Shown: positions 1 to 56,633 of the stretch, piece after piece
How the letters are laid out: each line of letters begins with the position of its first letter
How positions within the stretch are numbered: the first letter of the stretch is position 1
Assembly (NCBI GenBank): GCA_022782265.1
Contig: JALFOM010000032.1
Location: 1-56,633 of the forward strand
Direction: 5' to 3'
From: Clostridiales bacterium
GTDB lineage: Bacteria > Bacillota > Clostridia > Oscillospirales > Oscillospiraceae
DNA length: 56,633 nucleotides
Made by a program: the position numbers and the translations under genes
Notes under the pieces: model-generated
Seen by the model: only the letters and a program-made list of their open reading frames with translations
Told to the model about the DNA's origin: nothing
Databases searched by the model: none

Positions 1-295
1 GGCCTGGTGCGGCGCGCCCATCAAGATGTCCGAGATGCTCTCTCAGGTTCCCGGTTCCTACTATATCGAGCGCTGCGCCGTCAACAACAACGCAAACATC
101 CTGAAAACCAAGAAGGCGATCAAAAAGGCATTCCAGTATCAGCTGGAGGGTAAGGGCTTCTGCATGATCGAAGTTCTGTCCACCTGCCCCACCAACTGGG
201 GTTTCAGCCCTGTGGAAGCACTCAAGTGGTTGGAAGAGAACATGATCCCCTACTATCCTCTGGGCGTGTATAAAGACAAGGGGGCTGCTGAGTAA
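1..295 (+). CDS. 2-oxoacid:ferredoxin oxidoreductase, beta (TPP-binding) subunit, C-terminal part
   Basis: Only the last ~97 codons are present; the frame runs in from the left edge (first full codon at 2). The tail contains SEMLSQVPGSYYIERC, a Lys-rich stretch, then EVLSTCPTNWGFSP and a final PYYPLGVYK. This is the usual C-terminus of KorB/VorA-type subunits, which bind thiamine pyrophosphate and oxidise 2-oxoglutarate or branched 2-oxoacids to acyl-CoA with ferredoxin as acceptor. The stop lies 2 bp before the gamma-subunit start, so the two are one operon, and the alpha and ferredoxin subunits are expected to the left. The exact substrate cannot be told from this fragment. Confidence 0.85.
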   Translation, partial: AWCGAPIKMSEMLSQVPGSYYIERCAVNNNANILKTKKAIKKAFQYQLEGKGFCMIEVLSTCPTNWGFSPVEALKWLEENMIPYYPLGVYKDKGAAE

Positions 296-297
296 TT

Positions 298-834
298 ATG
301 ATGAAACAGTTTATTTTTGCAGGTTTTGGCGGTCAGGGCATGCTTCTGATCGGCAAATTCGTGGCAATGGCATGTATGCTGGACGGCAAGCATGTCTCCT
401 GGCTGCCCTCCTACGGCCCGGAGATGCGCGGCGGTACCGCAAACTGCTCCGTCATCGTCAGCGACGAGGATGTGGGTTCTCCTCTGGTGGATATGGCGGA
501 CGTCATCGTGGCAATGAACCTGCCCTCCCTCCTCAAGTTTGAGGATAAGGTGAAGCCGGGCGGCGTTCTGGTTGTCAACCAGTCCCTGATCGACCGCAAG
601 GTCGAGAGAGATGATATCCAGGTGGTCTACTGCGACGCAAACCGTATTGCCGAAGAAGTGGGCAACCCCAAGGGCGCAAACGTGGCGATCCTGGGCGCAA
701 TGCTGGAGAAGGCCCCGGTCACCAGCGTGGAGACCATGATGGAGGCCATCCGCATTGAGCTGGGCGAGAAGAAGGCAAGATTCCTGGAAGGCAACAAGAA
801 GGCGCTGATCGCCGGCATGGAGTCGGCAAGATAA
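298..834 (+). CDS. 2-oxoacid:ferredoxin oxidoreductase, gamma subunit
   Basis: 178 residues, the normal size for a stand-alone KorC/VorC subunit. It starts MMKQFIFAGFGGQGML, the nucleotide-type Gly loop of this family, followed by the typical WLPSYGPEMRGGTANC segment. It completes the 2-oxoacid oxidoreductase whose beta subunit ends just upstream. The enzyme is cytosolic and links amino-acid fermentation or reductive carboxylation to ferredoxin. A strong hairpin follows, so this is the last gene of the operon. Whether it serves 2-oxoglutarate or 2-oxoisovalerate is open. Confidence 0.9.
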   Translation: MMKQFIFAGFGGQGMLLIGKFVAMACMLDGKHVSWLPSYGPEMRGGTANCSVIVSDEDVGSPLVDMADVIVAMNLPSLLKFEDKVKPGGVLVVNQSLIDRKVERDDIQVVYCDANRIAEEVGNPKGANVAILGAMLEKAPVTSVETMMEAIRIELGEKKARFLEGNKKALIAGMESAR

Positions 835-852
835 TTCCCATAACAAATGAGC

Positions 853-891
853 AAATCTGCCGCTGCTGTATTCAGTAGCGGCAGATTTTTT
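853..891 (+). terminator. Rho-independent terminator of the 2-oxoacid oxidoreductase operon
   Basis: A 16-bp stem (853-868 with 873-888, one G-T pair) around a TATT loop, followed by a run of T. Confidence 0.9.
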
Positions 892-903
892 ACTGTTTCC
901 CTC

Positions 904-931
904 TTGAAAAATGTGCGCCGGCAGATATAAT
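904..931 (+). promoter_or_regulatory. Promoter of the glycosyltransferase-MATE operon
   Basis: TTGAAA at 904-909 and TATAAT at 926-931 with a 16-bp spacer. The expected transcript start near 938 rules out the GTG at 937 as the translation start of the next gene. Confidence 0.8.
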
Positions 932-1002
932 CTTCTGTGGACGAAGAGCCCAAAGGAAAACGGCGTGCCGCTGGCCGAAGAAGCGGCAGAAGGGAGAGCC
1001 CA

Positions 1003-2382
1003 ATGGAAAAACTGAATGTCTGCCTTATAAACGACTCCTTTCCGCCTGCCATAGACGGCGTGGCCAACGCCGTCACCAACTATGCACAGATCATCTCCCA
1101 AAAGTACGGCCGCGCCGCGGTGGTGACGCCCTTCTACCCGGACGCGGATGACAGCGCCTTTGCCTTTCCCGTGATCCGCTATCCCAGCGTGGATATGACA
1201 AAAGCCGTGGGCTATCGGGCCGGTATTCCTTTCTCACCGGAAGTGATGAACAGGCTGAAAGGGGAGAGCTTCAATCTCATTCACAGCCACTGCCCCATTA
1301 CCTCCACCATCCTGGCCAGAGCCCTGCGGGACAGGATCCATGTGCCCCTGGTCTTTACCTACCACACCAAGTTTGATATCGACATTGCCAACGCCGTCAA
1401 AAGCAGGCTCCTGCGGGAAGAGGCGGCCAGGCTGCTGGTGGAGAATATCTCCGCCTGCGACGAGGTGTGGACAGTGAGTCGGGGCGCGGGGGAGAATCTG
1501 CGGAAGCTGGGCTATCAGGGGGATTATCTGGTCATGCCCAACGGCGTGGATTTTCCCAGAGGCAGAGTGCCGGATGGGCTGGTGGCTCAGGTGACGCAGG
1601 ACTATGACCTTCCGGCAGGGCTGCCGGTGTTCCTGTTTGTGGGACGGATGATGTGGTACAAGGGCATCCGGATCATCCTGGACGCCCTGAAGACGATGAT
1701 GGACAGCGGCAGGGATTTCCGCATGGTCTTTGTGGGCGCGGGAAATGACAAGGAGGAAATCTGCGCGTACAGCAGTGCTCTGGGGCTTGACGCAAGGGTA
1801 TTTTTTGCTCCGGCCATACACGACAGGAACCTGATCCGCGCCTGGTACTGCCGTGCGGACCTTTTCCTTTTCCCCTCAAGCTTTGACACCAACGGCCTTG
1901 TGGTGCGCGAGGCGGCAGCCTGCGCCCTGCCCAGCGTGCTGGTGGCAGGAAGCTGCGCCGCAGAGGACGTGCAGGACGGTGTGAACGGCTTTCTTATGGA
2001 AGAAAACGCGGCTTCTATGGCGGCAAAGCTGCAAAGGCTGTGCGATGCGCCTGAGCTTATAAAACGTGTGGGAGAAAATGCGGAGAGGGATCTTTACCTG
2101 TCCTGGGACAGCTCCGTAGCCGCAGCGGTTGACCGGTATCAGACAGTGATTGATAATGATAAACGGGGACTTTACCCCCGGCACGAGCGCTTTTCCGACG
2201 AGATGTGCCACGCCGCGGCAAAGGCCATGGAGGACCTCTACCGGGGCCGGGAGCGGCAGCGGAACGCGGTTTCCGGGGCAAAAAGCGAGCTGCAGGAGAT
2301 GCGCGTTGAAATCACGGAAAGCCGGGAAAAAGTCCGGGAGAGGCTGGACGAATTGACACAGCGCTTCGATCGTTTCCTGTAA
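1003..2382 (+). CDS. Glycosyltransferase family 4 protein
   Basis: 459 residues from the ATG at 1003, which has AGGGAGAG just upstream; an in-frame GTG at 937 lies at the predicted transcript start and is rejected. The N-terminus (NVCLINDSFPPAIDGVAN) and the later FLFVGRMMWYKG and SSFDTNGLVVREAAACALP are the donor-binding signature of GT-B family 4 enzymes. Relatives such as diacylglycerol glucosyltransferases and mannosyltransferases use nucleotide sugars at the inner face of the membrane. The last ~70 residues are charged and helical, probably coiled coil (QEMRVEITESREKVRERLDEL). It is followed 17 bp later by a MATE exporter. Acceptor and sugar are unknown. Confidence 0.85.
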   Translation: MEKLNVCLINDSFPPAIDGVANAVTNYAQIISQKYGRAAVVTPFYPDADDSAFAFPVIRYPSVDMTKAVGYRAGIPFSPEVMNRLKGESFNLIHSHCPITSTILARALRDRIHVPLVFTYHTKFDIDIANAVKSRLLREEAARLLVENISACDEVWTVSRGAGENLRKLGYQGDYLVMPNGVDFPRGRVPDGLVAQVTQDYDLPAGLPVFLFVGRMMWYKGIRIILDALKTMMDSGRDFRMVFVGAGNDKEEICAYSSALGLDARVFFAPAIHDRNLIRAWYCRADLFLFPSSFDTNGLVVREAAACALPSVLVAGSCAAEDVQDGVNGFLMEENAASMAAKLQRLCDAPELIKRVGENAERDLYLSWDSSVAAAVDRYQTVIDNDKRGLYPRHERFSDEMCHAAAKAMEDLYRGRERQRNAVSGAKSELQEMRVEITESREKVRERLDELTQRFDRFL

Positions 2383-2399
2383 AAGGAGAACAAAAAACC

Positions 2400-3770
2400 A
2401 TGCAAAGCATGAAGAGAGAGATTAATGAGATAACGGAAGGCGTGATCTGGAAGCAGCTGCTTGCCTTCTTCTTCCCGGTGCTGCTGGGCAGCCTTTTTCA
2501 GCAGCTTTACAACACGGTGGACACCATGATCGTGGGCCGCTTTGTGGGGACGGAGGCCCTGGCGGCGGTGGGCGGTTCCTCTGCCCAGATTCTGAACCTG
2601 ATCATCGGCTTTTTCACCGGCGTGTCCTCCGGAGCCACGGTGATTATTGCCCAGTTCATCGGAGCAAGGGATGAAGAGGACGTTTCCCGTTCGGTACACA
2701 CGTCCATGATCCTGGCGGCGGTCTGCGGCGGGATCATGACCGTACTGGGCATCGCGGCTGCGCCCGGACTCTTGCACATCATGGGCACCCCGGCGGACAC
2801 CATGCGGGACTCAGTGCTGTATCTGCGCCTGGTGTTCCTGTCCATGATCCCCGGAATGATCTACAACATGGGCTCCGCCATTCTCCGGGCGGCCGGCGAC
2901 GCCAGGCACCCGCTGATCTTTCTGATCCTGTGCTGCCTGGTGAATGTGGTTTTGGACCTGCTGCTGGTCTGTGTGTTCCGGATGGGGGTGGCCGGTGTGG
3001 CTGTGGCCACTTCTCTGGCCCAGCTGATCAGCGCGGTGCTGATCTGCGCCTTCCTTGCCAGAAGCCGGGAGAGCTACCGGCTGGACAGAAAGCTGCTCAG
3101 GGCCGACGGGCGTATGCTGCGGCGCACGGTGCGCATCGGCCTGCCCACGGGACTGCAGTCCGTGCTTTACGCCGTGTCCAATATGATCATCACCGCCTCG
3201 GTGAACAGCTTCGGCACAGATACTGTGGCAGCCTGGGTGGCCATGTGCAAGCTGGACGCGCTGACCTGGCTGGTGATGAGCGCCTTTAGCGTTGCCGTGA
3301 TGACCTTCGTGGGCCAGAACTACGGCGCGCAGCGCATTGACCGGGTAAAAAGCAGCATCAGACTGTGCCTTGCCATTGCGGCAGGGGTGACCGTGCTGAC
3401 CGGGACCCTGTTTATTCTGGGCGGGAGATTTTTCTTCTTCCTGTTTACGGATGATCTGCGGATCATCGGCATAGCGGTGAAAATGCTGCTGTGTCTCGCG
3501 CCCTGGTACTGGCTGTATGTGCCGGTAGAGGTGCTCAGCGGCAGCCTGCGGGGCATGGGGGACACCCTGGTGCCTACGATGATTACCGCGGTGGGGATCT
3601 GCTTTACCCGGGTGCTGTGGGTTTTCGCCCTGGTGCCCCGCTGGCATACCATCCAGGCCGTCACCCTCAGCTACCCCGTCACCTGGGGCCTCACTTCCCT
3701 GGCCTTTACGGTATACTATCTCCGCTTCAGAAAAAAGAGACTGTCCGGATACGAGCCCGGACAGAGATGA
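2400..3770 (+). CDS. MATE family efflux transporter
   Basis: 456 residues with about twelve hydrophobic segments. It has the MATE hallmarks PVLLGSLFQQLYNTVDTMIVGRFVG near the start and a second half that repeats the pattern (TGLQSVLYAVSNMIITASVNSFG). These are inner-membrane antiporters that expel drugs or metabolites, or flip lipids, at the cost of a Na+ or H+ gradient. AAAAGGAG precedes the ATG. It is cotranscribed with the upstream glycosyltransferase, which raises the possibility that it exports a glycosylated product, but that is only context. Substrate unknown. Confidence 0.9.
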   Translation: MQSMKREINEITEGVIWKQLLAFFFPVLLGSLFQQLYNTVDTMIVGRFVGTEALAAVGGSSAQILNLIIGFFTGVSSGATVIIAQFIGARDEEDVSRSVHTSMILAAVCGGIMTVLGIAAAPGLLHIMGTPADTMRDSVLYLRLVFLSMIPGMIYNMGSAILRAAGDARHPLIFLILCCLVNVVLDLLLVCVFRMGVAGVAVATSLAQLISAVLICAFLARSRESYRLDRKLLRADGRMLRRTVRIGLPTGLQSVLYAVSNMIITASVNSFGTDTVAAWVAMCKLDALTWLVMSAFSVAVMTFVGQNYGAQRIDRVKSSIRLCLAIAAGVTVLTGTLFILGGRFFFFLFTDDLRIIGIAVKMLLCLAPWYWLYVPVEVLSGSLRGMGDTLVPTMITAVGICFTRVLWVFALVPRWHTIQAVTLSYPVTWGLTSLAFTVYYLRFRKKRLSGYEPGQR

Positions 3771-3776
3771 AAAACT

Positions 3777-3798
3777 CCCCGGAGCCTACGCTCCGGGG
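3777..3798. terminator. Terminator between convergent MATE and exonuclease genes
   Basis: 9-bp GC stem CCCCGGAGC / GCTCCGGGG with a CTAC loop. T-rich sequence on the right and A-rich sequence on the left let it serve both strands. Confidence 0.8.
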
Positions 3799-3808
3799 AA
3801 CATTGTTT

Positions 3809-4480
3809 TTATGGCTGCATATACAGCTTGGTCTTGTTCTCATAGCCCTGGGGCCGGTAGCTCACGGAGGAGATCCGCTGGCCGGACACCCCGTATTTTG
3901 CGTTATAGCCGAACAGGTTTATGTAGCGGTGCAGGTCCGGCTCTTCCGCGTCCATGGCGCATAGCAGCTCGTAGGTGGCCTTGGCGTCGTCAATGGCCCG
4001 GTGGGTGTTCTGGGAGACAAGAGAATAGGCCGCCACCGCGTCGCAGAGCTTGTGGGGGAAGGGCCGCCGGTCCCGGTAGACCGTCAGCGCGTCCAGCATG
4101 CGGACGTTTTTCAGTACCCCGGCTTTTCCGAAGCCATTGAGAAAGTAATACAGAAAGCCCAGGTCGAATTGAGCGTTGTAGGCCACCAGCAGCGGCCGCT
4201 CCAGACTGAGCATATCCGCCAGAGCCGTGCAGGCCTCTTCCTTGCTCACACCCTCGTTTTCCAGCATGGCGCCGGTGATACCGGTGAGCTCAACGATTTT
4301 GGGCGGGATGCTGCGGCCGGGACTCAGGCGGATGAATTTGTCAAACTCCCGGGTCTCCCCGGTACGGGACACACGCAGCATGGCAAGCTCGATGATCTCC
4401 TCCCTGCGGGGGCTGAAGCCGGTAGTCTCCGTGTCCAGAACAATGATATTGTCAAAGCGGTCGAATAAAGTTTCAAGCAT
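3809..4480 (-). CDS. DEDDh 3'-5' exonuclease (DnaQ/PolC-epsilon type)
   Basis: 223 residues. All four catalytic motifs are visible: DTET with D16 and E18, AYNAQFDLGF with D106, and HRAIDDA with H160 and D165. That identifies a DEDDh exonuclease, which uses two metal ions to remove nucleotides from 3' ends. It is a free-standing domain, not fused to a polymerase or BRCT, so it could act in DNA proofreading, repair or RNA trimming. The ~30-residue tail after the domain (YRPQGYENKTKLYMQP) is not recognised. It is monocistronic and faces the MATE gene across a shared terminator. Confidence 0.88.
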   Translation of the reverse strand: MLETLFDRFDNIIVLDTETTGFSPRREEIIELAMLRVSRTGETREFDKFIRLSPGRSIPPKIVELTGITGAMLENEGVSKEEACTALADMLSLERPLLVAYNAQFDLGFLYYFLNGFGKAGVLKNVRMLDALTVYRDRRPFPHKLCDAVAAYSLVSQNTHRAIDDAKATYELLCAMDAEEPDLHRYINLFGYNAKYGVSGQRISSVSYRPQGYENKTKLYMQP

Positions 4481-4502
4481 AGGTCATTCTCCTTATATGG
4501 AT

Positions 4503-4531
4503 ATAATACCCTGAAGCGCAACATAAATCAA
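4503..4531 (-). promoter_or_regulatory. Promoter of the exonuclease gene
   Basis: On the minus strand, TTGATT (4531-4526) and TATTAT (4508-4503) with a 17-bp spacer, about 25 bp before the start codon with a GGAG site between. Confidence 0.7.
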
Positions 4532-4597
4532 CATGAAATCCCGACCCGCGGCAAAATGAAATATCAGGGCGGGAAATATTTTCCCCAAGGATATCTG

Positions 4598-4626
4598 TTG
4601 ACAAATCAAAGGCATAGTGATAGAAT
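4598..4626 (+). promoter_or_regulatory. Promoter of the LacI-family regulator
   Basis: TTGACA (4598-4603), 17 bp, TAGAAT (4621-4626). A small palindrome GGGAAA-TAT-TTTCCC (4571-4585) lies just upstream and could be a control site. Confidence 0.85.
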
Positions 4627-4654
4627 TTGAACAAAAGATGAACGGTATGGAGAT

Positions 4655-5695
4655 ATGGACGCTCAGGCAGAGAAGAAAATTACGATAGATCAGGTCGCAA
4701 AGCTCTGCGGAGTTTCAAAGACCACCATTTCAAGGTACTTAAACGGAAAGTTTGAAAATATTTCCGCTGAGACAAGGGAGAATATCCGGCAGGTGATCGA
4801 AGAGCTGGATTACCGTCCCAACCGCTCCGCTCAGCGTTTGAAGGCCAGCCGGTCCATGCTGATCGGCTGCACCATAGGGGATGTGAGCAGCCCCTTTTCC
4901 GGCCTGCTTCTGAAGGGAATCACCCGCGTGTGCGAAGCCGCCGGCTATCAGGTCCTTTTTGCGGACAGTGCCGAAGACCCTAAAAGAGAGAGAAATGCCA
5001 TTCAGGGCTTCCTGCAGAACCAGGTGGACGGACTCATCGTCAACTCCCCCGGGGGAAACGATATGCTCCTGATCGAGACCCAGGAGCGGGGTGTCCCCGT
5101 CGTCCTGGCGGACAGAGGCCTGATGCAGGAAGGCCGTCTGGACACGGTGGCCTCTACCGACAGGCAGAGCGCCTTTGACAGCGTTTCCTTCCTGCTGAAC
5201 TGCGGATACACAAAAGTGGCGTTTTTCAGCGAGGGGAACCGGCAGATCACCCCCCGCCTCCTCCGTTGCCGCGGATATATCGAGGCAGTGGAAAAAATAT
5301 GCCCTCAGGATGCAGCGCCAATCATCTATGAGTTCGATAAAAACGACCCGGACAGCTGCCGCCGCTGTGTGGCGGATTTCAGAAGCAGATTCCCCGATGA
5401 GCGCATCGCCATTCTGTCCGTAAACGGTACCACCACGCCCCATATCCTTCTGGCTTTTCAGGCCGAGGGACTTAGCCTGGGCTGGTATTATGGGCTGTGC
5501 ACCTTTGACGACTGGACCTGGCTCCGTCTGGCCCCGCCGGGAATCACCTCCGTGGCCCTGAATACCGAGCAGATCGGCGAGGAAGCGGCAAGGCTTCTGC
5601 TGGAGCGGATCAGCGGCAAAAGACCTCAGGACGCCCCTGCGGCCTACATTGAGATACCGACGAAGCTTAACGTCAGAGGGTCTACGCTTAAATAA
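4655..5695 (+). CDS. LacI-family transcriptional regulator of the sugar-acid locus
   Basis: 346 residues. The N-terminus ITIDQVAKLCGVSKTTISRYLNGKF is a LacI helix-turn-helix, followed by the hinge YRPNRSAQRLKASRS and a periplasmic-binding-protein-like core (LIGCTIGDVSSPFSGLLLKGI). Such proteins bind a sugar or sugar acid and release or bind operators of the form AANCGNTT. Two such boxes lie directly downstream in front of the TRAP importer genes, and a third lies before the aldolase gene at 10975, so it probably controls the uronate pathway. The inducer is not evident; a KDG-pathway intermediate is the natural guess. The start is set by GGAG at 4648. Confidence 0.88.
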   Translation: MDAQAEKKITIDQVAKLCGVSKTTISRYLNGKFENISAETRENIRQVIEELDYRPNRSAQRLKASRSMLIGCTIGDVSSPFSGLLLKGITRVCEAAGYQVLFADSAEDPKRERNAIQGFLQNQVDGLIVNSPGGNDMLLIETQERGVPVVLADRGLMQEGRLDTVASTDRQSAFDSVSFLLNCGYTKVAFFSEGNRQITPRLLRCRGYIEAVEKICPQDAAPIIYEFDKNDPDSCRRCVADFRSRFPDERIAILSVNGTTTPHILLAFQAEGLSLGWYYGLCTFDDWTWLRLAPPGITSVALNTEQIGEEAARLLLERISGKRPQDAPAAYIEIPTKLNVRGSTLK

Positions 5696-5755
5696 AAAGA
5701 CAGATAAAAAACAAAACGGCCTCCGTCAGAGGTCATATGTTTTACGCATTTTGTT

Positions 5756-5776
5756 AACCGGTTTCCGAAAACGATT
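5756..5776. promoter_or_regulatory. Two LacI-type operator boxes upstream of the TRAP operon
   Basis: AACCGGTT at 5756-5763 and AAACGATT at 5769-5776 both fit the AANCGNTT core used by LacI-family proteins. Their centres are 13 bp apart. The second, extended to AAAACGATT, recurs at 10946-10954. No clear core promoter could be placed around them. Confidence 0.5.
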
Positions 5777-5806
5777 CACTGACGAAAAAAACAGGAACCA
5801 GTAAAC

Positions 5807-5838
5807 TTTGACAAAAATACATTGTGTATTTTGTCAAA
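5807..5838. repeat. Inverted repeat in the TRAP-operon leader
   Basis: TTTGACAAAAATAC (5807-5820) faces GTATTTTGTCAAA (5826-5838), a 13-bp dyad with one extra base. It could be an operator for a second regulator or an RNA hairpin. It contains TTGACA, but no good -10 lies at the right distance. Confidence 0.5.
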
Positions 5839-5897
5839 AATCACAAAGTATTGTCGGCGGACACGCTTGACATATAAAAAACACAGGAGGAACACAA

Positions 5898-6950
5898 ATG
5901 AAAAAATCCATCATCGCAATGCTCCTGGTTCTCGTTATGATGCTGTCTCTGGCAGCATGCGGCGAGACCGCAGCCCCCGCAGCTTCCCAGGCCCCCGCAG
6001 AATCCGGCACCACCGAAGCACCCGCAACCGTAGAAACCAAGGTTCTCAAGTGCGCATTCAACCAGACCATCACCAACCCCGAGGCAGTGACCCTGCAGTG
6101 GATCGGCGAGCAGCTGTACGAAGCCACTGAAGGCCGCTACACCATCGAAGTTTACCCCGACGCTCAGCTGGGCGACCAGGCTCAGACTCTGGAGCAGGTC
6201 GTTATGGGCACCCTGGACATGGCTCTGGTTGCCAACGCCATCGTCGAGACCTACTGCCCCGACTTCGCTATCCTGGGCACTCCCTATGTGTACGACAGCA
6301 TCGAGCACCAGCAGAAGGTTTTCGAGTCCGGCAAGCTGGCTGACCTCTATGCCGAGACCGAGGCACAGGGCTTCACCGTTCTGTCCAACTACTCCCTGGG
6401 CGCCCGCAACCTGTACACCCGCGACAAGGCCGTTGTCACTCCCGAGGACTGCAAGGGCATGAAGATCCGTGTTATGGGCTCCGACACCTGCATCAAGATG
6501 ATGGGCCTCATGAACGGCGGCACTGACGGTGTTGCCATGGCTCAGGGCGATGTTTACTCCGCAATCCAGACCGGTACTCTGGACGGCGCCGAGAACAACA
6601 TCATCACCTATGTTGACCTGGTTCAGTACGAGGTTGCTCCTTACTACAACCTGACCGGCCACCTGATGATCCCCGATGAGCTGTGCATTGCCAACGACGT
6701 TCTGGCTTCCATGTCCGAAGAGGACCAGGCTGCTCTCAAGAAGATCTGCAACGAGTCCATCGCTTACATGTTCGACCTCTGCGCTCAGCTGCGTGCTGAC
6801 TACGAGGCCAAGGCCATCGAGCAGGGCGTTACCATTACCGAGGCTGACGTTGCTGCCTTCCAGGCTGCCTGCGCTCCCCTGATCGAGGAAGTCGCTTCCC
6901 GCAACGACATGACCCAGGCTGTCTACGAAGCCATTCTCTCCGAGCGTTAA
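5898..6950 (+). CDS. TRAP transporter substrate-binding lipoprotein (DctP family)
   Basis: 350 residues. The signal peptide ends in a lipobox LAAC with Cys21, so the mature protein is lipid-anchored outside the membrane, followed by a Pro/Ala/Thr-rich linker. The core matches DctP receptors: LGDQAQTLEQVVMGTLDMA, then GMKIRVMG, and GTLDGAENN, the helix near the carboxylate-binding Arg. These receptors bind sugar acids and other organic acids and hand them to the DctQM channel. The neighbours make uronates or their unsaturated derivatives the probable ligand. Good AGGAGG site. A hairpin after the stop separates it from the permease genes. Confidence 0.93.
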   Translation: MKKSIIAMLLVLVMMLSLAACGETAAPAASQAPAESGTTEAPATVETKVLKCAFNQTITNPEAVTLQWIGEQLYEATEGRYTIEVYPDAQLGDQAQTLEQVVMGTLDMALVANAIVETYCPDFAILGTPYVYDSIEHQQKVFESGKLADLYAETEAQGFTVLSNYSLGARNLYTRDKAVVTPEDCKGMKIRVMGSDTCIKMMGLMNGGTDGVAMAQGDVYSAIQTGTLDGAENNIITYVDLVQYEVAPYYNLTGHLMIPDELCIANDVLASMSEEDQAALKKICNESIAYMFDLCAQLRADYEAKAIEQGVTITEADVAAFQAACAPLIEEVASRNDMTQAVYEAILSER

Positions 6951-6975
6951 TCCATCCGAATAACCCTCGCCTAAT

Positions 6976-7004
6976 AATGGCCCACGGCACTGCTGTGGGC
7001 CATT
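6976..7004 (+). terminator. Partial terminator or mRNA-stabilising hairpin between dctP and dctQ
   Basis: 10-bp perfect stem AATGGCCCAC / GTGGGCCATT followed by a weak T-run. This arrangement commonly gives more receptor than permease. Confidence 0.75.
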
Positions 7005-7056
7005 TCTTTCAAGGAAAACCACAGCCCGAAAAAATCAAGAAAAAGGAGGCAGCTCC

Positions 7057-7578
7057 GTGGCAGTTCTGAACAAGATCAAGCATGTGATCGATAAGATCTT
7101 TGAAGTCATCAGCACGATCATTCTCGCTGTTATGACGGTTTTGGTCGTTTACCAAGTCATTACCCGCTACGTTTTCAACGCGCCCAGCGCAATTTCTGAA
7201 ATCCTTTCCCAGTACCTTTTCGTCTGGATGATAATGTTTGGCAGCGCTTATGTCTATGGCAGCCGTGAGCATCTGACCATTGACATAATCAAAGATAAAT
7301 TTTCCCCCAAAGTGAATATGATCGTTGAGGTCATCACTTATATTGTCCTGTTCCTTTTCATCGCCCTTGTATGTGTCTACGGCGGTTATCTCTATACCAT
7401 GAAGAGCGCGCCTCAGGTTGACCCCCAGCTGGGAATCTCCAAGGCCATTCTGTACTCTTCTCTGCCGATCACCGGCGTTGTCACCCTGTTCTACGCGATT
7501 TACAACTGCTGCAAGAGCGTTGCCGACTATAAAACCGGCAAACGCCAGCTGGGCGACGAGCTCTCCGGCACCGCATGA
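7057..7578 (+). CDS. TRAP transporter small permease (DctQ)
   Basis: 173 residues with four membrane segments. It has the family's YQVITRYVFNAPSAISEILSQYLFVWMIMFG region and the conserved SREHLTIDII motif. The start is GTG, fixed by AAAGGAGG nine bases upstream. It forms the membrane scaffold for DctM and the docking site for the lipoprotein receptor encoded before it. The stop is 16 bp from the DctM start. Uptake is driven by the sodium or proton gradient, not by ATP. Confidence 0.92.
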   Translation: MAVLNKIKHVIDKIFEVISTIILAVMTVLVVYQVITRYVFNAPSAISEILSQYLFVWMIMFGSAYVYGSREHLTIDIIKDKFSPKVNMIVEVITYIVLFLFIALVCVYGGYLYTMKSAPQVDPQLGISKAILYSSLPITGVVTLFYAIYNCCKSVADYKTGKRQLGDELSGTA

Positions 7579-7594
7579 TGGGAGGTAAAGAGAA

Positions 7595-8899
7595 ATGACA
7601 GTAACAGCATTAGCCGGCATCGTAATGATCGCCCTCATTTTTGTCACCCTCGCACTTGGCTTCCCCATCGGCCTGAGCATCGGTCTCGGTTCCGCCGTCG
7701 CCGTTTTCATCATCATGCCCAACGCAGGTTCCATGATGGTCTCGGCCCAGAAAATGTTCCAGAGCGTCAACTCCTTCGCGCTGCTGGCCATACCATTCTT
7801 CGTGCTGGCCGGTAACCTGATGAACTCCGGCGGCATTGCCCGCCGTCTGGTGGGCTGCGCCAAGCTGGTTGCCCACAGACTCCCTGGCGCACTGGCCCAG
7901 ACCAATATTGTGGCCAACATGCTCTTCGGCGCCATGTCCGGCTCCGGTGTTGCCGCTGCCGTGGCCATGGGCGGCATCCTTGGCCCCCTCGAGAAGGAAG
8001 AGGGCTACTCCGATGAGTATACCGCCGTCTGCAACATCGCCTCCGGCCCGACCGGCATGATGATCCCCCCCAGCAACATCATGATCGTCTACTCCACCGT
8101 GGCAGGCTCCGTCTCCATCGCCGCCCTGTTCATGGCAGGCTATGTCCCCGGCATCCTCTGGGGTCTGGGCTGCATGATCGTGGCAGGCGTTATGGCAAAG
8201 CGCCGCGGCTATGTCTCCAAGGATCACTACACCTTTAAGTATGTCATGAAGACCCTGTGGGAAGGCATCCCCAGCCTGCTGATGATCGTCATCGTTATCG
8301 GCGGCATTCTGGGCGGCATCTTCACCGCAACCGAGGGCTCTGCCATCGCTGTGGCCTATGCGCTGATCCTCAGCTTCATTTACCGCAACATCACCGTCAA
8401 GGACCTGCCCAAGATCATTTTCGAGAGCGTTAAGACCACCGCCGTTATCGAGTATCTGGTCTGTGTTTCCGGCATCATGGGCTACATCATGTCCTATACC
8501 CACATCCCCTCTCTGGTGGCAAACGCCATTCTGGGCCTGACCACCAACAAGTACATCATCCTGCTGATCATGAACGTGATCCTGCTGGTCATTGGCTGCT
8601 TCATGGACCCCACTCCCGCAGTGCTGATTTTCACCCCCATCTTCCTGCCCATCGTGCAGACCTGGGGCATGCACCCTGTACACTTCGGTCTGATGATGAT
8701 CATGAACCTGTGCGTGGGTACCCTGACTCCTCCTGTGGGCGCCATTCTGTTTGCCGGCTGCCGCACCCACGGCGTGAAGATCGAGCAGATCATCAAGATG
8801 CTGCTGCCCTTCTTCGCCGTCATACTGGTGTCCCTGCTGCTCATCACCTATGTGCCTGCCCTGTCCATGTTCATCCCCAAGGCTCTGGGCCTGTGCTGA
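7595..8899 (+). CDS. TRAP transporter large permease (DctM)
   Basis: 434 residues and about twelve membrane segments, the usual DctM size. Diagnostic parts are NSFALLAIPFFVLAGNLMNSGG, the MFGAMSGSGVAAAVAMG stretch, IASGPTGMMIPPSN and the C-terminal half copy NLCVGTLTPPVGAILF. It is the ion-coupled channel of the importer. Strong GGGAGG site. It is followed 18 bp later by the small VOC-like gene and KduI, so transport and catabolism share one transcript. Confidence 0.95.
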   Translation: MTVTALAGIVMIALIFVTLALGFPIGLSIGLGSAVAVFIIMPNAGSMMVSAQKMFQSVNSFALLAIPFFVLAGNLMNSGGIARRLVGCAKLVAHRLPGALAQTNIVANMLFGAMSGSGVAAAVAMGGILGPLEKEEGYSDEYTAVCNIASGPTGMMIPPSNIMIVYSTVAGSVSIAALFMAGYVPGILWGLGCMIVAGVMAKRRGYVSKDHYTFKYVMKTLWEGIPSLLMIVIVIGGILGGIFTATEGSAIAVAYALILSFIYRNITVKDLPKIIFESVKTTAVIEYLVCVSGIMGYIMSYTHIPSLVANAILGLTTNKYIILLIMNVILLVIGCFMDPTPAVLIFTPIFLPIVQTWGMHPVHFGLMMIMNLCVGTLTPPVGAILFAGCRTHGVKIEQIIKMLLPFFAVILVSLLLITYVPALSMFIPKALGLC

Positions 8900-8917
8900 T
8901 AACAGGAGGTAAGGAAT

Positions 8918-9277
8918 ATGAAAGCAGAAGATTTTGGTTTTGAACTGCTTCACCTGGGCATCAACCAGTCCGGTCCGGAAGAGGGCACCGCCACCGCAAA
9001 GCTTCTGGCGGAACTCTTTGGTTTCCCTCTGCGGGAAACCGAGGGCTCCTGGTTTGCCAACGAGCAGTTTGAGGTAATGAAAAAGCCCTTCCGGGGCACT
9101 CTGGGCCACTTTGCCATCGCCACCAACGACGCTGCAGGCGCCCGGAAGTGGCTGGAGAGCAAGGGGATAGCGTTTGATGAGAGCTCTGCTTCCTATGACG
9201 AGAACGGCAAGCTCAAGCTCATCTATTCCAACAACGAGATCGGAGGCTTCGCCTTCCATCTCACGCAGAAAAACTGA
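8918..9277 (+). CDS. Small VOC-like protein, paralogue of the aldolase C-terminal domain
   Basis: 119 residues. It lines up by eye with the C-terminal ~110 residues of the aldolase at 10975: FELLHLGIN with FELAHVGIN, GHFAIATN with GHLAVRTN, and NEIGGFAFHLTQK with NEIGGFAVHLLQK. The beta-alpha-beta-beta-beta pattern and the closing FxxHL suggest one module of the vicinal-oxygen-chelate (glyoxalase) fold, which would work as a dimer. Its reaction is unknown. It sits between the importer and KduI, so it probably acts on or senses a uronate-derived intermediate. AGGAGG precedes the ATG. Confidence 0.7.
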   Translation: MKAEDFGFELLHLGINQSGPEEGTATAKLLAELFGFPLRETEGSWFANEQFEVMKKPFRGTLGHFAIATNDAAGARKWLESKGIAFDESSASYDENGKLKLIYSNNEIGGFAFHLTQKN

Positions 9278-9290
9278 TTGGAGAAACACA

Positions 9291-10133
9291 ATGGATATTC
9301 GTTATTCTACCGGTCCCAACGATGTCAAAAGATACACCACCGAGGAGCTGCGCAAGGAGTTTCTGATCCAGAACCTGTACCAGCCCGACACCGTTCAGGC
9401 TGTCTACTCCCATGTGGACCGCATGGTGGTTCTGGGCATTATGCCTGTGAACGAGGCGCTGCCCATCGACAAGGGAATTGACGTCTGGGCAAACTTCGGC
9501 ACCTCTTTCTTCCTGGAACGCAGGGAAGCCGGTGTGTTCAACCTGGGCGGCGCCGGCTGGATCGAGGCTGACGGCGTCCGCTACGAGCTGGACTTTGAGG
9601 ACTGCCTGTACATCACCAAGGGCACCGAGAAGGTCACCTTCGGCAGCAACGACAGCGCCAAGCCCGCCCGCTTCTACCTGGTCTCCGCTCCGGCACACAA
9701 GGTGTGCAAAACCACATTCATCTCTATCAAGGACGCCAACAAGCGTCCCTGCGGCAGCAGTGAGACCGCCAACAAGCGGGTCATCAACCAGTTCATCCAC
9801 CCCGATGTGCTGGAGACCTGCCAGCTCTCCATGGGTCTGACCCAGCTGGAAGAGGGCAGCGTCTGGAACTCCGTTCCGCCGCACACCCACGAGCGCCGTA
9901 TGGAGATTTACACCTACTTCAACCTGCCTGAGGACGGCATCGTACTGCACCTGATGGGCCAGCCCCAGGAGACCCGCCACATCGTCATGCAGAACTATGA
10001 GGCGGTCATCTCTCCCTCCTGGTCCCTGCACGCCGGCTGCGGCAGCTCCAACTACACCTTTATCTGGGCAATGGGCGGCGAGAACCAGGCCTTTGACGAC
10101 ATGGACAATTTCGCCATCAACGAACTCAGATAA
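9291..10133 (+). CDS. kduI: 5-dehydro-4-deoxy-D-glucuronate isomerase (KduI)
   Basis: 280 residues from the ATG at 9291, 13 bp after the preceding stop with GGAG before it; an upstream in-frame start inside the previous gene is rejected. It matches KduI in length and sequence: VDRMVVLGIMPV, the cupin metal site PPHTHERRMEIYTYF with two His and one Glu, and a later His in SWSLHAGCG. KduI isomerises 5-keto-4-deoxyuronate, from unsaturated uronates of pectin or glycosaminoglycans, to 3-deoxy-D-glycero-2,5-hexodiulosonate, the substrate of KduD. Its operon holds the TRAP importer; kinase and aldolase follow in the next operon. Confidence 0.95.
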   Translation: MDIRYSTGPNDVKRYTTEELRKEFLIQNLYQPDTVQAVYSHVDRMVVLGIMPVNEALPIDKGIDVWANFGTSFFLERREAGVFNLGGAGWIEADGVRYELDFEDCLYITKGTEKVTFGSNDSAKPARFYLVSAPAHKVCKTTFISIKDANKRPCGSSETANKRVINQFIHPDVLETCQLSMGLTQLEEGSVWNSVPPHTHERRMEIYTYFNLPEDGIVLHLMGQPQETRHIVMQNYEAVISPSWSLHAGCGSSNYTFIWAMGGENQAFDDMDNFAINELR

Positions 10134-10142
10134 TGAAAAAAA

Positions 10143-10170
10143 TCACAGGCCCGGAACACCGGGCCTGTGA
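10143..10170. terminator. Bidirectional terminator after kduI
   Basis: Perfect 12-bp stem TCACAGGCCCGG / CCGGGCCTGTGA with an AACA loop, A-run to the left and A/T-rich flanks. It sits between convergent genes. Confidence 0.88.
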
Positions 10171-10188
10171 AAAAGCAATGTTTCATTG

Positions 10189-10878
10189 TTACAGAAGACC
10201 TTTTATCCCCAGCATGGGGGAGGGCCTGAAAATGTGGAGAAACTGCCTGAGATCGGCGTCTTTGACCTTGGTGTAGTTCTCCTTGACGATGCAGCAGTCC
10301 ATCAAAAAGAGATACAGCGCCACTTCCAGCGGGCTTCCCAGAAAGGCCGGTACATAGTCCGTGTTCAGGAAGAACAGGGACAGGGAACGCTGGCGCAGGG
10401 GATTGAATTTTTTGTCCACCCACTTGTTGCCGTAGACCACGCAAAGCTCCGGCGGCAGTCCGGGCAGGGCGCAGGCGATAATGTTTTTCACCTCGTCGGT
10501 CAGGGACGGCTCCGGCGCCTTGGGGTCATAGCGGCAGACGGAGTCCTCAAGGCTCAGTACGCCGGAGCGGGAGCGCTTCAGGCGCTTGGGCACAAAAATG
10601 GCCTTGCTCTTGCGCTTCAGCTCCTTTTCATACCAGTCCGCCATCTTGAGCTGGTCAAAATGCAGGGTCAGGTCGAAGCCGCCGTAGCTGTGCTTCACGG
10701 TATATATGGCTCCGGCGTCCTGGGGCAGATAGCTTGTTTCGCTGTGGAGCGCCTTTTTCAATACCTGATCCCAGCCCCGGCGAAAGTCAGGGTAATACTC
10801 CCGGTCTCTTATGGTGTAGTCCTGATACATGGCCTCAACAGCCTGAAGGACTTTCTGTTCATCTCTGTTTTGACTCAT
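10189..10878 (-). CDS. Hypothetical protein inserted in the uronate locus
   Basis: 229 residues, not recognised. No signal peptide or clear membrane segment is visible. The sequence has a basic middle (KELKRKSKAIFVPKRLKRSRSG) and several Cys in the second half (IIACALPG, CVVYGNKW, LMDCCIV). YGGFDLTLHFDQLKMADWYEKEL could be a beta-rich domain. It is the only gene on this strand between the importer/KduI operon and the aldolase operon, with its own promoter at 10911-10939, so it may be unrelated to the pathway or act on it from outside. Codon use looks like that of its neighbours. Confidence 0.7.
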   Translation of the reverse strand: MSQNRDEQKVLQAVEAMYQDYTIRDREYYPDFRRGWDQVLKKALHSETSYLPQDAGAIYTVKHSYGGFDLTLHFDQLKMADWYEKELKRKSKAIFVPKRLKRSRSGVLSLEDSVCRYDPKAPEPSLTDEVKNIIACALPGLPPELCVVYGNKWVDKKFNPLRQRSLSLFFLNTDYVPAFLGSPLEVALYLFLMDCCIVKENYTKVKDADLRQFLHIFRPSPMLGIKGLL

Positions 10879-10910
10879 CTGAAGGCCCCCGAATTTCTGA
10901 TAACGCTATT

Positions 10911-10939
10911 ATTATAAGGCTTTTCTCACGGAAAGGCAA
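10911..10939 (-). promoter_or_regulatory. Promoter of the hypothetical gene at 10189-10878
   Basis: On the minus strand, TTGCCT (10939-10934) and TATAAT (10916-10911), spacer 17 bp. Confidence 0.65.
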
Positions 10940-10945
10940 CCATAC

Positions 10946-10954
10946 AAAACGATT
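10946..10954. promoter_or_regulatory. LacI-type box before the aldolase gene
   Basis: AAAACGATT, identical to nine bases of the second box at 5768-5776 and containing the AANCGNTT core. It lies seven bases before the AGGAG of the aldolase gene, so a bound repressor could block elongation or a nearby promoter. Confidence 0.4.
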
Positions 10955-10974
10955 ACAGCAAAGGAGAAATACAA

Positions 10975-11931
10975 ATGGATGTTCTCAGCAGACTGGCAGC
11001 AGCCGGTGTAGTTCCCGTAGTAGTTCTCGACAACGCAGCCGACGCTGTGCCCACTGCCAAGGCAATGGTGGCAGGCGGCATCGACGTCATGGAGATCACC
11101 TTCCGCACCGCAGCGGCAGCAGACTCCATCCGCGCCGTGGCGGCAGAGGTTCCCGAAATGCTGGTGGGCGCAGGCACCGTTCTGAACCTGGAGCAGTGCA
11201 AGCTGGCCGTGGAATGCGGCGCAAAGTTCATCGTCTCCCCCGGCTATGACGAGGAGACCGTGGCCTGGTGCGTGGAAAACGGCGTGGCCGTCACGCCCGG
11301 CTGTGTGACCCCCACCGAGATCATGGCAGCGCTCAAGCACGGCCTGAAGGTGGTCAAGTTCTTCCCCGCAAACGTGTATGGCGGCCTGAACGCCATCAAG
11401 GCCCTGTCCGGCCCCTTCGTAGGTCTGAAGTTCATCCCCACCGGCGGTGTGAACCAGCAGAACCTGGGCGAGTTTGTCTCCAATCCCTCCATCCACGCTG
11501 TCGGCGGCAGCTGGGTCTGCCCCAAGGCTGATATCGCCGCGCACAACTTCGACAAGATCACCCAGCTCTGCGCTGAGGCACGCCGCGGCGTCATGGGCTT
11601 TGAGCTGGCCCATGTGGGCATCAACTGCGAGAGCTCGGACGAGTCTCTGGCTGTCTGTGAGGAGCTGGAGAAGGCCTTTGACTTTGAGGTCAAGACCGGC
11701 AACTCCTCCAACTTTGCCTCCACCGGCGTTGAGGTCATGAAGTCCATGTATCTGGGCAAGAACGGCCATCTGGCTGTCCGCACCAACAAGATCGAGACCG
11801 CCATCGCGGAGCTGACCAAGCGCGGCTTTGCCGTTGACATGGACACTGCCAAGTACAAGGGCGACCGCATGGTTGCTGTATATCTGAAGAACGAGATCGG
11901 CGGCTTTGCCGTTCACCTTCTGCAGAAATAA
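10975..11931 (+). CDS. KDPG/KHG aldolase fused to a C-terminal VOC-like domain
   Basis: 318 residues. Residues 1-205 are a class I 2-keto-3-deoxy-6-phosphogluconate / 4-hydroxy-2-oxoglutarate aldolase: VMEITFRT with E40, VGAGTVL, SPGYDEE, TPGCVTPTE and KVVKFFPA with the Schiff-base Lys128. It would cleave KDPG to pyruvate and glyceraldehyde-3-phosphate. Residues ~208-318 are an extra module homologous to the whole protein at 8918-9277. Typical Eda proteins (~210 residues) lack it. It is the first gene of the aldolase-kinase-SDR-dehydrogenase operon. The role of the extra domain is unknown: a second activity, a sensor or a dimer interface are possible. Confidence 0.9.
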   Translation: MDVLSRLAAAGVVPVVVLDNAADAVPTAKAMVAGGIDVMEITFRTAAAADSIRAVAAEVPEMLVGAGTVLNLEQCKLAVECGAKFIVSPGYDEETVAWCVENGVAVTPGCVTPTEIMAALKHGLKVVKFFPANVYGGLNAIKALSGPFVGLKFIPTGGVNQQNLGEFVSNPSIHAVGGSWVCPKADIAAHNFDKITQLCAEARRGVMGFELAHVGINCESSDESLAVCEELEKAFDFEVKTGNSSNFASTGVEVMKSMYLGKNGHLAVRTNKIETAIAELTKRGFAVDMDTAKYKGDRMVAVYLKNEIGGFAVHLLQK

Positions 11932-11955
11932 TTACAGGTAAAGGAGAAAGTTCAC

Positions 11956-12981
11956 ATGAAGTACCTTACTTTCGGCGAGATCATGCTCAGTCTTAAATCC
12001 CCCGGCCACGAGAGATTTTTCCAGAGCCCCATGCTGGAGGCCACCTTCGGCGGCGGCGAGGCCAACGTTGCCGTCTCCCTGGCAAACTACGGCGAGGACG
12101 TAGGCTTCCTCTCCGTCCTGCCCAAGAACGCCATCGGCGATGAGTGCATCAAAGAGCTGCGCCGTTTCGGCGTTGACACCTCCCGCGTTGTCCGCGGCGG
12201 CGAGCGCCTGGGCATCTACTTTTTGGAGACCGGCGCAAACCAGCGCCCCAGCAAGGTGGTCTATGACCGCGCCTACTCCGCCATCGCCATGGCCAAGCCC
12301 GGCGACATCGACTGGGAAAAGACCTTCGCGGGCGTGGAATGGTTCCACATCACCGGCATCACCCCCGCCATCTCCGAGAGCGCCATGGAGCTGTCTCTGG
12401 AGTCTGTCAAGGAAGCAAAGAAGCGGGGCATCACCGTCTCCTGCGACCTGAACTACCGCAAGAATCTGTGGAAGTACGGCAAGAAGGCCTCCGAGGTCAT
12501 GCGCGAGCTGGCCAGGTACGTTGACGTGGCTATCGCAAACGAGGAGGACGTTCAGAAGTCTCTGGAGATCACCACTGACGTGAACGTGGAGTCCGGCGAG
12601 CTGGACCGCAGCAAGTACAAGGCCCTGGGCGACAAGGTCCTGGCAGCCTACCCCGACATGAAGATGATCGCCATCACCCTGCGCGAGAGCAAGAGCGCCG
12701 ACTGGAACGGCTGGGCAGCCTGCCTGAACGACCGGGAGCACTTCTATGAGTCCAAGCGCTATGAGATCCGCGACATCATCGACCGTGTAGGCGGCGGCGA
12801 CAGCTTTGCCGGCGGCCTGATCTACGGCCTGAACAACTACGAGAGCCGGCAGCAGGCCCTGGAGTTTGCCGTTGCGGCCTCCTGCCTGAAGCACAGCATC
12901 GACGGCGACTTCAACCGCGTGGACGTGGACGAGGTGGAGAAGCTCATGGGCGGCGACGGCACCGGCCGCGTGCAGAGATAA
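11956..12981 (+). CDS. kdgK: 2-keto-3-deoxygluconate kinase (PfkB family)
   Basis: 341 residues. PfkB features are the N-terminal [11 protein letters not shown] and [16 protein letters not shown], the central DLNYRKNLW, and the ATP-site [16 protein letters not shown] whose Asp is the catalytic base. It sits 24 bp after the KDPG aldolase and before a KduD-type dehydrogenase, which makes 2-keto-3-deoxygluconate the obvious substrate, phosphorylated to KDPG. AAAGGAG precedes the ATG. Other PfkB sugars cannot be fully excluded from sequence alone. Confidence 0.9.
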
Positions 12982-13020
12982 ACAGTCAACTCATTTTTTC
13001 ATCTAAGGAGAGATATTATT

Positions 13021-13821
13021 ATGGACATCAGCAAGCAGTTTTCACTGGAAGGTAAAGTAGCTCTGGTCACCGGCGCCGCATACGGCATCGGCTTTGCCAT
13101 CGCGGAAGGTCTGGCAGCAGCCGGCGCAAAGATCGCCTTTAACTGCCGCGGTGAGAAGCACATGCAGGAAGCACTGGAGAACTACAAGGCAAAGGGCATC
13201 GACGCCCACGGCTATTTTGCCGACGTGACCAAGGAAGAGGATATCAAGGAGCTGGTTGCGGCAATCGAGCGCGACCTGGGCGGCATCGACATTCTGGTCA
13301 ACAACGCCGGCATCATCAAGCGCATCCCCATGGTGGAGATGGAGACCGCTGATTTCCGTCAGGTCGTGGATATCGACCTTGTCGCTCCCTTCATCGTTGC
13401 CAAGACCGTTATCCCCGGCATGATCAAGAAGGGTCACGGCAAGATCATCAACATCTGCTCCATGATGAGCGAGCTGGGCCGCGAGACCGTCTCCGCCTAC
13501 GCAGCGGCAAAGGGCGGCCTGAAGATGCTCACCCGCAACATCTGCTCCGAGTACGGCGAGTACAACATCCAGTGCAACGGCATCGGACCCGGCTACATCG
13601 CCACTCCCCAGACTGCACCCCTCCGCGAGATTCAGCCCGACGGCAGCCGTCACCCCTTCGACCAGTTCATCATCGCCAAGACTCCCGCTGCCCGCTGGGG
13701 CGAGCCTGAGGACCTGATCGGACCCGCCGTGTTCCTGGCTTCCGACGCTTCCAACTTCGTCAACGGCCACATCCTGTACGTTGACGGCGGCATCCTGGCT
13801 TACATCGGCAAGCAGCCCTGA
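13021..13821 (+). CDS. SDR dehydrogenase, KduD / gluconate 5-dehydrogenase type
   Basis: 266 residues, a classical short-chain dehydrogenase. Residues 18-25 TGAAYGIG bind NAD(P), NNAG follows, then the active-site Ser (NICSMMSELG) and YAAAK. KduD reduces 3-deoxy-D-glycero-2,5-hexodiulosonate to 2-keto-3-deoxygluconate, exactly the step missing between KduI and the kinase here, so that role is the best fit. The family also includes gluconate 5-dehydrogenases that are hard to tell apart. It is in the middle of the operon. Confidence 0.8.
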   Translation: MDISKQFSLEGKVALVTGAAYGIGFAIAEGLAAAGAKIAFNCRGEKHMQEALENYKAKGIDAHGYFADVTKEEDIKELVAAIERDLGGIDILVNNAGIIKRIPMVEMETADFRQVVDIDLVAPFIVAKTVIPGMIKKGHGKIINICSMMSELGRETVSAYAAAKGGLKMLTRNICSEYGEYNIQCNGIGPGYIATPQTAPLREIQPDGSRHPFDQFIIAKTPAARWGEPEDLIGPAVFLASDASNFVNGHILYVDGGILAYIGKQP

Positions 13822-13845
13822 ACGAATTGAGGGAGGAAAAGCCAA

Positions 13846-14874
13846 ATGAAAGCAGCCGTTCTGAAAAACTGGCTCGATCTTGAGCTTTGTGACATCCCCA
13901 TGCCCGTTCCCAACGAGAACGAGGCACTGATCAAAGTCCGCCTGGCAGGCGTCTGCGGCTCCGATATCACCGTGTATCGCGGCAAGCACATGACTGCCAC
14001 CGTTCCCACCGTTCTCAGCCACGAGATTCTGGGCGAGATCGTCACCCTGCCCGAGGGCTATGCCGGCCCCTTCAAGGTGGGCCAGCGGGTGCTGATGAAT
14101 CCCATCATCTCCTGCGGTGAGTGCGCAGCCTGCAAAGCGGGCCTGACCCATGTGTGCGAGAACCTGAAGCTGCTGGGCATCCATGTGGACGGCGGCTTTG
14201 CCGAGTACACCAAGGTGGGCGTGGACAAGCTTGTGGCCCTGGACGAGGATATTCCCGACGACGTGGCCATCCTGGGCGAGCCCTTCGCTGTGGGCTACCA
14301 TGTGATGCAGCGCAGCCAGATCCAGCCCGGCGACAAGATCTTTATCTCCGGCGGCGCCACCGTGGGCCTGTACATCGCCATCTTTGCCAGAGCATGGGGC
14401 GCGGGCCGGGTGATCATCTCCGAGATCAATGAGCCCAGACGCAAGTTTGTGGAGTCCATGGGCATTGAGACCATCAACCCCTCCGAGACCGACGCCATGG
14501 ATCTGATGCGGGAAGTCACCGGCGGCGCGGGCTTCGACGTGGTGTACGACACCTCCGGCGCTGCCTCCTGCGTGCTCCAGATGCCTGATCTGTGCCGCTG
14601 CGGCGGTAAGATGCTGTCCCTGGGTCTGTCCGGCGACCCCTACCAGTTCATCATCGGCAAGGTCTCCTTCAAGGAGATCACCCTGATCGGCAACCGTCTC
14701 TATTCTCAGGACGATTTCGAAAAGGGCGTGCGCTTTGTGGAGGATAACTGGAAGGAGCTGCACCTGGACCGCATGGTCACCGACCGTCTGACCCTGGGCG
14801 AGATCGACAGAGCCCTTCAGATGATGCTCAACGGCGAGAATATCTGTAAGATCATCATCGACTGCCAGAAGTAA
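13846..14874 (+). CDS. Zinc-dependent medium-chain alcohol dehydrogenase
   Basis: 342 residues. Catalytic-zinc ligands are in GVCGSDITVY and SHEILG, the structural-zinc cysteines are in SCGECAACKAGLTHVCEN, and a nucleotide loop ISGGATVGLYIA is present. It resembles sorbitol, L-threonine and L-idonate dehydrogenases. Lying 24 bp after the KduD-type gene, it probably feeds another sugar acid or polyol into the KDG route, for example an idonate-, galactonate- or tagaturonate-like substrate. That is inference. A strong terminator ends the operon. Confidence 0.82.
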   Translation: MKAAVLKNWLDLELCDIPMPVPNENEALIKVRLAGVCGSDITVYRGKHMTATVPTVLSHEILGEIVTLPEGYAGPFKVGQRVLMNPIISCGECAACKAGLTHVCENLKLLGIHVDGGFAEYTKVGVDKLVALDEDIPDDVAILGEPFAVGYHVMQRSQIQPGDKIFISGGATVGLYIAIFARAWGAGRVIISEINEPRRKFVESMGIETINPSETDAMDLMREVTGGAGFDVVYDTSGAASCVLQMPDLCRCGGKMLSLGLSGDPYQFIIGKVSFKEITLIGNRLYSQDDFEKGVRFVEDNWKELHLDRMVTDRLTLGEIDRALQMMLNGENICKIIIDCQK

Positions 14875-14898
14875 TACAAGTCAACAGCCAAAACGCTG

Positions 14899-14928
14899 CT
14901 GCCGCAGGACCGCCCGGTCCTGCGGCAG
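14899..14928 (+). terminator. Terminator of the aldolase operon
   Basis: 14-bp GC-rich perfect stem (14899-14912 with 14915-14928) followed by TTTC. Confidence 0.85.
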
Positions 14929-15042
14929 TTTCACGCTTATGCCGTAGAGTGAAATGCAGAAATAGCGCAAATTCCAACAAAATATTCAGACAACTTATTG
15001 AAATTGTATAGCGTTATGCCCAACAAAATAGGCCAAAATCAA

Positions 15043-15071
15043 TTGACTATGCAAAAGCAAAATATTATAAT
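15043..15071 (+). promoter_or_regulatory. Promoter of the small membrane protein / ene-reductase operon
   Basis: TTGACT (15043-15048), 17 bp, TATAAT (15066-15071). The intergenic stretch from 14929 is AT-rich. Confidence 0.88.
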
Positions 15072-15134
15072 AATCACATCAAAGTACGTACAGCAGTACA
15101 ATATGTTTGAAAATATTTTAACAGGAGGGAAAAC

Positions 15135-15344
15135 ATGAAGAAAAAGGTAAAGAAGCTCTTTACTGCCGCAATTCTGGGCGGCCTTGGCTTTCTGGCCGTA
15201 AAGCTGTGCCAGAAGGACGAGGTTCAGGACAAGCTGATGAGCTGGATGGGTGAAGACCTGTTCCTTGCCGTGCTCTCCAAGGTGAGACTGGCAGGCGACG
15301 TGCTGGCATGGCCCATTCACTTCGTGGCGGCTCTGCTCCCCTGA
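15135..15344 (+). CDS. Small conserved-looking membrane-associated protein
   Basis: 69 residues. A Lys-rich start (MKKKVKK) leads into a hydrophobic stretch LFTAAILGGLGFLAVKLC, then a charged turn and a second hydrophobic helix ending in WPIHFVAALLP. It has a strong promoter, an AGGAGGG site and a stop 41 bp before the ene-reductase, so it is a real gene in that operon. No family is recognised. It could anchor the soluble flavoenzyme to the membrane, which is only a guess. Confidence 0.75.
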   Translation: MKKKVKKLFTAAILGGLGFLAVKLCQKDEVQDKLMSWMGEDLFLAVLSKVRLAGDVLAWPIHFVAALLP

Positions 15345-15385
15345 CCGAAAGCGGAATGTGAAAAAATGAAAGAAAGGAATAAACG

Positions 15386-17443
15386 ATGAACGAAAAGTAC
15401 GAAGCTTTATTTACTCCGTTCAAGATCGGAAATGTAGAAATTCCCAACCGCATCGTCCAGTGTTCCATGGGCGGCACTTCCCTGTTCGGCTGGCTGGAGC
15501 CCTCCCACTTTGACACCGAGGCTGCCGACTTCCTGCTGAAGAGAGCAAAAGACGGCGTGGGCCTGGTCCTGCCCGGTATGCAGACCATCCGCGACACCAT
15601 GGGCAGAAAATGGCTGGATCAGAACAGAAGCATGTACCGTCAGCTGAAGCCCTACATGGACGAGTACCACAAGACCGGCGGAAAGCTGTTCATCCAGCTG
15701 GCCGGCGGCTTCGGTCGTTCCATGGCCGTCACCCCCTGGATGGCCGCTCTGGGCAGAAATAATCTGCTGAACAAGATCGCAAGCCCCATCGTGGACGTAC
15801 AGTACAGCTGCGCCTCTGCTTCCGCCACGCCTAACCGCTGGGCGGACAATCTGGACTCCCGTCCCTTCACCGTGGAGGAAATTCAGGAGATGGTCTGGCA
15901 CTTCGGCGCCACCGCAAAGAAGCTGCGTGAGGCCGGTGTCGACGGCGTTGAGATCCACGCTGTCCATGAAGGCTACAACCTGGACCAGTTCGCCATTGCC
16001 AACATGAACTTCCGTAACGACCAGTACGGCGGCTCTCTGGAAAACCGCCTGCGTTTCGCTACTGAGATCGTCCAGTCCATCAAGCAGCAGGCCGGCGCGG
16101 ACTTCCCCGTCTCCCTGCGCTACTCCGTCGTCTCCAAGACCAAGGGCTGGCGCAAGGGCGCAATGCCCGGCGAGGACTTCGAGGAGTTCGGCCGCGACAT
16201 GGCAGAGTCCGAAAAGGTGGTCCAGATCCTGGAGAAGGCCGGATACGACTTCCTCAACTGCGACAACGGTACATACGACGCCTGGTACTGGGCACATCCG
16301 CCTCAGTATCTGCCCGATAACTGCAACCTGGCAGATGTCGAGCACATCCGCCAGTTTGTCAAGATCCCTGTGGCCTGCGCCGGACGTATGGATCCGGTCA
16401 AGGCCGCCGAAGAGATCGCCGCCGGCCGTCTGGACGCCATGGCCATCGCCCGCCAGAACCTGGTGGACGAGAACTGGGTCACCAAAATCAAGACCGGCAG
16501 AGAGGACGAGATCCGTCCCTGCATCCGCTGCCATAACGGCTGCTTCAACTTCTCCAAGACCGCCGGTTCCGAGAACATGCAGTCTCTGGAGGACTCTCTG
16601 CATCTGGGCCGCTGCGCACTGAACCCGCCCACCATGCAGCATAAGCGCTATAAGATCGTTCCCACCAAGAACCCCAAGCGGGTCGCCGTCATCGGCGGCG
16701 GCATCGGCGGCATGGAGTGCTGCCTGGTGCTGAAAAAGCGCGGCCACAAGCCCGTCCTGTTTGAAAAGACCGGCGAGCTGGGCGGCCTGTTTATCACCGC
16801 CTCCGCCATGAGCTTCAAGGAGAACGACAGAGAGCTGATCCAGTGGTACAAGAACGAGGTGGCCAGAGAGGGCATTGAGATCCACCTGAATACCGAGATC
16901 AACGACCTGGGCACCCTCCGCGGCTTTGACGAGATCATCGTCTGCACCGGCTCCACGCCCAGAACCATGCCCTCCATCAAGGGCTTTGAAAAGACCCTGA
17001 ACTTTACCCAGCTGTTGGTGGAGAAGAAGGAAGTGGGCGACAAGGTCCTGTTCCTGGGCGGCGGCCAGTCCTCCTGCGAGGCGGCCTACGACCTGGTGCT
17101 CCAGGGCAAGCACCCCATCATTGTGGAGTACGGCAACGATCTGGTGGCGGCTCAGGCCACCTGCCTTGCCAACACCTCCTTCCTGCGCGACGCCATGGAG
17201 TACCACAAGGTTCCCGTATACCTGCACAGCACAGTCACCGAGATCGGCGACGGCTATGCCATGGTCAAGGGCCCGGACGGCAGCTTCAAGGTGGAGTGCG
17301 ACGCTGTGGTCAACGGTATCGGCTTTGTGCCCACTCCCGTGGGCGAGAAGGGCGCACATGTCCACCGCGTGGGCGACTGCGTTGCCATCGGCAACCTGCG
17401 CACCGTCATCTGGCGCGCATGGGATATCTGCATGCGCATCTGA
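15386..17443 (+). CDS. Old-yellow-enzyme family FMN / [4Fe-4S] / FAD oxidoreductase (2,4-dienoyl-CoA reductase type)
   Basis: 685 residues, the usual size for this three-cofactor family. Residues 1-370 are the FMN TIM barrel (FTPFKIGNVEIPNRIVQ at the start, GGSLENRLRF in the middle, AGRM near the end). Cys residues in RPCIRCHNGCFNF plus a later Cys can hold the 4Fe-4S cluster. VAVIGGGIGGMECC starts the FAD domain and VLFLGGGQSSCEAA the NAD(P) domain. Relatives are 2-enoate reductases, dienoyl-CoA reductases and bile-acid BaiCD/BaiH enzymes. Being next to the sugar-acid operon, its substrate could be an unsaturated sugar acid or an electron sink; it is not identified. Confidence 0.9.
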   Translation: MNEKYEALFTPFKIGNVEIPNRIVQCSMGGTSLFGWLEPSHFDTEAADFLLKRAKDGVGLVLPGMQTIRDTMGRKWLDQNRSMYRQLKPYMDEYHKTGGKLFIQLAGGFGRSMAVTPWMAALGRNNLLNKIASPIVDVQYSCASASATPNRWADNLDSRPFTVEEIQEMVWHFGATAKKLREAGVDGVEIHAVHEGYNLDQFAIANMNFRNDQYGGSLENRLRFATEIVQSIKQQAGADFPVSLRYSVVSKTKGWRKGAMPGEDFEEFGRDMAESEKVVQILEKAGYDFLNCDNGTYDAWYWAHPPQYLPDNCNLADVEHIRQFVKIPVACAGRMDPVKAAEEIAAGRLDAMAIARQNLVDENWVTKIKTGREDEIRPCIRCHNGCFNFSKTAGSENMQSLEDSLHLGRCALNPPTMQHKRYKIVPTKNPKRVAVIGGGIGGMECCLVLKKRGHKPVLFEKTGELGGLFITASAMSFKENDRELIQWYKNEVAREGIEIHLNTEINDLGTLRGFDEIIVCTGSTPRTMPSIKGFEKTLNFTQLLVEKKEVGDKVLFLGGGQSSCEAAYDLVLQGKHPIIVEYGNDLVAAQATCLANTSFLRDAMEYHKVPVYLHSTVTEIGDGYAMVKGPDGSFKVECDAVVNGIGFVPTPVGEKGAHVHRVGDCVAIGNLRTVIWRAWDICMRI

Positions 17444-17459
17444 TGCAAATCAAATCTAC

Positions 17460-17497
17460 AAAAAATCTGCAAGCGGTTTTCCGCTTGCAGATTTTTT
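17460..17497. terminator. Bidirectional terminator between convergent operons
   Basis: Perfect 17-bp stem with a TTTT loop, A6 on one side and T6 on the other. Confidence 0.95.
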
Positions 17498-17510
17498 ATG
17501 TCTCAATGTC

Positions 17511-19103
17511 TCACAGATGGGCCAGTATTTTCTGCCCCCGCTTTTTCAGCCACAGCAGAGCCAGGGCGGAAGCGGCGGCGCTGAGCAGGGTACAGAGCAG
17601 CAGGAACAGCCCCTGGCTCAGTTTGTCGCCCAGAAAGATATAGCCGATAATCAGCAGGAAAGCGATGCCCCAGTTGGCCAGCATGGCCACAATCACACTG
17701 GCACTCTGCTTTACTGCCACAGTCTCATTGGTCCAGTTCAGGTTGGGCAGCTTCAGGTTGATCATCAGCCCCAGCGCGGCGCAGAGCAGCACATAGATGA
17801 CCGAGAAAACCAGCAGCAGCAGGGTGCTGACCGGGTCCACCTTCAAAACGACGGCCAGAACCAGCATACAGACAAAGGCGGGAACCGCAGTGATCAGCAT
17901 GTGCAGCGTCAGCTTGCTCTTCAGCACCTGCCAGCCGCTGACAGGCAGGGACTGGGTGAGCCAGAGGGTCTTGCCCTCCAGAGAGATGGAGGGAGCCGTG
18001 ACCACGTTCATGGAACCGATCAGGGCGATGGCCCCGGCGGCCAGCAGGGGCAGCGCCGCGTCCAGCGCCGGAATCTGGGCCAGAATGGGCCGGAAATCGT
18101 CCAGCTTTACCACCAGCACCACGGTGCCGATGAGCATCATAATGGAGCCCAGAGAGCAGTTCATCATGTAGGTGGGGCTGCTCCAGAAGCGCAGAGCCTC
18201 CTTTTTCAGCAGGGCCGCGCCCTGGGAGGAGCGCTTCATGGGCTTTTCGCTGTATTTGATCTTGGCCGCGCCCCGCTTGCCGGTGGCGATGCGGATAAAG
18301 CTGACGGAGAGCAGCAGGTAGATCAGCGCGAAGAACACCAGCACCAGAGCCGCAAAGATCAGCAGGGAAGCCCAGCTCCCGGCGGCGGCCATGCCCATCT
18401 GATACAGGGGGTAAAGGGCCTTTTTCACCGTTGCTCCCACGGCCTCACTGTTGACCAGAATGAGCTGGAGATAGGTGTTGATCTTGGAGTAAGCGTAGAA
18501 ATACAGGCAGAGAAAGCCGATGGACAGAATCATGGAGACCAGGCTCTTATTCCGCATCCGGGAGGAGGCCAGGACCGTCAGCCAGCCCAGAATGCAGGAC
18601 AGACCCAAAGTGAACAGGGGCAGCAACAGGCAGATCAGAATATAGATGATGATTTGGGAAAGGCCCATGCCGAAATTGACGATATATACCGCCGCGGCAG
18701 GGAGGAGGACCAGCAGCTCAAAGACCAGGGCCTGGCCGAAAAGGCCCAGCAGCCGGCTCAGCAAAATCAGGCGGCTGGGGATGGGCATGGAGAGCAGAAG
18801 CTCGTTGTCCTTTGCCTCATACAGCTTGGACTGGGTGGTGAACACGCTGCCGATCACGCCCATGGCGGTGGCCATGATGCCCATCAGGGCAAAATACAGC
18901 CAGTCCAGCCCCGTGCTCACCAGAGGCTTGCACAGCGCCCCCGCGCTGGCAAAGAAAATAAACCCAAAGCAGGCCAGCACATACAGCATCAGAAAGCCGT
19001 AGCCGATCATGCCGCCCACAGAGCGGCGCTTTCCGGCCTTGCCGCTCATAAACATGAAGGAAACCGTTTCGGAAAACTGTTTCCGCATCAAAGCTTTAAG
19101 CAT
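17511..19103 (-). CDS. ABC-2 type transporter permease
   Basis: 530 residues with about twelve hydrophobic segments. It begins MLKALMRKQFSETVSFMFMSGKAGKRR, a cytosolic lead-in typical of large putative ABC-2 permeases. Its N-terminus overlaps the ATPase gene by 8 bp, so they form one exporter. It is the last gene of the TetR-controlled operon. Permeases of this kind export peptides, antibiotics or lipids, or confer resistance. Substrate unknown. Confidence 0.85.
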   Translation of the reverse strand: MLKALMRKQFSETVSFMFMSGKAGKRRSVGGMIGYGFLMLYVLACFGFIFFASAGALCKPLVSTGLDWLYFALMGIMATAMGVIGSVFTTQSKLYEAKDNELLLSMPIPSRLILLSRLLGLFGQALVFELLVLLPAAAVYIVNFGMGLSQIIIYILICLLLPLFTLGLSCILGWLTVLASSRMRNKSLVSMILSIGFLCLYFYAYSKINTYLQLILVNSEAVGATVKKALYPLYQMGMAAAGSWASLLIFAALVLVFFALIYLLLSVSFIRIATGKRGAAKIKYSEKPMKRSSQGAALLKKEALRFWSSPTYMMNCSLGSIMMLIGTVVLVVKLDDFRPILAQIPALDAALPLLAAGAIALIGSMNVVTAPSISLEGKTLWLTQSLPVSGWQVLKSKLTLHMLITAVPAFVCMLVLAVVLKVDPVSTLLLLVFSVIYVLLCAALGLMINLKLPNLNWTNETVAVKQSASVIVAMLANWGIAFLLIIGYIFLGDKLSQGLFLLLCTLLSAAASALALLWLKKRGQKILAHL

Positions 19104-19809
19104 GGTCTTCCTCCAGTTCCAGGAACACGGACTCCAGACTTTCGTCGCCCTTCACGTCCTCCATGGTGCCGGACTTGACGAGCCGGCCGCCCTTGATGAT
19201 GGCCACCTTGTCGCAGAGCTTTTCCGCCACCTCCAGCACATGGGTAGAGAAGAAGATGGCGCCGCCCCGGTCGCAGATGTCCCGCATCAGAAGCTTCAGG
19301 GTGTGGGAGGCCTTGGGGTCCAGACCCACAAAGGGTTCGTCCATGATGATGAGCTTGGGCTCGTGGATCAGGGCGGAGATGATGGCCAGCTTCTGCTTCA
19401 TGCCGTGGGAGTAGCTGCCGATGGGCTGGGCCAGGTCGTCGGTCAGCTCAAAGGTGTCCGCGTAGCGGCGGATGCGCTCCTGCCGGTCGCTCTGGCTGAC
19501 GCCGAAGATGTCCGCCACAAAGTTCAGGTACTTGATGCCGCTCATAAAGTCGTAAAGGTCCGGGTTGTCGGGTATGTAGGCAATTTTGCGCTTGCAGGAG
19601 AGGGGATCGTCCTTGACGGACACGCCGTCCACCCAAATCTCGCCGCTGTCAAACTGCAGAATGCCGCAGCAGGCCTTGATGGTGGTGGTCTTGCCTGCGC
19701 CGTTGTGGCCGATAAAGCCGTAGATCTCTCCCTTTTCAATGTGCAGGCTCAGATCATCCACCGCTTTTTTCTCTCCGTAGAGCTTGGTCAGATGTTTGAT
19801 TTTAAGCAT
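19096..19809 (-). CDS. ABC transporter ATP-binding protein
   Basis: 237 residues. Walker A GHNGAGKTTTIK, signature YSHGMKQKLAI (the SHGMK variant common in ABC-2 exporters), Walker B LIIMDEPFVGLD and the His switch FFSTHVLE are all present. It powers the adjacent 12-segment permease. It overlaps both neighbours by 8 bp, which indicates translational coupling through the operon. Confidence 0.95.
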   Translation of the reverse strand: MLKIKHLTKLYGEKKAVDDLSLHIEKGEIYGFIGHNGAGKTTTIKACCGILQFDSGEIWVDGVSVKDDPLSCKRKIAYIPDNPDLYDFMSGIKYLNFVADIFGVSQSDRQERIRRYADTFELTDDLAQPIGSYSHGMKQKLAIISALIHEPKLIIMDEPFVGLDPKASHTLKLLMRDICDRGGAIFFSTHVLEVAEKLCDKVAIIKGGRLVKSGTMEDVKGDESLESVFLELEEDHA

Positions 19810-20347
19810 GTTCTCTTTCCTCCGCGTATTTTATCAATTCCTCAGTTTTGCTCCAGTATTTGCTTCCCCAGTTTTCAAAATCCCACTGGGACATGTAGCC
19901 GTTGCACTCGTAGTCGATGTAGTACAACAGCCCGTCCCGGACGATAAAGTTGGTGGGAAAGTAGTCGATGTTCAGTCCGGCCGGATATAAAAGACCGCAC
20001 ATGGCGTAGATTTGCTCAAAATACTCCGGCCGCATGGCGTCCTGCAGCACCAGCTCGTCAATACGCTCGCCCTCAATGTATTCTTTCAGGATCCGTTCGT
20101 TTTCCCGGTCTGCCGCAAGCAGCTCCGGCATGGGGATGCCCACACGGCGGAGGGTTTCATAGTCGTTCAGCTCCGACTGCAGCTTGTCGCCGAACTGGTA
20201 GTAGCTACAGGGCTCGTGGTGGATCTGCTTCAGGGTGTATTGGCCCTCTCCGTCCGTCACCAGATAGGAGTAGCCGCCCTTGCCGTGGCCCAGCAGGCAC
20301 AGGACCCGGTAGGCTTTTCCGTTTACCGAGAGAGTTTCAGGCGTCAT
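19802..20347 (-). CDS. Small protein-kinase-like protein
   Basis: 181 residues. A minimal kinase fold is visible: glycine loop LLGHGKGGYSYLV (residues 18-30), TLKQI with Lys40, an Asp/Asn catalytic loop NIDYFPTN (D128, N133) and YYIDYE with D145 in the place of the DFG Asp. Lengths and motifs resemble RIO/Kdo-kinase-like small kinases. It overlaps the TetR gene by 11 bp and the ABC ATPase by 8 bp. It may phosphorylate the exported substrate or the transporter. The family assignment is by motif only. Confidence 0.65.
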   Translation of the reverse strand: MTPETLSVNGKAYRVLCLLGHGKGGYSYLVTDGEGQYTLKQIHHEPCSYYQFGDKLQSELNDYETLRRVGIPMPELLAADRENERILKEYIEGERIDELVLQDAMRPEYFEQIYAMCGLLYPAGLNIDYFPTNFIVRDGLLYYIDYECNGYMSQWDFENWGSKYWSKTEELIKYAEEREHA

Positions 20348-21353
20348 GGTGTTTGACCCTCCATTTCTCCGGCGCGGTGACGGTGAGACCGCCCTCCCCG
20401 TTCCGATGCAGAGCGAATTGCTTCAGCAGGGCCTCCACAGGGCTGCCCTCCGGGACACTGCCCAAAACGCGGATTTCCTCTCCGGCGTCAAACTGGGCCA
20501 GGGCGCTGACGCAGAGCCGCTCCGCGCCGCCAAGCCGCCGGCATTCCGGGGCCACCAACAGCGCGTCAAGACTCTTGTACTCCCGGGAGAACAAAATGGC
20601 GCCTGCAAGCTGCCTGCCCTTTCGCAGAACAAAGATCTCCCGCTCGGAGATCCGGGCGGGCAGCAGCTTTTCCCCGCTCTGGGCAAGCGGAGAAAACAGC
20701 TCCTTTTCCCGGGAAAACAGCTCGATGAGGGCCGGAATGTCGCCGTAGCCCGCATAGTAGGGGGAGAAAAGCACCCCCTCCTCATCAGAGATGCCCATCA
20801 GCAGATTCACGCCCCGGCGAAGCTCGGAAGCCTTGTCTGCGTAATCCGCCCTGCTCTCGTGCATGATGGTGCTGCCTACGCCGTGGGTCAGAAAGGCGGC
20901 AGTGGCCTCCGGACTGATCCGGGAACATAGGCCGCAATCTGCCAAAGCCTGTATGATCCGCAGGATGTAGGGCTCCAAAGCCTGCAGGGCCCGCTCACGG
21001 ACGGCCCAGCCCACCGTCCAGTGGAGCTTGGCGCCGTAGCGCTGACGAAAACGCTCTGTCTCCTCCGCAAGAGAGGAGAACACATCGGTCAAGATCCGGT
21101 AAGGGTCCCGCCCGGCCCGGCTGACCAGCTCTTCCATCCTGCCCTCATAGCGGGAAAAGAAACGGTCCATGGCCAGGGAAAAAGCCTCGTCCTTATTCTT
21201 GAAATAGTAGTAGAACAGCCCCACCTCGCAGCCCACGCGGTTTGCGATCATGCGGATGGAGGTGTTTTCATAGCCGTTTTCAAAAAACAGCGCCAGCGCC
21301 GCATCGATCAGCTCGTCCTTCTTGCCGCCCTCTAAAACCGGCTTTCTTGCCAT
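20337..21353 (-). CDS. TetR-type regulator with GNAT-like C-terminal region
   Basis: 338 residues from the ATG at 21353; upstream in-frame codons fall inside the promoter and are rejected. Residues ~5-60 are a TetR helix-turn-helix (IRMIANRVGCEVGLFYYYFKNKDEAF). At ~215 the TetR core ends. The remaining ~120 residues (FVLRKGRQLAGAILFS, LDALLVAPECRRLGGAERL) look like an acetyltransferase or acyl-CoA-binding fold, an uncommon extension. It is the first gene of the kinase/ABC operon and almost surely represses it through the two operators at 21375 and 21430. The ligand is unknown. Confidence 0.8.
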   Translation of the reverse strand: MARKPVLEGGKKDELIDAALALFFENGYENTSIRMIANRVGCEVGLFYYYFKNKDEAFSLAMDRFFSRYEGRMEELVSRAGRDPYRILTDVFSSLAEETERFRQRYGAKLHWTVGWAVRERALQALEPYILRIIQALADCGLCSRISPEATAAFLTHGVGSTIMHESRADYADKASELRRGVNLLMGISDEEGVLFSPYYAGYGDIPALIELFSREKELFSPLAQSGEKLLPARISEREIFVLRKGRQLAGAILFSREYKSLDALLVAPECRRLGGAERLCVSALAQFDAGEEIRVLGSVPEGSPVEALLKQFALHRNGEGGLTVTAPEKWRVKHHDA

Positions 21354-21374
21354 GCGCTCACTCCCTGAGATAAA

Positions 21375-21389
21375 TTGAATATCGTTCAA
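21375..21389. promoter_or_regulatory. TetR operator, proximal copy
   Basis: TTGAATATCGTTCAA, a dyad TTGAA-N5-TTCAA, identical to the copy at 21430-21444. It lies between the promoter and the tetR start. Confidence 0.75.
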
Positions 21390-21393
21390 ATAA

Positions 21394-21422
21394 AATATAC
21401 TATCCGAGGAAAACATTGTCAA
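21394..21422 (-). promoter_or_regulatory. Promoter of the TetR-kinase-ABC operon
   Basis: On the minus strand, TTGACA (21422-21417), 17 bp, TATATT (21399-21394), bracketed on both sides by identical operators. Confidence 0.88.
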
Positions 21423-21429
21423 GAATTAT

Positions 21430-21444
21430 TTGAATATCGTTCAA
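21430..21444. promoter_or_regulatory. TetR operator, distal copy
   Basis: Second exact copy of TTGAATATCGTTCAA, centre 55 bp from the first. It also lies upstream of the divergent tex promoter. Confidence 0.75.
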
Positions 21445-21455
21445 AAAATATGCGT

Positions 21456-21484
21456 TTGCCATTGCGCCCTGGTTGTGGTATAAT
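21456..21484 (+). promoter_or_regulatory. Promoter of tex
   Basis: TTGCCA (21456-21461), 17 bp, TATAAT (21479-21484). Confidence 0.85.
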
Positions 21485-21510
21485 GTCGCAGCTATGGAAG
21501 GAGCGATATT

Positions 21511-23667
21511 TTGGAAAGTATAAATCAAATTCTCGCCCGGGAGCTGAACCGGGACCAGAGCCATATTGACAATGTGATCCAGCTGCTGGATGAGGGCAAC
21601 ACCATCCCCTTCATTGCCCGTTACCGCAAGGAGCTGCACGGCGCAATGGACGACACCGCCCTGCGCACCCTGGCGGAGCGGCTGGAATACCTGCGCTCTC
21701 TGCAGGAGCGGCGGGAGACGGTGAAAAAGTCCATCGAGGAGCAGGGGAAGATGACGGAGGAGCTGAGCGAAGCCATCGACGACGCCGCCACCCTGGCCGC
21801 CCTGGAGGATCTGTACCGCCCGTACAAGCAAAAGCGCCGCACCCGCGCCACCGTGGCAAAGGAAAAGGGGCTGGAGCCGCTGGCTCTGCGGCTTTTTGCC
21901 CAGGAGAACGGCAGCCCTGCGCCGGAGGAGCTGGCGGCGGAGTTTGTTGACCCGGAAAAGGGCGTGGAGACCGTAGAGGACGCCCTGGCGGGGGCCTCGG
22001 ATATTGTGGCGGAGATGCTCTCTGACGACGCGGAGATCCGAAAGCTGCTGCGGGATTTCATTGGGAGAAATGCCGCCCTGGAATCCACCGCCGCGGTGGA
22101 GGAGGACTCGGTCTACCGGCTGTATTATGAGTTCAGCCAGCGGATCGACCGGCTCCAGGGCCACCAGATTCTGGCCATTAACCGGGGGGAGAAGGAGGGC
22201 TTTTTGAAGGTCAGCCTGAAGCTGGATCGGGACGCCGCCCTCCAGCGTCTGCGCCGCCGGGTGATTGTACCCGGAAGCCCGGCCATGGGCTTTGTCCGCG
22301 CTGCGGCGGACGACGCCTATGACCGTCTGATCTTCCCCTCCATGGAGCGGGAGACCCGCTCCGCTCTGACCGACACCGCCTGCGAAGGCGCCATAAAAAT
22401 GTTTGCCCTGAACCTGAAACCCCTGCTGATGCAGCCGCCGGTGAAGGGTAAAGTGACCATGGGTCTGGACCCGGGCTACCGCAACGGCTGCAAGGTGGCC
22501 GTGGTGGACGGCACCGGCAAGGTGCTGGACACGGCGGTGGTCTACCCCACCTTCAGCGAGAACAAAAAGAAAGAGGCCATACGCATCCTGTCCGGCCTGA
22601 TCCGCAGACACGGCGTGGAGCATATCGCCATCGGCAACGGCACAGCCTCCCGGGAGACGGAGCAGATGACCGTGGAGATGCTCCATGAGCTGGGCGGCGG
22701 CCAGGCCTATGCCATTGTCAACGAGGCGGGGGCCTCGGTGTACTCCGCTTCCAAGCTGGCGGCGGAGGAGTTCCCCGACTATGATGTGAACCTGCGCTCC
22801 GCCGTGTCCATCGCCCGGCGGCTCCAGGACCCGCTGGCGGAGCTGGTGAAGATCGACCCCATGGCCATCGGCGTGGGCCAGTATCAGCACGACATGCCCC
22901 AGGCCAAGCTGGAGGAGACCCTCAACGGTGTGGTGGAGGACTGCGTAAACGCCGTGGGCGTGGATATCAACACGGCCTCTCCCTCCCTCCTGCAGCGGGT
23001 CTCGGGGCTGACCAAAACCACGGCAAAAAATATTGTCCTCTACCGGGAGGAAAACGGCGCCTTTACCAGCCGCAAGCAGATCAATAAGGTGCCGAAGCTT
23101 GGCCCCAAGGCCTTCCAGCAGTGCGCAGGCTTTCTCCGGGTGCCGGAGAGCGGGCAGGTGCTGGACAACACCGCCGTCCATCCGGAGAGCTATGAGGCGG
23201 CGGAAAAGCTGCTGGCCCTCTGCGGCTACACGCTGAAGGACGTGGCGGCGGGGAATCTTTCGGAGCTTCCTGCCCGTCTGGAAGCCTATGGCCCGGAAAA
23301 GGCGGCGGAGGAATGCGGTGTGGGCGTCCCCACGCTGACGGATATCGTGTCTGAGCTCTTAAAGCCCGGCCGGGACCCCAGAGACGAGCTGCCCCCGGTG
23401 CTGCTGCGCAAGGACGTGCTGGAAATCAAGGACTTAAAGCCCGGCATGGAGCTGACCGGCACGGTGAGAAATGTGATCGACTTCGGCGTGTTTGTGGATA
23501 TCGGCGTCCACCAGGACGGCCTGGTCCACATCTCCCAGGTCTGTGATAAGTTCATCCGTCACCCCAGCGAGGTGGTGGCCGTGGGCGACATCGTCAAGGT
23601 GGTGGTCCTGGACGTGGACGAGAAAAAGCACCGGATCTCCCTGTCCATGAAACAGGCAAAAAAGTAA
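21511..23667 (+). CDS. tex: Tex family RNA-binding transcription accessory protein
   Basis: 718 residues, the standard Tex length. It starts at TTG (21511) with AAGGAG eight bases before. Order of domains: N-terminal helical region (DNVIQLLDEGNTIPFIARYRKE), YqgF-like RNase-H fold (TMGLDPGYRNGCKVAVVDGTG), helix-hairpin-helix repeats (DINTASPSLLQRVSGL, INKVPKLGPKAFQQCAGFL) and a C-terminal S1 domain (GMELTGTVRNVIDFGVFVDIG). Tex binds nucleic acids and acts on transcription complexes. It is transcribed alone, divergent from the TetR operon. Confidence 0.95.
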   Translation: MESINQILARELNRDQSHIDNVIQLLDEGNTIPFIARYRKELHGAMDDTALRTLAERLEYLRSLQERRETVKKSIEEQGKMTEELSEAIDDAATLAALEDLYRPYKQKRRTRATVAKEKGLEPLALRLFAQENGSPAPEELAAEFVDPEKGVETVEDALAGASDIVAEMLSDDAEIRKLLRDFIGRNAALESTAAVEEDSVYRLYYEFSQRIDRLQGHQILAINRGEKEGFLKVSLKLDRDAALQRLRRRVIVPGSPAMGFVRAAADDAYDRLIFPSMERETRSALTDTACEGAIKMFALNLKPLLMQPPVKGKVTMGLDPGYRNGCKVAVVDGTGKVLDTAVVYPTFSENKKKEAIRILSGLIRRHGVEHIAIGNGTASRETEQMTVEMLHELGGGQAYAIVNEAGASVYSASKLAAEEFPDYDVNLRSAVSIARRLQDPLAELVKIDPMAIGVGQYQHDMPQAKLEETLNGVVEDCVNAVGVDINTASPSLLQRVSGLTKTTAKNIVLYREENGAFTSRKQINKVPKLGPKAFQQCAGFLRVPESGQVLDNTAVHPESYEAAEKLLALCGYTLKDVAAGNLSELPARLEAYGPEKAAEECGVGVPTLTDIVSELLKPGRDPRDELPPVLLRKDVLEIKDLKPGMELTGTVRNVIDFGVFVDIGVHQDGLVHISQVCDKFIRHPSEVVAVGDIVKVVVLDVDEKKHRISLSMKQAKK

Positions 23668-23681
23668 AAGCAAAGCAAAAA

Positions 23682-23714
23682 AAGATCTGCACTCTGATGG
23701 TGAGTGCAGATCTT
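23682..23714. terminator. Terminator after tex
   Basis: 13-bp perfect stem AAGATCTGCACTC / GAGTGCAGATCTT, shared by tex and the convergent small gene. Confidence 0.85.
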
Positions 23715-23717
23715 ATT

Positions 23718-23873
23718 CTATTCTTCAAGAACCTTTATCAGCATGTCCTCGCTCTCGGACTGGGCCTCTTTCAGCAGGTTTTCCGCGGCGGCGGTGTTGC
23801 CTTGCTCCAGTTCTGCCACCGCTTCAGATATGGCGTTGAAAAGGTAAAGATACATCTTTTTATATGACCGCAT
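23718..23873 (-). CDS. Small hypothetical protein
   Basis: 51 residues from the ATG at 23873, which has GGAGG seven to eight bases upstream; a longer in-frame start at 23912 overlaps the predicted -10 and is rejected. The protein is helical and acidic (SYKKMYLYLFNAISEAVAELEQGN, then EAQSESEDMLIKVLEE). The pattern of small Ala next to Leu in AAAENLLKEAQ suggests a short TPR-like hairpin. It is divergent from an XRE regulator and shares its palindrome. Function unknown. Confidence 0.65.
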   Translation of the reverse strand: MRSYKKMYLYLFNAISEAVAELEQGNTAAAENLLKEAQSESEDMLIKVLEE

Positions 23874-23912
23874 TTTTGCGCCCCCCTCCGGATCGTCATT
23901 GCCCTGCAACAA

Positions 23913-23987
23913 ATTCTAACATGATTAAACCAATAAATCAAGTTAAACTATTGATTTATTAATACTGAGGGGACAAGTTGCTATACT
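23913..23987. promoter_or_regulatory. Divergent promoter region with 29-bp palindrome
   Basis: Minus strand: TTGATT (23941-23936), 17 bp, TAGAAT (23918-23913) for the small gene. Plus strand: extended -10 TGC-TATACT (23979-23987) for the XRE gene. The palindrome at 23932-23960 has perfect 10-bp arms AATAAATCAA / TTGATTTATT around AGTTAAACT and covers the minus-strand -35. Confidence 0.65.
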
Positions 23988-24002
23988 AATTCCGGTGATC
24001 GT

Positions 24003-24329
24003 ATGACAATAGATTATTCTGTGATCGGCAGAAGAATAAAGCAGGGGAGAATCGCGGCAGGGCTGACCCAGGAGCAAACGGCGGAGGCGGCCGACATCAC
24101 GGCCATATACCTGTCCAAAATCGAAAACGGCAGGGTGGAGCCCACGCTGAATACCCTGGGGGAAATCTGCGCGGTACTGAATCTGGATATCGGCGTGGTC
24201 CTCTCCGGCTGCCAGCCCCAGCGCAGCAGCTATGAAAACGACACGGTGACAAGGCTTTTCAATGCCTGCTCGCCGAAGGTAAAACCGGTGGCGCTGAAAA
24301 TATTGAAAGAACTGTCCGAGATAAAATGA
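24003..24329 (+). CDS. XRE-family helix-turn-helix regulator
   Basis: 108 residues. Residues 7-62 are a Cro/C1-type domain: IGRRIKQGRIAAGLTQEQTAEAA, then IYLSKIENGRVEPTLNTL. The last ~40 residues (VTRLFNACSPKVKPVALKILKELSE) are helical and could dimerise. Only a weak GGTGAT precedes the start and the predicted leader is about ten bases, so initiation is nearly leaderless. It most likely represses itself and the divergent 51-residue gene through the shared palindrome. Confidence 0.85.
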   Translation: MTIDYSVIGRRIKQGRIAAGLTQEQTAEAADITAIYLSKIENGRVEPTLNTLGEICAVLNLDIGVVLSGCQPQRSSYENDTVTRLFNACSPKVKPVALKILKELSEIK

Positions 24330-24364
24330 TCACAGCCCTGCCTTGGCAGGGCTGTGATCATTTT
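24323..24364. terminator. Terminator between XRE and greA genes
   Basis: Perfect 20-bp stem with a TT loop, AAAA and TTTT at its ends; works on both strands. It begins inside the last codons of the XRE gene. Confidence 0.93.
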
Positions 24365-24374
24365 ATACACCAAA

Positions 24375-24878
24375 TTAAAACTGCATCAGGGGCGCGGAGC
24401 CGTCGTCCTCGGTCTTGGTGATGGAGCGGATCTCCGCCACATAGCTGTAGCTCTCGCTTACCTGGACGGTAAAGCGGTCGCCCACTTTCTTGCCCAGCAC
24501 CTGTTTGCCGAAGGGGGACTCCTTGCTGATCAGCCCCTTTCTGGGGTCGCAGCGGACGGTGGTGACCACCTGGATGATCTCCGTGTCGCCCTCCTCCGGC
24601 ATATAGATCTCCACCTTGTCAAACAGCCCCACCTCGTCTGCTTTGGAGCGGTCGTCAATGACCTTTGCCGATTTGATCATCCCCTCCAGATAGCGGATGC
24701 GGCTGCGGTTTTTGTTCTGGGCCTGCTTTGCGGCCTTGTACTCAAAATTTTCGCTGAGATCGCCGAAAGCCCGGGTGCGCTTGACCTCCTCAATCAGCTG
24801 GGGCATCAGCTCCAGCCGGCGGTAGTCCAGCTCCTCCTGCATCTTTTTGATGTCTTTTCTTGTCAGTTCGTCGTGCAT
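24375..24878 (-). CDS. greA: GreA/GreB-family transcription elongation factor
   Basis: 167 residues from the ATG at 24878 (GGAGAA upstream). The coiled-coil tip GDLSENFEYKAAK carries the acidic residues that reach into the RNA polymerase secondary channel to stimulate cleavage of backtracked RNA. The C-terminal FKBP-like half contains ESPFGKQVLGKKVGD. It is cotranscribed with the gene at 24892, whose stop lies 13 bp upstream of this start. Some lineages carry a GreA paralogue besides the main one, and this divergent copy (sequence in the second half is less standard) could be that. Confidence 0.88.
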   Translation of the reverse strand: MHDELTRKDIKKMQEELDYRRLELMPQLIEEVKRTRAFGDLSENFEYKAAKQAQNKNRSRIRYLEGMIKSAKVIDDRSKADEVGLFDKVEIYMPEEGDTEIIQVVTTVRCDPRKGLISKESPFGKQVLGKKVGDRFTVQVSESYSYVAEIRSITKTEDDGSAPLMQF

Positions 24879-24891
24879 GATGTTCTCCGGT

Positions 24892-25299
24892 TTATATGTC
24901 AATATTGATGGTGTTCAGACCGTTTTTGTCAAACTCGGCCAGATATTCCTCCATCCGGGCGGTCAGCTCGGTGAAGTCGTCCGGGTCGCAGTCCTCCAGC
25001 CCCAGATCCCGCCGGGCCAGTTCCTCGGCCAGAATGTTGTAGAACACCGCGTCCTCATAGTCGGCGATGGCCTCGTGTATTCCGCCGTCCTCATAGGCCT
25101 GGGAGGGGAAGATGTGCCCGCGCCAGTTCTGCACCAAAGAGCGCATCCCGTTGGCGGGACACAGGGCAAAAAGCTTCTCCTGGATCAGGTCGTAGTCCTC
25201 AAAACGGTCGTCCCCGCGGGTGGAGTTCAGTATCCAGTTTCCGATATATACCATGTCCAAAAGACGTCTGAATTCCTTGTCTGTTAGCTCAATGTTCAT
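24892..25299 (-). CDS. Hypothetical acidic protein upstream of greA
   Basis: 135 residues, strongly acidic, no membrane segment. It begins MNIELTDKEFRRLLDMVYIGNWILN and ends in TARMEEYLAEFDKNGLNTINIDI. FRRLLDMVYIGNW and the acidic YEDAVFYNILAEELA suggest an all-helical soluble protein. A strong AAGGAGG sits nine bases before the ATG. It forms an operon with greA. I do not recognise the family. Confidence 0.78.
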   Translation of the reverse strand: MNIELTDKEFRRLLDMVYIGNWILNSTRGDDRFEDYDLIQEKLFALCPANGMRSLVQNWRGHIFPSQAYEDGGIHEAIADYEDAVFYNILAEELARRDLGLEDCDPDDFTELTARMEEYLAEFDKNGLNTINIDI

Positions 25300-25403
25300 C
25301 AGAACACCTCCTTATGCAGCTTTTCAGTAAACTGTATTATATACCTATTATAGCAAAGCACAAGCCCAAATTCCACAATTTACAGTAAATTCAGACTTGC
25401 TTG

Positions 25404-25432
25404 TTGACGGAAAATATCCCTTGTGCTATACT
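25404..25432 (+). promoter_or_regulatory. Promoter of the CNNM pair
   Basis: TTGACG (25404-25409), 17 bp, TATACT (25427-25432). Confidence 0.85.
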
Positions 25433-25471
25433 AACCTGTAACTTTATTAAAAAGGAGTTGTATATCCTAAA

Positions 25472-26755
25472 ATGGATGATGGCAGTCGATTGCCTTGGAT
25501 AATCGCAGTCGTTTTGTTATTCTGTGCGGCCTACTTCGCCGTGACCGAGACCGCCATCGCGTCGGCCTCCCGCACAAAGATAAAAACCCTTGCGGACAGG
25601 GGGAATGCCCGCGCAAAGAGAGGGCTTTATGTTCTGGATGAATTTGACCGGGCCATAAGCACTCTGCTGATCTGTACGAACATCGTACATATCTCCATTG
25701 CCACACTGGTGACGGTGGCCGTCACCCGGACTTGGGGACTCAGTGCGGTGTCCATCAGTACGATCGTCACCACGATCACGGTGTTTTTTGCCGGCGAAAT
25801 GCTCCCCAAAAGCATCGCGAAAAAATACAGTGAAAAATTTCTGCTCTCCTGCGCCGGGCCTCTGTGCTTTTTTATGAAGCTGTTCGGCCCACTGTCGGCC
25901 CTGCTCACCAAGATCGGCCAGGCGGCGTCAAAGCTGACCAGGGGCGACGCCCAGATCTCCGTGACCGAAGATGAGCTCTACGATCTGATCGAGGATATGA
26001 CCGAGGAAGGCGCCCTGGACGAGGAGCAGGGCGACCTGATCTCCTCTGCCCTCCAGTTTGGCGACGTCACGGTGGAGAGCATACTCACACCCCGGGTAGA
26101 CCTGGCGGCCATCAACATTGAGGACAGCTATGAGGATATTCTCTCCCTCATCAAGTCTCAGAACCACAGCCGCCTGCCGGTCTATGAGGGCAGTATAGAT
26201 AATGTGATCGGCATTTTGCAGATCCGTAAATTTATCAAGGTCTATCTGCGTCTGGGCAGCAATCTGGACCTGCGGCCTCTGCTGGATGAGGTGTTCTTCG
26301 TCCACCAGAGCACCAACATCGACGAGCTTCTGCCCATCATGTCCAAGCGGAAGATCAACATGGCCGTCGTCACCGACAACTACGGCGGCACCGTGGGCAT
26401 CGTCACCGTGGAGGATATTCTGGAGGAGCTGGTCGGCGAAATCTGGGACGAGGATGACGTGGTGGAGGAGACCGTTGTCCAGCTGGAAAACGGCGTCTAC
26501 CGCGTGGACGCCGAGGAATCCGTCAGCGACGTGTTCGAGCAGCTGGGCTTTGAAGACCCGGAAGAGGACGAGGAGCTGGTGAACACCCTGATGGGCGAGT
26601 GGGCCTATGAGCAGTTTACCGCCATCCCCAAGGTAGGCGACAGCTTCGTGTACCACGGACTCAGTGTGACCGTATCCGCCATGGAGCATAACCGGATATT
26701 GAAGCTGGACGTTGTCCTGCTTCCCGAGACTGAGGAAGGAGGCGACGAGCAGTGA
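25472..26755 (+). CDS. CNNM/CorC-type hemolysin-family membrane protein (first copy)
   Basis: 427 residues. An N-terminal membrane domain of three to four segments (AVVLLFCAAYFAVTETAIASASR) is followed by paired CBS domains (ESILTPRVDLAAINIEDSYED, NHSRLPVYEGSIDNVIG, MAVVTDNYGGTVGIVTVEDILEELVG). A C-terminal CorC_HlyC domain closes it (AVDEESV-like VDAEESVSDVFEQLG, TAIPKVGDSF). Such proteins are linked to Mg2+ efflux or homeostasis, with CBS domains sensing ATP. The SD AAGGAG is 14 bases before the ATG. It overlaps the second copy by 4 bp. Confidence 0.9.
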   Translation: MDDGSRLPWIIAVVLLFCAAYFAVTETAIASASRTKIKTLADRGNARAKRGLYVLDEFDRAISTLLICTNIVHISIATLVTVAVTRTWGLSAVSISTIVTTITVFFAGEMLPKSIAKKYSEKFLLSCAGPLCFFMKLFGPLSALLTKIGQAASKLTRGDAQISVTEDELYDLIEDMTEEGALDEEQGDLISSALQFGDVTVESILTPRVDLAAINIEDSYEDILSLIKSQNHSRLPVYEGSIDNVIGILQIRKFIKVYLRLGSNLDLRPLLDEVFFVHQSTNIDELLPIMSKRKINMAVVTDNYGGTVGIVTVEDILEELVGEIWDEDDVVEETVVQLENGVYRVDAEESVSDVFEQLGFEDPEEDEELVNTLMGEWAYEQFTAIPKVGDSFVYHGLSVTVSAMEHNRILKLDVVLLPETEEGGDEQ

Positions 26756-28014
26756 ATCTTTACCTTGTAATCGTGGGCATCATCGTCTGCGTCTGCCTGT
26801 CGGCCTTTTTCTCCGCAGCGGAGATGTCTTATTCCTCCTGTAACCCCCTGCGTCTGGAAAAACTGCGGGACGAGGGCTCAAAACGCGCGGGAGCCGCCGT
26901 GCGCATTACCGAGCATTACGACGACGCGCTCAGCGCCATTCTGATCGGCAACAACCTGGTGAACATCGGAGCGTCCTCTCTGGGCTCCGTGTTCGTGATT
27001 CTGATCACCGGCCGGGATGACAACACCTGGCTTTCCACGGTGATTATCACCCTGCTGATTATCACCTTCGGCGAGACGATCCCCAAAATCACCGCCAAAA
27101 AGTGCGCCAACAATGTGGCCGTGCGGGATTCCTATATCATCACGGCTCTCATGTTCATCCTCAAGCCCATCATATGGCTGGTGGTGTCTGTCATCAACCT
27201 GATCACCCGGGGCATGAAGGGCGACAGCGGGGACGATGCGGAGGAGGCCGTGGAAGAGCTTCAGTCCATCATCGAGACCGCCGAGGACGAGGACGTCTTG
27301 GACGAGGATCAGTCCGAGCTTTTGCAGGCCGCCATCGGCTTTGCGGATATCTCCGCCTTTGAGGTGATGACCGCCCGCGTGGACGTTCAGGCCATTGATA
27401 TCGACGACGATTGGGACGATATCCTCTCCATGATTGAGGAGGCCCCCTTCTCCCGCCTGCCGGTATATGAGGACAGCATCGACAATATCATCGGCGTGCT
27501 CTACCTCAACCACTTCCTGAAGGCCATGACCGATGACGGCCGGGCCGATATCCGAAAGCTCCTTATGCCTCCCTGCTATGTGTATAAGACCATGAAGCTG
27601 CCTGCGGTGCTCAACCAGATGCGCCGGGATCGCCAGCATCTGGCCATCGTGTCAGACGAGTACGGCGGCACCCTGGGCGTGCTGACCATGGAGGATGTGC
27701 TGGAGCAGATCGTGGGCGAGATCTGGGACGAGACAGACACGGTGGAGCACGAGGTTGTCCGCCGGGAGAACGGCGAGTACGAGCTGGACGGCTCTATGGT
27801 GATCGACGATTTTCTGGAGCTTCTGGGCATCGACGAGGACAGCTTTGAGGCTGAGAGCGGCACGGTGGGCGGCTGGACGGTGGAGTCCTTCGGCACCTTC
27901 CCCAAGGTAGGGGACAGCTTCCGCTATGAAAATCTGACGGTGACGGTTCTGGAGATGGACGGCCGCCGTGTGGAAAAGGTTCTCGTCAAGGCTGACGAGC
28001 CGAAAGAAGAATAA
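26752..28014 (+). CDS. CNNM/CorC-type hemolysin-family membrane protein (second copy)
   Basis: 420 residues with the same order of domains as its neighbour: membrane segments (VIVGIIVCVCLSAFFSAAEMSYSS), two CBS motifs (FSRLPVYEDSIDNIIGVLYL, LAIVSDEYGGTLGVLTMEDVLEQIVG) and a CorC_HlyC tail. It starts at a GTG that shares GTGA with the upstream stop. The tandem pair suggests a heterodimer or two ion specificities; the proteins are similar but clearly diverged. An array of hairpins follows immediately. Confidence 0.9.
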   Translation: MNLYLVIVGIIVCVCLSAFFSAAEMSYSSCNPLRLEKLRDEGSKRAGAAVRITEHYDDALSAILIGNNLVNIGASSLGSVFVILITGRDDNTWLSTVIITLLIITFGETIPKITAKKCANNVAVRDSYIITALMFILKPIIWLVVSVINLITRGMKGDSGDDAEEAVEELQSIIETAEDEDVLDEDQSELLQAAIGFADISAFEVMTARVDVQAIDIDDDWDDILSMIEEAPFSRLPVYEDSIDNIIGVLYLNHFLKAMTDDGRADIRKLLMPPCYVYKTMKLPAVLNQMRRDRQHLAIVSDEYGGTLGVLTMEDVLEQIVGEIWDETDTVEHEVVRRENGEYELDGSMVIDDFLELLGIDEDSFEAESGTVGGWTVESFGTFPKVGDSFRYENLTVTVLEMDGRRVEKVLVKADEPKEE

Positions 28015-28019
28015 ATTAA

Positions 28020-28242
28020 CTGCGTGAGCCAGTGCATTTGCACTGGCTCACTCAAGGCGTCGACAAAGTTCGACGCCTTGAAAACTTATTCAGGAGTATT
28101 CAAAAATACTCCTGAATAAGCATAGATTGTACGCCGAAAGGGGACTACCGTCCCCTCTCTGCGCTCTCCCCATGCAACTCTATGCACTGCCGATGGCTTT
28201 GTCTACAGTCTGCGTGAGCCAGTGCATTTGCACTGGCTCACT
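28020..28242. repeat. Intergenic array of perfect hairpins with a 33-bp direct repeat
   Basis: The 352-bp gap 28015-28366 has no credible gene. It holds: a hairpin with 13-bp arms (28024-28051) inside a 33-bp unit at 28020-28052 that is repeated exactly at 28210-28242; an 11-bp-arm hairpin (28053-28080); a 16-bp-arm AT-rich hairpin (28085-28120); and GGGGAC-TACC-GTCCCC (28140-28155). The remaining 28156-28206 and 28243-28320 show no clear signal. Confidence 0.8.
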
Positions 28243-28322
28243 TCTATCGGTACTTCAGCGTCTATCATCGCCCCGGCTCAGCAGGGGGCGGCCACAAAAG
28301 TCAGCCCCTTATGGGCCTGTTC

Positions 28323-28347
28323 AAACCACCGGTCCAACCGGTGGTTT
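28323..28347. terminator. Terminator hairpin at the end of the EEP gene
   Basis: 11-bp perfect stem AAACCACCGGT / ACCGGTGGTTT with a CCA loop. Confidence 0.7.
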
Positions 28348-28366
28348 TGCTTTTCCCGGAGGGGGA

Positions 28367-29425
28367 TCAGTTCAAGGTTACACGGAGGAGAACAGGGTTG
28401 TGATCCGAGGCAATGAAGCCCTCGTCCAGAATCTCCACACTCTCCGGCGTTACGTTGGGCGACAGGATAAAGCCGTCGATGACGTAATGCTGGGTGTTCT
28501 CTGTGTCCTCCGGGTCATAGGGCTGGTTTAAAAGCCGGCAGCTGGGAACGCGCAGATCATAGGCGTAAGACCAGCCCTCCGGCAGCATGTCCTCTGTCAG
28601 CACGCCCGGCTCCCACAGCTCCGGGTGGGTGTTGGGGTAGACCTCCAGACTCCCGGGGAAGATCTGGTTGAAGTCGCCCCCGGCAATGACGTAGTTGCCC
28701 TTTTCATATTCGGACTGGATAAATTCGTTCAGCTGCCTGGTCTGGGCGATCTTGCCCTCCCCGTCGTCATAGGCCTCCAGGTGCAGGTTTACCAGCACCA
28801 GCTGCTTGTCGCTGCCCTCGATGGGCAGGTAGCTGACCAGCAAACAGCGCTTCAGATTGGCCGTGCTCACCGGCCAGGAGAAGGGGCAGGGCAGGGAGAT
28901 GCGCTCCGCCCGCTCAATGGCGTAGTCTGTGGTGGTGAACAGGCCGCTGTGCACCTTGCCGATGGGCGGCAGGGGAAAGGGGACGAAGGGACAGGCGTAG
29001 TTCAGCGCGTGGGCGGAATTGGCTCCGGCCAGGCAGGCGCTCTGGTCAATGCTGTATGTACGGGAGGAGTTTGTGTCCACCTCCTGCAGCAGCACCAGAT
29101 CCGGGGCGTTCCCGCCGTACAGCAGCTCCCGGATATTCAGCAGGTTGGATTCCACCCGCACACGGTCGGAGGACTTTACGTTCTCGCCCCCGTCCATAAA
29201 GAAGTCCGCGTTGCTGCCCAGACCCCCATAGCCGATGTTCCAGCTCAGCACCGTCAGGCTCTCCCCCTGGGGCAGGGCCGGGGCGTTTTCGTCCCGGGTG
29301 GTGAAGTCCAGCTGCTCCACATTCTCCGGCTTGTATTCCGCAATGCTCAGCCAGGCGATCAGCCCCGCGGCTGCCGCAACGATCACCAGGACGATGATGA
29401 GCAGCACTTTAAGAAATCTTTTCAT
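28367..29425 (-). CDS. Membrane-anchored endonuclease/exonuclease/phosphatase (EEP) family protein
   Basis: 352 residues. Residues ~5-27 (VLLIIVLVIVAAAAGLIAWLSIA) form one membrane anchor, so the enzyme faces outside. EEP motifs follow: VLSWNIGYGG, LVLLQEVD, NLHLEAYD, AGGDFNQ and ASDHNPVLL, supplying the metal and catalytic His residues. The family covers DNases, inositol phosphatases and sphingomyelinases; outside location favours a phosphodiesterase on lipids or nucleic acids. Start has GGAGGTC before it, and an extended -10 TGA-TATAAT lies at 29464-29459 on this strand. Confidence 0.88.
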   Translation of the reverse strand: MKRFLKVLLIIVLVIVAAAAGLIAWLSIAEYKPENVEQLDFTTRDENAPALPQGESLTVLSWNIGYGGLGSNADFFMDGGENVKSSDRVRVESNLLNIRELLYGGNAPDLVLLQEVDTNSSRTYSIDQSACLAGANSAHALNYACPFVPFPLPPIGKVHSGLFTTTDYAIERAERISLPCPFSWPVSTANLKRCLLVSYLPIEGSDKQLVLVNLHLEAYDDGEGKIAQTRQLNEFIQSEYEKGNYVIAGGDFNQIFPGSLEVYPNTHPELWEPGVLTEDMLPEGWSYAYDLRVPSCRLLNQPYDPEDTENTQHYVIDGFILSPNVTPESVEILDEGFIASDHNPVLLRVTLN

Positions 29426-29480
29426 CGAATTGACCTCCGTTTTACATTTAATGAGGCCATTATATCATCTTTCTCGCCTA

Positions 29481-29509
29481 TTGAAAAGTGACAGATGGTG
29501 TAATATAAT
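29481..29509 (+). promoter_or_regulatory. Promoter of glyA
   Basis: TTGAAA (29481-29486), 17 bp, TATAAT (29504-29509). Confidence 0.85.
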
Positions 29510-29610
29510 AGAATAAATTGTCTTCGGCCAACGGCCCCTTCCGGTCCTTCGGGGCATATCCCCCTGAGCGGGAGGCAATAAAGAAAGCATATGATAACGG
29601 AGGAATAAAT
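29510..29610 (+). promoter_or_regulatory. Structured 5' leader of glyA
   Basis: About 95 nt with GGCC-AAC-GGCC and two competing GC pairings around CCCCTTCCGG...TTCGGGG and GGGGCATATCCCC, before GGAGG. It could be a regulatory leader. It does not show the conserved cores of the ZTP, glycine or THF riboswitches. Confidence 0.35.
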
Positions 29611-30852
29611 ATGAGCTACGACAACATCAGACAGCAGGACAGAGAGGTATACGACGCCATGATGCGGGAGCTGCGCCGGCAGCAGGACCATATCGAGCTT
29701 ATCGCCTCCGAGAACTTTGTCAGCCCCGCCGTGATGGAGGCCATGGGCAGCCATCTGACCAATAAATATGCTGAGGGCTACCCCGGCGCCCGCTACTACG
29801 GCGGCTGTGAATATGTGGATGAAATCGAAAATCTGGCCATCGACCGGGCCAAGGAGCTGTTCGGCGCCGAGCACGCCAATGTCCAGCCCCACTCCGGCTC
29901 CCAGGCCAATATGGCCGTGTACCTGGCCCTGCTTCAGCCCGGCGACACCATCCTGGGCATGAACCTGGACCACGGCGGACACCTGACCCACGGCTCCAAG
30001 GCCTCCATCTCCGGCAAGTACTTCAACGCCTGCTTCTACGGCGTGGACCAGGAGACCGAGCGGATTGACTACGACCAGGTGCTGCAGCGGGCCCAGGAGT
30101 GCAGGCCCAAGATCATTATCGCCGGAGCCAGCGCCTATCCCCGTTTTATTGACTTTAAGCGGATGCGGGAGATCGCTGATGAAGTAGGGGCATACCTGAT
30201 GGTGGATATGGCCCATATCGCGGGCCTTGTGGCCGCAGGCGTTCACCCCAGCCCGGTGCCCTATGCCCATGTGGTCACCACCACCACCCACAAGACCCTG
30301 CGGGGCCCCCGGGGTGCGCTGATCCTCTGCAAGGAGGAGCTTCGTAAGAAGATCAACAGCGCCGTGTTCCCCGGCACCCAGGGCGGGCCGCTGATGCACA
30401 TCATCGCCGGCAAGGCCGTGTGCTTCAAGGAGGCGCTCAGCGATGAGTTTAAGGCCTACCAGACCCAGGTGGTGAAAAACGCCGCCGCCATGGCCGACGA
30501 GTTTACCCGTGAGGGCGTGCGGCTGGTCTCCGGCGGAACGGACAACCACCTGATGCTGGCCGACGTGATGAGCATGGGCAAGACCGGTATGGAGGTTCAG
30601 GAGCTGCTGGACCGGGCCAACATCACCGCCAACAAGAACACCATCCCCTTTGAGACCCAGTCGGTGAAGCTGACCTCCGGTATGCGCTTCGGCACCCCCG
30701 CCAGCACCACCAGGGGCATGAAGGAGGAGGAGATGCGCAAGGTCGCCTCCCTCATCGTCCGGCTGCTCCGTGAAGGGGACGAGGCCGTGCCGCAGGTCAA
30801 GGAGCAGGTCATCGAGCTCTGCCGGAGATTCCCGCTGTACCCTGAGCTGTGA
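29611..30852 (+). CDS. glyA: Serine hydroxymethyltransferase
   Basis: 413 residues from the ATG at 29611 (ACGGAGG upstream); a longer in-frame reading from 29518 translates the structured leader and is rejected. Family signatures: [37 protein letters not shown] and [13 protein letters not shown] with the PLP-binding Lys. The enzyme interconverts serine and glycine with tetrahydrofolate and supplies one-carbon units. Its last codon and stop (GTGA) overlap the start of a transposase gene, an unusual partner for a housekeeping gene. Confidence 0.97.
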
Positions 30853-31415
30853 ATGAGCGGCCGGTTAGAAAGTCTGTCCGGCTGAAATGCTTCGATTATG
30901 CCCAGAACGGAGCCTATTTTGTGACCGTTTGTGTGCAGGATAAACGTTGCCTGCTGGGCGATGCTGCAGGAAAAAACGGCGCTGGGCAGATGGTGGAGCG
31001 ATGGCTCCATGAGATAGAGAACAAATTCTCCGGGGTGGCATTGGATTATTACGCGGTGATGCCAAACCACCTGCATATGATCCTTTTTCTGCCTGGGGAC
31101 ACGGGCGGCCACGCAGGGCCGCCCCTACGGCCAAACCAAAGCAGAACTGTAGGGGCCGCCCTGTGTGGCGGCCCGGATAATATGGGCAGTCCAGCACCGT
31201 CCCTGTCCATGGTCATGGATTGGTTCAAAACCATGAGTACCAATGCGTATATTCGGGGCGTAAAGGCAGGGGACTATCCAAGGTTTGAAAAACGGCTCTG
31301 GCAGCGGAATTATTATGAACATGTGATTCGCTGCGAGACGGAGCTGTACGAGGTGCGAAAATATATTGAGGAAAACCCGCTGAAATGGCGGGAGGACGAA
31401 TTGTATATGGCATAA
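30849..31415 (+). CDS. REP-associated tyrosine transposase (RAYT, IS200/Y1-like) with internal REP pair
   Basis: 188 residues starting at the GTG that overlaps the glyA stop by 4 bp. HUH motif MPNHLHMIL (H74, H76), a C-terminal helix with the candidate nucleophile Tyr ([23 protein letters not shown]) and [13 protein letters not shown] are typical of RAYT proteins, single-copy domesticated relatives of IS200 transposases that process REP palindromes. Residues 85-109 do not belong to the family: they are translated from two inverted REP units (31102-31129, 31148-31175) and sit in a loop between conserved blocks, in frame. The protein may still be active. Confidence 0.85.
31102..31175. repeat. 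Inverted REP pair inside the RAYT gene
   Basis: Left unit runs from CGGGCGGCC to CCCCTACG; the right unit is its reverse complement (about 25 of 29 positions), separated by 18 bp. Each unit is itself a GC-rich partial palindrome. Confidence 0.8.
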
Positions 31416-31416
31416 A

Positions 31417-31446
31417 AATATCCCGGCCATTCGTGGCCGGGATATT
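31417..31446 (+). terminator. Terminator of glyA-RAYT
   Basis: 13-bp perfect stem AATATCCCGGCCA / TGGCCGGGATATT with a TTCG tetraloop, then TATTA. Confidence 0.88.
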
Positions 31447-31472
31447 ATTACATTTGGGCTTATACTAGACTC

Positions 31473-31615
31473 CTATAAAAAGTAGACAAAGTCTACTTTT
31501 TATAGCGCGCCAGCGCGTCGGAGTCTGCATGAGACATCTTCTGCACTTACAGTGCAGAAGGGCGACGCTTCAAGCGGCGCCTTTTCGATAAAAAGTGTCT
31601 GCTTTTTATCGAAAA
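31473..31615. repeat. Second intergenic hairpin array
   Basis: Successive hairpins: 15-bp arms with AAA loop (31473-31505), CGCGC-CA-GCGCG (31506-31517), 10-bp arms CTTCTGCACT / AGTGCAGAAG (31538-31560), an imperfect GC hairpin (31561-31580) and 14-bp AT-rich arms (31582-31615). AGTCTGCATGAGACA at 31522 matches AGTCTGCGTGAGCCA at 28207, linking it to the array after the CNNM genes. Confidence 0.75.
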
Positions 31616-31621
31616 ATAGTA

Positions 31622-31993
31622 TTACAGCTCCGCGATAACTTCGCACTCCAGCAGCACATCCTTGGGCAGCCTTGCCACCTCCACGCAGGAGCGGGCGGGG
31701 TAGGGCTCGGTGAAATACTGGGCGTAGATGGCGTTGATGGCGGCAAAGTCGTCCATGTGCTTGATAAACAGGGTGGTCTTTACCGTTTTGGAGATATCCG
31801 TTCCGGCGGCCTCCAGCAGCGCCGCGATGTTTTTGAACACCTGGTTTGCCTGGCCCTCCAGACCGATGGCAAGCTCTCCCGTCTCCGGGATGATGGGGAT
31901 CTGCCCCGAGGCGTACACCAGACCGTTCACGATCCGAGCCTGGGAATAGGGGCCGATGGCCGCAGGGGCCTTATCCGTCTTGACAACCTTCAT
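31622..31993 (-). CDS. ridA: RidA family enamine/imine deaminase
   Basis: 123 residues, typical RidA (YjgF/YER057c). VVKTDKAPAAIGPYSQA at the start, YASGQIPI, and PARSCVEVARLP with the conserved Arg plus the final ECEVIAEL are family marks. The trimeric enzyme hydrolyses reactive 2-aminoacrylate and 2-aminocrotonate released by PLP enzymes. It is 15 bp downstream of the threonine ammonia-lyase gene, which makes exactly those intermediates, so pairing in one transcript is logical. Confidence 0.95.
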   Translation of the reverse strand: MKVVKTDKAPAAIGPYSQARIVNGLVYASGQIPIIPETGELAIGLEGQANQVFKNIAALLEAAGTDISKTVKTTLFIKHMDDFAAINAIYAQYFTEPYPARSCVEVARLPKDVLLECEVIAEL

Positions 31994-32008
31994 TTTCCTT
32001 AACTCCTT

Positions 32009-33220
32009 TCACTGTTCCAGCTCAATACGAAAGCCACGCTGGCGGAGGGCATCGATCACGGCCCGGCCGTGCTCCTCACCGCCCACCTCGCAGGCGATGT
32101 GTACATTGGTCTCGTTGGGATTCAATCCGGCGTTTAATTTGTCGTGCTCCACGGTCAGAATGTTGGCCCCGGAATCCGCCAGAACGTTCAGCAGCTGCAC
32201 CAGACTGCCCGGCCGGTCAAGCAATGTGGCGATAAATTTGATGCGCCGGTGGCGGGCAACCAAACCCCGCTCGATGATGCTCTGAATGAAGCTGACATCG
32301 ATATTGCCGCCGGACATGACGCAGACCACCCGGCGGCCCTTCACGTCCAGCTTGCCGCTGAGTACCGCCGCCAGGGGCGTGGCCCCCGCAGGCTCCACCA
32401 CCTGCTTGCAGCGCTCAATGAGCAGCAGGATAGCGTTGGCGATCTCCGAGTCGGACACCGTCACCACCCCGTCGGCGTAGCGGTTGATGAGCTCCACGGT
32501 GATGTCCCCCGGGGCCTTGACGGCGATACCATCGGCAATGGTTGCGGCGGAGTCGGTACACACTAACTTCTTCTCCTTGAAGCTGCGGGCGATGGCGTCC
32601 GCCCCTTCCGCCTGGACGCCGTAAACCTTTACCCGGGGGTTGATCTGCTTTACCGCGCAGGCCACACCTGCCAGCAGACCGCCGCCCCCGGCGGGGACCA
32701 CGATCATGTCCACATAGGGCAGGTCGGCCAGAATCTCCAGGCCCAAAGTGCCCTGGCCGGCGATAACCTCCGGGTCGTTGTAGGGATGGAGAAAGGCCGC
32801 GCCCTCCTCCTCGCAGATGCGCAGGGCGCGGGCGTAAGCGTCGTCATAGCAGTCCCCGTCCAGAACCACCCTTGCTCCGTAGCCGGCAGTGGCCTGCACC
32901 TTGGCAATGGGCGCGGCCTTGGGCATGACGATGGTGGCCGGGATGCCGAAGCGGGAGGCGGCGTAGGCCACGCCCTGGGCATGGTTGCCCGCCGAGGAGG
33001 CCACTACGGAGCATTTTTCGCCCCGCTCGATCATAGCCGCGATCTTGTTGCTGGCCCCGCGAATTTTAAAAGAGCCGGTCTTTTGCCGGTTTTCGCATTT
33101 CAGGAAAACCCGGCCGCCGGTCATGGCAGAGAAGGTGGAGGACAGGTCCAGTTCCGTGTGGTGCAGGATGGGCTTCAGCCGCTCGGCGGCAAGCTCGATT
33201 TGAGATAGTTCGATATTCAT
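32009..33220 (-). CDS. ilvA: Threonine ammonia-lyase with C-terminal ACT domain
   Basis: 403 residues. KCENRQKTGSFKIRGASNK carries the PLP Lys, SSAGNHAQGVAYA and the glycine loop PAGGGGLLAGVA bind the cofactor phosphate. The last ~75 residues (FIATLLDRPGSLVQLLNVLADSGANI) are a single ACT domain, the length and layout of catabolic/short-form enzymes. It converts threonine to 2-oxobutanoate and ammonia. RidA is next in the operon. GAGGTAAT precedes the start, and a long foldback element begins 21 bp upstream of it. Confidence 0.95.
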   Translation of the reverse strand: MNIELSQIELAAERLKPILHHTELDLSSTFSAMTGGRVFLKCENRQKTGSFKIRGASNKIAAMIERGEKCSVVASSAGNHAQGVAYAASRFGIPATIVMPKAAPIAKVQATAGYGARVVLDGDCYDDAYARALRICEEEGAAFLHPYNDPEVIAGQGTLGLEILADLPYVDMIVVPAGGGGLLAGVACAVKQINPRVKVYGVQAEGADAIARSFKEKKLVCTDSAATIADGIAVKAPGDITVELINRYADGVVTVSDSEIANAILLLIERCKQVVEPAGATPLAAVLSGKLDVKGRRVVCVMSGGNIDVSFIQSIIERGLVARHRRIKFIATLLDRPGSLVQLLNVLADSGANILTVEHDKLNAGLNPNETNVHIACEVGGEEHGRAVIDALRQRGFRIELEQ

Positions 33221-33240
33221 GGGATTACCTCGTTTCGGGT

Positions 33241-33420
33241 AATTTTCAGTAAAGGATGATTAAATCGGCAAGAGCAGATCGCGAGATAATTTGCGTTCTG
33301 ATGATGGCACTTTTTTGCAGGAATACTTTGTGTATTGCAAGAAAAAGTGACGAAATCAGGGCGCAAATTTTCCGGGAGACGCCGCAGGCGATTTATTCAG
33401 CGTTTACTGAAAGGAAAATT
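33241..33420. repeat. ~180-bp foldback (MITE-like) element
   Basis: One long imperfect inverted repeat centred near 33329. Matching arm segments: AATTTT/AAAATT (33241, 33415), CAGTAAA/TTTACTG (33247, 33403), TAAATCG/CGATTTA (33261, 33389), AATTTGCG/CGCAAATT (33288, 33362), CTGAT/ATCAG (33298, 33355), CACTTTTT/AAAAAGTG (33308, 33342), AATAC/GTATT (33322, 33332). Start and end positions sum almost constantly, so the arms have few indels. Confidence 0.75.
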
Positions 33421-33784
33421 AACGCAGGGGAAGGATCTCAATCCAGTAGCCGTCCGGGTCCTGGATGAAATAGATACCCATGCCGGGATTTTCAAAGCAG
33501 ATGCAGCCCATGGCGGCGTGCTTTTCGTGGGCGGCGTCAAAATCATCGGTATGGAAAGCCAGGTGGAATTCCTCGTCTCCCAGGTCGTAGGGCTTGCTGC
33601 GGTCACGAAGCCAGGTCAGCTCCAGGGTAAAGTCGCTGACCCCGTCGCCCAGGTATACCAGCTTAAAGCTGCCGTCGGCGGCCTCCTTCTCCCGCACGGG
33701 GACAAGGCCCAGTGCCTCACGGTAAAAGGCCAGACTGCGGTCCAGGTCAAGGACATTGAAGTTAAAATGGGTGAAGCGGAACAT
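33419..33784 (-). CDS. VOC family protein (glyoxalase I-like)
   Basis: 121 residues from the ATG at 33784 with AAAGGAGG upstream; a longer start at 33823 lacks such a site. FRFTHFNFNVLDLDRSLAFYREALGL and the second half GICFENPG-like CICFENPGMGIYFIQDPDGYWIEILP give the two beta-alpha-beta modules of the glyoxalase fold, with His, Glu and Glu metal ligands in the expected places. It resembles lactoylglutathione lyases, but Firmicutes often use such proteins for other alpha-ketoaldehyde or resistance chemistry. The stop overlaps the edge of the foldback element by two bases. Confidence 0.85.
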   Translation of the reverse strand: MFRFTHFNFNVLDLDRSLAFYREALGLVPVREKEAADGSFKLVYLGDGVSDFTLELTWLRDRSKPYDLGDEEFHLAFHTDDFDAAHEKHAAMGCICFENPGMGIYFIQDPDGYWIEILPLR

Positions 33785-33881
33785 TACGGTTCCTCCTTTC
33801 ATCAGATGATACCAATTTAGCACCCCCGGGCGGGGATGTCAATGATGGATCGGGGGAAAAACAGGGCTGCGGCGGCAGGAA

Positions 33882-33924
33882 AAAGAACAGACGCCCGGGA
33901 GGTGTGTCCGGGCGTCCGTTCTTT
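33882..33924. terminator. Terminator downstream of the PepSY gene
   Basis: Stem of 7 + 9 bp (AAAGAAC, GACGCCCGG / CCGGGCGTC, GTTCTTT) with one mismatch between the two blocks. The rest of 33785-33979 shows nothing. Confidence 0.75.
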
Positions 33925-33979
33925 CGGGAACAATATTTTACCATGCACCAGGGGGGAAGGCACATGAAAAAATGCTTAC

Positions 33980-34264
33980 TCAATTCTCAGCGGCGATGAT
34001 ATTGACCTTTATTTTCCGGAATACGCCGGTGCTCCGGCTGTCCTGAACCTCCGCGTCGCCCATGGGCTCGGTGTCCAGGCCCAGGACTTCGCCGCTTGCC
34101 GCGTCCAGATACAGCTGGTAGCGCAGCCAATCGGTACAAAAGCGGATGTCATAAAGTCCGCCGTCCAGGCTGCAGTGCACCCGGTACACCTGCTCACGGT
34201 CAAGGCCTGTTTCCGTTAAAGCCAGGGCCATTGCCCGGTTGGGGCTGATGATCAGTTCGTGCAT
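33980..34264 (-). CDS. PepSY-like domain protein
   Basis: 94 residues. RAMALALTETGLDREQVYRVHCSLDGG, then LYDIRFCTDWLRYQLYLDAASGEVLG, follows the PepSY pattern (alpha helix, then beta strands ending in a D-x-x-x-G-x-V/I-L turn). No signal peptide is visible, so this copy may be cytosolic or hitch to a partner. It is the third gene after ECF sigma and the RsgI-like anti-sigma, which itself contains PepSY-like repeats. GGAGA precedes the start. Possibly a modulator of the anti-sigma; not shown. Confidence 0.65.
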   Translation of the reverse strand: MHELIISPNRAMALALTETGLDREQVYRVHCSLDGGLYDIRFCTDWLRYQLYLDAASGEVLGLDTEPMGDAEVQDSRSTGVFRKIKVNIIAAEN

Positions 34265-34299
34265 AAAATCTCCTTTCTGTGTATAGAGAGCGGGGCGAA

Positions 34300-35622
34300 T
34301 CAGTCGAAAAGGCTCTCAGCCCAGGATTCCCACAGCTCGCCGTAGTTTTCCCACTTGCGGCCCTGCTCCTTTGCCCAGCTCTCAACTTCCGCCGCGTGGT
34401 CCCGGGCCCAGGCCTCCCAGTCACCGCCGTACTGCTCTGCCCAGGCTTCCCACTGGCCGCCGCTCTCCTCGGCCCAGCGCTCAATCTCCTCGTCGTGGGT
34501 CCTGATCCACTCTGCCCAGTCGCCGGAGGCGTCGCTGAGCCACTCCTCCAGACTCTGGCTCTGCTCCTGCACCAGGTCCGCCATGCTGCCGGTCTGCTCC
34601 TGCAAAATCTGTCCGGCTTCGCCGGCGTCCTGCTCCAGAACTGTGCGCAGCTCCTTCACGCTGCTGATGATCTGGCCGGTCAGGGCCTCCACGGTGTATT
34701 CATAGCCGTTTTCGCCGTCGTCAAAGGCCAGGGCGTAGACCATGCGGCCATCCTCCCAGTCCATGCGGGAGAAGGAAGCGCTGATGCGATCAATGCTGAG
34801 CCCCGCATCCGCCAGGGCCGCGTTCATTGCCTCACCAGAGCCAATATAGCCTGCCTCGCTGGCCTGACCGCTGCGCTGCACGCCGCCGAGGGTCAGCTCT
34901 TCACTCAAAAGATTCAACTGGTTGATGGTCAGGCCCACCAGGTCGGCAAAGCGGTACCGGCTGTCCTGGGTGGTGATGTCCCGGATCAGCTGGGCCTTGC
35001 CCAGGCTCAGGCCGTATTCCTCCGCCAAGGTGCGCAGCTCCTCATCGGCGTTTACCTGCTGGCTCAGCACCGCGGCGCTGACGCCGCCGCTCTCCAGCAG
35101 ACCGCCGATCTCCTCCCGGAGACGCTGCTCCAGCGCCGCCGCCTGCTGGCTGTCGGTGCTCTCCACGCTGACCAGCACAGAGTTTGCCGACACGCTGAGA
35201 TAGCCCTGCCGCAGCATGGAGCCGATCAGGGCGTTCACCGTCACCTCCAGGCTGCTGCCTTCAAAATCCATGTTCGCGATGATCTCCTGTCCGTCCTCGT
35301 TCAGGGCGGTGACAGAGACCACCTTCTCCTTCTCGTTTACCTTGATCTCCACACTGGGGTTTACATCCAGGGACACACTGGCCACGGCGGTATTCTCCAA
35401 ACGCCACAGCCCTGCGGCGGACACGCCGCCCACCATCAGCAGCAGCGCTGCCGCGATCCCTGCCGCCCGGCGCAGAAGATTCCTTTTCCGCCGGGGCTTC
35501 ATGCTGACGACCTTCCCTGTCTGCCTGCGGCAGTCGGAAAGCACACTGTCGAAAATTTCCGGGGTCAGGCCATCAAAAGCCTGTTTTACCTTCCGGTCAA
35601 GCTCGCGGTCTTCCATGTTCAA
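34300..35622 (-). CDS. RsgI-like membrane anti-sigma factor with PepSY-like domain and Trp-rich tail
   Basis: 440 residues. Residues 1-50 (cytosolic, charged) can hold the sigma factor; 53-72 is one membrane segment; 80-125 (SVSLDVNPSVEIKVNEKEKVVSVTALNEDG) is the extracellular domain typical of RsgI proteins. Around 265-330 (EAGYIGSGEAMNAALADAGL, YEYTVEALTGQII) is a PepSY-like repeat. Residues ~355-440 hold twelve Trp in about 85 residues (DWAEW, QWEAW, DWEAW), with acidic helix between. It overlaps the sigma gene by 4 bp (ATGA). The tail may bind carbohydrate, peptidoglycan or membrane surface and so act as the sensor. Confidence 0.78.
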   Translation of the reverse strand: MNMEDRELDRKVKQAFDGLTPEIFDSVLSDCRRQTGKVVSMKPRRKRNLLRRAAGIAAALLLMVGGVSAAGLWRLENTAVASVSLDVNPSVEIKVNEKEKVVSVTALNEDGQEIIANMDFEGSSLEVTVNALIGSMLRQGYLSVSANSVLVSVESTDSQQAAALEQRLREEIGGLLESGGVSAAVLSQQVNADEELRTLAEEYGLSLGKAQLIRDITTQDSRYRFADLVGLTINQLNLLSEELTLGGVQRSGQASEAGYIGSGEAMNAALADAGLSIDRISASFSRMDWEDGRMVYALAFDDGENGYEYTVEALTGQIISSVKELRTVLEQDAGEAGQILQEQTGSMADLVQEQSQSLEEWLSDASGDWAEWIRTHDEEIERWAEESGGQWEAWAEQYGGDWEAWARDHAAEVESWAKEQGRKWENYGELWESWAESLFD

Positions 35623-36188
35623 ACGCTCTCCTTCTCCAAAATCGACTTTAATTTTTTCGCGGCACGGTTGTATTTCGAAATTACTGTGGACAGGGGCAGC
35701 TCCAGAAAGTCCGCGATCTCTCTGTGCTTAAAGCCCGCCACCGCGTGGAGCAGCAGCACCTTCTGCTCATCGTCCCGCAGAGCGGACAGACAGGCGCGTA
35801 CCGTCATCCGCTCCTCATCACTCATGCCCTGCAGCGCGGGCAGCCGGGCCCAGTCCTCCTCATCCAGCTCCTCCGTTCTGCTGCGCCGCCGCAGGGTCTG
35901 AAAACACAGGTTTTTGGCGATGGACATGATCCAGCCCATGGGGCGGCCCTGACTGCGGTAGCCTTTTGCTGAGTGGTAGATGCTCACATAGCAGTCGTGC
36001 AGCACATCCTCCGCGTCCTGACGGTTTTTCAGCACCGACAGGGTGTAGGCGTAGACTGCCGGGGCGGTCTCTTGGTACAGCCGCTCAAAGGCCCGGGCGT
36101 CGTTTTCCGCTGTCAGACGGAGGTATTGGTCCAGCCGGGTGCTGCGGCTGGCGTTATCGTCGGCAGGCGTCATACAATTCAGCGGCAC
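35619..36188 (-). CDS. ECF-type RNA polymerase sigma factor
   Basis: 189 residues from the GTG at 36188, eight bases after AAGGAG; GTG at 36197 is too close to it and ATG at 36173 too far. Region 2 is FERLYQETAPAVYAYTLSVLKNRQDAEDVLHDCYVSIY; region 4 is LSALRDDEQKVLLLHAVAGFKHREIADFLELPLSTVISKYNRAAKKLK. The linker ends in acidic RTEELDEEDW. It is the first gene of an operon with its anti-sigma factor, which overlaps its stop. No ECF-like promoter could be recognised upstream, so autoregulation is not visible. Confidence 0.9.
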   Translation of the reverse strand: MPLNCMTPADDNASRSTRLDQYLRLTAENDARAFERLYQETAPAVYAYTLSVLKNRQDAEDVLHDCYVSIYHSAKGYRSQGRPMGWIMSIAKNLCFQTLRRRSRTEELDEEDWARLPALQGMSDEERMTVRACLSALRDDEQKVLLLHAVAGFKHREIADFLELPLSTVISKYNRAAKKLKSILEKESV

Positions 36189-36380
36189 AGCGGCCACTCC
36201 TTTCCGCTTGATTTTTGCTCTCGTAAGGTAAATGCTTTTGAAGGCCGTTTTATCGCAGGAGAAGAAAAAATTTTTTCATTTTATTTTAGCATGGAAAAAC
36301 GGGCGGGGGCAAGCCCATCCGATGCCACTGGAACAGGGAAGCGGTTCCCAGCATAGAATGGCGCGGAAGGAAGGGTCTTT

Positions 36381-36629
36381 ATGGACGGAGCGTTCTGCCT
36401 GGGGCGGATGGCGCCGGGGACGTCAGGCCGCGTGATTTTGCTGGGCTGCGCCCCCGCCCTCTCCCGCAGGCTTTCGGATATGGGGGTCTTCCCCGGCACA
36501 GCGATACGCTGCCTGGCCCAGAGCCCGGGGGGCGATCTGACGGTCTGTCTGATCCGGGGGGCGGTGGTGGCCCTGCGGCGGCGGGACTGCGAAAACATCC
36601 TGATGGGAGGGGCGGAGAATGAGATTTGA
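36381..36629 (+). CDS. feoA: FeoA family protein
   Basis: 82 residues, SH3-like beta barrel: GTSGRVILLGCAPALSRRLSDMGVFPGTAIRCLAQSPGGDLTVCLIRGAVVALRRRDCENI. FeoA binds the FeoB complex and is needed for ferrous iron uptake. It overlaps feoB by 11 bp. The start is inside a GC-rich segment with GGAAGG a few bases upstream. 36198-36380 upstream is partly AT-rich, but I could not place a promoter or a Fur box there. Confidence 0.85.
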   Translation: MDGAFCLGRMAPGTSGRVILLGCAPALSRRLSDMGVFPGTAIRCLAQSPGGDLTVCLIRGAVVALRRRDCENILMGGAENEI

Positions 36630-38454
36630 GCATGAGGGGCATGTGCGGGTCGGGGAGAGGCCCGTCATCGCCCTGGCGGGAATGCCCAATGTGGGCAAGA
36701 GCACCCTCTTTAACGCCCTCACCGGGCTGCGGAGGCACACCGGCAACTGGACCGGCAAAACCGTGGGCGTAGGGCTGGGGCGATGCCGGGGGCAGGATTG
36801 GATCATTGCCGACCTGCCCGGTACATATTCCCTAATGGGGCGCTCCCGGGAGGAGCGCATCGCCGGGGAATTTTTGCGCCAGGGCAGGGCCAGACTCACC
36901 GTGGTGGTCTGCGACGGGAGCTGCCTTGTCCGTGGCCTGGCTTTGAGCCTGCAGGTGATGGCCGCGGGGACGCCGGTGCTGGTCTGCGTGAATCTGCTGG
37001 ACGAGGCGCGGCGAAAGGGCATAGAGATCGACCTGAAAAGGCTGGAAGAATTGCTGGGCGTGCCGGTCATCGGCATGGTGGCCAGAAAACGAAAAAGCCG
37101 GAAGCGTTTTGTTCAAGCCGTAGGGGCGACCCTTGCGGCCGCCCGTGACACCGGGAGAGCAGATAATACGGGCGGGGCCATTGACGAGGAAACGGCCTAT
37201 GCCCGGGCGGAGGAGCTTTGCCGTCAGGTGGTGAAGCAGAGCGGCGATCACCCGCCCTGGGGGCGGCTGGATCGGCTGCTCACCGGACGTTTTACCGGAG
37301 GGGCCGTAATGCTTCTCATGCTCCTTTGCCTATTCTGGCTGACGGTGAAGGGCGCAAACTACCCCTCAGCGCTGCTCTCCCGGCTGCTCTTTTCCCTGGA
37401 GGCCCCCATGAGCCGGGGGCTTGCCGCCCTGGGCGCGCCGGAATGGCTCAACGGTCTGCTCTGTCAGGGGGCCTGGCGTACCCTGGCCTGGGTGGTGGCC
37501 GTCATGCTGCCGCCCATGGCCATCTTTTTCCCCCTGTTTTCCCTGCTGGAGGAGCTGGGCTATCTGCCAAGGGCGGCTTTCAACCTGGACCGACCCTTTG
37601 CCGCCTGCGGAAGCTGCGGCAAGCAGGCGCTGTGCATGTGCATGGGCCTGGGCTGCAACGCCGCCGGGGTGGTGGGCTGCCGCATTATCGAGACCCGCCG
37701 GGAGCGGCTGATAGCCGTGCTGACCAACAGCTTCACCCCCTGCAACGGCCGCTTTCCCACACTGATCGCCCTGACCGGGATCTTCTTCGCCTCCGGCGGA
37801 CTGGGGCAGGCGGCGGTGATGACCGGGCTGATTCTCTTCTCCGCCGGGGTGACCCTGGCGGTGACAAAGCTTTTGTCGGTGACGCTTCTGCGGGGTGAGC
37901 CCTCCCCCTTCGTGCTGGAGCTGCCCTCCTGGCGGCCGCCCCGCATCTCTCAGGTGCTGCTGCGCTCCCTGCTGGACCGCACTCTCTCCGTGCTGGGTCG
38001 GGCGGCGGCAGTGGCGGCCCCGGCGGGGGCATTACTCTGGTGTCTGGCCAATATCCGGGTGGGGGAGGGGAGTCTTTTGACCCACATGGCGGCGGCGCTG
38101 GAGCCTCTGGGGTGTTTCCTGGGTCTGGACGGGGCCATTTTGCTGGGCTTCATCCTGGGCCTGCCCGCCAATGAGATCGTGCTGCCGGTGATCATCATGA
38201 TCTATACCGCCGGGGGCAGTCTGGCGGAGATCGGGGATACTGCCGCCTTAGGGGCGCTGCTGGCCCAAAAGGGCTGGACGGCGGTGACGGCGGCGTGTGT
38301 TATGCTCTTTTCCCTGCTGCACTGGCCCTGCTCCACCACCCTTTTGACCATAAAAAAAGAGACCGGCAGCTTGGGCTGGACGGTCCTGGGGGCGGTATTG
38401 CCCACGGCGGTGGGAATCGTCATTTGTGCGCTTGTTGGGATGATTTGCCGGTGA
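36619..38454 (+). CDS. feoB: FeoB ferrous iron transporter
   Basis: 611 residues. The G domain is complete: G1 GMPNVGKS (21-28), TGNWTGKTVG, G3 DLPG (65-68), G4 NLLD (125-128). The membrane part carries the two conserved gates (FAACGSCGKQALCMCMGLGCNAAGVVGCRI and FTPCNGRFPT). It imports Fe2+ with FeoA. At residues ~168-186 the frame runs through a REP unit at 37120-37144 and a partial mate, inserting AVGATLAAARDTGRADN between the G domain and its helical domain. It also lacks the long C-terminal extension of E. coli FeoB. Confidence 0.92.
   Translation: MRFEHEGHVRVGERPVIALAGMPNVGKSTLFNALTGLRRHTGNWTGKTVGVGLGRCRGQDWIIADLPGTYSLMGRSREERIAGEFLRQGRARLTVVVCDGSCLVRGLALSLQVMAAGTPVLVCVNLLDEARRKGIEIDLKRLEELLGVPVIGMVARKRKSRKRFVQAVGATLAAARDTGRADNTGGAIDEETAYARAEELCRQVVKQSGDHPPWGRLDRLLTGRFTGGAVMLLMLLCLFWLTVKGANYPSALLSRLLFSLEAPMSRGLAALGAPEWLNGLLCQGAWRTLAWVVAVMLPPMAIFFPLFSLLEELGYLPRAAFNLDRPFAACGSCGKQALCMCMGLGCNAAGVVGCRIIETRRERLIAVLTNSFTPCNGRFPTLIALTGIFFASGGLGQAAVMTGLILFSAGVTLAVTKLLSVTLLRGEPSPFVLELPSWRPPRISQVLLRSLLDRTLSVLGRAAAVAAPAGALLWCLANIRVGEGSLLTHMAAALEPLGCFLGLDGAILLGFILGLPANEIVLPVIIMIYTAGGSLAEIGDTAALGALLAQKGWTAVTAACVMLFSLLHWPCSTTLLTIKKETGSLGWTVLGAVLPTAVGIVICALVGMICR
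37120..37175. repeat. REP unit inside feoB
   Basis: The unit at 37120-37144 is, but for one base, the reverse complement of the unit at 38459-38483. A short mate ACGGGCGG at 37168-37175 faces CCGCCCGT at 37139-37146. The insert is in frame. Confidence 0.75.
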
Positions 38455-38458
38455 AAAA

Positions 38459-38483
38459 GGGCGGCCGCAAGGGTCGCCCTTAC
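38459..38483. repeat. REP unit between convergent feoB and methyltransferase
   Basis: 25 bp, inverted copy of the feoB-internal unit (24 of 25 bases). GGGCGGCC..GGGTCGCCC can fold and may act as a terminator for both genes. Confidence 0.8.
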
Positions 38484-38484
38484 A

Positions 38485-39654
38485 TTATTTGCCGATCAGG
38501 GAAAGCAGCGTCTGGGTAAAGCCGTACTTTTCCGCCAGTGCCCGGCAGGCGGGCAGCTCACGCGCTCTGGGCGGGCGCACGCGCCGGGCCCGGAGCATGA
38601 TGTTCTTCGGCGAATGCTCCATGTCTACAAACTTGATCATGTCCGTCCGATAGCCCATGTCCTCCAGAGCCGCGGCCCGGATGCTGTCCGTCAAAAGGGC
38701 GCACATGCGCTCCTTCACAATGCCGTGGCGCAGGAAAATGTCCAGCTCCCCGGCCCTTTTGATCTGACTGTTGAGCTCATGCTGGCAGCAGGGGACGGAG
38801 AAAATATAATCCGCCTGCTTCTGTATGGCATAATACAGCGCGTAGTCCGTGGCTGTGTCGCAGGCGTGGAGCGTCACCACCATGTCGATGTGCTCATCGT
38901 AGAGTTTGTCTCTGGTCACGTCCGCCACCACAAAGCGCAGCTTGTCATAGCCGTAGCGGGCGGCAAGGGCGTTGCAGTGCTCCACCACGTCCGCCTTCAG
39001 ATCGTAGCCGATGATGCGCACGTCCATGCCCCGCTTCACCGTGAAATAGTAGTACATGATGAAGGTCAGGTAGGATTTGCCGCAGCCAAAATCCAGAATG
39101 GTCAGATCCTTCCGGGCAGAGGCGGCAAATTCATCGTCGATCAGCTGAATGAAACGGTTAATCTGCCGGTATTTATTGTATTTTGCCTTCACAATGCGAA
39201 AATCCGGGGTGAACACCCCCAGATCCACCAGCGCCGGGATGTTTTCCCCCTCAGACAGAAGATAGCTCTTCTGCCGGTTGTGATTCTCCGGCTGGCCTTC
39301 CGGCGCTGCTGCCCCGGAGGGGGCAGGGCGGGCGGCCAGGGCGCGGGCACTGCGCTTATAGCTGCCGTCCCGCTTCAAAACATACTGGCTGGCTTCGCTG
39401 CCGGTGGTAATGAGGACCTGGCGGTAGCGGCCGTCCAGCTCCTCGTCGAACAGGCGCAGAAGGGCCTGCTCGTCCAGATTCTGGTGATAGGCCTTGTTGT
39501 CCCGGATGCCCTCCGTCTGGAAGGCAAGGCGGCCCTTCAGCTTTACCGGGCGGATGCTCAGCTTTGTCCAGAGCGCGGCGGCTGTGGGTTGGGAGAACAC
39601 CGCCTTGCTGAGATCGGGCAGGGCCAGGGCCAGGTCGGTTTTTAAGGTGGGCAT
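38485..39654 (-). CDS. Class I SAM-dependent methyltransferase
   Basis: 389 residues. Motif I LTILDFGCGKSYLTF binds SAM, IIGYDLKADVVEHC is motif II and MVVTLHACDTATDYAL the post-I region. SVPCCQHE resembles a Cys-rich active site of METTL25/RRNAD1-like enzymes that modify RNA or protein. The N-terminal ~150 residues (ITTGSEASQYVLKRDGSYKRS) are a separate basic segment, possibly RNA binding, with an Ala/Pro-rich linker (AARPAPSGAAAPEGQPE). Target unknown. It is downstream of rsmI but separated by a repeat. Confidence 0.8.
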   Translation of the reverse strand: MPTLKTDLALALPDLSKAVFSQPTAAALWTKLSIRPVKLKGRLAFQTEGIRDNKAYHQNLDEQALLRLFDEELDGRYRQVLITTGSEASQYVLKRDGSYKRSARALAARPAPSGAAAPEGQPENHNRQKSYLLSEGENIPALVDLGVFTPDFRIVKAKYNKYRQINRFIQLIDDEFAASARKDLTILDFGCGKSYLTFIMYYYFTVKRGMDVRIIGYDLKADVVEHCNALAARYGYDKLRFVVADVTRDKLYDEHIDMVVTLHACDTATDYALYYAIQKQADYIFSVPCCQHELNSQIKRAGELDIFLRHGIVKERMCALLTDSIRAAALEDMGYRTDMIKFVDMEHSPKNIMLRARRVRPPRARELPACRALAEKYGFTQTLLSLIGK

Positions 39655-39675
39655 TTTCCAATCACTTCCTAATTG

Positions 39676-39783
39676 GCCCCCCTGAAAGGGGGGCTGTCGA
39701 GCGTTAGCGAGACTGAGGGGTTTGGCGAAGTAACCGCCGCGATACCGTAGAGCGCATGTCTGTGAGAGAAGCGAGTCACCCGA
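39676..39783. repeat. Probable dispersed intergenic repeat
   Basis: A 7-bp perfect hairpin GCCCCCC-TGAAA-GGGGGGC (39676-39694) is followed by GTCGAGCGTTAGCGAGAC and a further ~70 bp. It fills the gap between two genes. I recall similar blocks in many Firmicutes, but no second copy occurs in this window. Confidence 0.45.
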
Positions 39784-39786
39784 AAC

Positions 39787-40659
39787 TCATTCAAACAGCC
39801 GCTTCAGATTCAGTGCGGCGGCTTTCAGCTCGTTTTTGGTGTAGGAATTGTTCTCGTCGCTGAGTACGGCGGCCACCGCGTCCCGGGAGCTGAGCCCATC
39901 GCGCACCATGGCGTCCACCAGCAGGGCCTCCGCGCTGACGGCGTGTTCCTTTTTGTTGAAAACATATTCCTCTGCCACTTCCACGATCACGGCGTACTCG
40001 CCCTTGTCGTAATTCCCCTTGGCCAGAAGCTGCTCCTTTACCTCCGCAGGGGTCCCGCGGAAGGCCATCTCATGCAGCTTGGTCATGTCGTTGCACAGAC
40101 ACATGCGCACCTGAGCCTGCTGGTCGATAAAGAAATCCACCAGCTCCATAATGCGCTTGGGGCTTTCGTAAAAGGCGAAGGTGCGGGTATCGCCCCGGCG
40201 GAGCTTCTCCAGCAGCTTGCGCCGGTCCGCGTTCTCCCGGGGGAAAAAGCCGTAAAACAAAAAGCTGGACAGGTCAAAGCCCGAGATGGACAAAGCGTTC
40301 ACCGCCGCGCAGCAGCCGGGGACGCCGGTCACCGGGATGCCCGCCTCCACCGCCGCCCGGATCAGCTCGTTGCCCGGGTCAGAGATGCAGGGGGTGCCCG
40401 CGTCGGTGATTACCGCCACGCTCTTGCCCGAGAGCATCTCGTTGATAAAATATTTCGCCTTACCGTACTCGTTGAACTTGTGGTTGGAGACCAGGCGGTT
40501 TCGGATCTCCAGTTTATTGAGCAGCACCATGGAGCGGCGGGTATCCTCCGCCGCGATGATGTCCACTGTGCTCAATATCTCCCGGCCCCGGGGCGACATG
40601 TCCCGGGAGTTGCCGATGGGGGTGGCGACAATGTAGAGTTTTCCGGTGCTGTTGTCCAT
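39787..40659 (-). CDS. rsmI: 16S rRNA (cytidine1402-2'-O)-methyltransferase
   Basis: 290 residues, the usual size. GKLYIVATPIGNSRDMSPRGREIL starts the tetrapyrrole-methylase-type SAM fold; ISDPGNELIRAAVEAGIPVTGVPG and FYESPKRIMELV are the RsmI signatures. It methylates C1402 in the ribosomal decoding site, usually with RsmH. The last ~60 residues (EALLVDAMVRDGLSSRDAVAAVL) are the normal C-terminal helical domain. GGAAGGAT precedes the ATG. Confidence 0.95.
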   Translation of the reverse strand: MDNSTGKLYIVATPIGNSRDMSPRGREILSTVDIIAAEDTRRSMVLLNKLEIRNRLVSNHKFNEYGKAKYFINEMLSGKSVAVITDAGTPCISDPGNELIRAAVEAGIPVTGVPGCCAAVNALSISGFDLSSFLFYGFFPRENADRRKLLEKLRRGDTRTFAFYESPKRIMELVDFFIDQQAQVRMCLCNDMTKLHEMAFRGTPAEVKEQLLAKGNYDKGEYAVIVEVAEEYVFNKKEHAVSAEALLVDAMVRDGLSSRDAVAAVLSDENNSYTKNELKAAALNLKRLFE

Positions 40660-40695
40660 TTTACAATGATCCTTCCGTTGAATTTAAGGAGCGAT

Positions 40696-41508
40696 TTATG
40701 CGGCGATTTTCAGCTGCTGCTCCATCAGGGCACGGGAGTAGTCCGCCAGCTCGTTGGTGCTCATGGCCTTTACCCGCTCGGCAGGGATGACCTCCAAAAT
40801 GTCCAGATACACGTCCACATGCCCGAACAGATGGGGGCGCTTCACATTCTCGCTGCCCCGGACGCAGGCCACCACCAAAGGCGCGCCGGCCCGCTGGGCA
40901 ATTTTGAAGGACCCGGCGTGGAAGGGCAGCATCTCTCCCGTGCGGCTGCGTGTGCCCTCCGGGTAAATGCCCATGTTGCAGACGCCTTTTTTCAGATACT
41001 CTGCCGCCTGGAGGATGGTTTTCAGGGCCTCCCGGTTATTCTCCCGGTCGATGGCCAGAAAGCCCGCGTTCTTGGCGATCACGCCGGCCACAGGGATCTT
41101 CAGGTTGGAGGGCTTGGAGATAAAGGAGATGTTCTGCTTTTTCATGGCCCCCATGACCACCAGCGGGTCAAACATGGACTTGTGGTTGCAGACAAACAGA
41201 TATTTCTGATCCTGGGGCAGCTTTTCCAGGCCGCTGATGTGGGCCCGGACGCCGGCGTAAAAACAGAACAGGTCCCCCACACCCGCGCAGCAGGCCCTTG
41301 CCAGGTTGTTCTGCTTTTCAATGACCCGGTCGCGAAAGAGCAGGCGGATCAGGCACAGGCCCAGCACATAGACCAGGTGGGTGACCAGCAAAGCGATCAC
41401 ATAGGCCGGGATCAGCTGCCAGAGCTGGGACAGGGCAGTCACGCCCCCCAGAGCGGCCCACAGCGCCGTCAGCGCCAGAGCGGACAGGTACAGAAACCAC
41501 ATCAGCAT
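40696..41508 (-). CDS. Lysophospholipid acyltransferase (PlsC/1-acyl-glycerol-3-phosphate type)
   Basis: 270 residues from the ATG at 41508, ten bases after AGGAG; an upstream in-frame ATG at 41541 has no ribosome site. Two hydrophobic segments at the N-terminus anchor it. Catalytic block NHKSMFDP (HX4D) and the substrate block PEGTRSRTG are intact. It would acylate lysophosphatidate to phosphatidate. It may share transcription with rsmI, which follows in 36 bp. Confidence 0.9.
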   Translation of the reverse strand: MLMWFLYLSALALTALWAALGGVTALSQLWQLIPAYVIALLVTHLVYVLGLCLIRLLFRDRVIEKQNNLARACCAGVGDLFCFYAGVRAHISGLEKLPQDQKYLFVCNHKSMFDPLVVMGAMKKQNISFISKPSNLKIPVAGVIAKNAGFLAIDRENNREALKTILQAAEYLKKGVCNMGIYPEGTRSRTGEMLPFHAGSFKIAQRAGAPLVVACVRGSENVKRPHLFGHVDVYLDILEVIPAERVKAMSTNELADYSRALMEQQLKIAA

Positions 41509-41734
41509 TGCATAACATCTCCTGTAAAATTTCGTGTTCATTCATTTTACCACGCTTTTACATGAGAACAAGGGTTATTTTTGTTTTTTGATGGAAAGTT
41601 TACATTTACCGGGAGGCGCCCCGATGCCCAACTTCTTGTTGACTTTTTGCCGGTTAAAGCTTACAGTGATAGGACAATATGAAAATGAAAAAATTCCGCG
41701 CCTGCGGCCTGATACTCTCTTGCCATATTGATTT

Positions 41735-43480
41735 ATGCCTATGAAAACCACCTATTTTTTCCCTGCCATTACCGCCCTGCTGATTGTCCTGTTCTATCTG
41801 GGCCTGCCCGATCTGAAGAGAATACCGCTGCCCCACAGCCCGGACAGGCGTCCGGACCGCCGGGACGCTCTGCTCGTCACCCTTCTGACCCTGACCTATG
41901 CCGCCGTGGCCTTTGGGAACCTGGGCGACACCCAGGCCCCCCAGACCGTGCGCAGTCTGGACGGGGAGAGCGCTGTTATCGACCTGGGCGGGGAAGAGAG
42001 CGTCTCCCGTGTGCAGTTTTACACCGGCATCGGCCAGGGCAGCTATACCTTTGCATTTTCCCCGGACGGGGAGATCTGGCTTCCTGCAGCCAGCTTTGAG
42101 CAGGGCCACGCCGCCCTGCTGAAATGGCAGGAGCTGGACCTGTCCTCAGCCCCGCAGACCCCTGTCCGCTATCTCCGCATCAGCGGCAATGGCCCGGCGG
42201 AGCTGGGGGAGGTGGCGGTGTACGGTGAAGATGGCCGGATGCTGCCCATCCTGTCTGACTGCCCGGAGCTCTGCGACGAGCAGGAGCTTGTCCCGGTAGA
42301 GGGCACCTACCTCAACTCCAGCTATTTTGACGAGATTTACCACGCCCGCACGGCCTGGGAGCATCTGCGGAATATCTACCCCTACGAGGTGTCCCACCCG
42401 CCGCTGGGCAAGCTGATTTTGTCCGTCGGCATCGCCCTTTTCGGCATGACGCCCTTTGGCTGGCGCTTTATGGGGACGCTGTTCGGGGTGCTGATGCTGC
42501 CGCTGATGTATGCCTTTGCCAAAAAGCTCTACGGCGGACGGCTGATTCCCGGCTGCTGCGCGGTGATCTTCGCGGCGGACTTCATGCACTTTACCCAGAC
42601 CCGCATTGCCACCATTGACACCTACGCGGTGTTCTTCATCCTGCTGATGTATCTCTTTATGTGGCTCTTCGTCAGCACGGACAGATGGCGGTATCTGGCC
42701 CTGTCGGGGCTGTTTTTCGCTCTGGGCGCGGCCAGCAAATGGACCTGCCTCTACGCCGGCGCGGGGCTGGGCCTTATCTGGCTGATCTACTGGATAAGGA
42801 AATGCCGTTCGGGCGATGGGGGAGCGTTCTTCAAAAACATCCTGTTCTGCCTTTTGTTTTTCGTTTTGGTCCCCGGGATCATCTACTATCTGTCCTACTA
42901 CCCCTACGCTTTGGCAGAGGGCATCACCTCCCCCTTTGACAGAGGCTATGCCCAAATCGTTCTGGAAAACCAGAAGTTCATGTTCACCTATCACTCCGGC
43001 GTGACGGCGGAGCACCCCTATTCCTCCCGCTGGTATCAGTGGATTCTGGATATCCGGCCCATTTTGTACTACCTGAAGTATTACCCGGACGGGACCCGCT
43101 CCAGCTTTGGCGCCTGGGTCAACCCGGTGCTGTGCTGGGCGGGGCTGCTGGCCCTGTTTGTACTGGCCTATATGGCTCTGGCCCGGCGGGATAAAAAGGC
43201 GGGCTTTCTGCTCATCGGCTACCTGGCCCAGCTTTTGCCCTGGGTCTTTATCACCCGAATCACCTTTGAATATCACTATTTCCCCAGCTCGGTGTTTCTG
43301 ATTCTGGCACTGGGCTATGTGTTCAGCCTGATGGGCCGGCGGGAACGCTGGCGGATATTGGGCCTGACCGGGCTTTGCGCGGCGCTGTTCCTGCTGTTTT
43401 ACCCGGCGCTCAGCGGACTGCGGGTGGACAATTCCACAGCCTCCGCCCTGCTGCAGTGGCTGCCCACATGGCCGTTTTAA
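41735..43480 (+). CDS. PMT-family glycosyltransferase (dolichyl/polyprenyl-phosphate-mannose type) with discoidin-like insert
   Basis: 581 residues, about ten membrane segments. After the first segments, residues ~70-172 (GESAVIDLGGEESVSRVQFYTG, FAFSPDGEIW, RYLRISGNGPAELGEVAVYG) read as an F5/8-type (discoidin) beta sandwich facing outside. The GT-C core follows: YFDEIYHARTAWEHL with the Asp-Glu catalytic pair (199-200), VSHPPLGKL and FMHFTQTRIATIDTYAVFF. PMT proteins move mannose or another sugar from a polyprenyl carrier to protein or cell-wall polymer. A weak promoter TTGACT-N17-TACAGT lies at 41639-41667. Confidence 0.85.
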   Translation: MPMKTTYFFPAITALLIVLFYLGLPDLKRIPLPHSPDRRPDRRDALLVTLLTLTYAAVAFGNLGDTQAPQTVRSLDGESAVIDLGGEESVSRVQFYTGIGQGSYTFAFSPDGEIWLPAASFEQGHAALLKWQELDLSSAPQTPVRYLRISGNGPAELGEVAVYGEDGRMLPILSDCPELCDEQELVPVEGTYLNSSYFDEIYHARTAWEHLRNIYPYEVSHPPLGKLILSVGIALFGMTPFGWRFMGTLFGVLMLPLMYAFAKKLYGGRLIPGCCAVIFAADFMHFTQTRIATIDTYAVFFILLMYLFMWLFVSTDRWRYLALSGLFFALGAASKWTCLYAGAGLGLIWLIYWIRKCRSGDGGAFFKNILFCLLFFVLVPGIIYYLSYYPYALAEGITSPFDRGYAQIVLENQKFMFTYHSGVTAEHPYSSRWYQWILDIRPILYYLKYYPDGTRSSFGAWVNPVLCWAGLLALFVLAYMALARRDKKAGFLLIGYLAQLLPWVFITRITFEYHYFPSSVFLILALGYVFSLMGRRERWRILGLTGLCAALFLLFYPALSGLRVDNSTASALLQWLPTWPF

Positions 43481-43531
43481 GCGCGGGTTCCGCTGAAAAA
43501 AGCATTTTTGGATTGAATTCACAAAAAAGAC

Positions 43532-43560
43532 TTCAAATCCCCGGACTGCTATGCTATAAT
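43532..43560 (+). promoter_or_regulatory. Promoter of hpf
   Basis: TTCAAA (43532-43537), 17 bp, TATAAT (43555-43560) with TG before the -10 (extended form). No raiA-type RNA fits in the ~17-nt leader. Confidence 0.8.
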
Positions 43561-43583
43561 ATAACCAGAAAGGAGTTGGCGAA

Positions 43584-44132
43584 ATGAAGTTCACTTTCAC
43601 TGAGAAAAAGATGGGTTCCTCCGATTCCCTGCGCGCCTATGCGGAGAAAAAGATCGGCAAGCTGGACCGCCTGTTTAAAACGGAGGCGGAGGCCACCGTG
43701 ACCTTCAGCATGGAACGGGGCCGGTATCTGGCGGAGATCACCATCCATAACAACGGCCTGTACTACCGTGCAAGCGAGCTGACCAACGACATGTACGCGT
43801 CGGTGGATTCCGGCGTGGCCGCCATCGAGCGGCAGATCCGCCGCAACAAGACCCGCCTGGAGAAGCGGCTGCGGGAGGGCGCTTTTGAGCGTGACATCGC
43901 CCCCGACTATGCCCCTGCCTCTGCGGAAGAGGAGGGGGATGAGGAGTTCAAAATTGTCCGCCGCAAGCAGTTCCCCATCAAGCCCATGTCAGTGGAGGAG
44001 GCCATCATGCAGATGAACCTTCTGGACCATGAGTTCTTCGTGTTCCGCAACATGGAGGATGAGGAGGCCATATCGGTGGTGTACCGCCGCAAACAGGGCG
44101 GCTACGGCCTGATCTCCGACAGCCAGGACTGA
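43584..44132 (+). CDS. hpf: Long-form ribosome hibernation promoting factor
   Basis: 182 residues. The N-terminal ~95 residues (KFTFTEKKMGSSDSLRAYAEKKIGKLDRLFK, YASVDSGVAAIERQIRRNKTRLEKR) are the ribosome-binding HPF fold. The C-terminal ~55 (RRKQFPIKPMSVEEAIMQMNLLDHEFFVFRNMEDEEAISVVYRRKQGGYGLI) is the dimerisation domain that makes 100S ribosome pairs in stationary phase. A strong promoter and AGGAG precede it. Confidence 0.96.
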   Translation: MKFTFTEKKMGSSDSLRAYAEKKIGKLDRLFKTEAEATVTFSMERGRYLAEITIHNNGLYYRASELTNDMYASVDSGVAAIERQIRRNKTRLEKRLREGAFERDIAPDYAPASAEEEGDEEFKIVRRKQFPIKPMSVEEAIMQMNLLDHEFFVFRNMEDEEAISVVYRRKQGGYGLISDSQD

Positions 44133-44142
44133 AAAATAGAAT

Positions 44143-44170
44143 CAGGGGCGGCCCGATGAGGCCGCCCCTG
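44143..44170. repeat. REP-like palindrome after hpf
   Basis: CAGGGGCGGCC-CGATGA-GGCCGCCCCTG, 11-bp perfect arms with the same GGGGCGGCC core as the REP units in RAYT and near feoB. May double as terminator. Confidence 0.7.
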
Positions 44171-44298
44171 CCATAAGCTCCGGTGCTCTATCCGACAATA
44201 TCTGATAAAATCCAAATAATGCTTGCAAAATTTGAGGTAATGTAATAACATATACTCGATATAGGCAAAACATGCGAAACTGACAGGAGGGAGAAAGC

Positions 44299-44541
44299 AT
44301 GAAATGTCCGCGCTGCGGAGCAGAGATGACCCCTGACAACCACCGCAAGTACACACTGAATATGTGCTATGAGTGTGGCTATATGGAGGGCCTGATCGAC
44401 AACCCCATCAAGAACCGGGACAACAACTTCAAGCGGCTGAAGACCATGAACTTCAACGAGACGGTTGCGCTGCTGCATAATGGCCTGGGGATTGACAAGG
44501 CTAAGCTTGTGGATTGGCTGTACCAGGACGCAAAGAACTGA
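44299..44541 (+). CDS. Small zinc-ribbon protein
   Basis: 80 residues. MKCPRCGAEMTPDNHRKYTLNMCYECGY has two CxxC pairs that form a zinc ribbon at the N-terminus, followed by a helical part (FNETVALLHNGLGIDKAKLVDWLYQ). The layout suggests a nucleic-acid or protein adaptor. AGGAGGG precedes the start. It has its own terminator. Function unknown. Confidence 0.75.
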   Translation: MKCPRCGAEMTPDNHRKYTLNMCYECGYMEGLIDNPIKNRDNNFKRLKTMNFNETVALLHNGLGIDKAKLVDWLYQDAKN

Positions 44542-44544
44542 CAA

Positions 44545-44566
44545 AACGCCCTTCCGGGCGTTTTTT
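44545..44566 (+). terminator. Terminator after the zinc-ribbon gene
   Basis: AACGCCC-TTCC-GGGCGTT followed by TTTT. Confidence 0.88.
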
Positions 44567-44591
44567 ATTTTTTTCAGGAAAGGATCGGAAG

Positions 44592-45326
44592 ATGGAAAAC
44601 GTTGCACTGATCACAGGCTCCTCCCGGGGCATCGGCGCGGCCACAGCTGCGCTGCTGGCCCAGAACGGCTGGGCCGTCTGCATCAACTATCTCGAACAGC
44701 GGGAAAAAGCGGAGAGCCTGACAGCCGCGCTGAATGCTCTGGGCTTTCAGGCCATCGCCCATCAGGCGGATGTGTCTGACCGGGCGGCGGTAAACGCCAT
44801 GGTACAGCGCGTTGAGGAGGAGCTTGGCCCGGTGGGCCTGCTGGTGAATAACGCGGGCGTGGCCCGTCAGCAGCAGTTTCAGGATATCGAGCCGGAATAC
44901 TGGCAGCATATCTTCTCCGTGAATCTGGGGGGCTGCTTCAACTGCACCCAGGCGGTGCTGCCCAACATGCTCCATGAACATGAAGGCTGCATTGTAAATA
45001 TCAGCTCCATCTGGGGCACCCACGGCGCCTCCTGTGAGACGGCCTATTCCGCCACCAAGCACGCCATCATCGGCCTGACCCGCTCCCTGGCGGCGGAGCT
45101 TGCTCCCAGCAATATCCGGGTCAACTGCATCACCCCCGGCGTCATCGACACGGACATGGTGCAGGTTTTAGGGCAGGAGACGCTGGACAGCCTTGCCCGG
45201 GATGTGATCCCCATGGGCCGCCTGGGCCGCCCGGAGGAGATCGCCCGCGCGGTGCTGTATCTGGCCCGGGACGCCAGCTACACCACCGGACAGATTCTCT
45301 CCTGCGACGGAGGATTCTTTATTTAG
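44592..45326 (+). CDS. SDR oxidoreductase, FabG-like
   Basis: 244 residues from the ATG at 44592; upstream in-frame codons lie before the terminator and are rejected. TGSSRGIG binds NADPH, NNAG follows, and ISSIWGTHGASCETAYSATKHA carries Ser, Tyr and Lys. Similar to 3-oxoacyl-ACP reductases but alone, with no fab gene near, so the substrate could be another ketone. The TAG stop is formed at the very edge of the MITE-like element that follows. Confidence 0.85.
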   Translation: MENVALITGSSRGIGAATAALLAQNGWAVCINYLEQREKAESLTAALNALGFQAIAHQADVSDRAAVNAMVQRVEEELGPVGLLVNNAGVARQQQFQDIEPEYWQHIFSVNLGGCFNCTQAVLPNMLHEHEGCIVNISSIWGTHGASCETAYSATKHAIIGLTRSLAAELAPSNIRVNCITPGVIDTDMVQVLGQETLDSLARDVIPMGRLGRPEEIARAVLYLARDASYTTGQILSCDGGFFI

Positions 45327-45440
45327 GTAATAAGTAATAGTGAATAGTGAATAGGTGAGGTGTCGCCCGCGGCGACAGATTTTAATCCGGCCGCTTTGCG
45401 GCCACCTTACTTCTTCACTCTTCACTTTTACTTTTTACCT
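45325..45440. mobile_element. 116-bp MITE-like element with heptad terminal repeats
   Basis: Terminal inverted repeats of ~38 bp (45325-45362 and 45403-45440, 32 of 38 match). Each end is built of 7-bp steps (AATAAGT, AATAGTG, AATAGTG on the left), and four of the six mismatches recur every 7 bp. The interior has TGTCGCC-CGC-GGCGACA and GGCCGC-TTT-GCGGCC. No coding capacity. A fragment resembling one end (TTATTCACTCTTCAC) lies at 49199-49213. Confidence 0.65.
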
Positions 45441-45447
45441 GAAAATA

Positions 45448-45486
45448 CACCCCGTACTGCGGGCTTTTGCCCTGGAGTACGGGGTG
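45448..45486. terminator. Terminator of the carbonic anhydrase operon
   Basis: 10-bp stem CACCCCGTAC / GTACGGGGTG with an inner GGGC-TTTT-GCCC. Confidence 0.75.
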
Positions 45487-45493
45487 CTTCTGT

Positions 45494-45964
45494 TTATTTA
45501 AATTGTTCTGCCAGCTTGATGTAATACTCCGCGTTGCCCTGGATATACGCCCGCTCCTTTTTGGTCAGCCTGCGTACAATTTTGGCGGGATTGCCCAGCA
45601 GCATGGATCCCTCCGGCGCTACGGTCTTGCCGGTCACCACGGCTCCGCCGCCCACCAGGCAGTATGGCCCGATTCTGGCCCCGGAGAGTATCACCGCGCC
45701 CATGCCGATCAGACTGTAATCGCCCACGGTGCAGCCGTGGACCACCGCGCCGTGGCCGATGGTGCAGAATTTGCCGATGGTGGTCTTGTCGTGGAGCACA
45801 CAGTTGTCCTGAATGTTGCTGCCCTGCCCCACCCGGATGGGGCCGTTGTCGCCCCGCAGAACAGCGCCGTACCAGACATTTACGTCCTTTTCCAGCGTCA
45901 CATCGCCGCAGATCACCACGCCGGGGGCAAGCAGCGCCCCCTCGGTTACAGGTTTGTCCATCAC
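45494..45964 (-). CDS. Gamma carbonic anhydrase family protein
   Basis: 156 residues of left-handed beta helix: hexapeptide steps V-R-V-G-Q-G, then DNCVLHDKTTIGKFCTIGHGAVVHGC with the three His that bind metal in each trimer interface, and the closing GNPAKIVRRLTKKERAYI. Members of this family include true carbonic anhydrases and uncharacterised CaiE/YrdA-like proteins; activity is not certain. It lies 11 bp after the pyrimidine phosphorylase stop, in one operon with it. Confidence 0.88.
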   Translation of the reverse strand: MMDKPVTEGALLAPGVVICGDVTLEKDVNVWYGAVLRGDNGPIRVGQGSNIQDNCVLHDKTTIGKFCTIGHGAVVHGCTVGDYSLIGMGAVILSGARIGPYCLVGGGAVVTGKTVAPEGSMLLGNPAKIVRRLTKKERAYIQGNAEYYIKLAEQFK

Positions 45965-45975
45965 TTTATCTCTCT

Positions 45976-47280
45976 TTACCGGACAATGCCTTTGATGAAC
46001 AGGGGACGGTCCACGGCCTCGTCGCTGAGGGTGTAGCAGCCGCGGAGCAGATGCATAGCCTCCCGGCCTTTGGCAGCGTCGTTGGCGTGGATGGTAGCCA
46101 GACTCTCCCCGGCGTGGACAAAATCGCCCACCTTTTTGTGCAGCACCGCGCCCACGGCAAGGTCGATCTGGCTGTCCTTGGTGGCGCGTCCGCCGCCCAG
46201 GTGCATGGACACCAGCCCCACCTGTTCGGCCTGAATGCGGGAGACGAAGCCGCTCTTCTCGCAGGGAACCTCCAGCTTCAGCCTGGCCTCGGGCAGCAGG
46301 GAAGTGTCGTACACAGCCCGGCTGTCGCCGTGCTGGGCGGAGACCAGGTCGGCAAGCTTTTTCAGGGCGCTGCCGTTGTCGATGGCGGTTTGCAGCATCT
46401 CCCTTGCCTCCCGGTCATCGGCGGCAAGGCCCGCCTCGGTGAGAATACAGGAACCCAGGGCCAGGCACAGCGCCAGAAGATCGCCCTTGGTCTCGCCCTT
46501 CAGGACGGAGATGGCCTCCTTGACCTCCAGAGCGTTGCCCACGGCGCAGCCCAAAGGCTGATCCATGTCGGTGATGACGGCGGCGCAGCGCTTGCCCGCC
46601 AGGCGGCCCACTCTTGTCAGGCCCCGGGACAGCTCATGGGCCTGCTCGGAAGTCTTCATAAAGGCGCCGCTTCCGCACTTCACGTCCAGCACGATGACGT
46701 CGGCCCCTGCGGCCAGCTTTTTGGACATAATGGAGCTGACGATCAGGGGAATGGAGGGGACGGTTCCGGTCACATCCCGGAGAGCGTAGAGCTTTTTGTC
46801 GGCAGGCACCAGATCGGCGGTCTGTCCGGCGATGGCGATGCCGTAACGGTTGACGTTTGCGTAAAATTCTTCCTCAGAAATGCCGGTGACAAAGCCGGGG
46901 AAGCTCTCCAGCTTGTCGATGGTGCCGCCGGTGTGCCCAAGACCCCGGCCGGACATCTTGGCAATTTTCACGCCGCAGGCGGCCACCATGGGGCAGAGAA
47001 TCAGACTGGTTTTGTCGCCCACGCCGCCGGTGGAGTGCTTGTCGGCCTTGATGCCGCTGATCGGGTGCAGATCCAGGGTCTCGCCGGAGTGGACCATGGC
47101 CATAGTCATGTCCAGCGTCTCCCGGTCGTTCATGCCTTGCAGCACGATAGCCATGCACATGGCGGACATCTGGTAGTCCGGGATCAGGCCGTGGGTATAA
47201 TTTTTTATCATGTAATTGATCTCTTCAGTGGACAGCTCTCCGCCGTCCCGCTTTTTCGCGATCAGATCGGTCATCAGCAT
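45976..47280 (-). CDS. pdp: Pyrimidine-nucleoside phosphorylase (thymidine phosphorylase family)
   Basis: 434 residues. The family signature KMSGRGLGHTGGTIDKLESFPGF is intact, with IKADKHSTGGVGDKTSLIL around the phosphate. The length and this form match Firmicute Pdp, which takes uridine, thymidine and deoxyuridine; E. coli DeoA is narrower. It splits the nucleoside with phosphate to base and ribose/deoxyribose-1-phosphate. GAGGAT precedes the start. Confidence 0.95.
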   Translation of the reverse strand: MLMTDLIAKKRDGGELSTEEINYMIKNYTHGLIPDYQMSAMCMAIVLQGMNDRETLDMTMAMVHSGETLDLHPISGIKADKHSTGGVGDKTSLILCPMVAACGVKIAKMSGRGLGHTGGTIDKLESFPGFVTGISEEEFYANVNRYGIAIAGQTADLVPADKKLYALRDVTGTVPSIPLIVSSIMSKKLAAGADVIVLDVKCGSGAFMKTSEQAHELSRGLTRVGRLAGKRCAAVITDMDQPLGCAVGNALEVKEAISVLKGETKGDLLALCLALGSCILTEAGLAADDREAREMLQTAIDNGSALKKLADLVSAQHGDSRAVYDTSLLPEARLKLEVPCEKSGFVSRIQAEQVGLVSMHLGGGRATKDSQIDLAVGAVLHKKVGDFVHAGESLATIHANDAAKGREAMHLLRGCYTLSDEAVDRPLFIKGIVR

Positions 47281-47334
47281 AGAAACATCATCCTCTTTTT
47301 CTCTGTCATTTTGGAAGATTCTATTATACTCTAT

Positions 47335-47814
47335 TTACCGCCTGAAAACAAGATATTCCTTGCCGTTGATGACGCGAATACGGGATAAAACCCATCTTTT
47401 TTCCCGCAGGGCAGCCGGCAGGGCGATAAGCCCCTCATTGGGGCAGAGCAGGACCCCGTTTTGCTGTGCGTACCAGACCCTGTCTCCCCCGGCTGTTTTT
47501 GCCTTTCCGGCGTCCTGCGGAGGCGGCTCCTGGGGCTGACTACGCTTTTCCCCGGCGGCACTTTCGTCCCCGGCATATTCAATATTCTCCGGCCAGCCGC
47601 GCATATCGTTTCTGGTCATTCGCCTGGACAAAAAAAGCTCTCCGCCTCGGGGCAGCAGCCGCCCCAGGGGGGCGCATTTATCCCCGCCGTATACCCGCAG
47701 AAACACCGGCTCCGTGCCGCAGGCTTTCGCGGTGAATGTGGTATACAGCCCCTGCCGCTGCTCCCACAGCCGCCCGGCCTTTTTTCCCTTTATGTATATT
47801 GGATATTCTGCCAT
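47335..47814 (-). CDS. Hypothetical protein
   Basis: 159 residues, unrecognised. It is built as two similar-looking beta-rich parts (YPIYIKGKKAGRLWEQRQGLYTTFTA, VFLRVYGGDKCAPLGRLLPRGGELFLSRR) separated by a Pro/Gln-rich linker (KRSQPQEPPPQDAGKAKT). No signal peptide. The ribosome site GGGGAGA is six bases before the ATG and lies in the arm of a 12-bp hairpin, so translation may be controlled by its folding. It is downstream of mazF. Confidence 0.7.
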   Translation of the reverse strand: MAEYPIYIKGKKAGRLWEQRQGLYTTFTAKACGTEPVFLRVYGGDKCAPLGRLLPRGGELFLSRRMTRNDMRGWPENIEYAGDESAAGEKRSQPQEPPPQDAGKAKTAGGDRVWYAQQNGVLLCPNEGLIALPAALREKRWVLSRIRVINGKEYLVFRR

Positions 47815-47820
47815 AGATAA

Positions 47821-47851
47821 TCTCCCCTGTTCAGAATATGAACAGGGGAGA
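47821..47851. promoter_or_regulatory. Hairpin sequestering the ribosome site of the gene at 47335-47814
   Basis: TCTCCCCTGTTC / GAACAGGGGAGA, perfect 12-bp arms. On the minus strand the distal arm contains GGGGAGA, the only SD for the next gene; no T-run, so it is not an obvious terminator. Confidence 0.55.
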
Positions 47852-47863
47852 GAAAATATTCAC

Positions 47864-48214
47864 TTAACCGTTAAGCCCGAAGCTGACGGCCAGGGCGTTG
47901 TCCACGGCGCTCATGGTGCTCTCGTCCAGACGGCCCATGCGCTCACGGAGCCGGGATTTATCCAGCGTGCGGATCTGCTCCAGCAGGATAACGCTGTCCC
48001 GGTTCAGGCCTACACTGCGGCCGGACAGCTCAATGTGCGTGGGGAGCTTCGCCTTGCCGGTCTGACTGGTGATGGCGGCGGCGATGACGGTGGGGCTGTG
48101 GCGGTTGCCGGTGTCGTTCTGGACGATCAGCACCGGGCGCATACCGCCCTGTTCGCTGCCGACCACAGGGCTGAGATCGGCGTAATAGATGTCTCCCCGT
48201 TTGACCATGCTCAT
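47864..48214 (-). CDS. mazF: MazF/PemK-type endoribonuclease toxin
   Basis: 116 residues from the ATG at 48214 (GGAG upstream). [31 protein letters not shown] is the MazF core with the conserved Arg, and PTHIELS, then [13 protein letters not shown] complete it. It resembles the EndoA/NdoA toxin of Firmicutes, which cuts mRNA at short motifs. The usual antitoxin upstream is absent: 48248-48356 has no ORF, only a hairpin. Either the antitoxin is elsewhere or the protein is repurposed. Confidence 0.9.
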
Positions 48215-48305
48215 GTTTCTCACTCCGGTAAAAAAGTAGTTGCCCAATACATACTATGTAAGAGCAACATCATTTTCCCCAGAGCGGGACGAAATTATAC
48301 ACGAC

Positions 48306-48340
48306 TCCCATCGAAGCCCAGCGAAGTGGGCTCGATGGGA
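48306..48340. repeat. Hairpin upstream of mazF
   Basis: TCCCATCGA-A-GCCCA / TGGGC-TCGATGGGA, 14-bp arms with one bulge. Probably ends the SGNH-like gene transcript. Confidence 0.6.
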
Positions 48341-48356
48341 AAGCCTTTTGCCGATT

Positions 48357-49196
48357 TCAGCTCAGCGAATGGGTCCTGATCCAGCTCATCACAGCGCTGA
48401 GACCGGTACCGCTGAGGCCCTTGCCGTCGGCGTCGGCATACTGGCCGATCAGCTTGCCCTCGGCGGTGATGTTGTAGGCGATGTCGGCATACCAGGCGCC
48501 GGTGTCGATGCAGACCTGCTGGATCCAGCCGTTAACCTGCTCCGCGCCCGCAATGTCCAGCCCGTCAGCGCCGGTATAGGCGTCGGTAACAGGGAATACG
48601 GAACAGCAGACCACCTTTGTCTCCGGGCTTGCGCCCAGAATGCCCCGGATCATGGTCTCATAGCCGGAGATAAAGGCCTCCTGGCTCAGACCGGACATAC
48701 CGTCGCTGCCCACGGCGATAAGCAGCACAGAGGGCTTGGCCACCATGGCGGCGTTGGCGGGGCTGACGGAGGAACCGTCGCCGGGGTAGACAATGGTCCA
48801 GTTGGCAATATCGGACATGGGCAGGCCGCTGCCGCCCACCCAGACCTGTCCGGCCGTAAGCCCGGAGGTCTTGAGGGAGCTGAGAGAGCTGTCCACAAGG
48901 AAGGTGAGGGAGTCAATATAGCTCTGGCCGGCGTCGCTGCTGCCGGAAAGGGTTTTGAGAGAGCCGTCGGAGACGGTGGCGAAGCCGCCGCTGCTGCCGG
49001 TGACGCCGGCGTCAATGCCGCTTTTGTTGGCCGGAGCACCGGAAGCGGCAGGGGAAAGCGCCAATACAGGCCGTTCCCGGTCTCCGGCATATTTGCTGAT
49101 GGCCGCAAAGAAAAAGCCCACCAGCAGCGCCGCAAGACAGATGACGATAGCCACAGCCCAGATCAGGTCTTTCAGCCCGGATAGTTTGTTTGTCAT
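48357..49196 (-). CDS. Membrane-anchored SGNH-like protein, probably inactive
   Basis: 279 residues. Residues 10-33 are a membrane anchor; a Gly/Ser/Ala-rich linker follows. SYIDSLTFLVDSSLSSLKTSGL aligns with the block carrying the GDS Ser of SGNH hydrolases (here VDS), VLLIAVGSDGMSGLSQEAFISGYETMIRGI fits the Asn-containing block, and YADADGKGLSGTGL fits the DxxHL block. In the last, the catalytic His is Gly260 (D257-G-K-G). The GDS Gly is also lost. It may bind a ligand at the cell wall rather than hydrolyse it, or be a decayed enzyme. Confidence 0.65.
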   Translation of the reverse strand: MTNKLSGLKDLIWAVAIVICLAALLVGFFFAAISKYAGDRERPVLALSPAASGAPANKSGIDAGVTGSSGGFATVSDGSLKTLSGSSDAGQSYIDSLTFLVDSSLSSLKTSGLTAGQVWVGGSGLPMSDIANWTIVYPGDGSSVSPANAAMVAKPSVLLIAVGSDGMSGLSQEAFISGYETMIRGILGASPETKVVCCSVFPVTDAYTGADGLDIAGAEQVNGWIQQVCIDTGAWYADIAYNITAEGKLIGQYADADGKGLSGTGLSAVMSWIRTHSLS

Positions 49197-49221
49197 AACT
49201 TATTCACTCTTCACGGAAAAA

Positions 49222-49244
49222 CGGCGGGGCGATTTGCCCCGCCG
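49222..49244 (-). terminator. Terminator of the EF-G-like gene
   Basis: 9-bp GC stem with GATTT loop, followed on the minus strand by TTTTT. Confidence 0.85.
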
Positions 49245-49258
49245 ATGTTCACATATGC

Positions 49259-51274
49259 TTATTCGGCCTCAGCCAGAGCCTTGGCTTCCTCAATGACCTT
49301 CTGCTGTACGTTGCCGGGGGCTTCCTCGTAACGGACAAACTTGCAGGTGAAGGAACCGGAGCCCTGGGTCATGGAGCGCAGGTCGATGGTGTAGGTGGTC
49401 ATTTCGGCCATGGGCACCTCGGCCTCGATGGTGGTCATGCCGTCATCGGCGGGCATGGAGCCCATCATGGTGCCGCGGCGCTTGGAGTTGATGTCGCCGA
49501 TGATGGCGCCCTGGTACTCGTCGGGAATGGTGACGAAGAGCTGACCGATAGGCTCAAGAATGGTGGGCTTGGCCTTGGGAATGCCGTCCTGGTAAGCAAG
49601 ACGTGCGGCAGTCTGGAAGGCCATATCGTTGGAGTCCACAGGGTGGTAGGAGCCATCGTACAGAGTAGCCTTCAGGCCCACCAGGGGGTAGCCTGCCAGA
49701 ACACCCTTCTGCACTGCGTTGCGCAGACCCTTTTCCACGGAGGGGAAGAAGTTTTTGGGAACGGAGCCGCCGAAGACTTCCTCAGCGAAGATCATGTCGT
49801 CCTGCTCCTCCTGGGGCTCGAAACGGATCCACACATCGCCGAACTGGCCGGAACCGCCGGACTGCTTCTTGTGGCGGCCGTGGGCCTCCACCTTGGACTT
49901 GATCTTTTCACGGTAAGCAACGCGGGCGGGGTACAGCTCGGTGTCCACGTTGTAGAGGGATTTCAGCTTGGAGCAGAGAACGCCGATCTGGATGTCGCCG
50001 GCGCCGGAGATGACCATCTGGTGGGTCTCGGCGTTGTTGACCAGGGTGAAGGAGATATCCTCCTCGTTGAGCTTTGCCAGACCTGCGGCAACCTTGTCGT
50101 CCTGACCCTTGGTCTTGGGGGAGATGGCCATGGAGTAGCAGGGTTCGGGGATTTCGATGGCGGGCAGCTCCACATCGTCCTTGGAATCCACGACCACGTC
50201 GCCGGTCTTCCAGTCCATCTTGCCGATGGCTACGATGTCGCCGCAGACAGCCTCGGTGACCTCAGTGCTCTTCTTGCCGCACATGGTGTACATGCGGCCC
50301 AGCTTGTCGGTGCTGGAGGCGCGGCAGTTGCGCAGGGACATACCGGCAGAGACCTTACCGGCCAGAACCTTGATGTAGCTGTATTTGCCGAACTTGTCGG
50401 AAACGGTCTTGAATACGAAGCCCAGAGCGGGGCCGGCCTTGTCCTCGGGCGCGGGGCAGTAATCGGCGATGCCCTGGAGCATGGCGGCGGTGCCCACGTT
50501 GGTCATGGCGTCGCTGGCGAACACGGGGACGACGGTGCGTTCCTTCACGCCAACCTTCAGACCCTCGACGATATCGGCCTCATCCAGCTCCATGGTGTCA
50601 AAGAACTTCTCCATCAGCTCTTCGGTAGCGCCAGCAGCGGCCTCCATCAGCTCAGCGCGCAGCTCTTCCACCCGGTCAGCGTCGGCAGCGGCCACGGGAC
50701 CCTTGGTGAACTTGGCGCCCACGGTTTTGTAGGCCACGTTGTGGACCAGGTCGATAACGCCGGAGCCGTCGGAGGAGGGGATGGTGACGGGGCAGACAAT
50801 GCTGCCGTATTTGGCCTTCAGGGTATTCAGGGCCTTGAAGTAATCGCCGTGCTCTTCCTTGCACTTGGAGATGCAGAACATGACCGGCAGACCTGCGTTT
50901 TTCAGGTACTTCCAGGAGCGCTGAGCGCCCACGGCCACGCCCTCGCCGGTGTCCTTGGCGGAGCAGAGAATGACGCCCGCTTCCACTGCGCGCAGGGAGC
51001 AGAGAACGTCGCCCGCGAAGTCAAAGAAGCCGGGGCAGTCCAAAACGTTGATCTTGCAGCCGGCAAAGTTTACCGGGGCCAGAGAAGTGGAGATGGTAAT
51101 CTGGCGGGAGATCTCTTCGGGATCGCAGTCGCAGACGGTGTTGCCGTCGCTGACCTTGCCCAGACGGTCGATGGCGCCGGTGATGTACAGCATGCTCTCG
51201 GCAAGGCTGGTTTTGCCGGTGTTGCCGTGGCCCAGCAGGGCAATGTTACGGATGTTTTTGGTTTCGTAGCTCAT
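49259..51274 (-). CDS. Elongation factor G-like GTPase (noncanonical)
   Basis: 671 residues from the ATG at 51274. G1 GHGNTGKT (15-22) and G3 DCPG (79-82) are present, but G4 is SKCK (136-139) in place of NKxD and the switch I region has EISRQITI in place of the usual RGITI. Domains II to V follow in the EF-G order (FKTVSDKFGKYSYIKVLAGKV, GSGQFGDVWIRFEP, VKATLYDG, PMAEMTTYTIDLRSMTQGSG). It is the divergent FusA paralogue common in Firmicutes and probably not the translocase. Monocistronic. Confidence 0.88.
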   Translation of the reverse strand: MSYETKNIRNIALLGHGNTGKTSLAESMLYITGAIDRLGKVSDGNTVCDCDPEEISRQITISTSLAPVNFAGCKINVLDCPGFFDFAGDVLCSLRAVEAGVILCSAKDTGEGVAVGAQRSWKYLKNAGLPVMFCISKCKEEHGDYFKALNTLKAKYGSIVCPVTIPSSDGSGVIDLVHNVAYKTVGAKFTKGPVAAADADRVEELRAELMEAAAGATEELMEKFFDTMELDEADIVEGLKVGVKERTVVPVFASDAMTNVGTAAMLQGIADYCPAPEDKAGPALGFVFKTVSDKFGKYSYIKVLAGKVSAGMSLRNCRASSTDKLGRMYTMCGKKSTEVTEAVCGDIVAIGKMDWKTGDVVVDSKDDVELPAIEIPEPCYSMAISPKTKGQDDKVAAGLAKLNEEDISFTLVNNAETHQMVISGAGDIQIGVLCSKLKSLYNVDTELYPARVAYREKIKSKVEAHGRHKKQSGGSGQFGDVWIRFEPQEEQDDMIFAEEVFGGSVPKNFFPSVEKGLRNAVQKGVLAGYPLVGLKATLYDGSYHPVDSNDMAFQTAARLAYQDGIPKAKPTILEPIGQLFVTIPDEYQGAIIGDINSKRRGTMMGSMPADDGMTTIEAEVPMAEMTTYTIDLRSMTQGSGSFTCKFVRYEEAPGNVQQKVIEEAKALAEAE

Positions 51275-51420
51275 GTGTTGCTTCCTCTCTGTCAAAGTAT
51301 ATGTGAAAAGAAAACTTCTTTTTCGTCAAACAACAATCAATTTATTATACACTAACCGCCGGCCTTTTGGCAATACTTATTTTTCGTCCCAGGACCGGAG
51401 AGATTTAACCCTATGCAGGC

Positions 51421-54141
51421 TCATGCTTTCAAAATAAAGCTCAGGATCAGCACGGGGATCAGCCACAGGATCATGTACCAGAACAAAAATCCCACGCCGA
51501 TGCTGCCCACGCCCACCAGCCGGATAAAGGCGATCAGCATTCCCAGAAGGGCGCAGAGCACTGTCAGCAGCATATTCAGCCGGATGGTGACGTACATGCT
51601 CCGCCCGGTGTCGGCCATATGGGTGAGCGGCCTCAGTCCTTCACGGCAGACCACGGCGGCCACCTTGCTGTCCTCAGAGGGCATGGCCTCGCTCATTTTA
51701 AAGCGCTCCACATAGGGCGGGAAGTCGTAGCCGTCAGTGGCTACGTCAAAGCAGCCGCGGAGCATCTCCGGGGTAGCGTTGAAGTCCCGCAGGGCGAAAA
51801 TGGGGTGGCGGTTGGAGCGCATCAGGTTCACCAGCGCCTTGCGCACCTTGGGATCGGCAGTGTATTTCATGTTGAAAATACCGTAGAGGATCCCGTCCAC
51901 GGCCAGCAGCACGGAGGTGCGGTCCACCAGACGGAAGGGAACCCGCACGTTCATCAGCTGCATCAGGTCGCTGCTGCCGCAGAGGATGACGGAGCTGTCG
52001 ATAATACCCTTCATTCCGCCGCCGGGCAGAGTTTCAAAGTTTTCGATCTTCCGGATGGAGCAGCCGTTTTTCTCCATCAGGTCGTTGAAGCAGCTGGCCA
52101 CGCCGCAGCCGGAGGCGGTGAGCATGCTCCCGGCGTAGGAGATGATGCGCTCGGGCTTGGCATCGGCGAAGATGCGCACGCTCTCCAGCTCCACGGTCCC
52201 CTCGGGGAACAGATCCCGGTCAGTGACAATCAGGTTCTTGCTCTGCCCGATGTCGCAGAGGCCGGACCAGCCCGCGATCCCCGCGCCGCTGGAGAAGATG
52301 CGTACCGAGCCGGTAAAGAAGGGCAGGGCAAAGCACAAAAGGGCGCTGATGGGCACGGCGGGACAGAACACCGCCGAGAGAATGAAGGCCAGGTCGGTGT
52401 AATTTTTTTTCACAATGGCGATGATCAGGGTAAAGAACAGTGCCAGAATCATCATCGGGACGGAGATCTTGCGGTAAAGCTCCTCATCGGGAGCGGCCTC
52501 CTCAGCCCGGCGCACGAAGCCCTTGGAGGAGCGCAGGGATTTGAGAAGGGTGATCTGCCCCTTGTTCAGCCCGGTCTCGCCGCTGACGGCGTAGGCGTTC
52601 AGGCCAATGGCGGGAACGCGCAGGGCCTTGCGCAGCCCCCGGCAGCTGAACAGGTTTGCCATGGAGATTCCCACCAGAGACAGGGAAGAGATAAGGCACA
52701 GGGGCATGTGCGCCCCGGTAAAGTCGGTCACGCCGGTCAGCACCGCGTCGATGGAGGTGAGCAGGCAGCTGAGTACCGCCAGAGTCTCGGCGCCGGGACG
52801 GCGGCGAAAGGCGCTCATCACGCCGTTTGTGACCACATCCAGGCAGAGCAGCATAATGCACAGCTGCAGGCCCAGGCAAAACAGCCCGGCTACCCGGTAA
52901 TTTTTCAACAGTCCGGTCACCGGCAGACCCAGGGAGAGCCAGGCCATGAACACCAACAGCAGAAGGCTGAGGCGCAGCCGCAGGCGCATGGGCTTGATAA
53001 AGCTGCCGTAGTAAGCGGAGGCGGCCTTGGCAGTGACCTCCGGACCTAAGTCCTCGTCGTCCTCCTGAACGGTGGCAGAGCCGTCGGCGCCGCCCCGCAG
53101 CTTGTAGAGCAGAGAGGTGACAATGGAGAAAAGGTATTCCTTGAAGCTGGAGGGGAAAAAGTCCTCTTTGCTGTTAAATTCAGCGGCCTCGTTGATCTCC
53201 CGCTCTGTGTCGTAGTCGCTGTCCTCGGCATAATTGGCGGGGGTAGCGCCGTAGTCGCGGAAGCTGGCGGCGAATTCCTCGTCATCGCTTCTTGCCCTGC
53301 CGGTATACTCTTCGGTCTGTGGGTCCTGTTCAGAGACCGGCGTCTGGGAAAACGAGGATTCGTCATACGCTTCATCCTCGGGGGGAGCCGTCCGGCCGGC
53401 GGAGAGAGAGGCTTTTTTCCTCTTGCTCTTATTCTTTTTTTCTGCCCGCTTTTTGCGGAAGCGGCCCACGAATCCCGGCTCGGGATCGGCCTCTTCGGCC
53501 TCTTCCTCATCACGGTCAAACTGATCGGGGGCGTAGGTGGAGACATATTCCGCCTTTTTGGGCGGCTCGTAATCCTCGTCGGCACTGATATCGGTCTCAT
53601 TGTCGCCGTACATCATCACGTCGGGGCCCTGCGCATAGCCCGCCTTCGTCAGAAAACGGGGGTCAATCTCCGACTCCCTGTAGGGCGCGGACTGCCCGGC
53701 GTCCATGTCGGAATAGTCACCGCGGGCGAATGACGCCATGTAGGCGCGAATCTCGTCCTCGCTGGGCAGAGCGCTTTTTTTCTCTGCTGGGGGAGCGGAA
53801 GGCTCCGTCTCAAGGGCAGGCTCTTCCTGCACCGTCAGGTCAGGCAGATCCCAGAATTGCCCTTCGTCCGGGGCAGGCTCCTCCTGAACCGGCACAACGG
53901 GGGGATCCCAGAAGTGCTCAGGGTCGGGGACAGGCTGCTGCCTGGGCGAAGTCCGGCGGATACGCCCTACAGCTTCCCCGGCAATGCGGAAAAAGCCGTC
54001 GTCCGGGTCGTCCTCCGGCTCCGCCTGCGGGGCGGGGGAGGGGACAAACGGGGCATCCGCCTGGTATTCGGACAAAATATCGTCCAGCGACAGATCGTTA
54101 TTCAATTCCGTCAGGTCAAGGTCCTGCTCATATCTGTCCAT
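51421..54141 (-). CDS. P-type-ATPase-like membrane protein with acidic N-terminal tail, catalytic motifs degenerate
   Basis: 906 residues. Residues 1-380 are acidic, Pro-rich and probably disordered, with a basic patch at 227-245. From ~388 on the layout follows heavy-metal P-type ATPases: four hydrophobic segments (392-500), SGET at 520-523, then segments at 558-577 and 584-610 with CPAVP at 593 where P1B pumps have CPC. TDRDLFPEG (640-648) is in the place of DKTGTLTEG. GGGMKG (707), LLAVDGILYGIFNMKYTADPKVRKAL (745-770) and FALRDFNATPEM (782-793) match the nucleotide and phosphorylation-domain spacing. Two segments close it. TGE, DKTGT, TGDN and GDGxND are altered or gone, so ATP-driven pumping is unlikely. 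Confidence 0.6.
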   Translation of the reverse strand: MDRYEQDLDLTELNNDLSLDDILSEYQADAPFVPSPAPQAEPEDDPDDGFFRIAGEAVGRIRRTSPRQQPVPDPEHFWDPPVVPVQEEPAPDEGQFWDLPDLTVQEEPALETEPSAPPAEKKSALPSEDEIRAYMASFARGDYSDMDAGQSAPYRESEIDPRFLTKAGYAQGPDVMMYGDNETDISADEDYEPPKKAEYVSTYAPDQFDRDEEEAEEADPEPGFVGRFRKKRAEKKNKSKRKKASLSAGRTAPPEDEAYDESSFSQTPVSEQDPQTEEYTGRARSDDEEFAASFRDYGATPANYAEDSDYDTEREINEAAEFNSKEDFFPSSFKEYLFSIVTSLLYKLRGGADGSATVQEDDEDLGPEVTAKAASAYYGSFIKPMRLRLRLSLLLLVFMAWLSLGLPVTGLLKNYRVAGLFCLGLQLCIMLLCLDVVTNGVMSAFRRRPGAETLAVLSCLLTSIDAVLTGVTDFTGAHMPLCLISSLSLVGISMANLFSCRGLRKALRVPAIGLNAYAVSGETGLNKGQITLLKSLRSSKGFVRRAEEAAPDEELYRKISVPMMILALFFTLIIAIVKKNYTDLAFILSAVFCPAVPISALLCFALPFFTGSVRIFSSGAGIAGWSGLCDIGQSKNLIVTDRDLFPEGTVELESVRIFADAKPERIISYAGSMLTASGCGVASCFNDLMEKNGCSIRKIENFETLPGGGMKGIIDSSVILCGSSDLMQLMNVRVPFRLVDRTSVLLAVDGILYGIFNMKYTADPKVRKALVNLMRSNRHPIFALRDFNATPEMLRGCFDVATDGYDFPPYVERFKMSEAMPSEDSKVAAVVCREGLRPLTHMADTGRSMYVTIRLNMLLTVLCALLGMLIAFIRLVGVGSIGVGFLFWYMILWLIPVLILSFILKA

Positions 54142-54235
54142 AAAAATTCAAACCTTTATCTTTATCGGTATAAAACGCGGACCGGCCGGATTCCCGGCCA
54201 AACCGCAGGGGAGGCCCTGGGCGGCGAAGCGCTGG

Positions 54236-54988
54236 TCAGACGCTCCGTTGTCTCAGTACTTCGTACATGACAATGGCTGCGGCAGCGGAGGCGTTCAGAG
54301 AGCTTACCTGCCCTTTCATGGGCAGACTGACGATGAAATCGCAGCTTTCGCGCACAAGACGGCCCATACCGTCCCCTTCGGAGCCGATGACCAGAGCCAC
54401 GTTCCCGGTAAAATCGGTGTGCCACAGGTCGCTCTGCCCGTCGGCAGCGGTGCCGTAGACCCAGAGACCCCGATCCTTCAGCTCTTTGATGGCGGCGGGG
54501 ATGTTGGACACTCTGGCAATGGCCATATGCTCGGCAGCCCCGGCAGAGGCCTTGTCCACGATGGCGGTCAGGCCGGCGCTGCGGCGTTTGGGGATGATGA
54601 CGCCGTGGGCTCCGGCACATTCGGCGCTGCGGATGATGGCACCCAGGTTGTGTGGGTCGCTGATCTCGTCGCAGACGATGATGAAGGGCTTTTCACCCCG
54701 CTCTTCAGCCACGGCGAAGATGTCCTCCACGGTGCAGTATTCCCGCACGGCGCAGAGAGCGATAACGCCCTGGTGGGCGTGGGTCTGGCTCATGAAGTCC
54801 AGCTTTTTCCGGTCGCACTCCACCACCACGATGCCCTTGTCCCGGGCTTTGGACGCGATATGGCCCAGAGTCTTGTCCACATCGCCTTTCGCTATGAAAA
54901 TTTTGTCGATGGCGCGCCCGGCTCTCAGCGCCTCAATCACGGCATTGCGCCCTTCAACGATTTCGTTTTTAATCTCATTATCCGGCAT
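54236..54988 (-). CDS. rlmB: 23S rRNA (guanosine-2'-O)-methyltransferase RlmB / TrmH family
   Basis: 250 residues from the ATG at 54988 with GGAGA six bases before. IVEGRNAVIEALRAG is the N-terminal L30e-like substrate-binding domain; VIGSEGDGMGRLV and the knot motif SLPMKGQVSSLNASAAAAIVMYEV are the SPOUT SAM-binding site. RlmB acts on G2251 in the peptidyl-transferase centre; other TrmH-like targets cannot be excluded. The P-type-like gene follows 94 bp downstream. Confidence 0.92.
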   Translation of the reverse strand: MPDNEIKNEIVEGRNAVIEALRAGRAIDKIFIAKGDVDKTLGHIASKARDKGIVVVECDRKKLDFMSQTHAHQGVIALCAVREYCTVEDIFAVAEERGEKPFIIVCDEISDPHNLGAIIRSAECAGAHGVIIPKRRSAGLTAIVDKASAGAAEHMAIARVSNIPAAIKELKDRGLWVYGTAADGQSDLWHTDFTGNVALVIGSEGDGMGRLVRESCDFIVSLPMKGQVSSLNASAAAAIVMYEVLRQRSV

Positions 54989-55161
54989 AATTGTCTCCAA
55001 GCATAAATATACGTTTACCATAATACCACAGCTTTTTGAAAACATAAAGGATTATTTTCAGCCTTTACAATTTTTTCATAGACTTTGCCTGAGAAAAAGG
55101 GTATAGTTATTTCATCCGAGACGGCTGCCATGCCGTAATTTCACCGACAGGAGTCAATACG

Positions 55162-55992
55162 ATGCGAGACCCAATGAACTATGTGGAGCGTTTTTGCTAT
55201 AAACACCCCAATTTCGGCATAAAGAATCTGATGCTGTATATCACCATCGGCAATGTGGCCTTCTGGATAATGGGGGCCATCAATCCGGTGCTGATGACTT
55301 ACCTGACCTTTTCACCCTACCATATTCTCCACGGGCAGGTCTGGCGGCTGGTGACCTTCATGCTCTATCCGCCCAGCACGGGGATTCTGGCCTTTATCGC
55401 TTTCTATTTTTACTATTGGATCGGAAACACGCTGGAGCAGTACTGGGGCACGGGACAGTTCACCATCTACTTTTTCACCGGCGTGATCCTGACGGCGATT
55501 TACGGCTTTGCGGTGTATTTTATCAGCGGGATCAATCTGTCCCTGTCGGCCACATATATCTACCTGTCCATGTTCTTCTCCTTCGCGGTGCTGTTTCCCG
55601 ACATGCAGGTGCTGCTGTTTTACTGCATCCCCATCAAAATCAAGTATCTGGCCTTTTTGGACGCGGCCCTGTTTGCCGTGGCGGTGATCACCACGTCTTT
55701 CCCGCTGAATATGCTGCCTGTGGTGGCGGTGCTGAATTTCTTTATCTTCTGCGGCGGGCAGCTGTGGAGCAAGCGGCCCCGGCGAAGCAGCAAAAACACG
55801 GTGAACTTCCGCCGGGAATCCCAGCGGATCCGCCGCCAGCAGGAGCAGAAGCTGTATAATCATAAATGCGCGGTCTGCGGCCGGACGGACACGGATTTTC
55901 CTGAGCTGGAGTTCAGGTACTGCTCCCGCTGCCAGGGCTACCACTGCTTCTGCCAGGACCATATCAACAACCATATTCATTTCACGGAGTAA
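55162..55992 (+). CDS. Rhomboid-like membrane protein without catalytic Ser, with C-terminal zinc-binding domain
   Basis: 276 residues. The membrane part has six segments with rhomboid hallmarks: GQVWRLVTFMLYP (the loop WR), YYWIGNTLEQYWGTGQF (L1-like), and a segment SLSATYIYLSMFF at the position of the GxSG serine, which here is missing. A later His also is not seen. After residue 200 comes a basic linker (RPRRSSKNTVNFRRESQRIRRQQEQK) and a Cys/His domain (C236, C239, C254, C257, H261, C262, C264, H267) likely binding zinc. It is expected to be a non-proteolytic pseudorhomboid, perhaps a chaperone or adaptor. Confidence 0.8.
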   Translation: MRDPMNYVERFCYKHPNFGIKNLMLYITIGNVAFWIMGAINPVLMTYLTFSPYHILHGQVWRLVTFMLYPPSTGILAFIAFYFYYWIGNTLEQYWGTGQFTIYFFTGVILTAIYGFAVYFISGINLSLSATYIYLSMFFSFAVLFPDMQVLLFYCIPIKIKYLAFLDAALFAVAVITTSFPLNMLPVVAVLNFFIFCGGQLWSKRPRRSSKNTVNFRRESQRIRRQQEQKLYNHKCAVCGRTDTDFPELEFRYCSRCQGYHCFCQDHINNHIHFTE

Positions 55993-56010
55993 GCGCTCTG
56001 CGGCGCAGTC

Positions 56011-56064
56011 GGGGCGGCCGGAAAAGCCGCCCCGGTCCGCCGCCCTGTAAGCGGCGGCGTTTTT
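56011..56064 (+). terminator. Double terminator before tRNA-Pro
   Basis: GGGGCGGC-CGGAAAA-GCCGCCCC (56011-56033), then CCGCCGC / GCGGCGG (56037-56057) followed by CGTTTTT. Confidence 0.85.
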
Positions 56065-56090
56065 GAGGCGAAAAAAAGTAAAATTGGGTA

Positions 56091-56122
56091 TTGCAATTGG
56101 AAAACAGTTGTGGTAATATAAT
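56091..56122 (+). promoter_or_regulatory. Likely promoter of tRNA-Pro
   Basis: TTGCAA (56091-56096) with TAATAT at 17 bp or TATAAT (56117-56122) at 20 bp. Confidence 0.55.
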
Positions 56123-56155
56123 CAAGCCGCAAGGAAAGCGGCAGAAATGGAATAT

Positions 56156-56231
56156 CCGGGTGTAGCGCAGATGGTAGCGCGCTTGAATGGGGTTCAAGAG
56201 GCCGCTGGTTCAAATCCAGTCACTCGGACCA
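56156..56231 (+). tRNA. tRNA-Pro (anticodon GGG)
   Basis: 76 nt with encoded CCA. Acceptor CCGGGTG / CACTCGG (one G-U), D arm GCGC-AGATGGTA-GCGC, anticodon arm CTTGA / TCAAG with loop ATGGGGT and anticodon GGG at 56189-56191, T arm GCTGG-TTCAAAT-CCAGT, discriminator A. Reads CCC and CCU proline codons. Confidence 0.97.
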
Positions 56232-56275
56232 AAATCAGAGCAGTCCCTTTTGGGACGGCTCTGATTTTATTTTGA
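56231..56275 (+). terminator. Terminator after tRNA-Pro
   Basis: AAAATCAGAGC / GCTCTGATTTT with inner GTCCC / GGGAC, followed by T-rich sequence. Confidence 0.9.
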
Positions 56276-56284
56276 GAAGCAGAG

Positions 56285-56344
56285 TGAACCAGCGGCCTCT
56301 TGCAAATATAATCCGGCCGCTGGTTCAAATCCAGTCACTTGGAC
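56285..56344. repeat. Forward and inverted copies of the tRNA-Pro 3' part
   Basis: GGCCGCTGGTTCAAATCCAG...CACTTGGAC (56315-56344) repeats tRNA positions 56200-56229 with one change in 30. TGAACCAGCGGCCTCTTG (56285-56302) is the reverse complement of tRNA 56195-56212. The two copies face each other and can fold with 12-bp arms. Confidence 0.8.
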
Positions 56345-56350
56345 TGCGCC

Positions 56351-56385
56351 GCCGCAAGCTTTGTGTCGCTTGTGACGGCTTTTTT
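56351..56385 (+). terminator. Terminator-like hairpin after the tRNA-derived repeat
   Basis: GCCG-CAAGC / GCTTG-TGA-CGGC, then T6. Confidence 0.7.
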
Positions 56386-56467
56386 ATACTTTGCATACAA
56401 TCGGACTATATGTGTTTTTACAGCCGAAATGTTCCGCTCTCTTCTCAGACTGATTTTCCGGACAGTA

Positions 56468-56633
56468 TCAGTATTCCACCTTTTCGCTCAGCGGCAGCTC
56501 CAGAAGCTCCGGGTTTTCCAGCAGCTTGCGCAGGAGCCGCACGGTTTTGGAATAGTAGTAGCCGTCCGCGATCCGCTCGTCGATGGTCAGGCCAAGATCC
56601 ACGCTGTCGCGCATTTCCACATTTCCCTGGTCG
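56468..56633 (-). CDS. E2/chloramphenicol-acetyltransferase-like acyltransferase, C-terminal fragment
   Basis: Last 55 codons; the gene continues past the right edge. VDLGLTIDERIADGYYYSKTVRLLRKLLENPELLELPL matches the C-terminal end of the 2-oxoacid dehydrogenase acyltransferase / CAT fold, where DHRxxDG carries the catalytic His. Here the block is DERIADG: His is replaced by Glu while the DG is kept. Without the N-terminus it is unclear whether a lipoyl domain is present. The protein may be a free-standing CAT-like protein with altered or lost activity. Confidence 0.65.
   Translation of the reverse strand, partial: DQGNVEMRDSVDLGLTIDERIADGYYYSKTVRLLRKLLENPELLELPLSEKVEY

Follow-up and report, generated by a model that had tools for sequence, protein, structure and literature searches.

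Here we describe a locus of a Clostridiales bacterium (Oscillospiraceae) at which a RAYT (TnpA_REP) gene overlaps the preceding gene, glyA, and carries two inverted REP units within its own reading frame. The window is the whole stretch of DNA that was analysed, 56,633 nt of one contig (JALFOM010000032.1, here C147) from a 2.28-Mb draft genome that is 82% complete. The features of the locus, in coordinates of the window, are the following.

29611-30852, plus strand: glyA, from the ORF listing; its orthologue in G119 is about 95% and that in G012 90% identical to it in DNA
30849-31415, plus strand: RAYT/TnpA_REP gene, 188 aa (PF01797, NF047646, profile match to 4er8 and Foldseek)
30972-30985, plus strand: direct repeat, copy 1, at a deletion junction of G012
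31068-31076, plus strand: HUH codons H74-L75-H76, from an alignment of 48 sequences
31103-31128, minus strand: inverted REP unit (unit 1) with its GTAG end at 31128, a match to the family pattern with 0 mismatches
31149-31174, plus strand: REP unit 2, GTAG end at 31149, 0 mismatches to the family pattern
31288-31301, plus strand: direct repeat, copy 2, 93% identical, at the same G012 deletion junction
31362-31364, plus strand: presumed catalytic tyrosine codon, Y172 in YIEENP, an invariant alignment column
31413-31450, plus strand: inverted repeat 3' of the RAYT gene, terminator-like in sequence (17-nt arms, 94% complementary, 4 nt apart)

The upstream frame (29611-30852) is one that we take, from its sequence, to be the serine hydroxymethyltransferase gene glyA. 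Its stop codon (TGA, 30850-30852) and the GTG start codon of the RAYT gene form a GTGA overlap, as the first-pass annotation of this DNA had reported, and an in-frame stop at 30843-30845 leaves no RAYT start further upstream; the same overlap is found in two sister genomes (G012 and G119). The annotated feature had been given an end at 31446, a position that falls within the downstream inverted repeat, and this end is corrected to 31415, where the ORF stops. Of 106 RAYTs, 8 start in an xTGA overlap with a preceding open frame that is 120 codons or longer, a count from which we claim no preference of RAYTs for stop codons as landing sites. A second pair of RAYTs starting on the stop of the upstream frame (ATGA) was seen at loci L002 (contig C53 of genome G000) and L044 (contig C31 of G012); both also carry REPs before and after the HUH codons, and the frame upstream of them resembles what we presume to be a deaminase gene. 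Between the inverted repeat and the next gene of the window lies a 170-bp segment with strong palindromes (31451-31620), which is absent at the orthologous place in G119 and has no other copies among the RAYT loci compared.

The identity of the protein as a RAYT transposase is borne out by family models, by a profile match to a known structure and by its fold. The match to PF01797 exceeds the cut-off of that model; the score for NF047646 (REP_Tyr_transpos) is 63.9 bits, under the curated cut-off of 80, and this model is matched at E <= 0.001 by 48/48 aligned sequences, the window protein included. PDB entry 4er8, which shows a RAYT in complex with a REP hairpin, is matched by profile (E 2.8e-10) and is the best PDB match of the predicted structure in Foldseek (E 3.6e-7, TM 0.53 by query length); mean pLDDT of the predicted structure is 84.2, with 120/188 residues at 90 or above. 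Both the HUH and the tyrosine region are intact, as had been claimed: the motifs N73-H74-L75-H76 and Y172-I173-x-x-N176-P177 are present and conserved across the 48 aligned sequences, with no variation at H74, Y172, I173, N176 or P177 and almost none at N73 and H76. Y172 is presumed to be catalytic, as in the family. Over the last 38 codons, the window gene and its counterpart in G119 differ by five synonymous changes and one other, which suggests selection on the protein. An IS200/IS605 insertion sequence was considered and rejected, as the genome holds no second near-identical copy (other RAYT matches are at 38-51% identity) and model NF033573 scores 22.8 bits, well short of its cut-off of 55.

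The REP pair occupies 31103-31174, i.e. 72 bp or 24 codons, between codons 76 (HUH) and 172 (Tyr), and consists of two inverted 26-nt units with their GTAG ends pointing inward across a 20-nt spacer. This confirms the earlier claim that residues 85-109 are translated from two in-frame REP units. As single-stranded DNA, positions 31095-31180 fold at -32.1 kcal/mol (z = -4.69; 0/200 shuffles as good), and an Rfam search of 30700-31700 gave four matches, all under their gathering scores. The earlier placement of the pair in a loop agrees with the predicted structure, in which 20 of residues 86-111 have pLDDT below 50 and form a putatively disordered loop between the HUH-bearing strand (74-81) and a helix (119-139). 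Some homologues are without an insert at this position. The annotation had named one finding as contrary to its reading, namely the same 25 residues encoded by non-palindromic DNA, and this was not found in the homologues examined, whose loops have either no detected hairpin or other palindromic REPs.

In-frame REPs within tnpA_REP genes of subclass 2.4, generally between HuH and Y and in a peripheral variable region, are already in print (Quentin et al. 2018; PMC6006769), so that the window gene is a member of a described kind: it shares the HUH/Tyr protein and an in-frame REP insertion between HuH and Y. The motifs printed for that subclass (NH[IFV]H, WQ, YIxNNP) compare with NHLH, WQ and YIEENP in the window protein, two of the three being off by one residue. 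Unlike what is described for the subclass, the window gene overlaps glyA and is not flanked by REPs of its family, and its clostridial relatives have a second REP site before HUH that goes unmentioned in the consulted part of that paper. With REPINs/BIMEs and REPtrons the locus has in common inverted REP pairs dispersed alongside a RAYT gene (PMC3116915, PMC8266576), whereas here the pair lies inside the gene with the GTAG ends inward. REPs in frame in other genes have also been described, and likened to the Rickettsia palindromic elements (PMC3733652); these are likewise short, often dimeric palindromes inserted in frame in genes that look functional, with REPs coding for 20-30 residues, but their hosts are repair, replication and other genes, and here the host gene codes for the enzyme that presumably moves REPs. 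We regard it as likely, with good confidence, that the window gene is a subclass 2.4-like RAYT (RAYT group 4) overlapping glyA, in the loop of which an in-frame copy of a mobile REP dimer has survived.

A scan of 39 selected genus genomes with the family pattern (at most 3 mismatches, with a control pattern alongside) yielded 15 units in the window's genome, 47 in G119 and 5 in G012 and none in the other 36, the control giving 0 in all 39; the view that the two units are dispersed REPs is upheld by this count. A first REP pattern, which had recovered one unit and one in its control, was replaced, as its fixed positions misfit this family. Among the 39 genomes the family is present in exactly the three that have the 5' end of the glyA-RAYT gene, and a DNA search with the whole pair against 102 genus genomes matched four, the same three and, with a short match, G090. 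The 15 units of the window's genome form four head-to-head dimers, including the one in the RAYT gene, as well as one pair in opposite order and five singles, and the spacers of 11 head-to-head dimers (four in the window's genome and seven in G119) measure 20-21 or 27-28 nt. Ten open frames overlapping other units were scanned for Pfam domains; eight had none and two had one that did not span the REP. This is weak evidence that the other units are extragenic. Of this family, contig C147 holds only the two in-gene units, none flanking the RAYT gene; because flanking REPs are common and not universal in print, the identification as a RAYT stands, and the name REPtron does not. Some 6 kb from the RAYT gene, a single GTAG-tagged REP of the GACCCTTGCGG type was seen at 37117-37147 (1 mismatch), a type that counts 3 copies in the window's genome and 33 in G119.

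In-gene hairpins were then surveyed in 106 distinct RAYT stretches from loci L001-L136, 13 of them being excluded because they were incomplete or did not have the motifs. At least one GT[AG]G hairpin was detected in 81 of the remaining 93 RAYT ORFs, compared with 9-15 after codon shuffling (ten trials). A stricter scan of 111 RAYTs was positive for 38/42 ORFs from the G-numbered genomes (the genus and its order) and for 58/69 from named genomes, against 11-13/42 and 7-14/69 in same-size windows of the same loci (five trials). As the loci were chosen by similarity to the window or G119 protein, best matches only, these rates apply to the kin of the window protein and not to all RAYTs. The relatives within the genus and order mostly carry hairpins on both sides of HUH (34/42; only before in 3, none in 4), the window gene being the single one among them with hairpins only after HUH; the named relatives mostly have the later site only (47/69; both in 9, earlier only in 2, none in 11). 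A REP before and an inverted REP after the HUH codons occur in 46/111 RAYTs, the earlier site starting 38-48 codons before HUH in 45/46 genes and the later ending 18-26 codons past the HUH start in 46/46. No description of this arrangement was found in the literature searched, which did not extend to the supplement of PMC6006769, where in-gene REPs are shown.

In 33 genes the two sites agree at 92% of 26 positions within a gene and at 56% between genes, and the mean was reached in 0/10,000 re-pairings; this is the fairer of two tests, in genes that are related to each other. In the second test, outside the shared GTAGGGGC start and with each of 10 types represented by a single gene, agreement was 92% vs 35% (0/20,000), a contrast that is overstated because the types were defined by dissimilarity. 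The own partner site was best or tied best in only 18/33 genes, because many genes share REP types. These sequence comparisons speak for more than chance survival of the paired sites in the relatives. An account by plain survivorship assigns the insertions no role: REPs would land at random, and only those in floppy loops of dispensable genes would be seen. The predicted disorder of the loop fits such an account, as do the homologues with no detected hairpin (11/69 and 4/42) and the possibility, raised by Quentin et al. (PMC6006769), that the region has little impact on activity. Yet RAYT ORFs hold hairpins far oftener than the control windows of their own loci, and chance landing does not predict agreement between paired sites unless the copies are recent or homogenised; we consider the account possible, at somewhat below an even chance.

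Alternatively, label and enzyme may co-evolve, in that in-gene REPs would be kept through their linkage to the enzyme recognising them, and be inherited and transferred along with it. Besides the agreement of sites within genes, the distribution of REPs across the 39 chosen genus genomes favours this account. Of these, 20 have a RAYT match and 19 do not, and at least one of five REP types is present in 19/20 of the former and 3/19 of the latter (Fisher p = 4e-7, in-gene units counted). The sole RAYT-positive genome without any of the five types, G015, has a RAYT (L039) that carries no in-gene hairpin. With in-gene units excluded, further copies remain in 5/5 genomes for the GACGCCC type and in 5/6 for the GGCTATCAGCC type; the genome counts above take in such units, however, and one in-gene type of G006 has no copy elsewhere in its genome, which tells against the account, as does the low share of genes whose own partner is the best match. 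We hold it as a tentative proposal, to which the sister genomes at the glyA locus are also relevant.

When the first 253 bases of the RAYT gene were compared with 102 genus genomes, three genomes matched strongly (the window's own, G012 and G119), and two matches that were short and weak came from G027 and G087. In G012 (L128), an orthologous glyA with the same stop/start overlap is followed by a RAYT remnant with a broken frame, from which the stretch matching HUH and the REP loop is deleted, the junction lying at the direct repeat of about 14 nt that occurs twice in the window. In G119 (L081, L155), glyA is followed, across the same overlap, by an open RAYT of 213 aa. Its first 30 codons and a 30-codon run near its end are each identical to the window at 86/90 nt, whereas the aligned middle agrees at 138/279 nt (49%) with the window and at 187/309 (61%) with the second RAYT of G012. 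A tree whose input included the gene ends shared by the window and G119 placed the window gene beside L061 (91) inside a 50-row set that spans many phyla (96) and joined the G119 gene to the second G012 RAYT (99) in the clostridial half; by plain identity, the nearest row to the window is the G119 gene (60%), as expected of a mosaic. By sequence, the G119 gene is a mosaic with a core from a different RAYT lineage. Window-type sequence continues beyond the left junction in the remnant, and for this reason the window type probably came first and the G119 type arose by exchange. An exchange mediated by REPs was considered as the cause and judged less likely, as the two breakpoints, near residues 31 and 148, coincide with conserved protein motifs and not with REP sites.

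The mosaic rests on one contig, L081 and contig C28 of G119 being equal in length (27284), and the assemblies are drafts, several of them well under 90% complete, which makes absences weak. That the mosaic or the window insert could be a joining mistake is also suggested by the difficulty of assembling REP-rich genes; we judge this very improbable, because the mosaic has an uninterrupted frame of 213 aa and flanks at about 94% identity on both sides, so that two precise joins would be needed, and because window-type sequence beyond the left junction is also present in the remnant, in a third assembly.

The exchanged core carries a different in-gene pair, an iREP-REP dimer of its own that lies in frame before HUH. 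Its two unit types count 33 and 7 copies in G119 and 3 and 3 in the window's genome, as co-evolution of label and enzyme would have it, and a dimer of these types is also present on contig C122 of the window's genome. A further iREP-REP dimer of the same types was seen about 1.3 kb upstream of the G119 RAYT, near the start of glyA (contig C28, 24062-24132). Against co-evolution, G119 holds more window-family units than the window's genome. A window-type core was not found in the G119 assembly (81% complete), so that the number of REPs and the enzyme core need not go together, which weighs against the preferred reading of the window gene; the 47 window-family units also count against a simple exchange of specificity. 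A bolder form of the idea is that RAYT genes of this kind are self-labelled, the in-gene pair being the label of the gene's own enzyme and changing in step with its specificity; in the clostridial genes, the HUH codons would lie between a REP and an inverted REP, and the gene itself would be a REPIN-like unit. This is rather unlikely as things stand.

The TnpA_REP enzymes of E. coli and S. maltophilia recognise single-stranded REPs and not the complement, depend on GTAG to varying degrees and cut at CT near the hairpin, recognition in the test tube having been studied for groups 2 and 3 only (PMC8266576). By analogy, the window enzyme would bind single-stranded REPs of its family that have GTAG at their foot, and would cut and rejoin DNA close to them. 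Each strand of the gene would offer one REP, making the gene one resident site among others. The in-gene dimer may have arrived as a mobile REP copy and survived since its 72 bp are whole codons and its loop lies outside the fold; that it still matches the genomic family may mean that it is recent, or that the same activity homogenises the copies. The overlap with glyA, the one observation in favour of the joint translation that the annotation proposed, would couple expression of the two genes. The presence of a target-like dimer inside the gene could also point to feedback, as the annotation had suggested, the enzyme limiting its own level by binding or cutting the dimer, or an mRNA hairpin slowing its synthesis, and as RNA the dimer folds at -60.5 kcal/mol (a single value without a shuffle control). 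The enzymes studied, however, act on single-stranded DNA (PMC8266576), which arises at any dispersed copy too, and we think such control improbable. The surviving copy of a mobile dimer in the loop of a RAYT remains the preferred reading.

On the sequence comparisons made here, two features appear to go further than the in-frame REPs already known, namely the agreement of the two sites that flank HUH and the occurrence of the glyA-RAYT locus as a remnant and as a mosaic. If RAYT genes of this kind were indeed self-labelled, the gene of an enzyme would reveal its target, and the glyA mosaic would represent a specificity swap that took place in nature. A comparison is at hand at the glyA locus, where two cores with different internal REP pairs occur at the same place and between the same protein ends, alongside a dead copy. 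The relatives suggest that the repeats within a gene change together, so that the fit between enzyme and target can be put to the test; should the cognate substrate prove to be the in-gene pair, sequence alone would suffice to list pairs of enzyme and target for testing.
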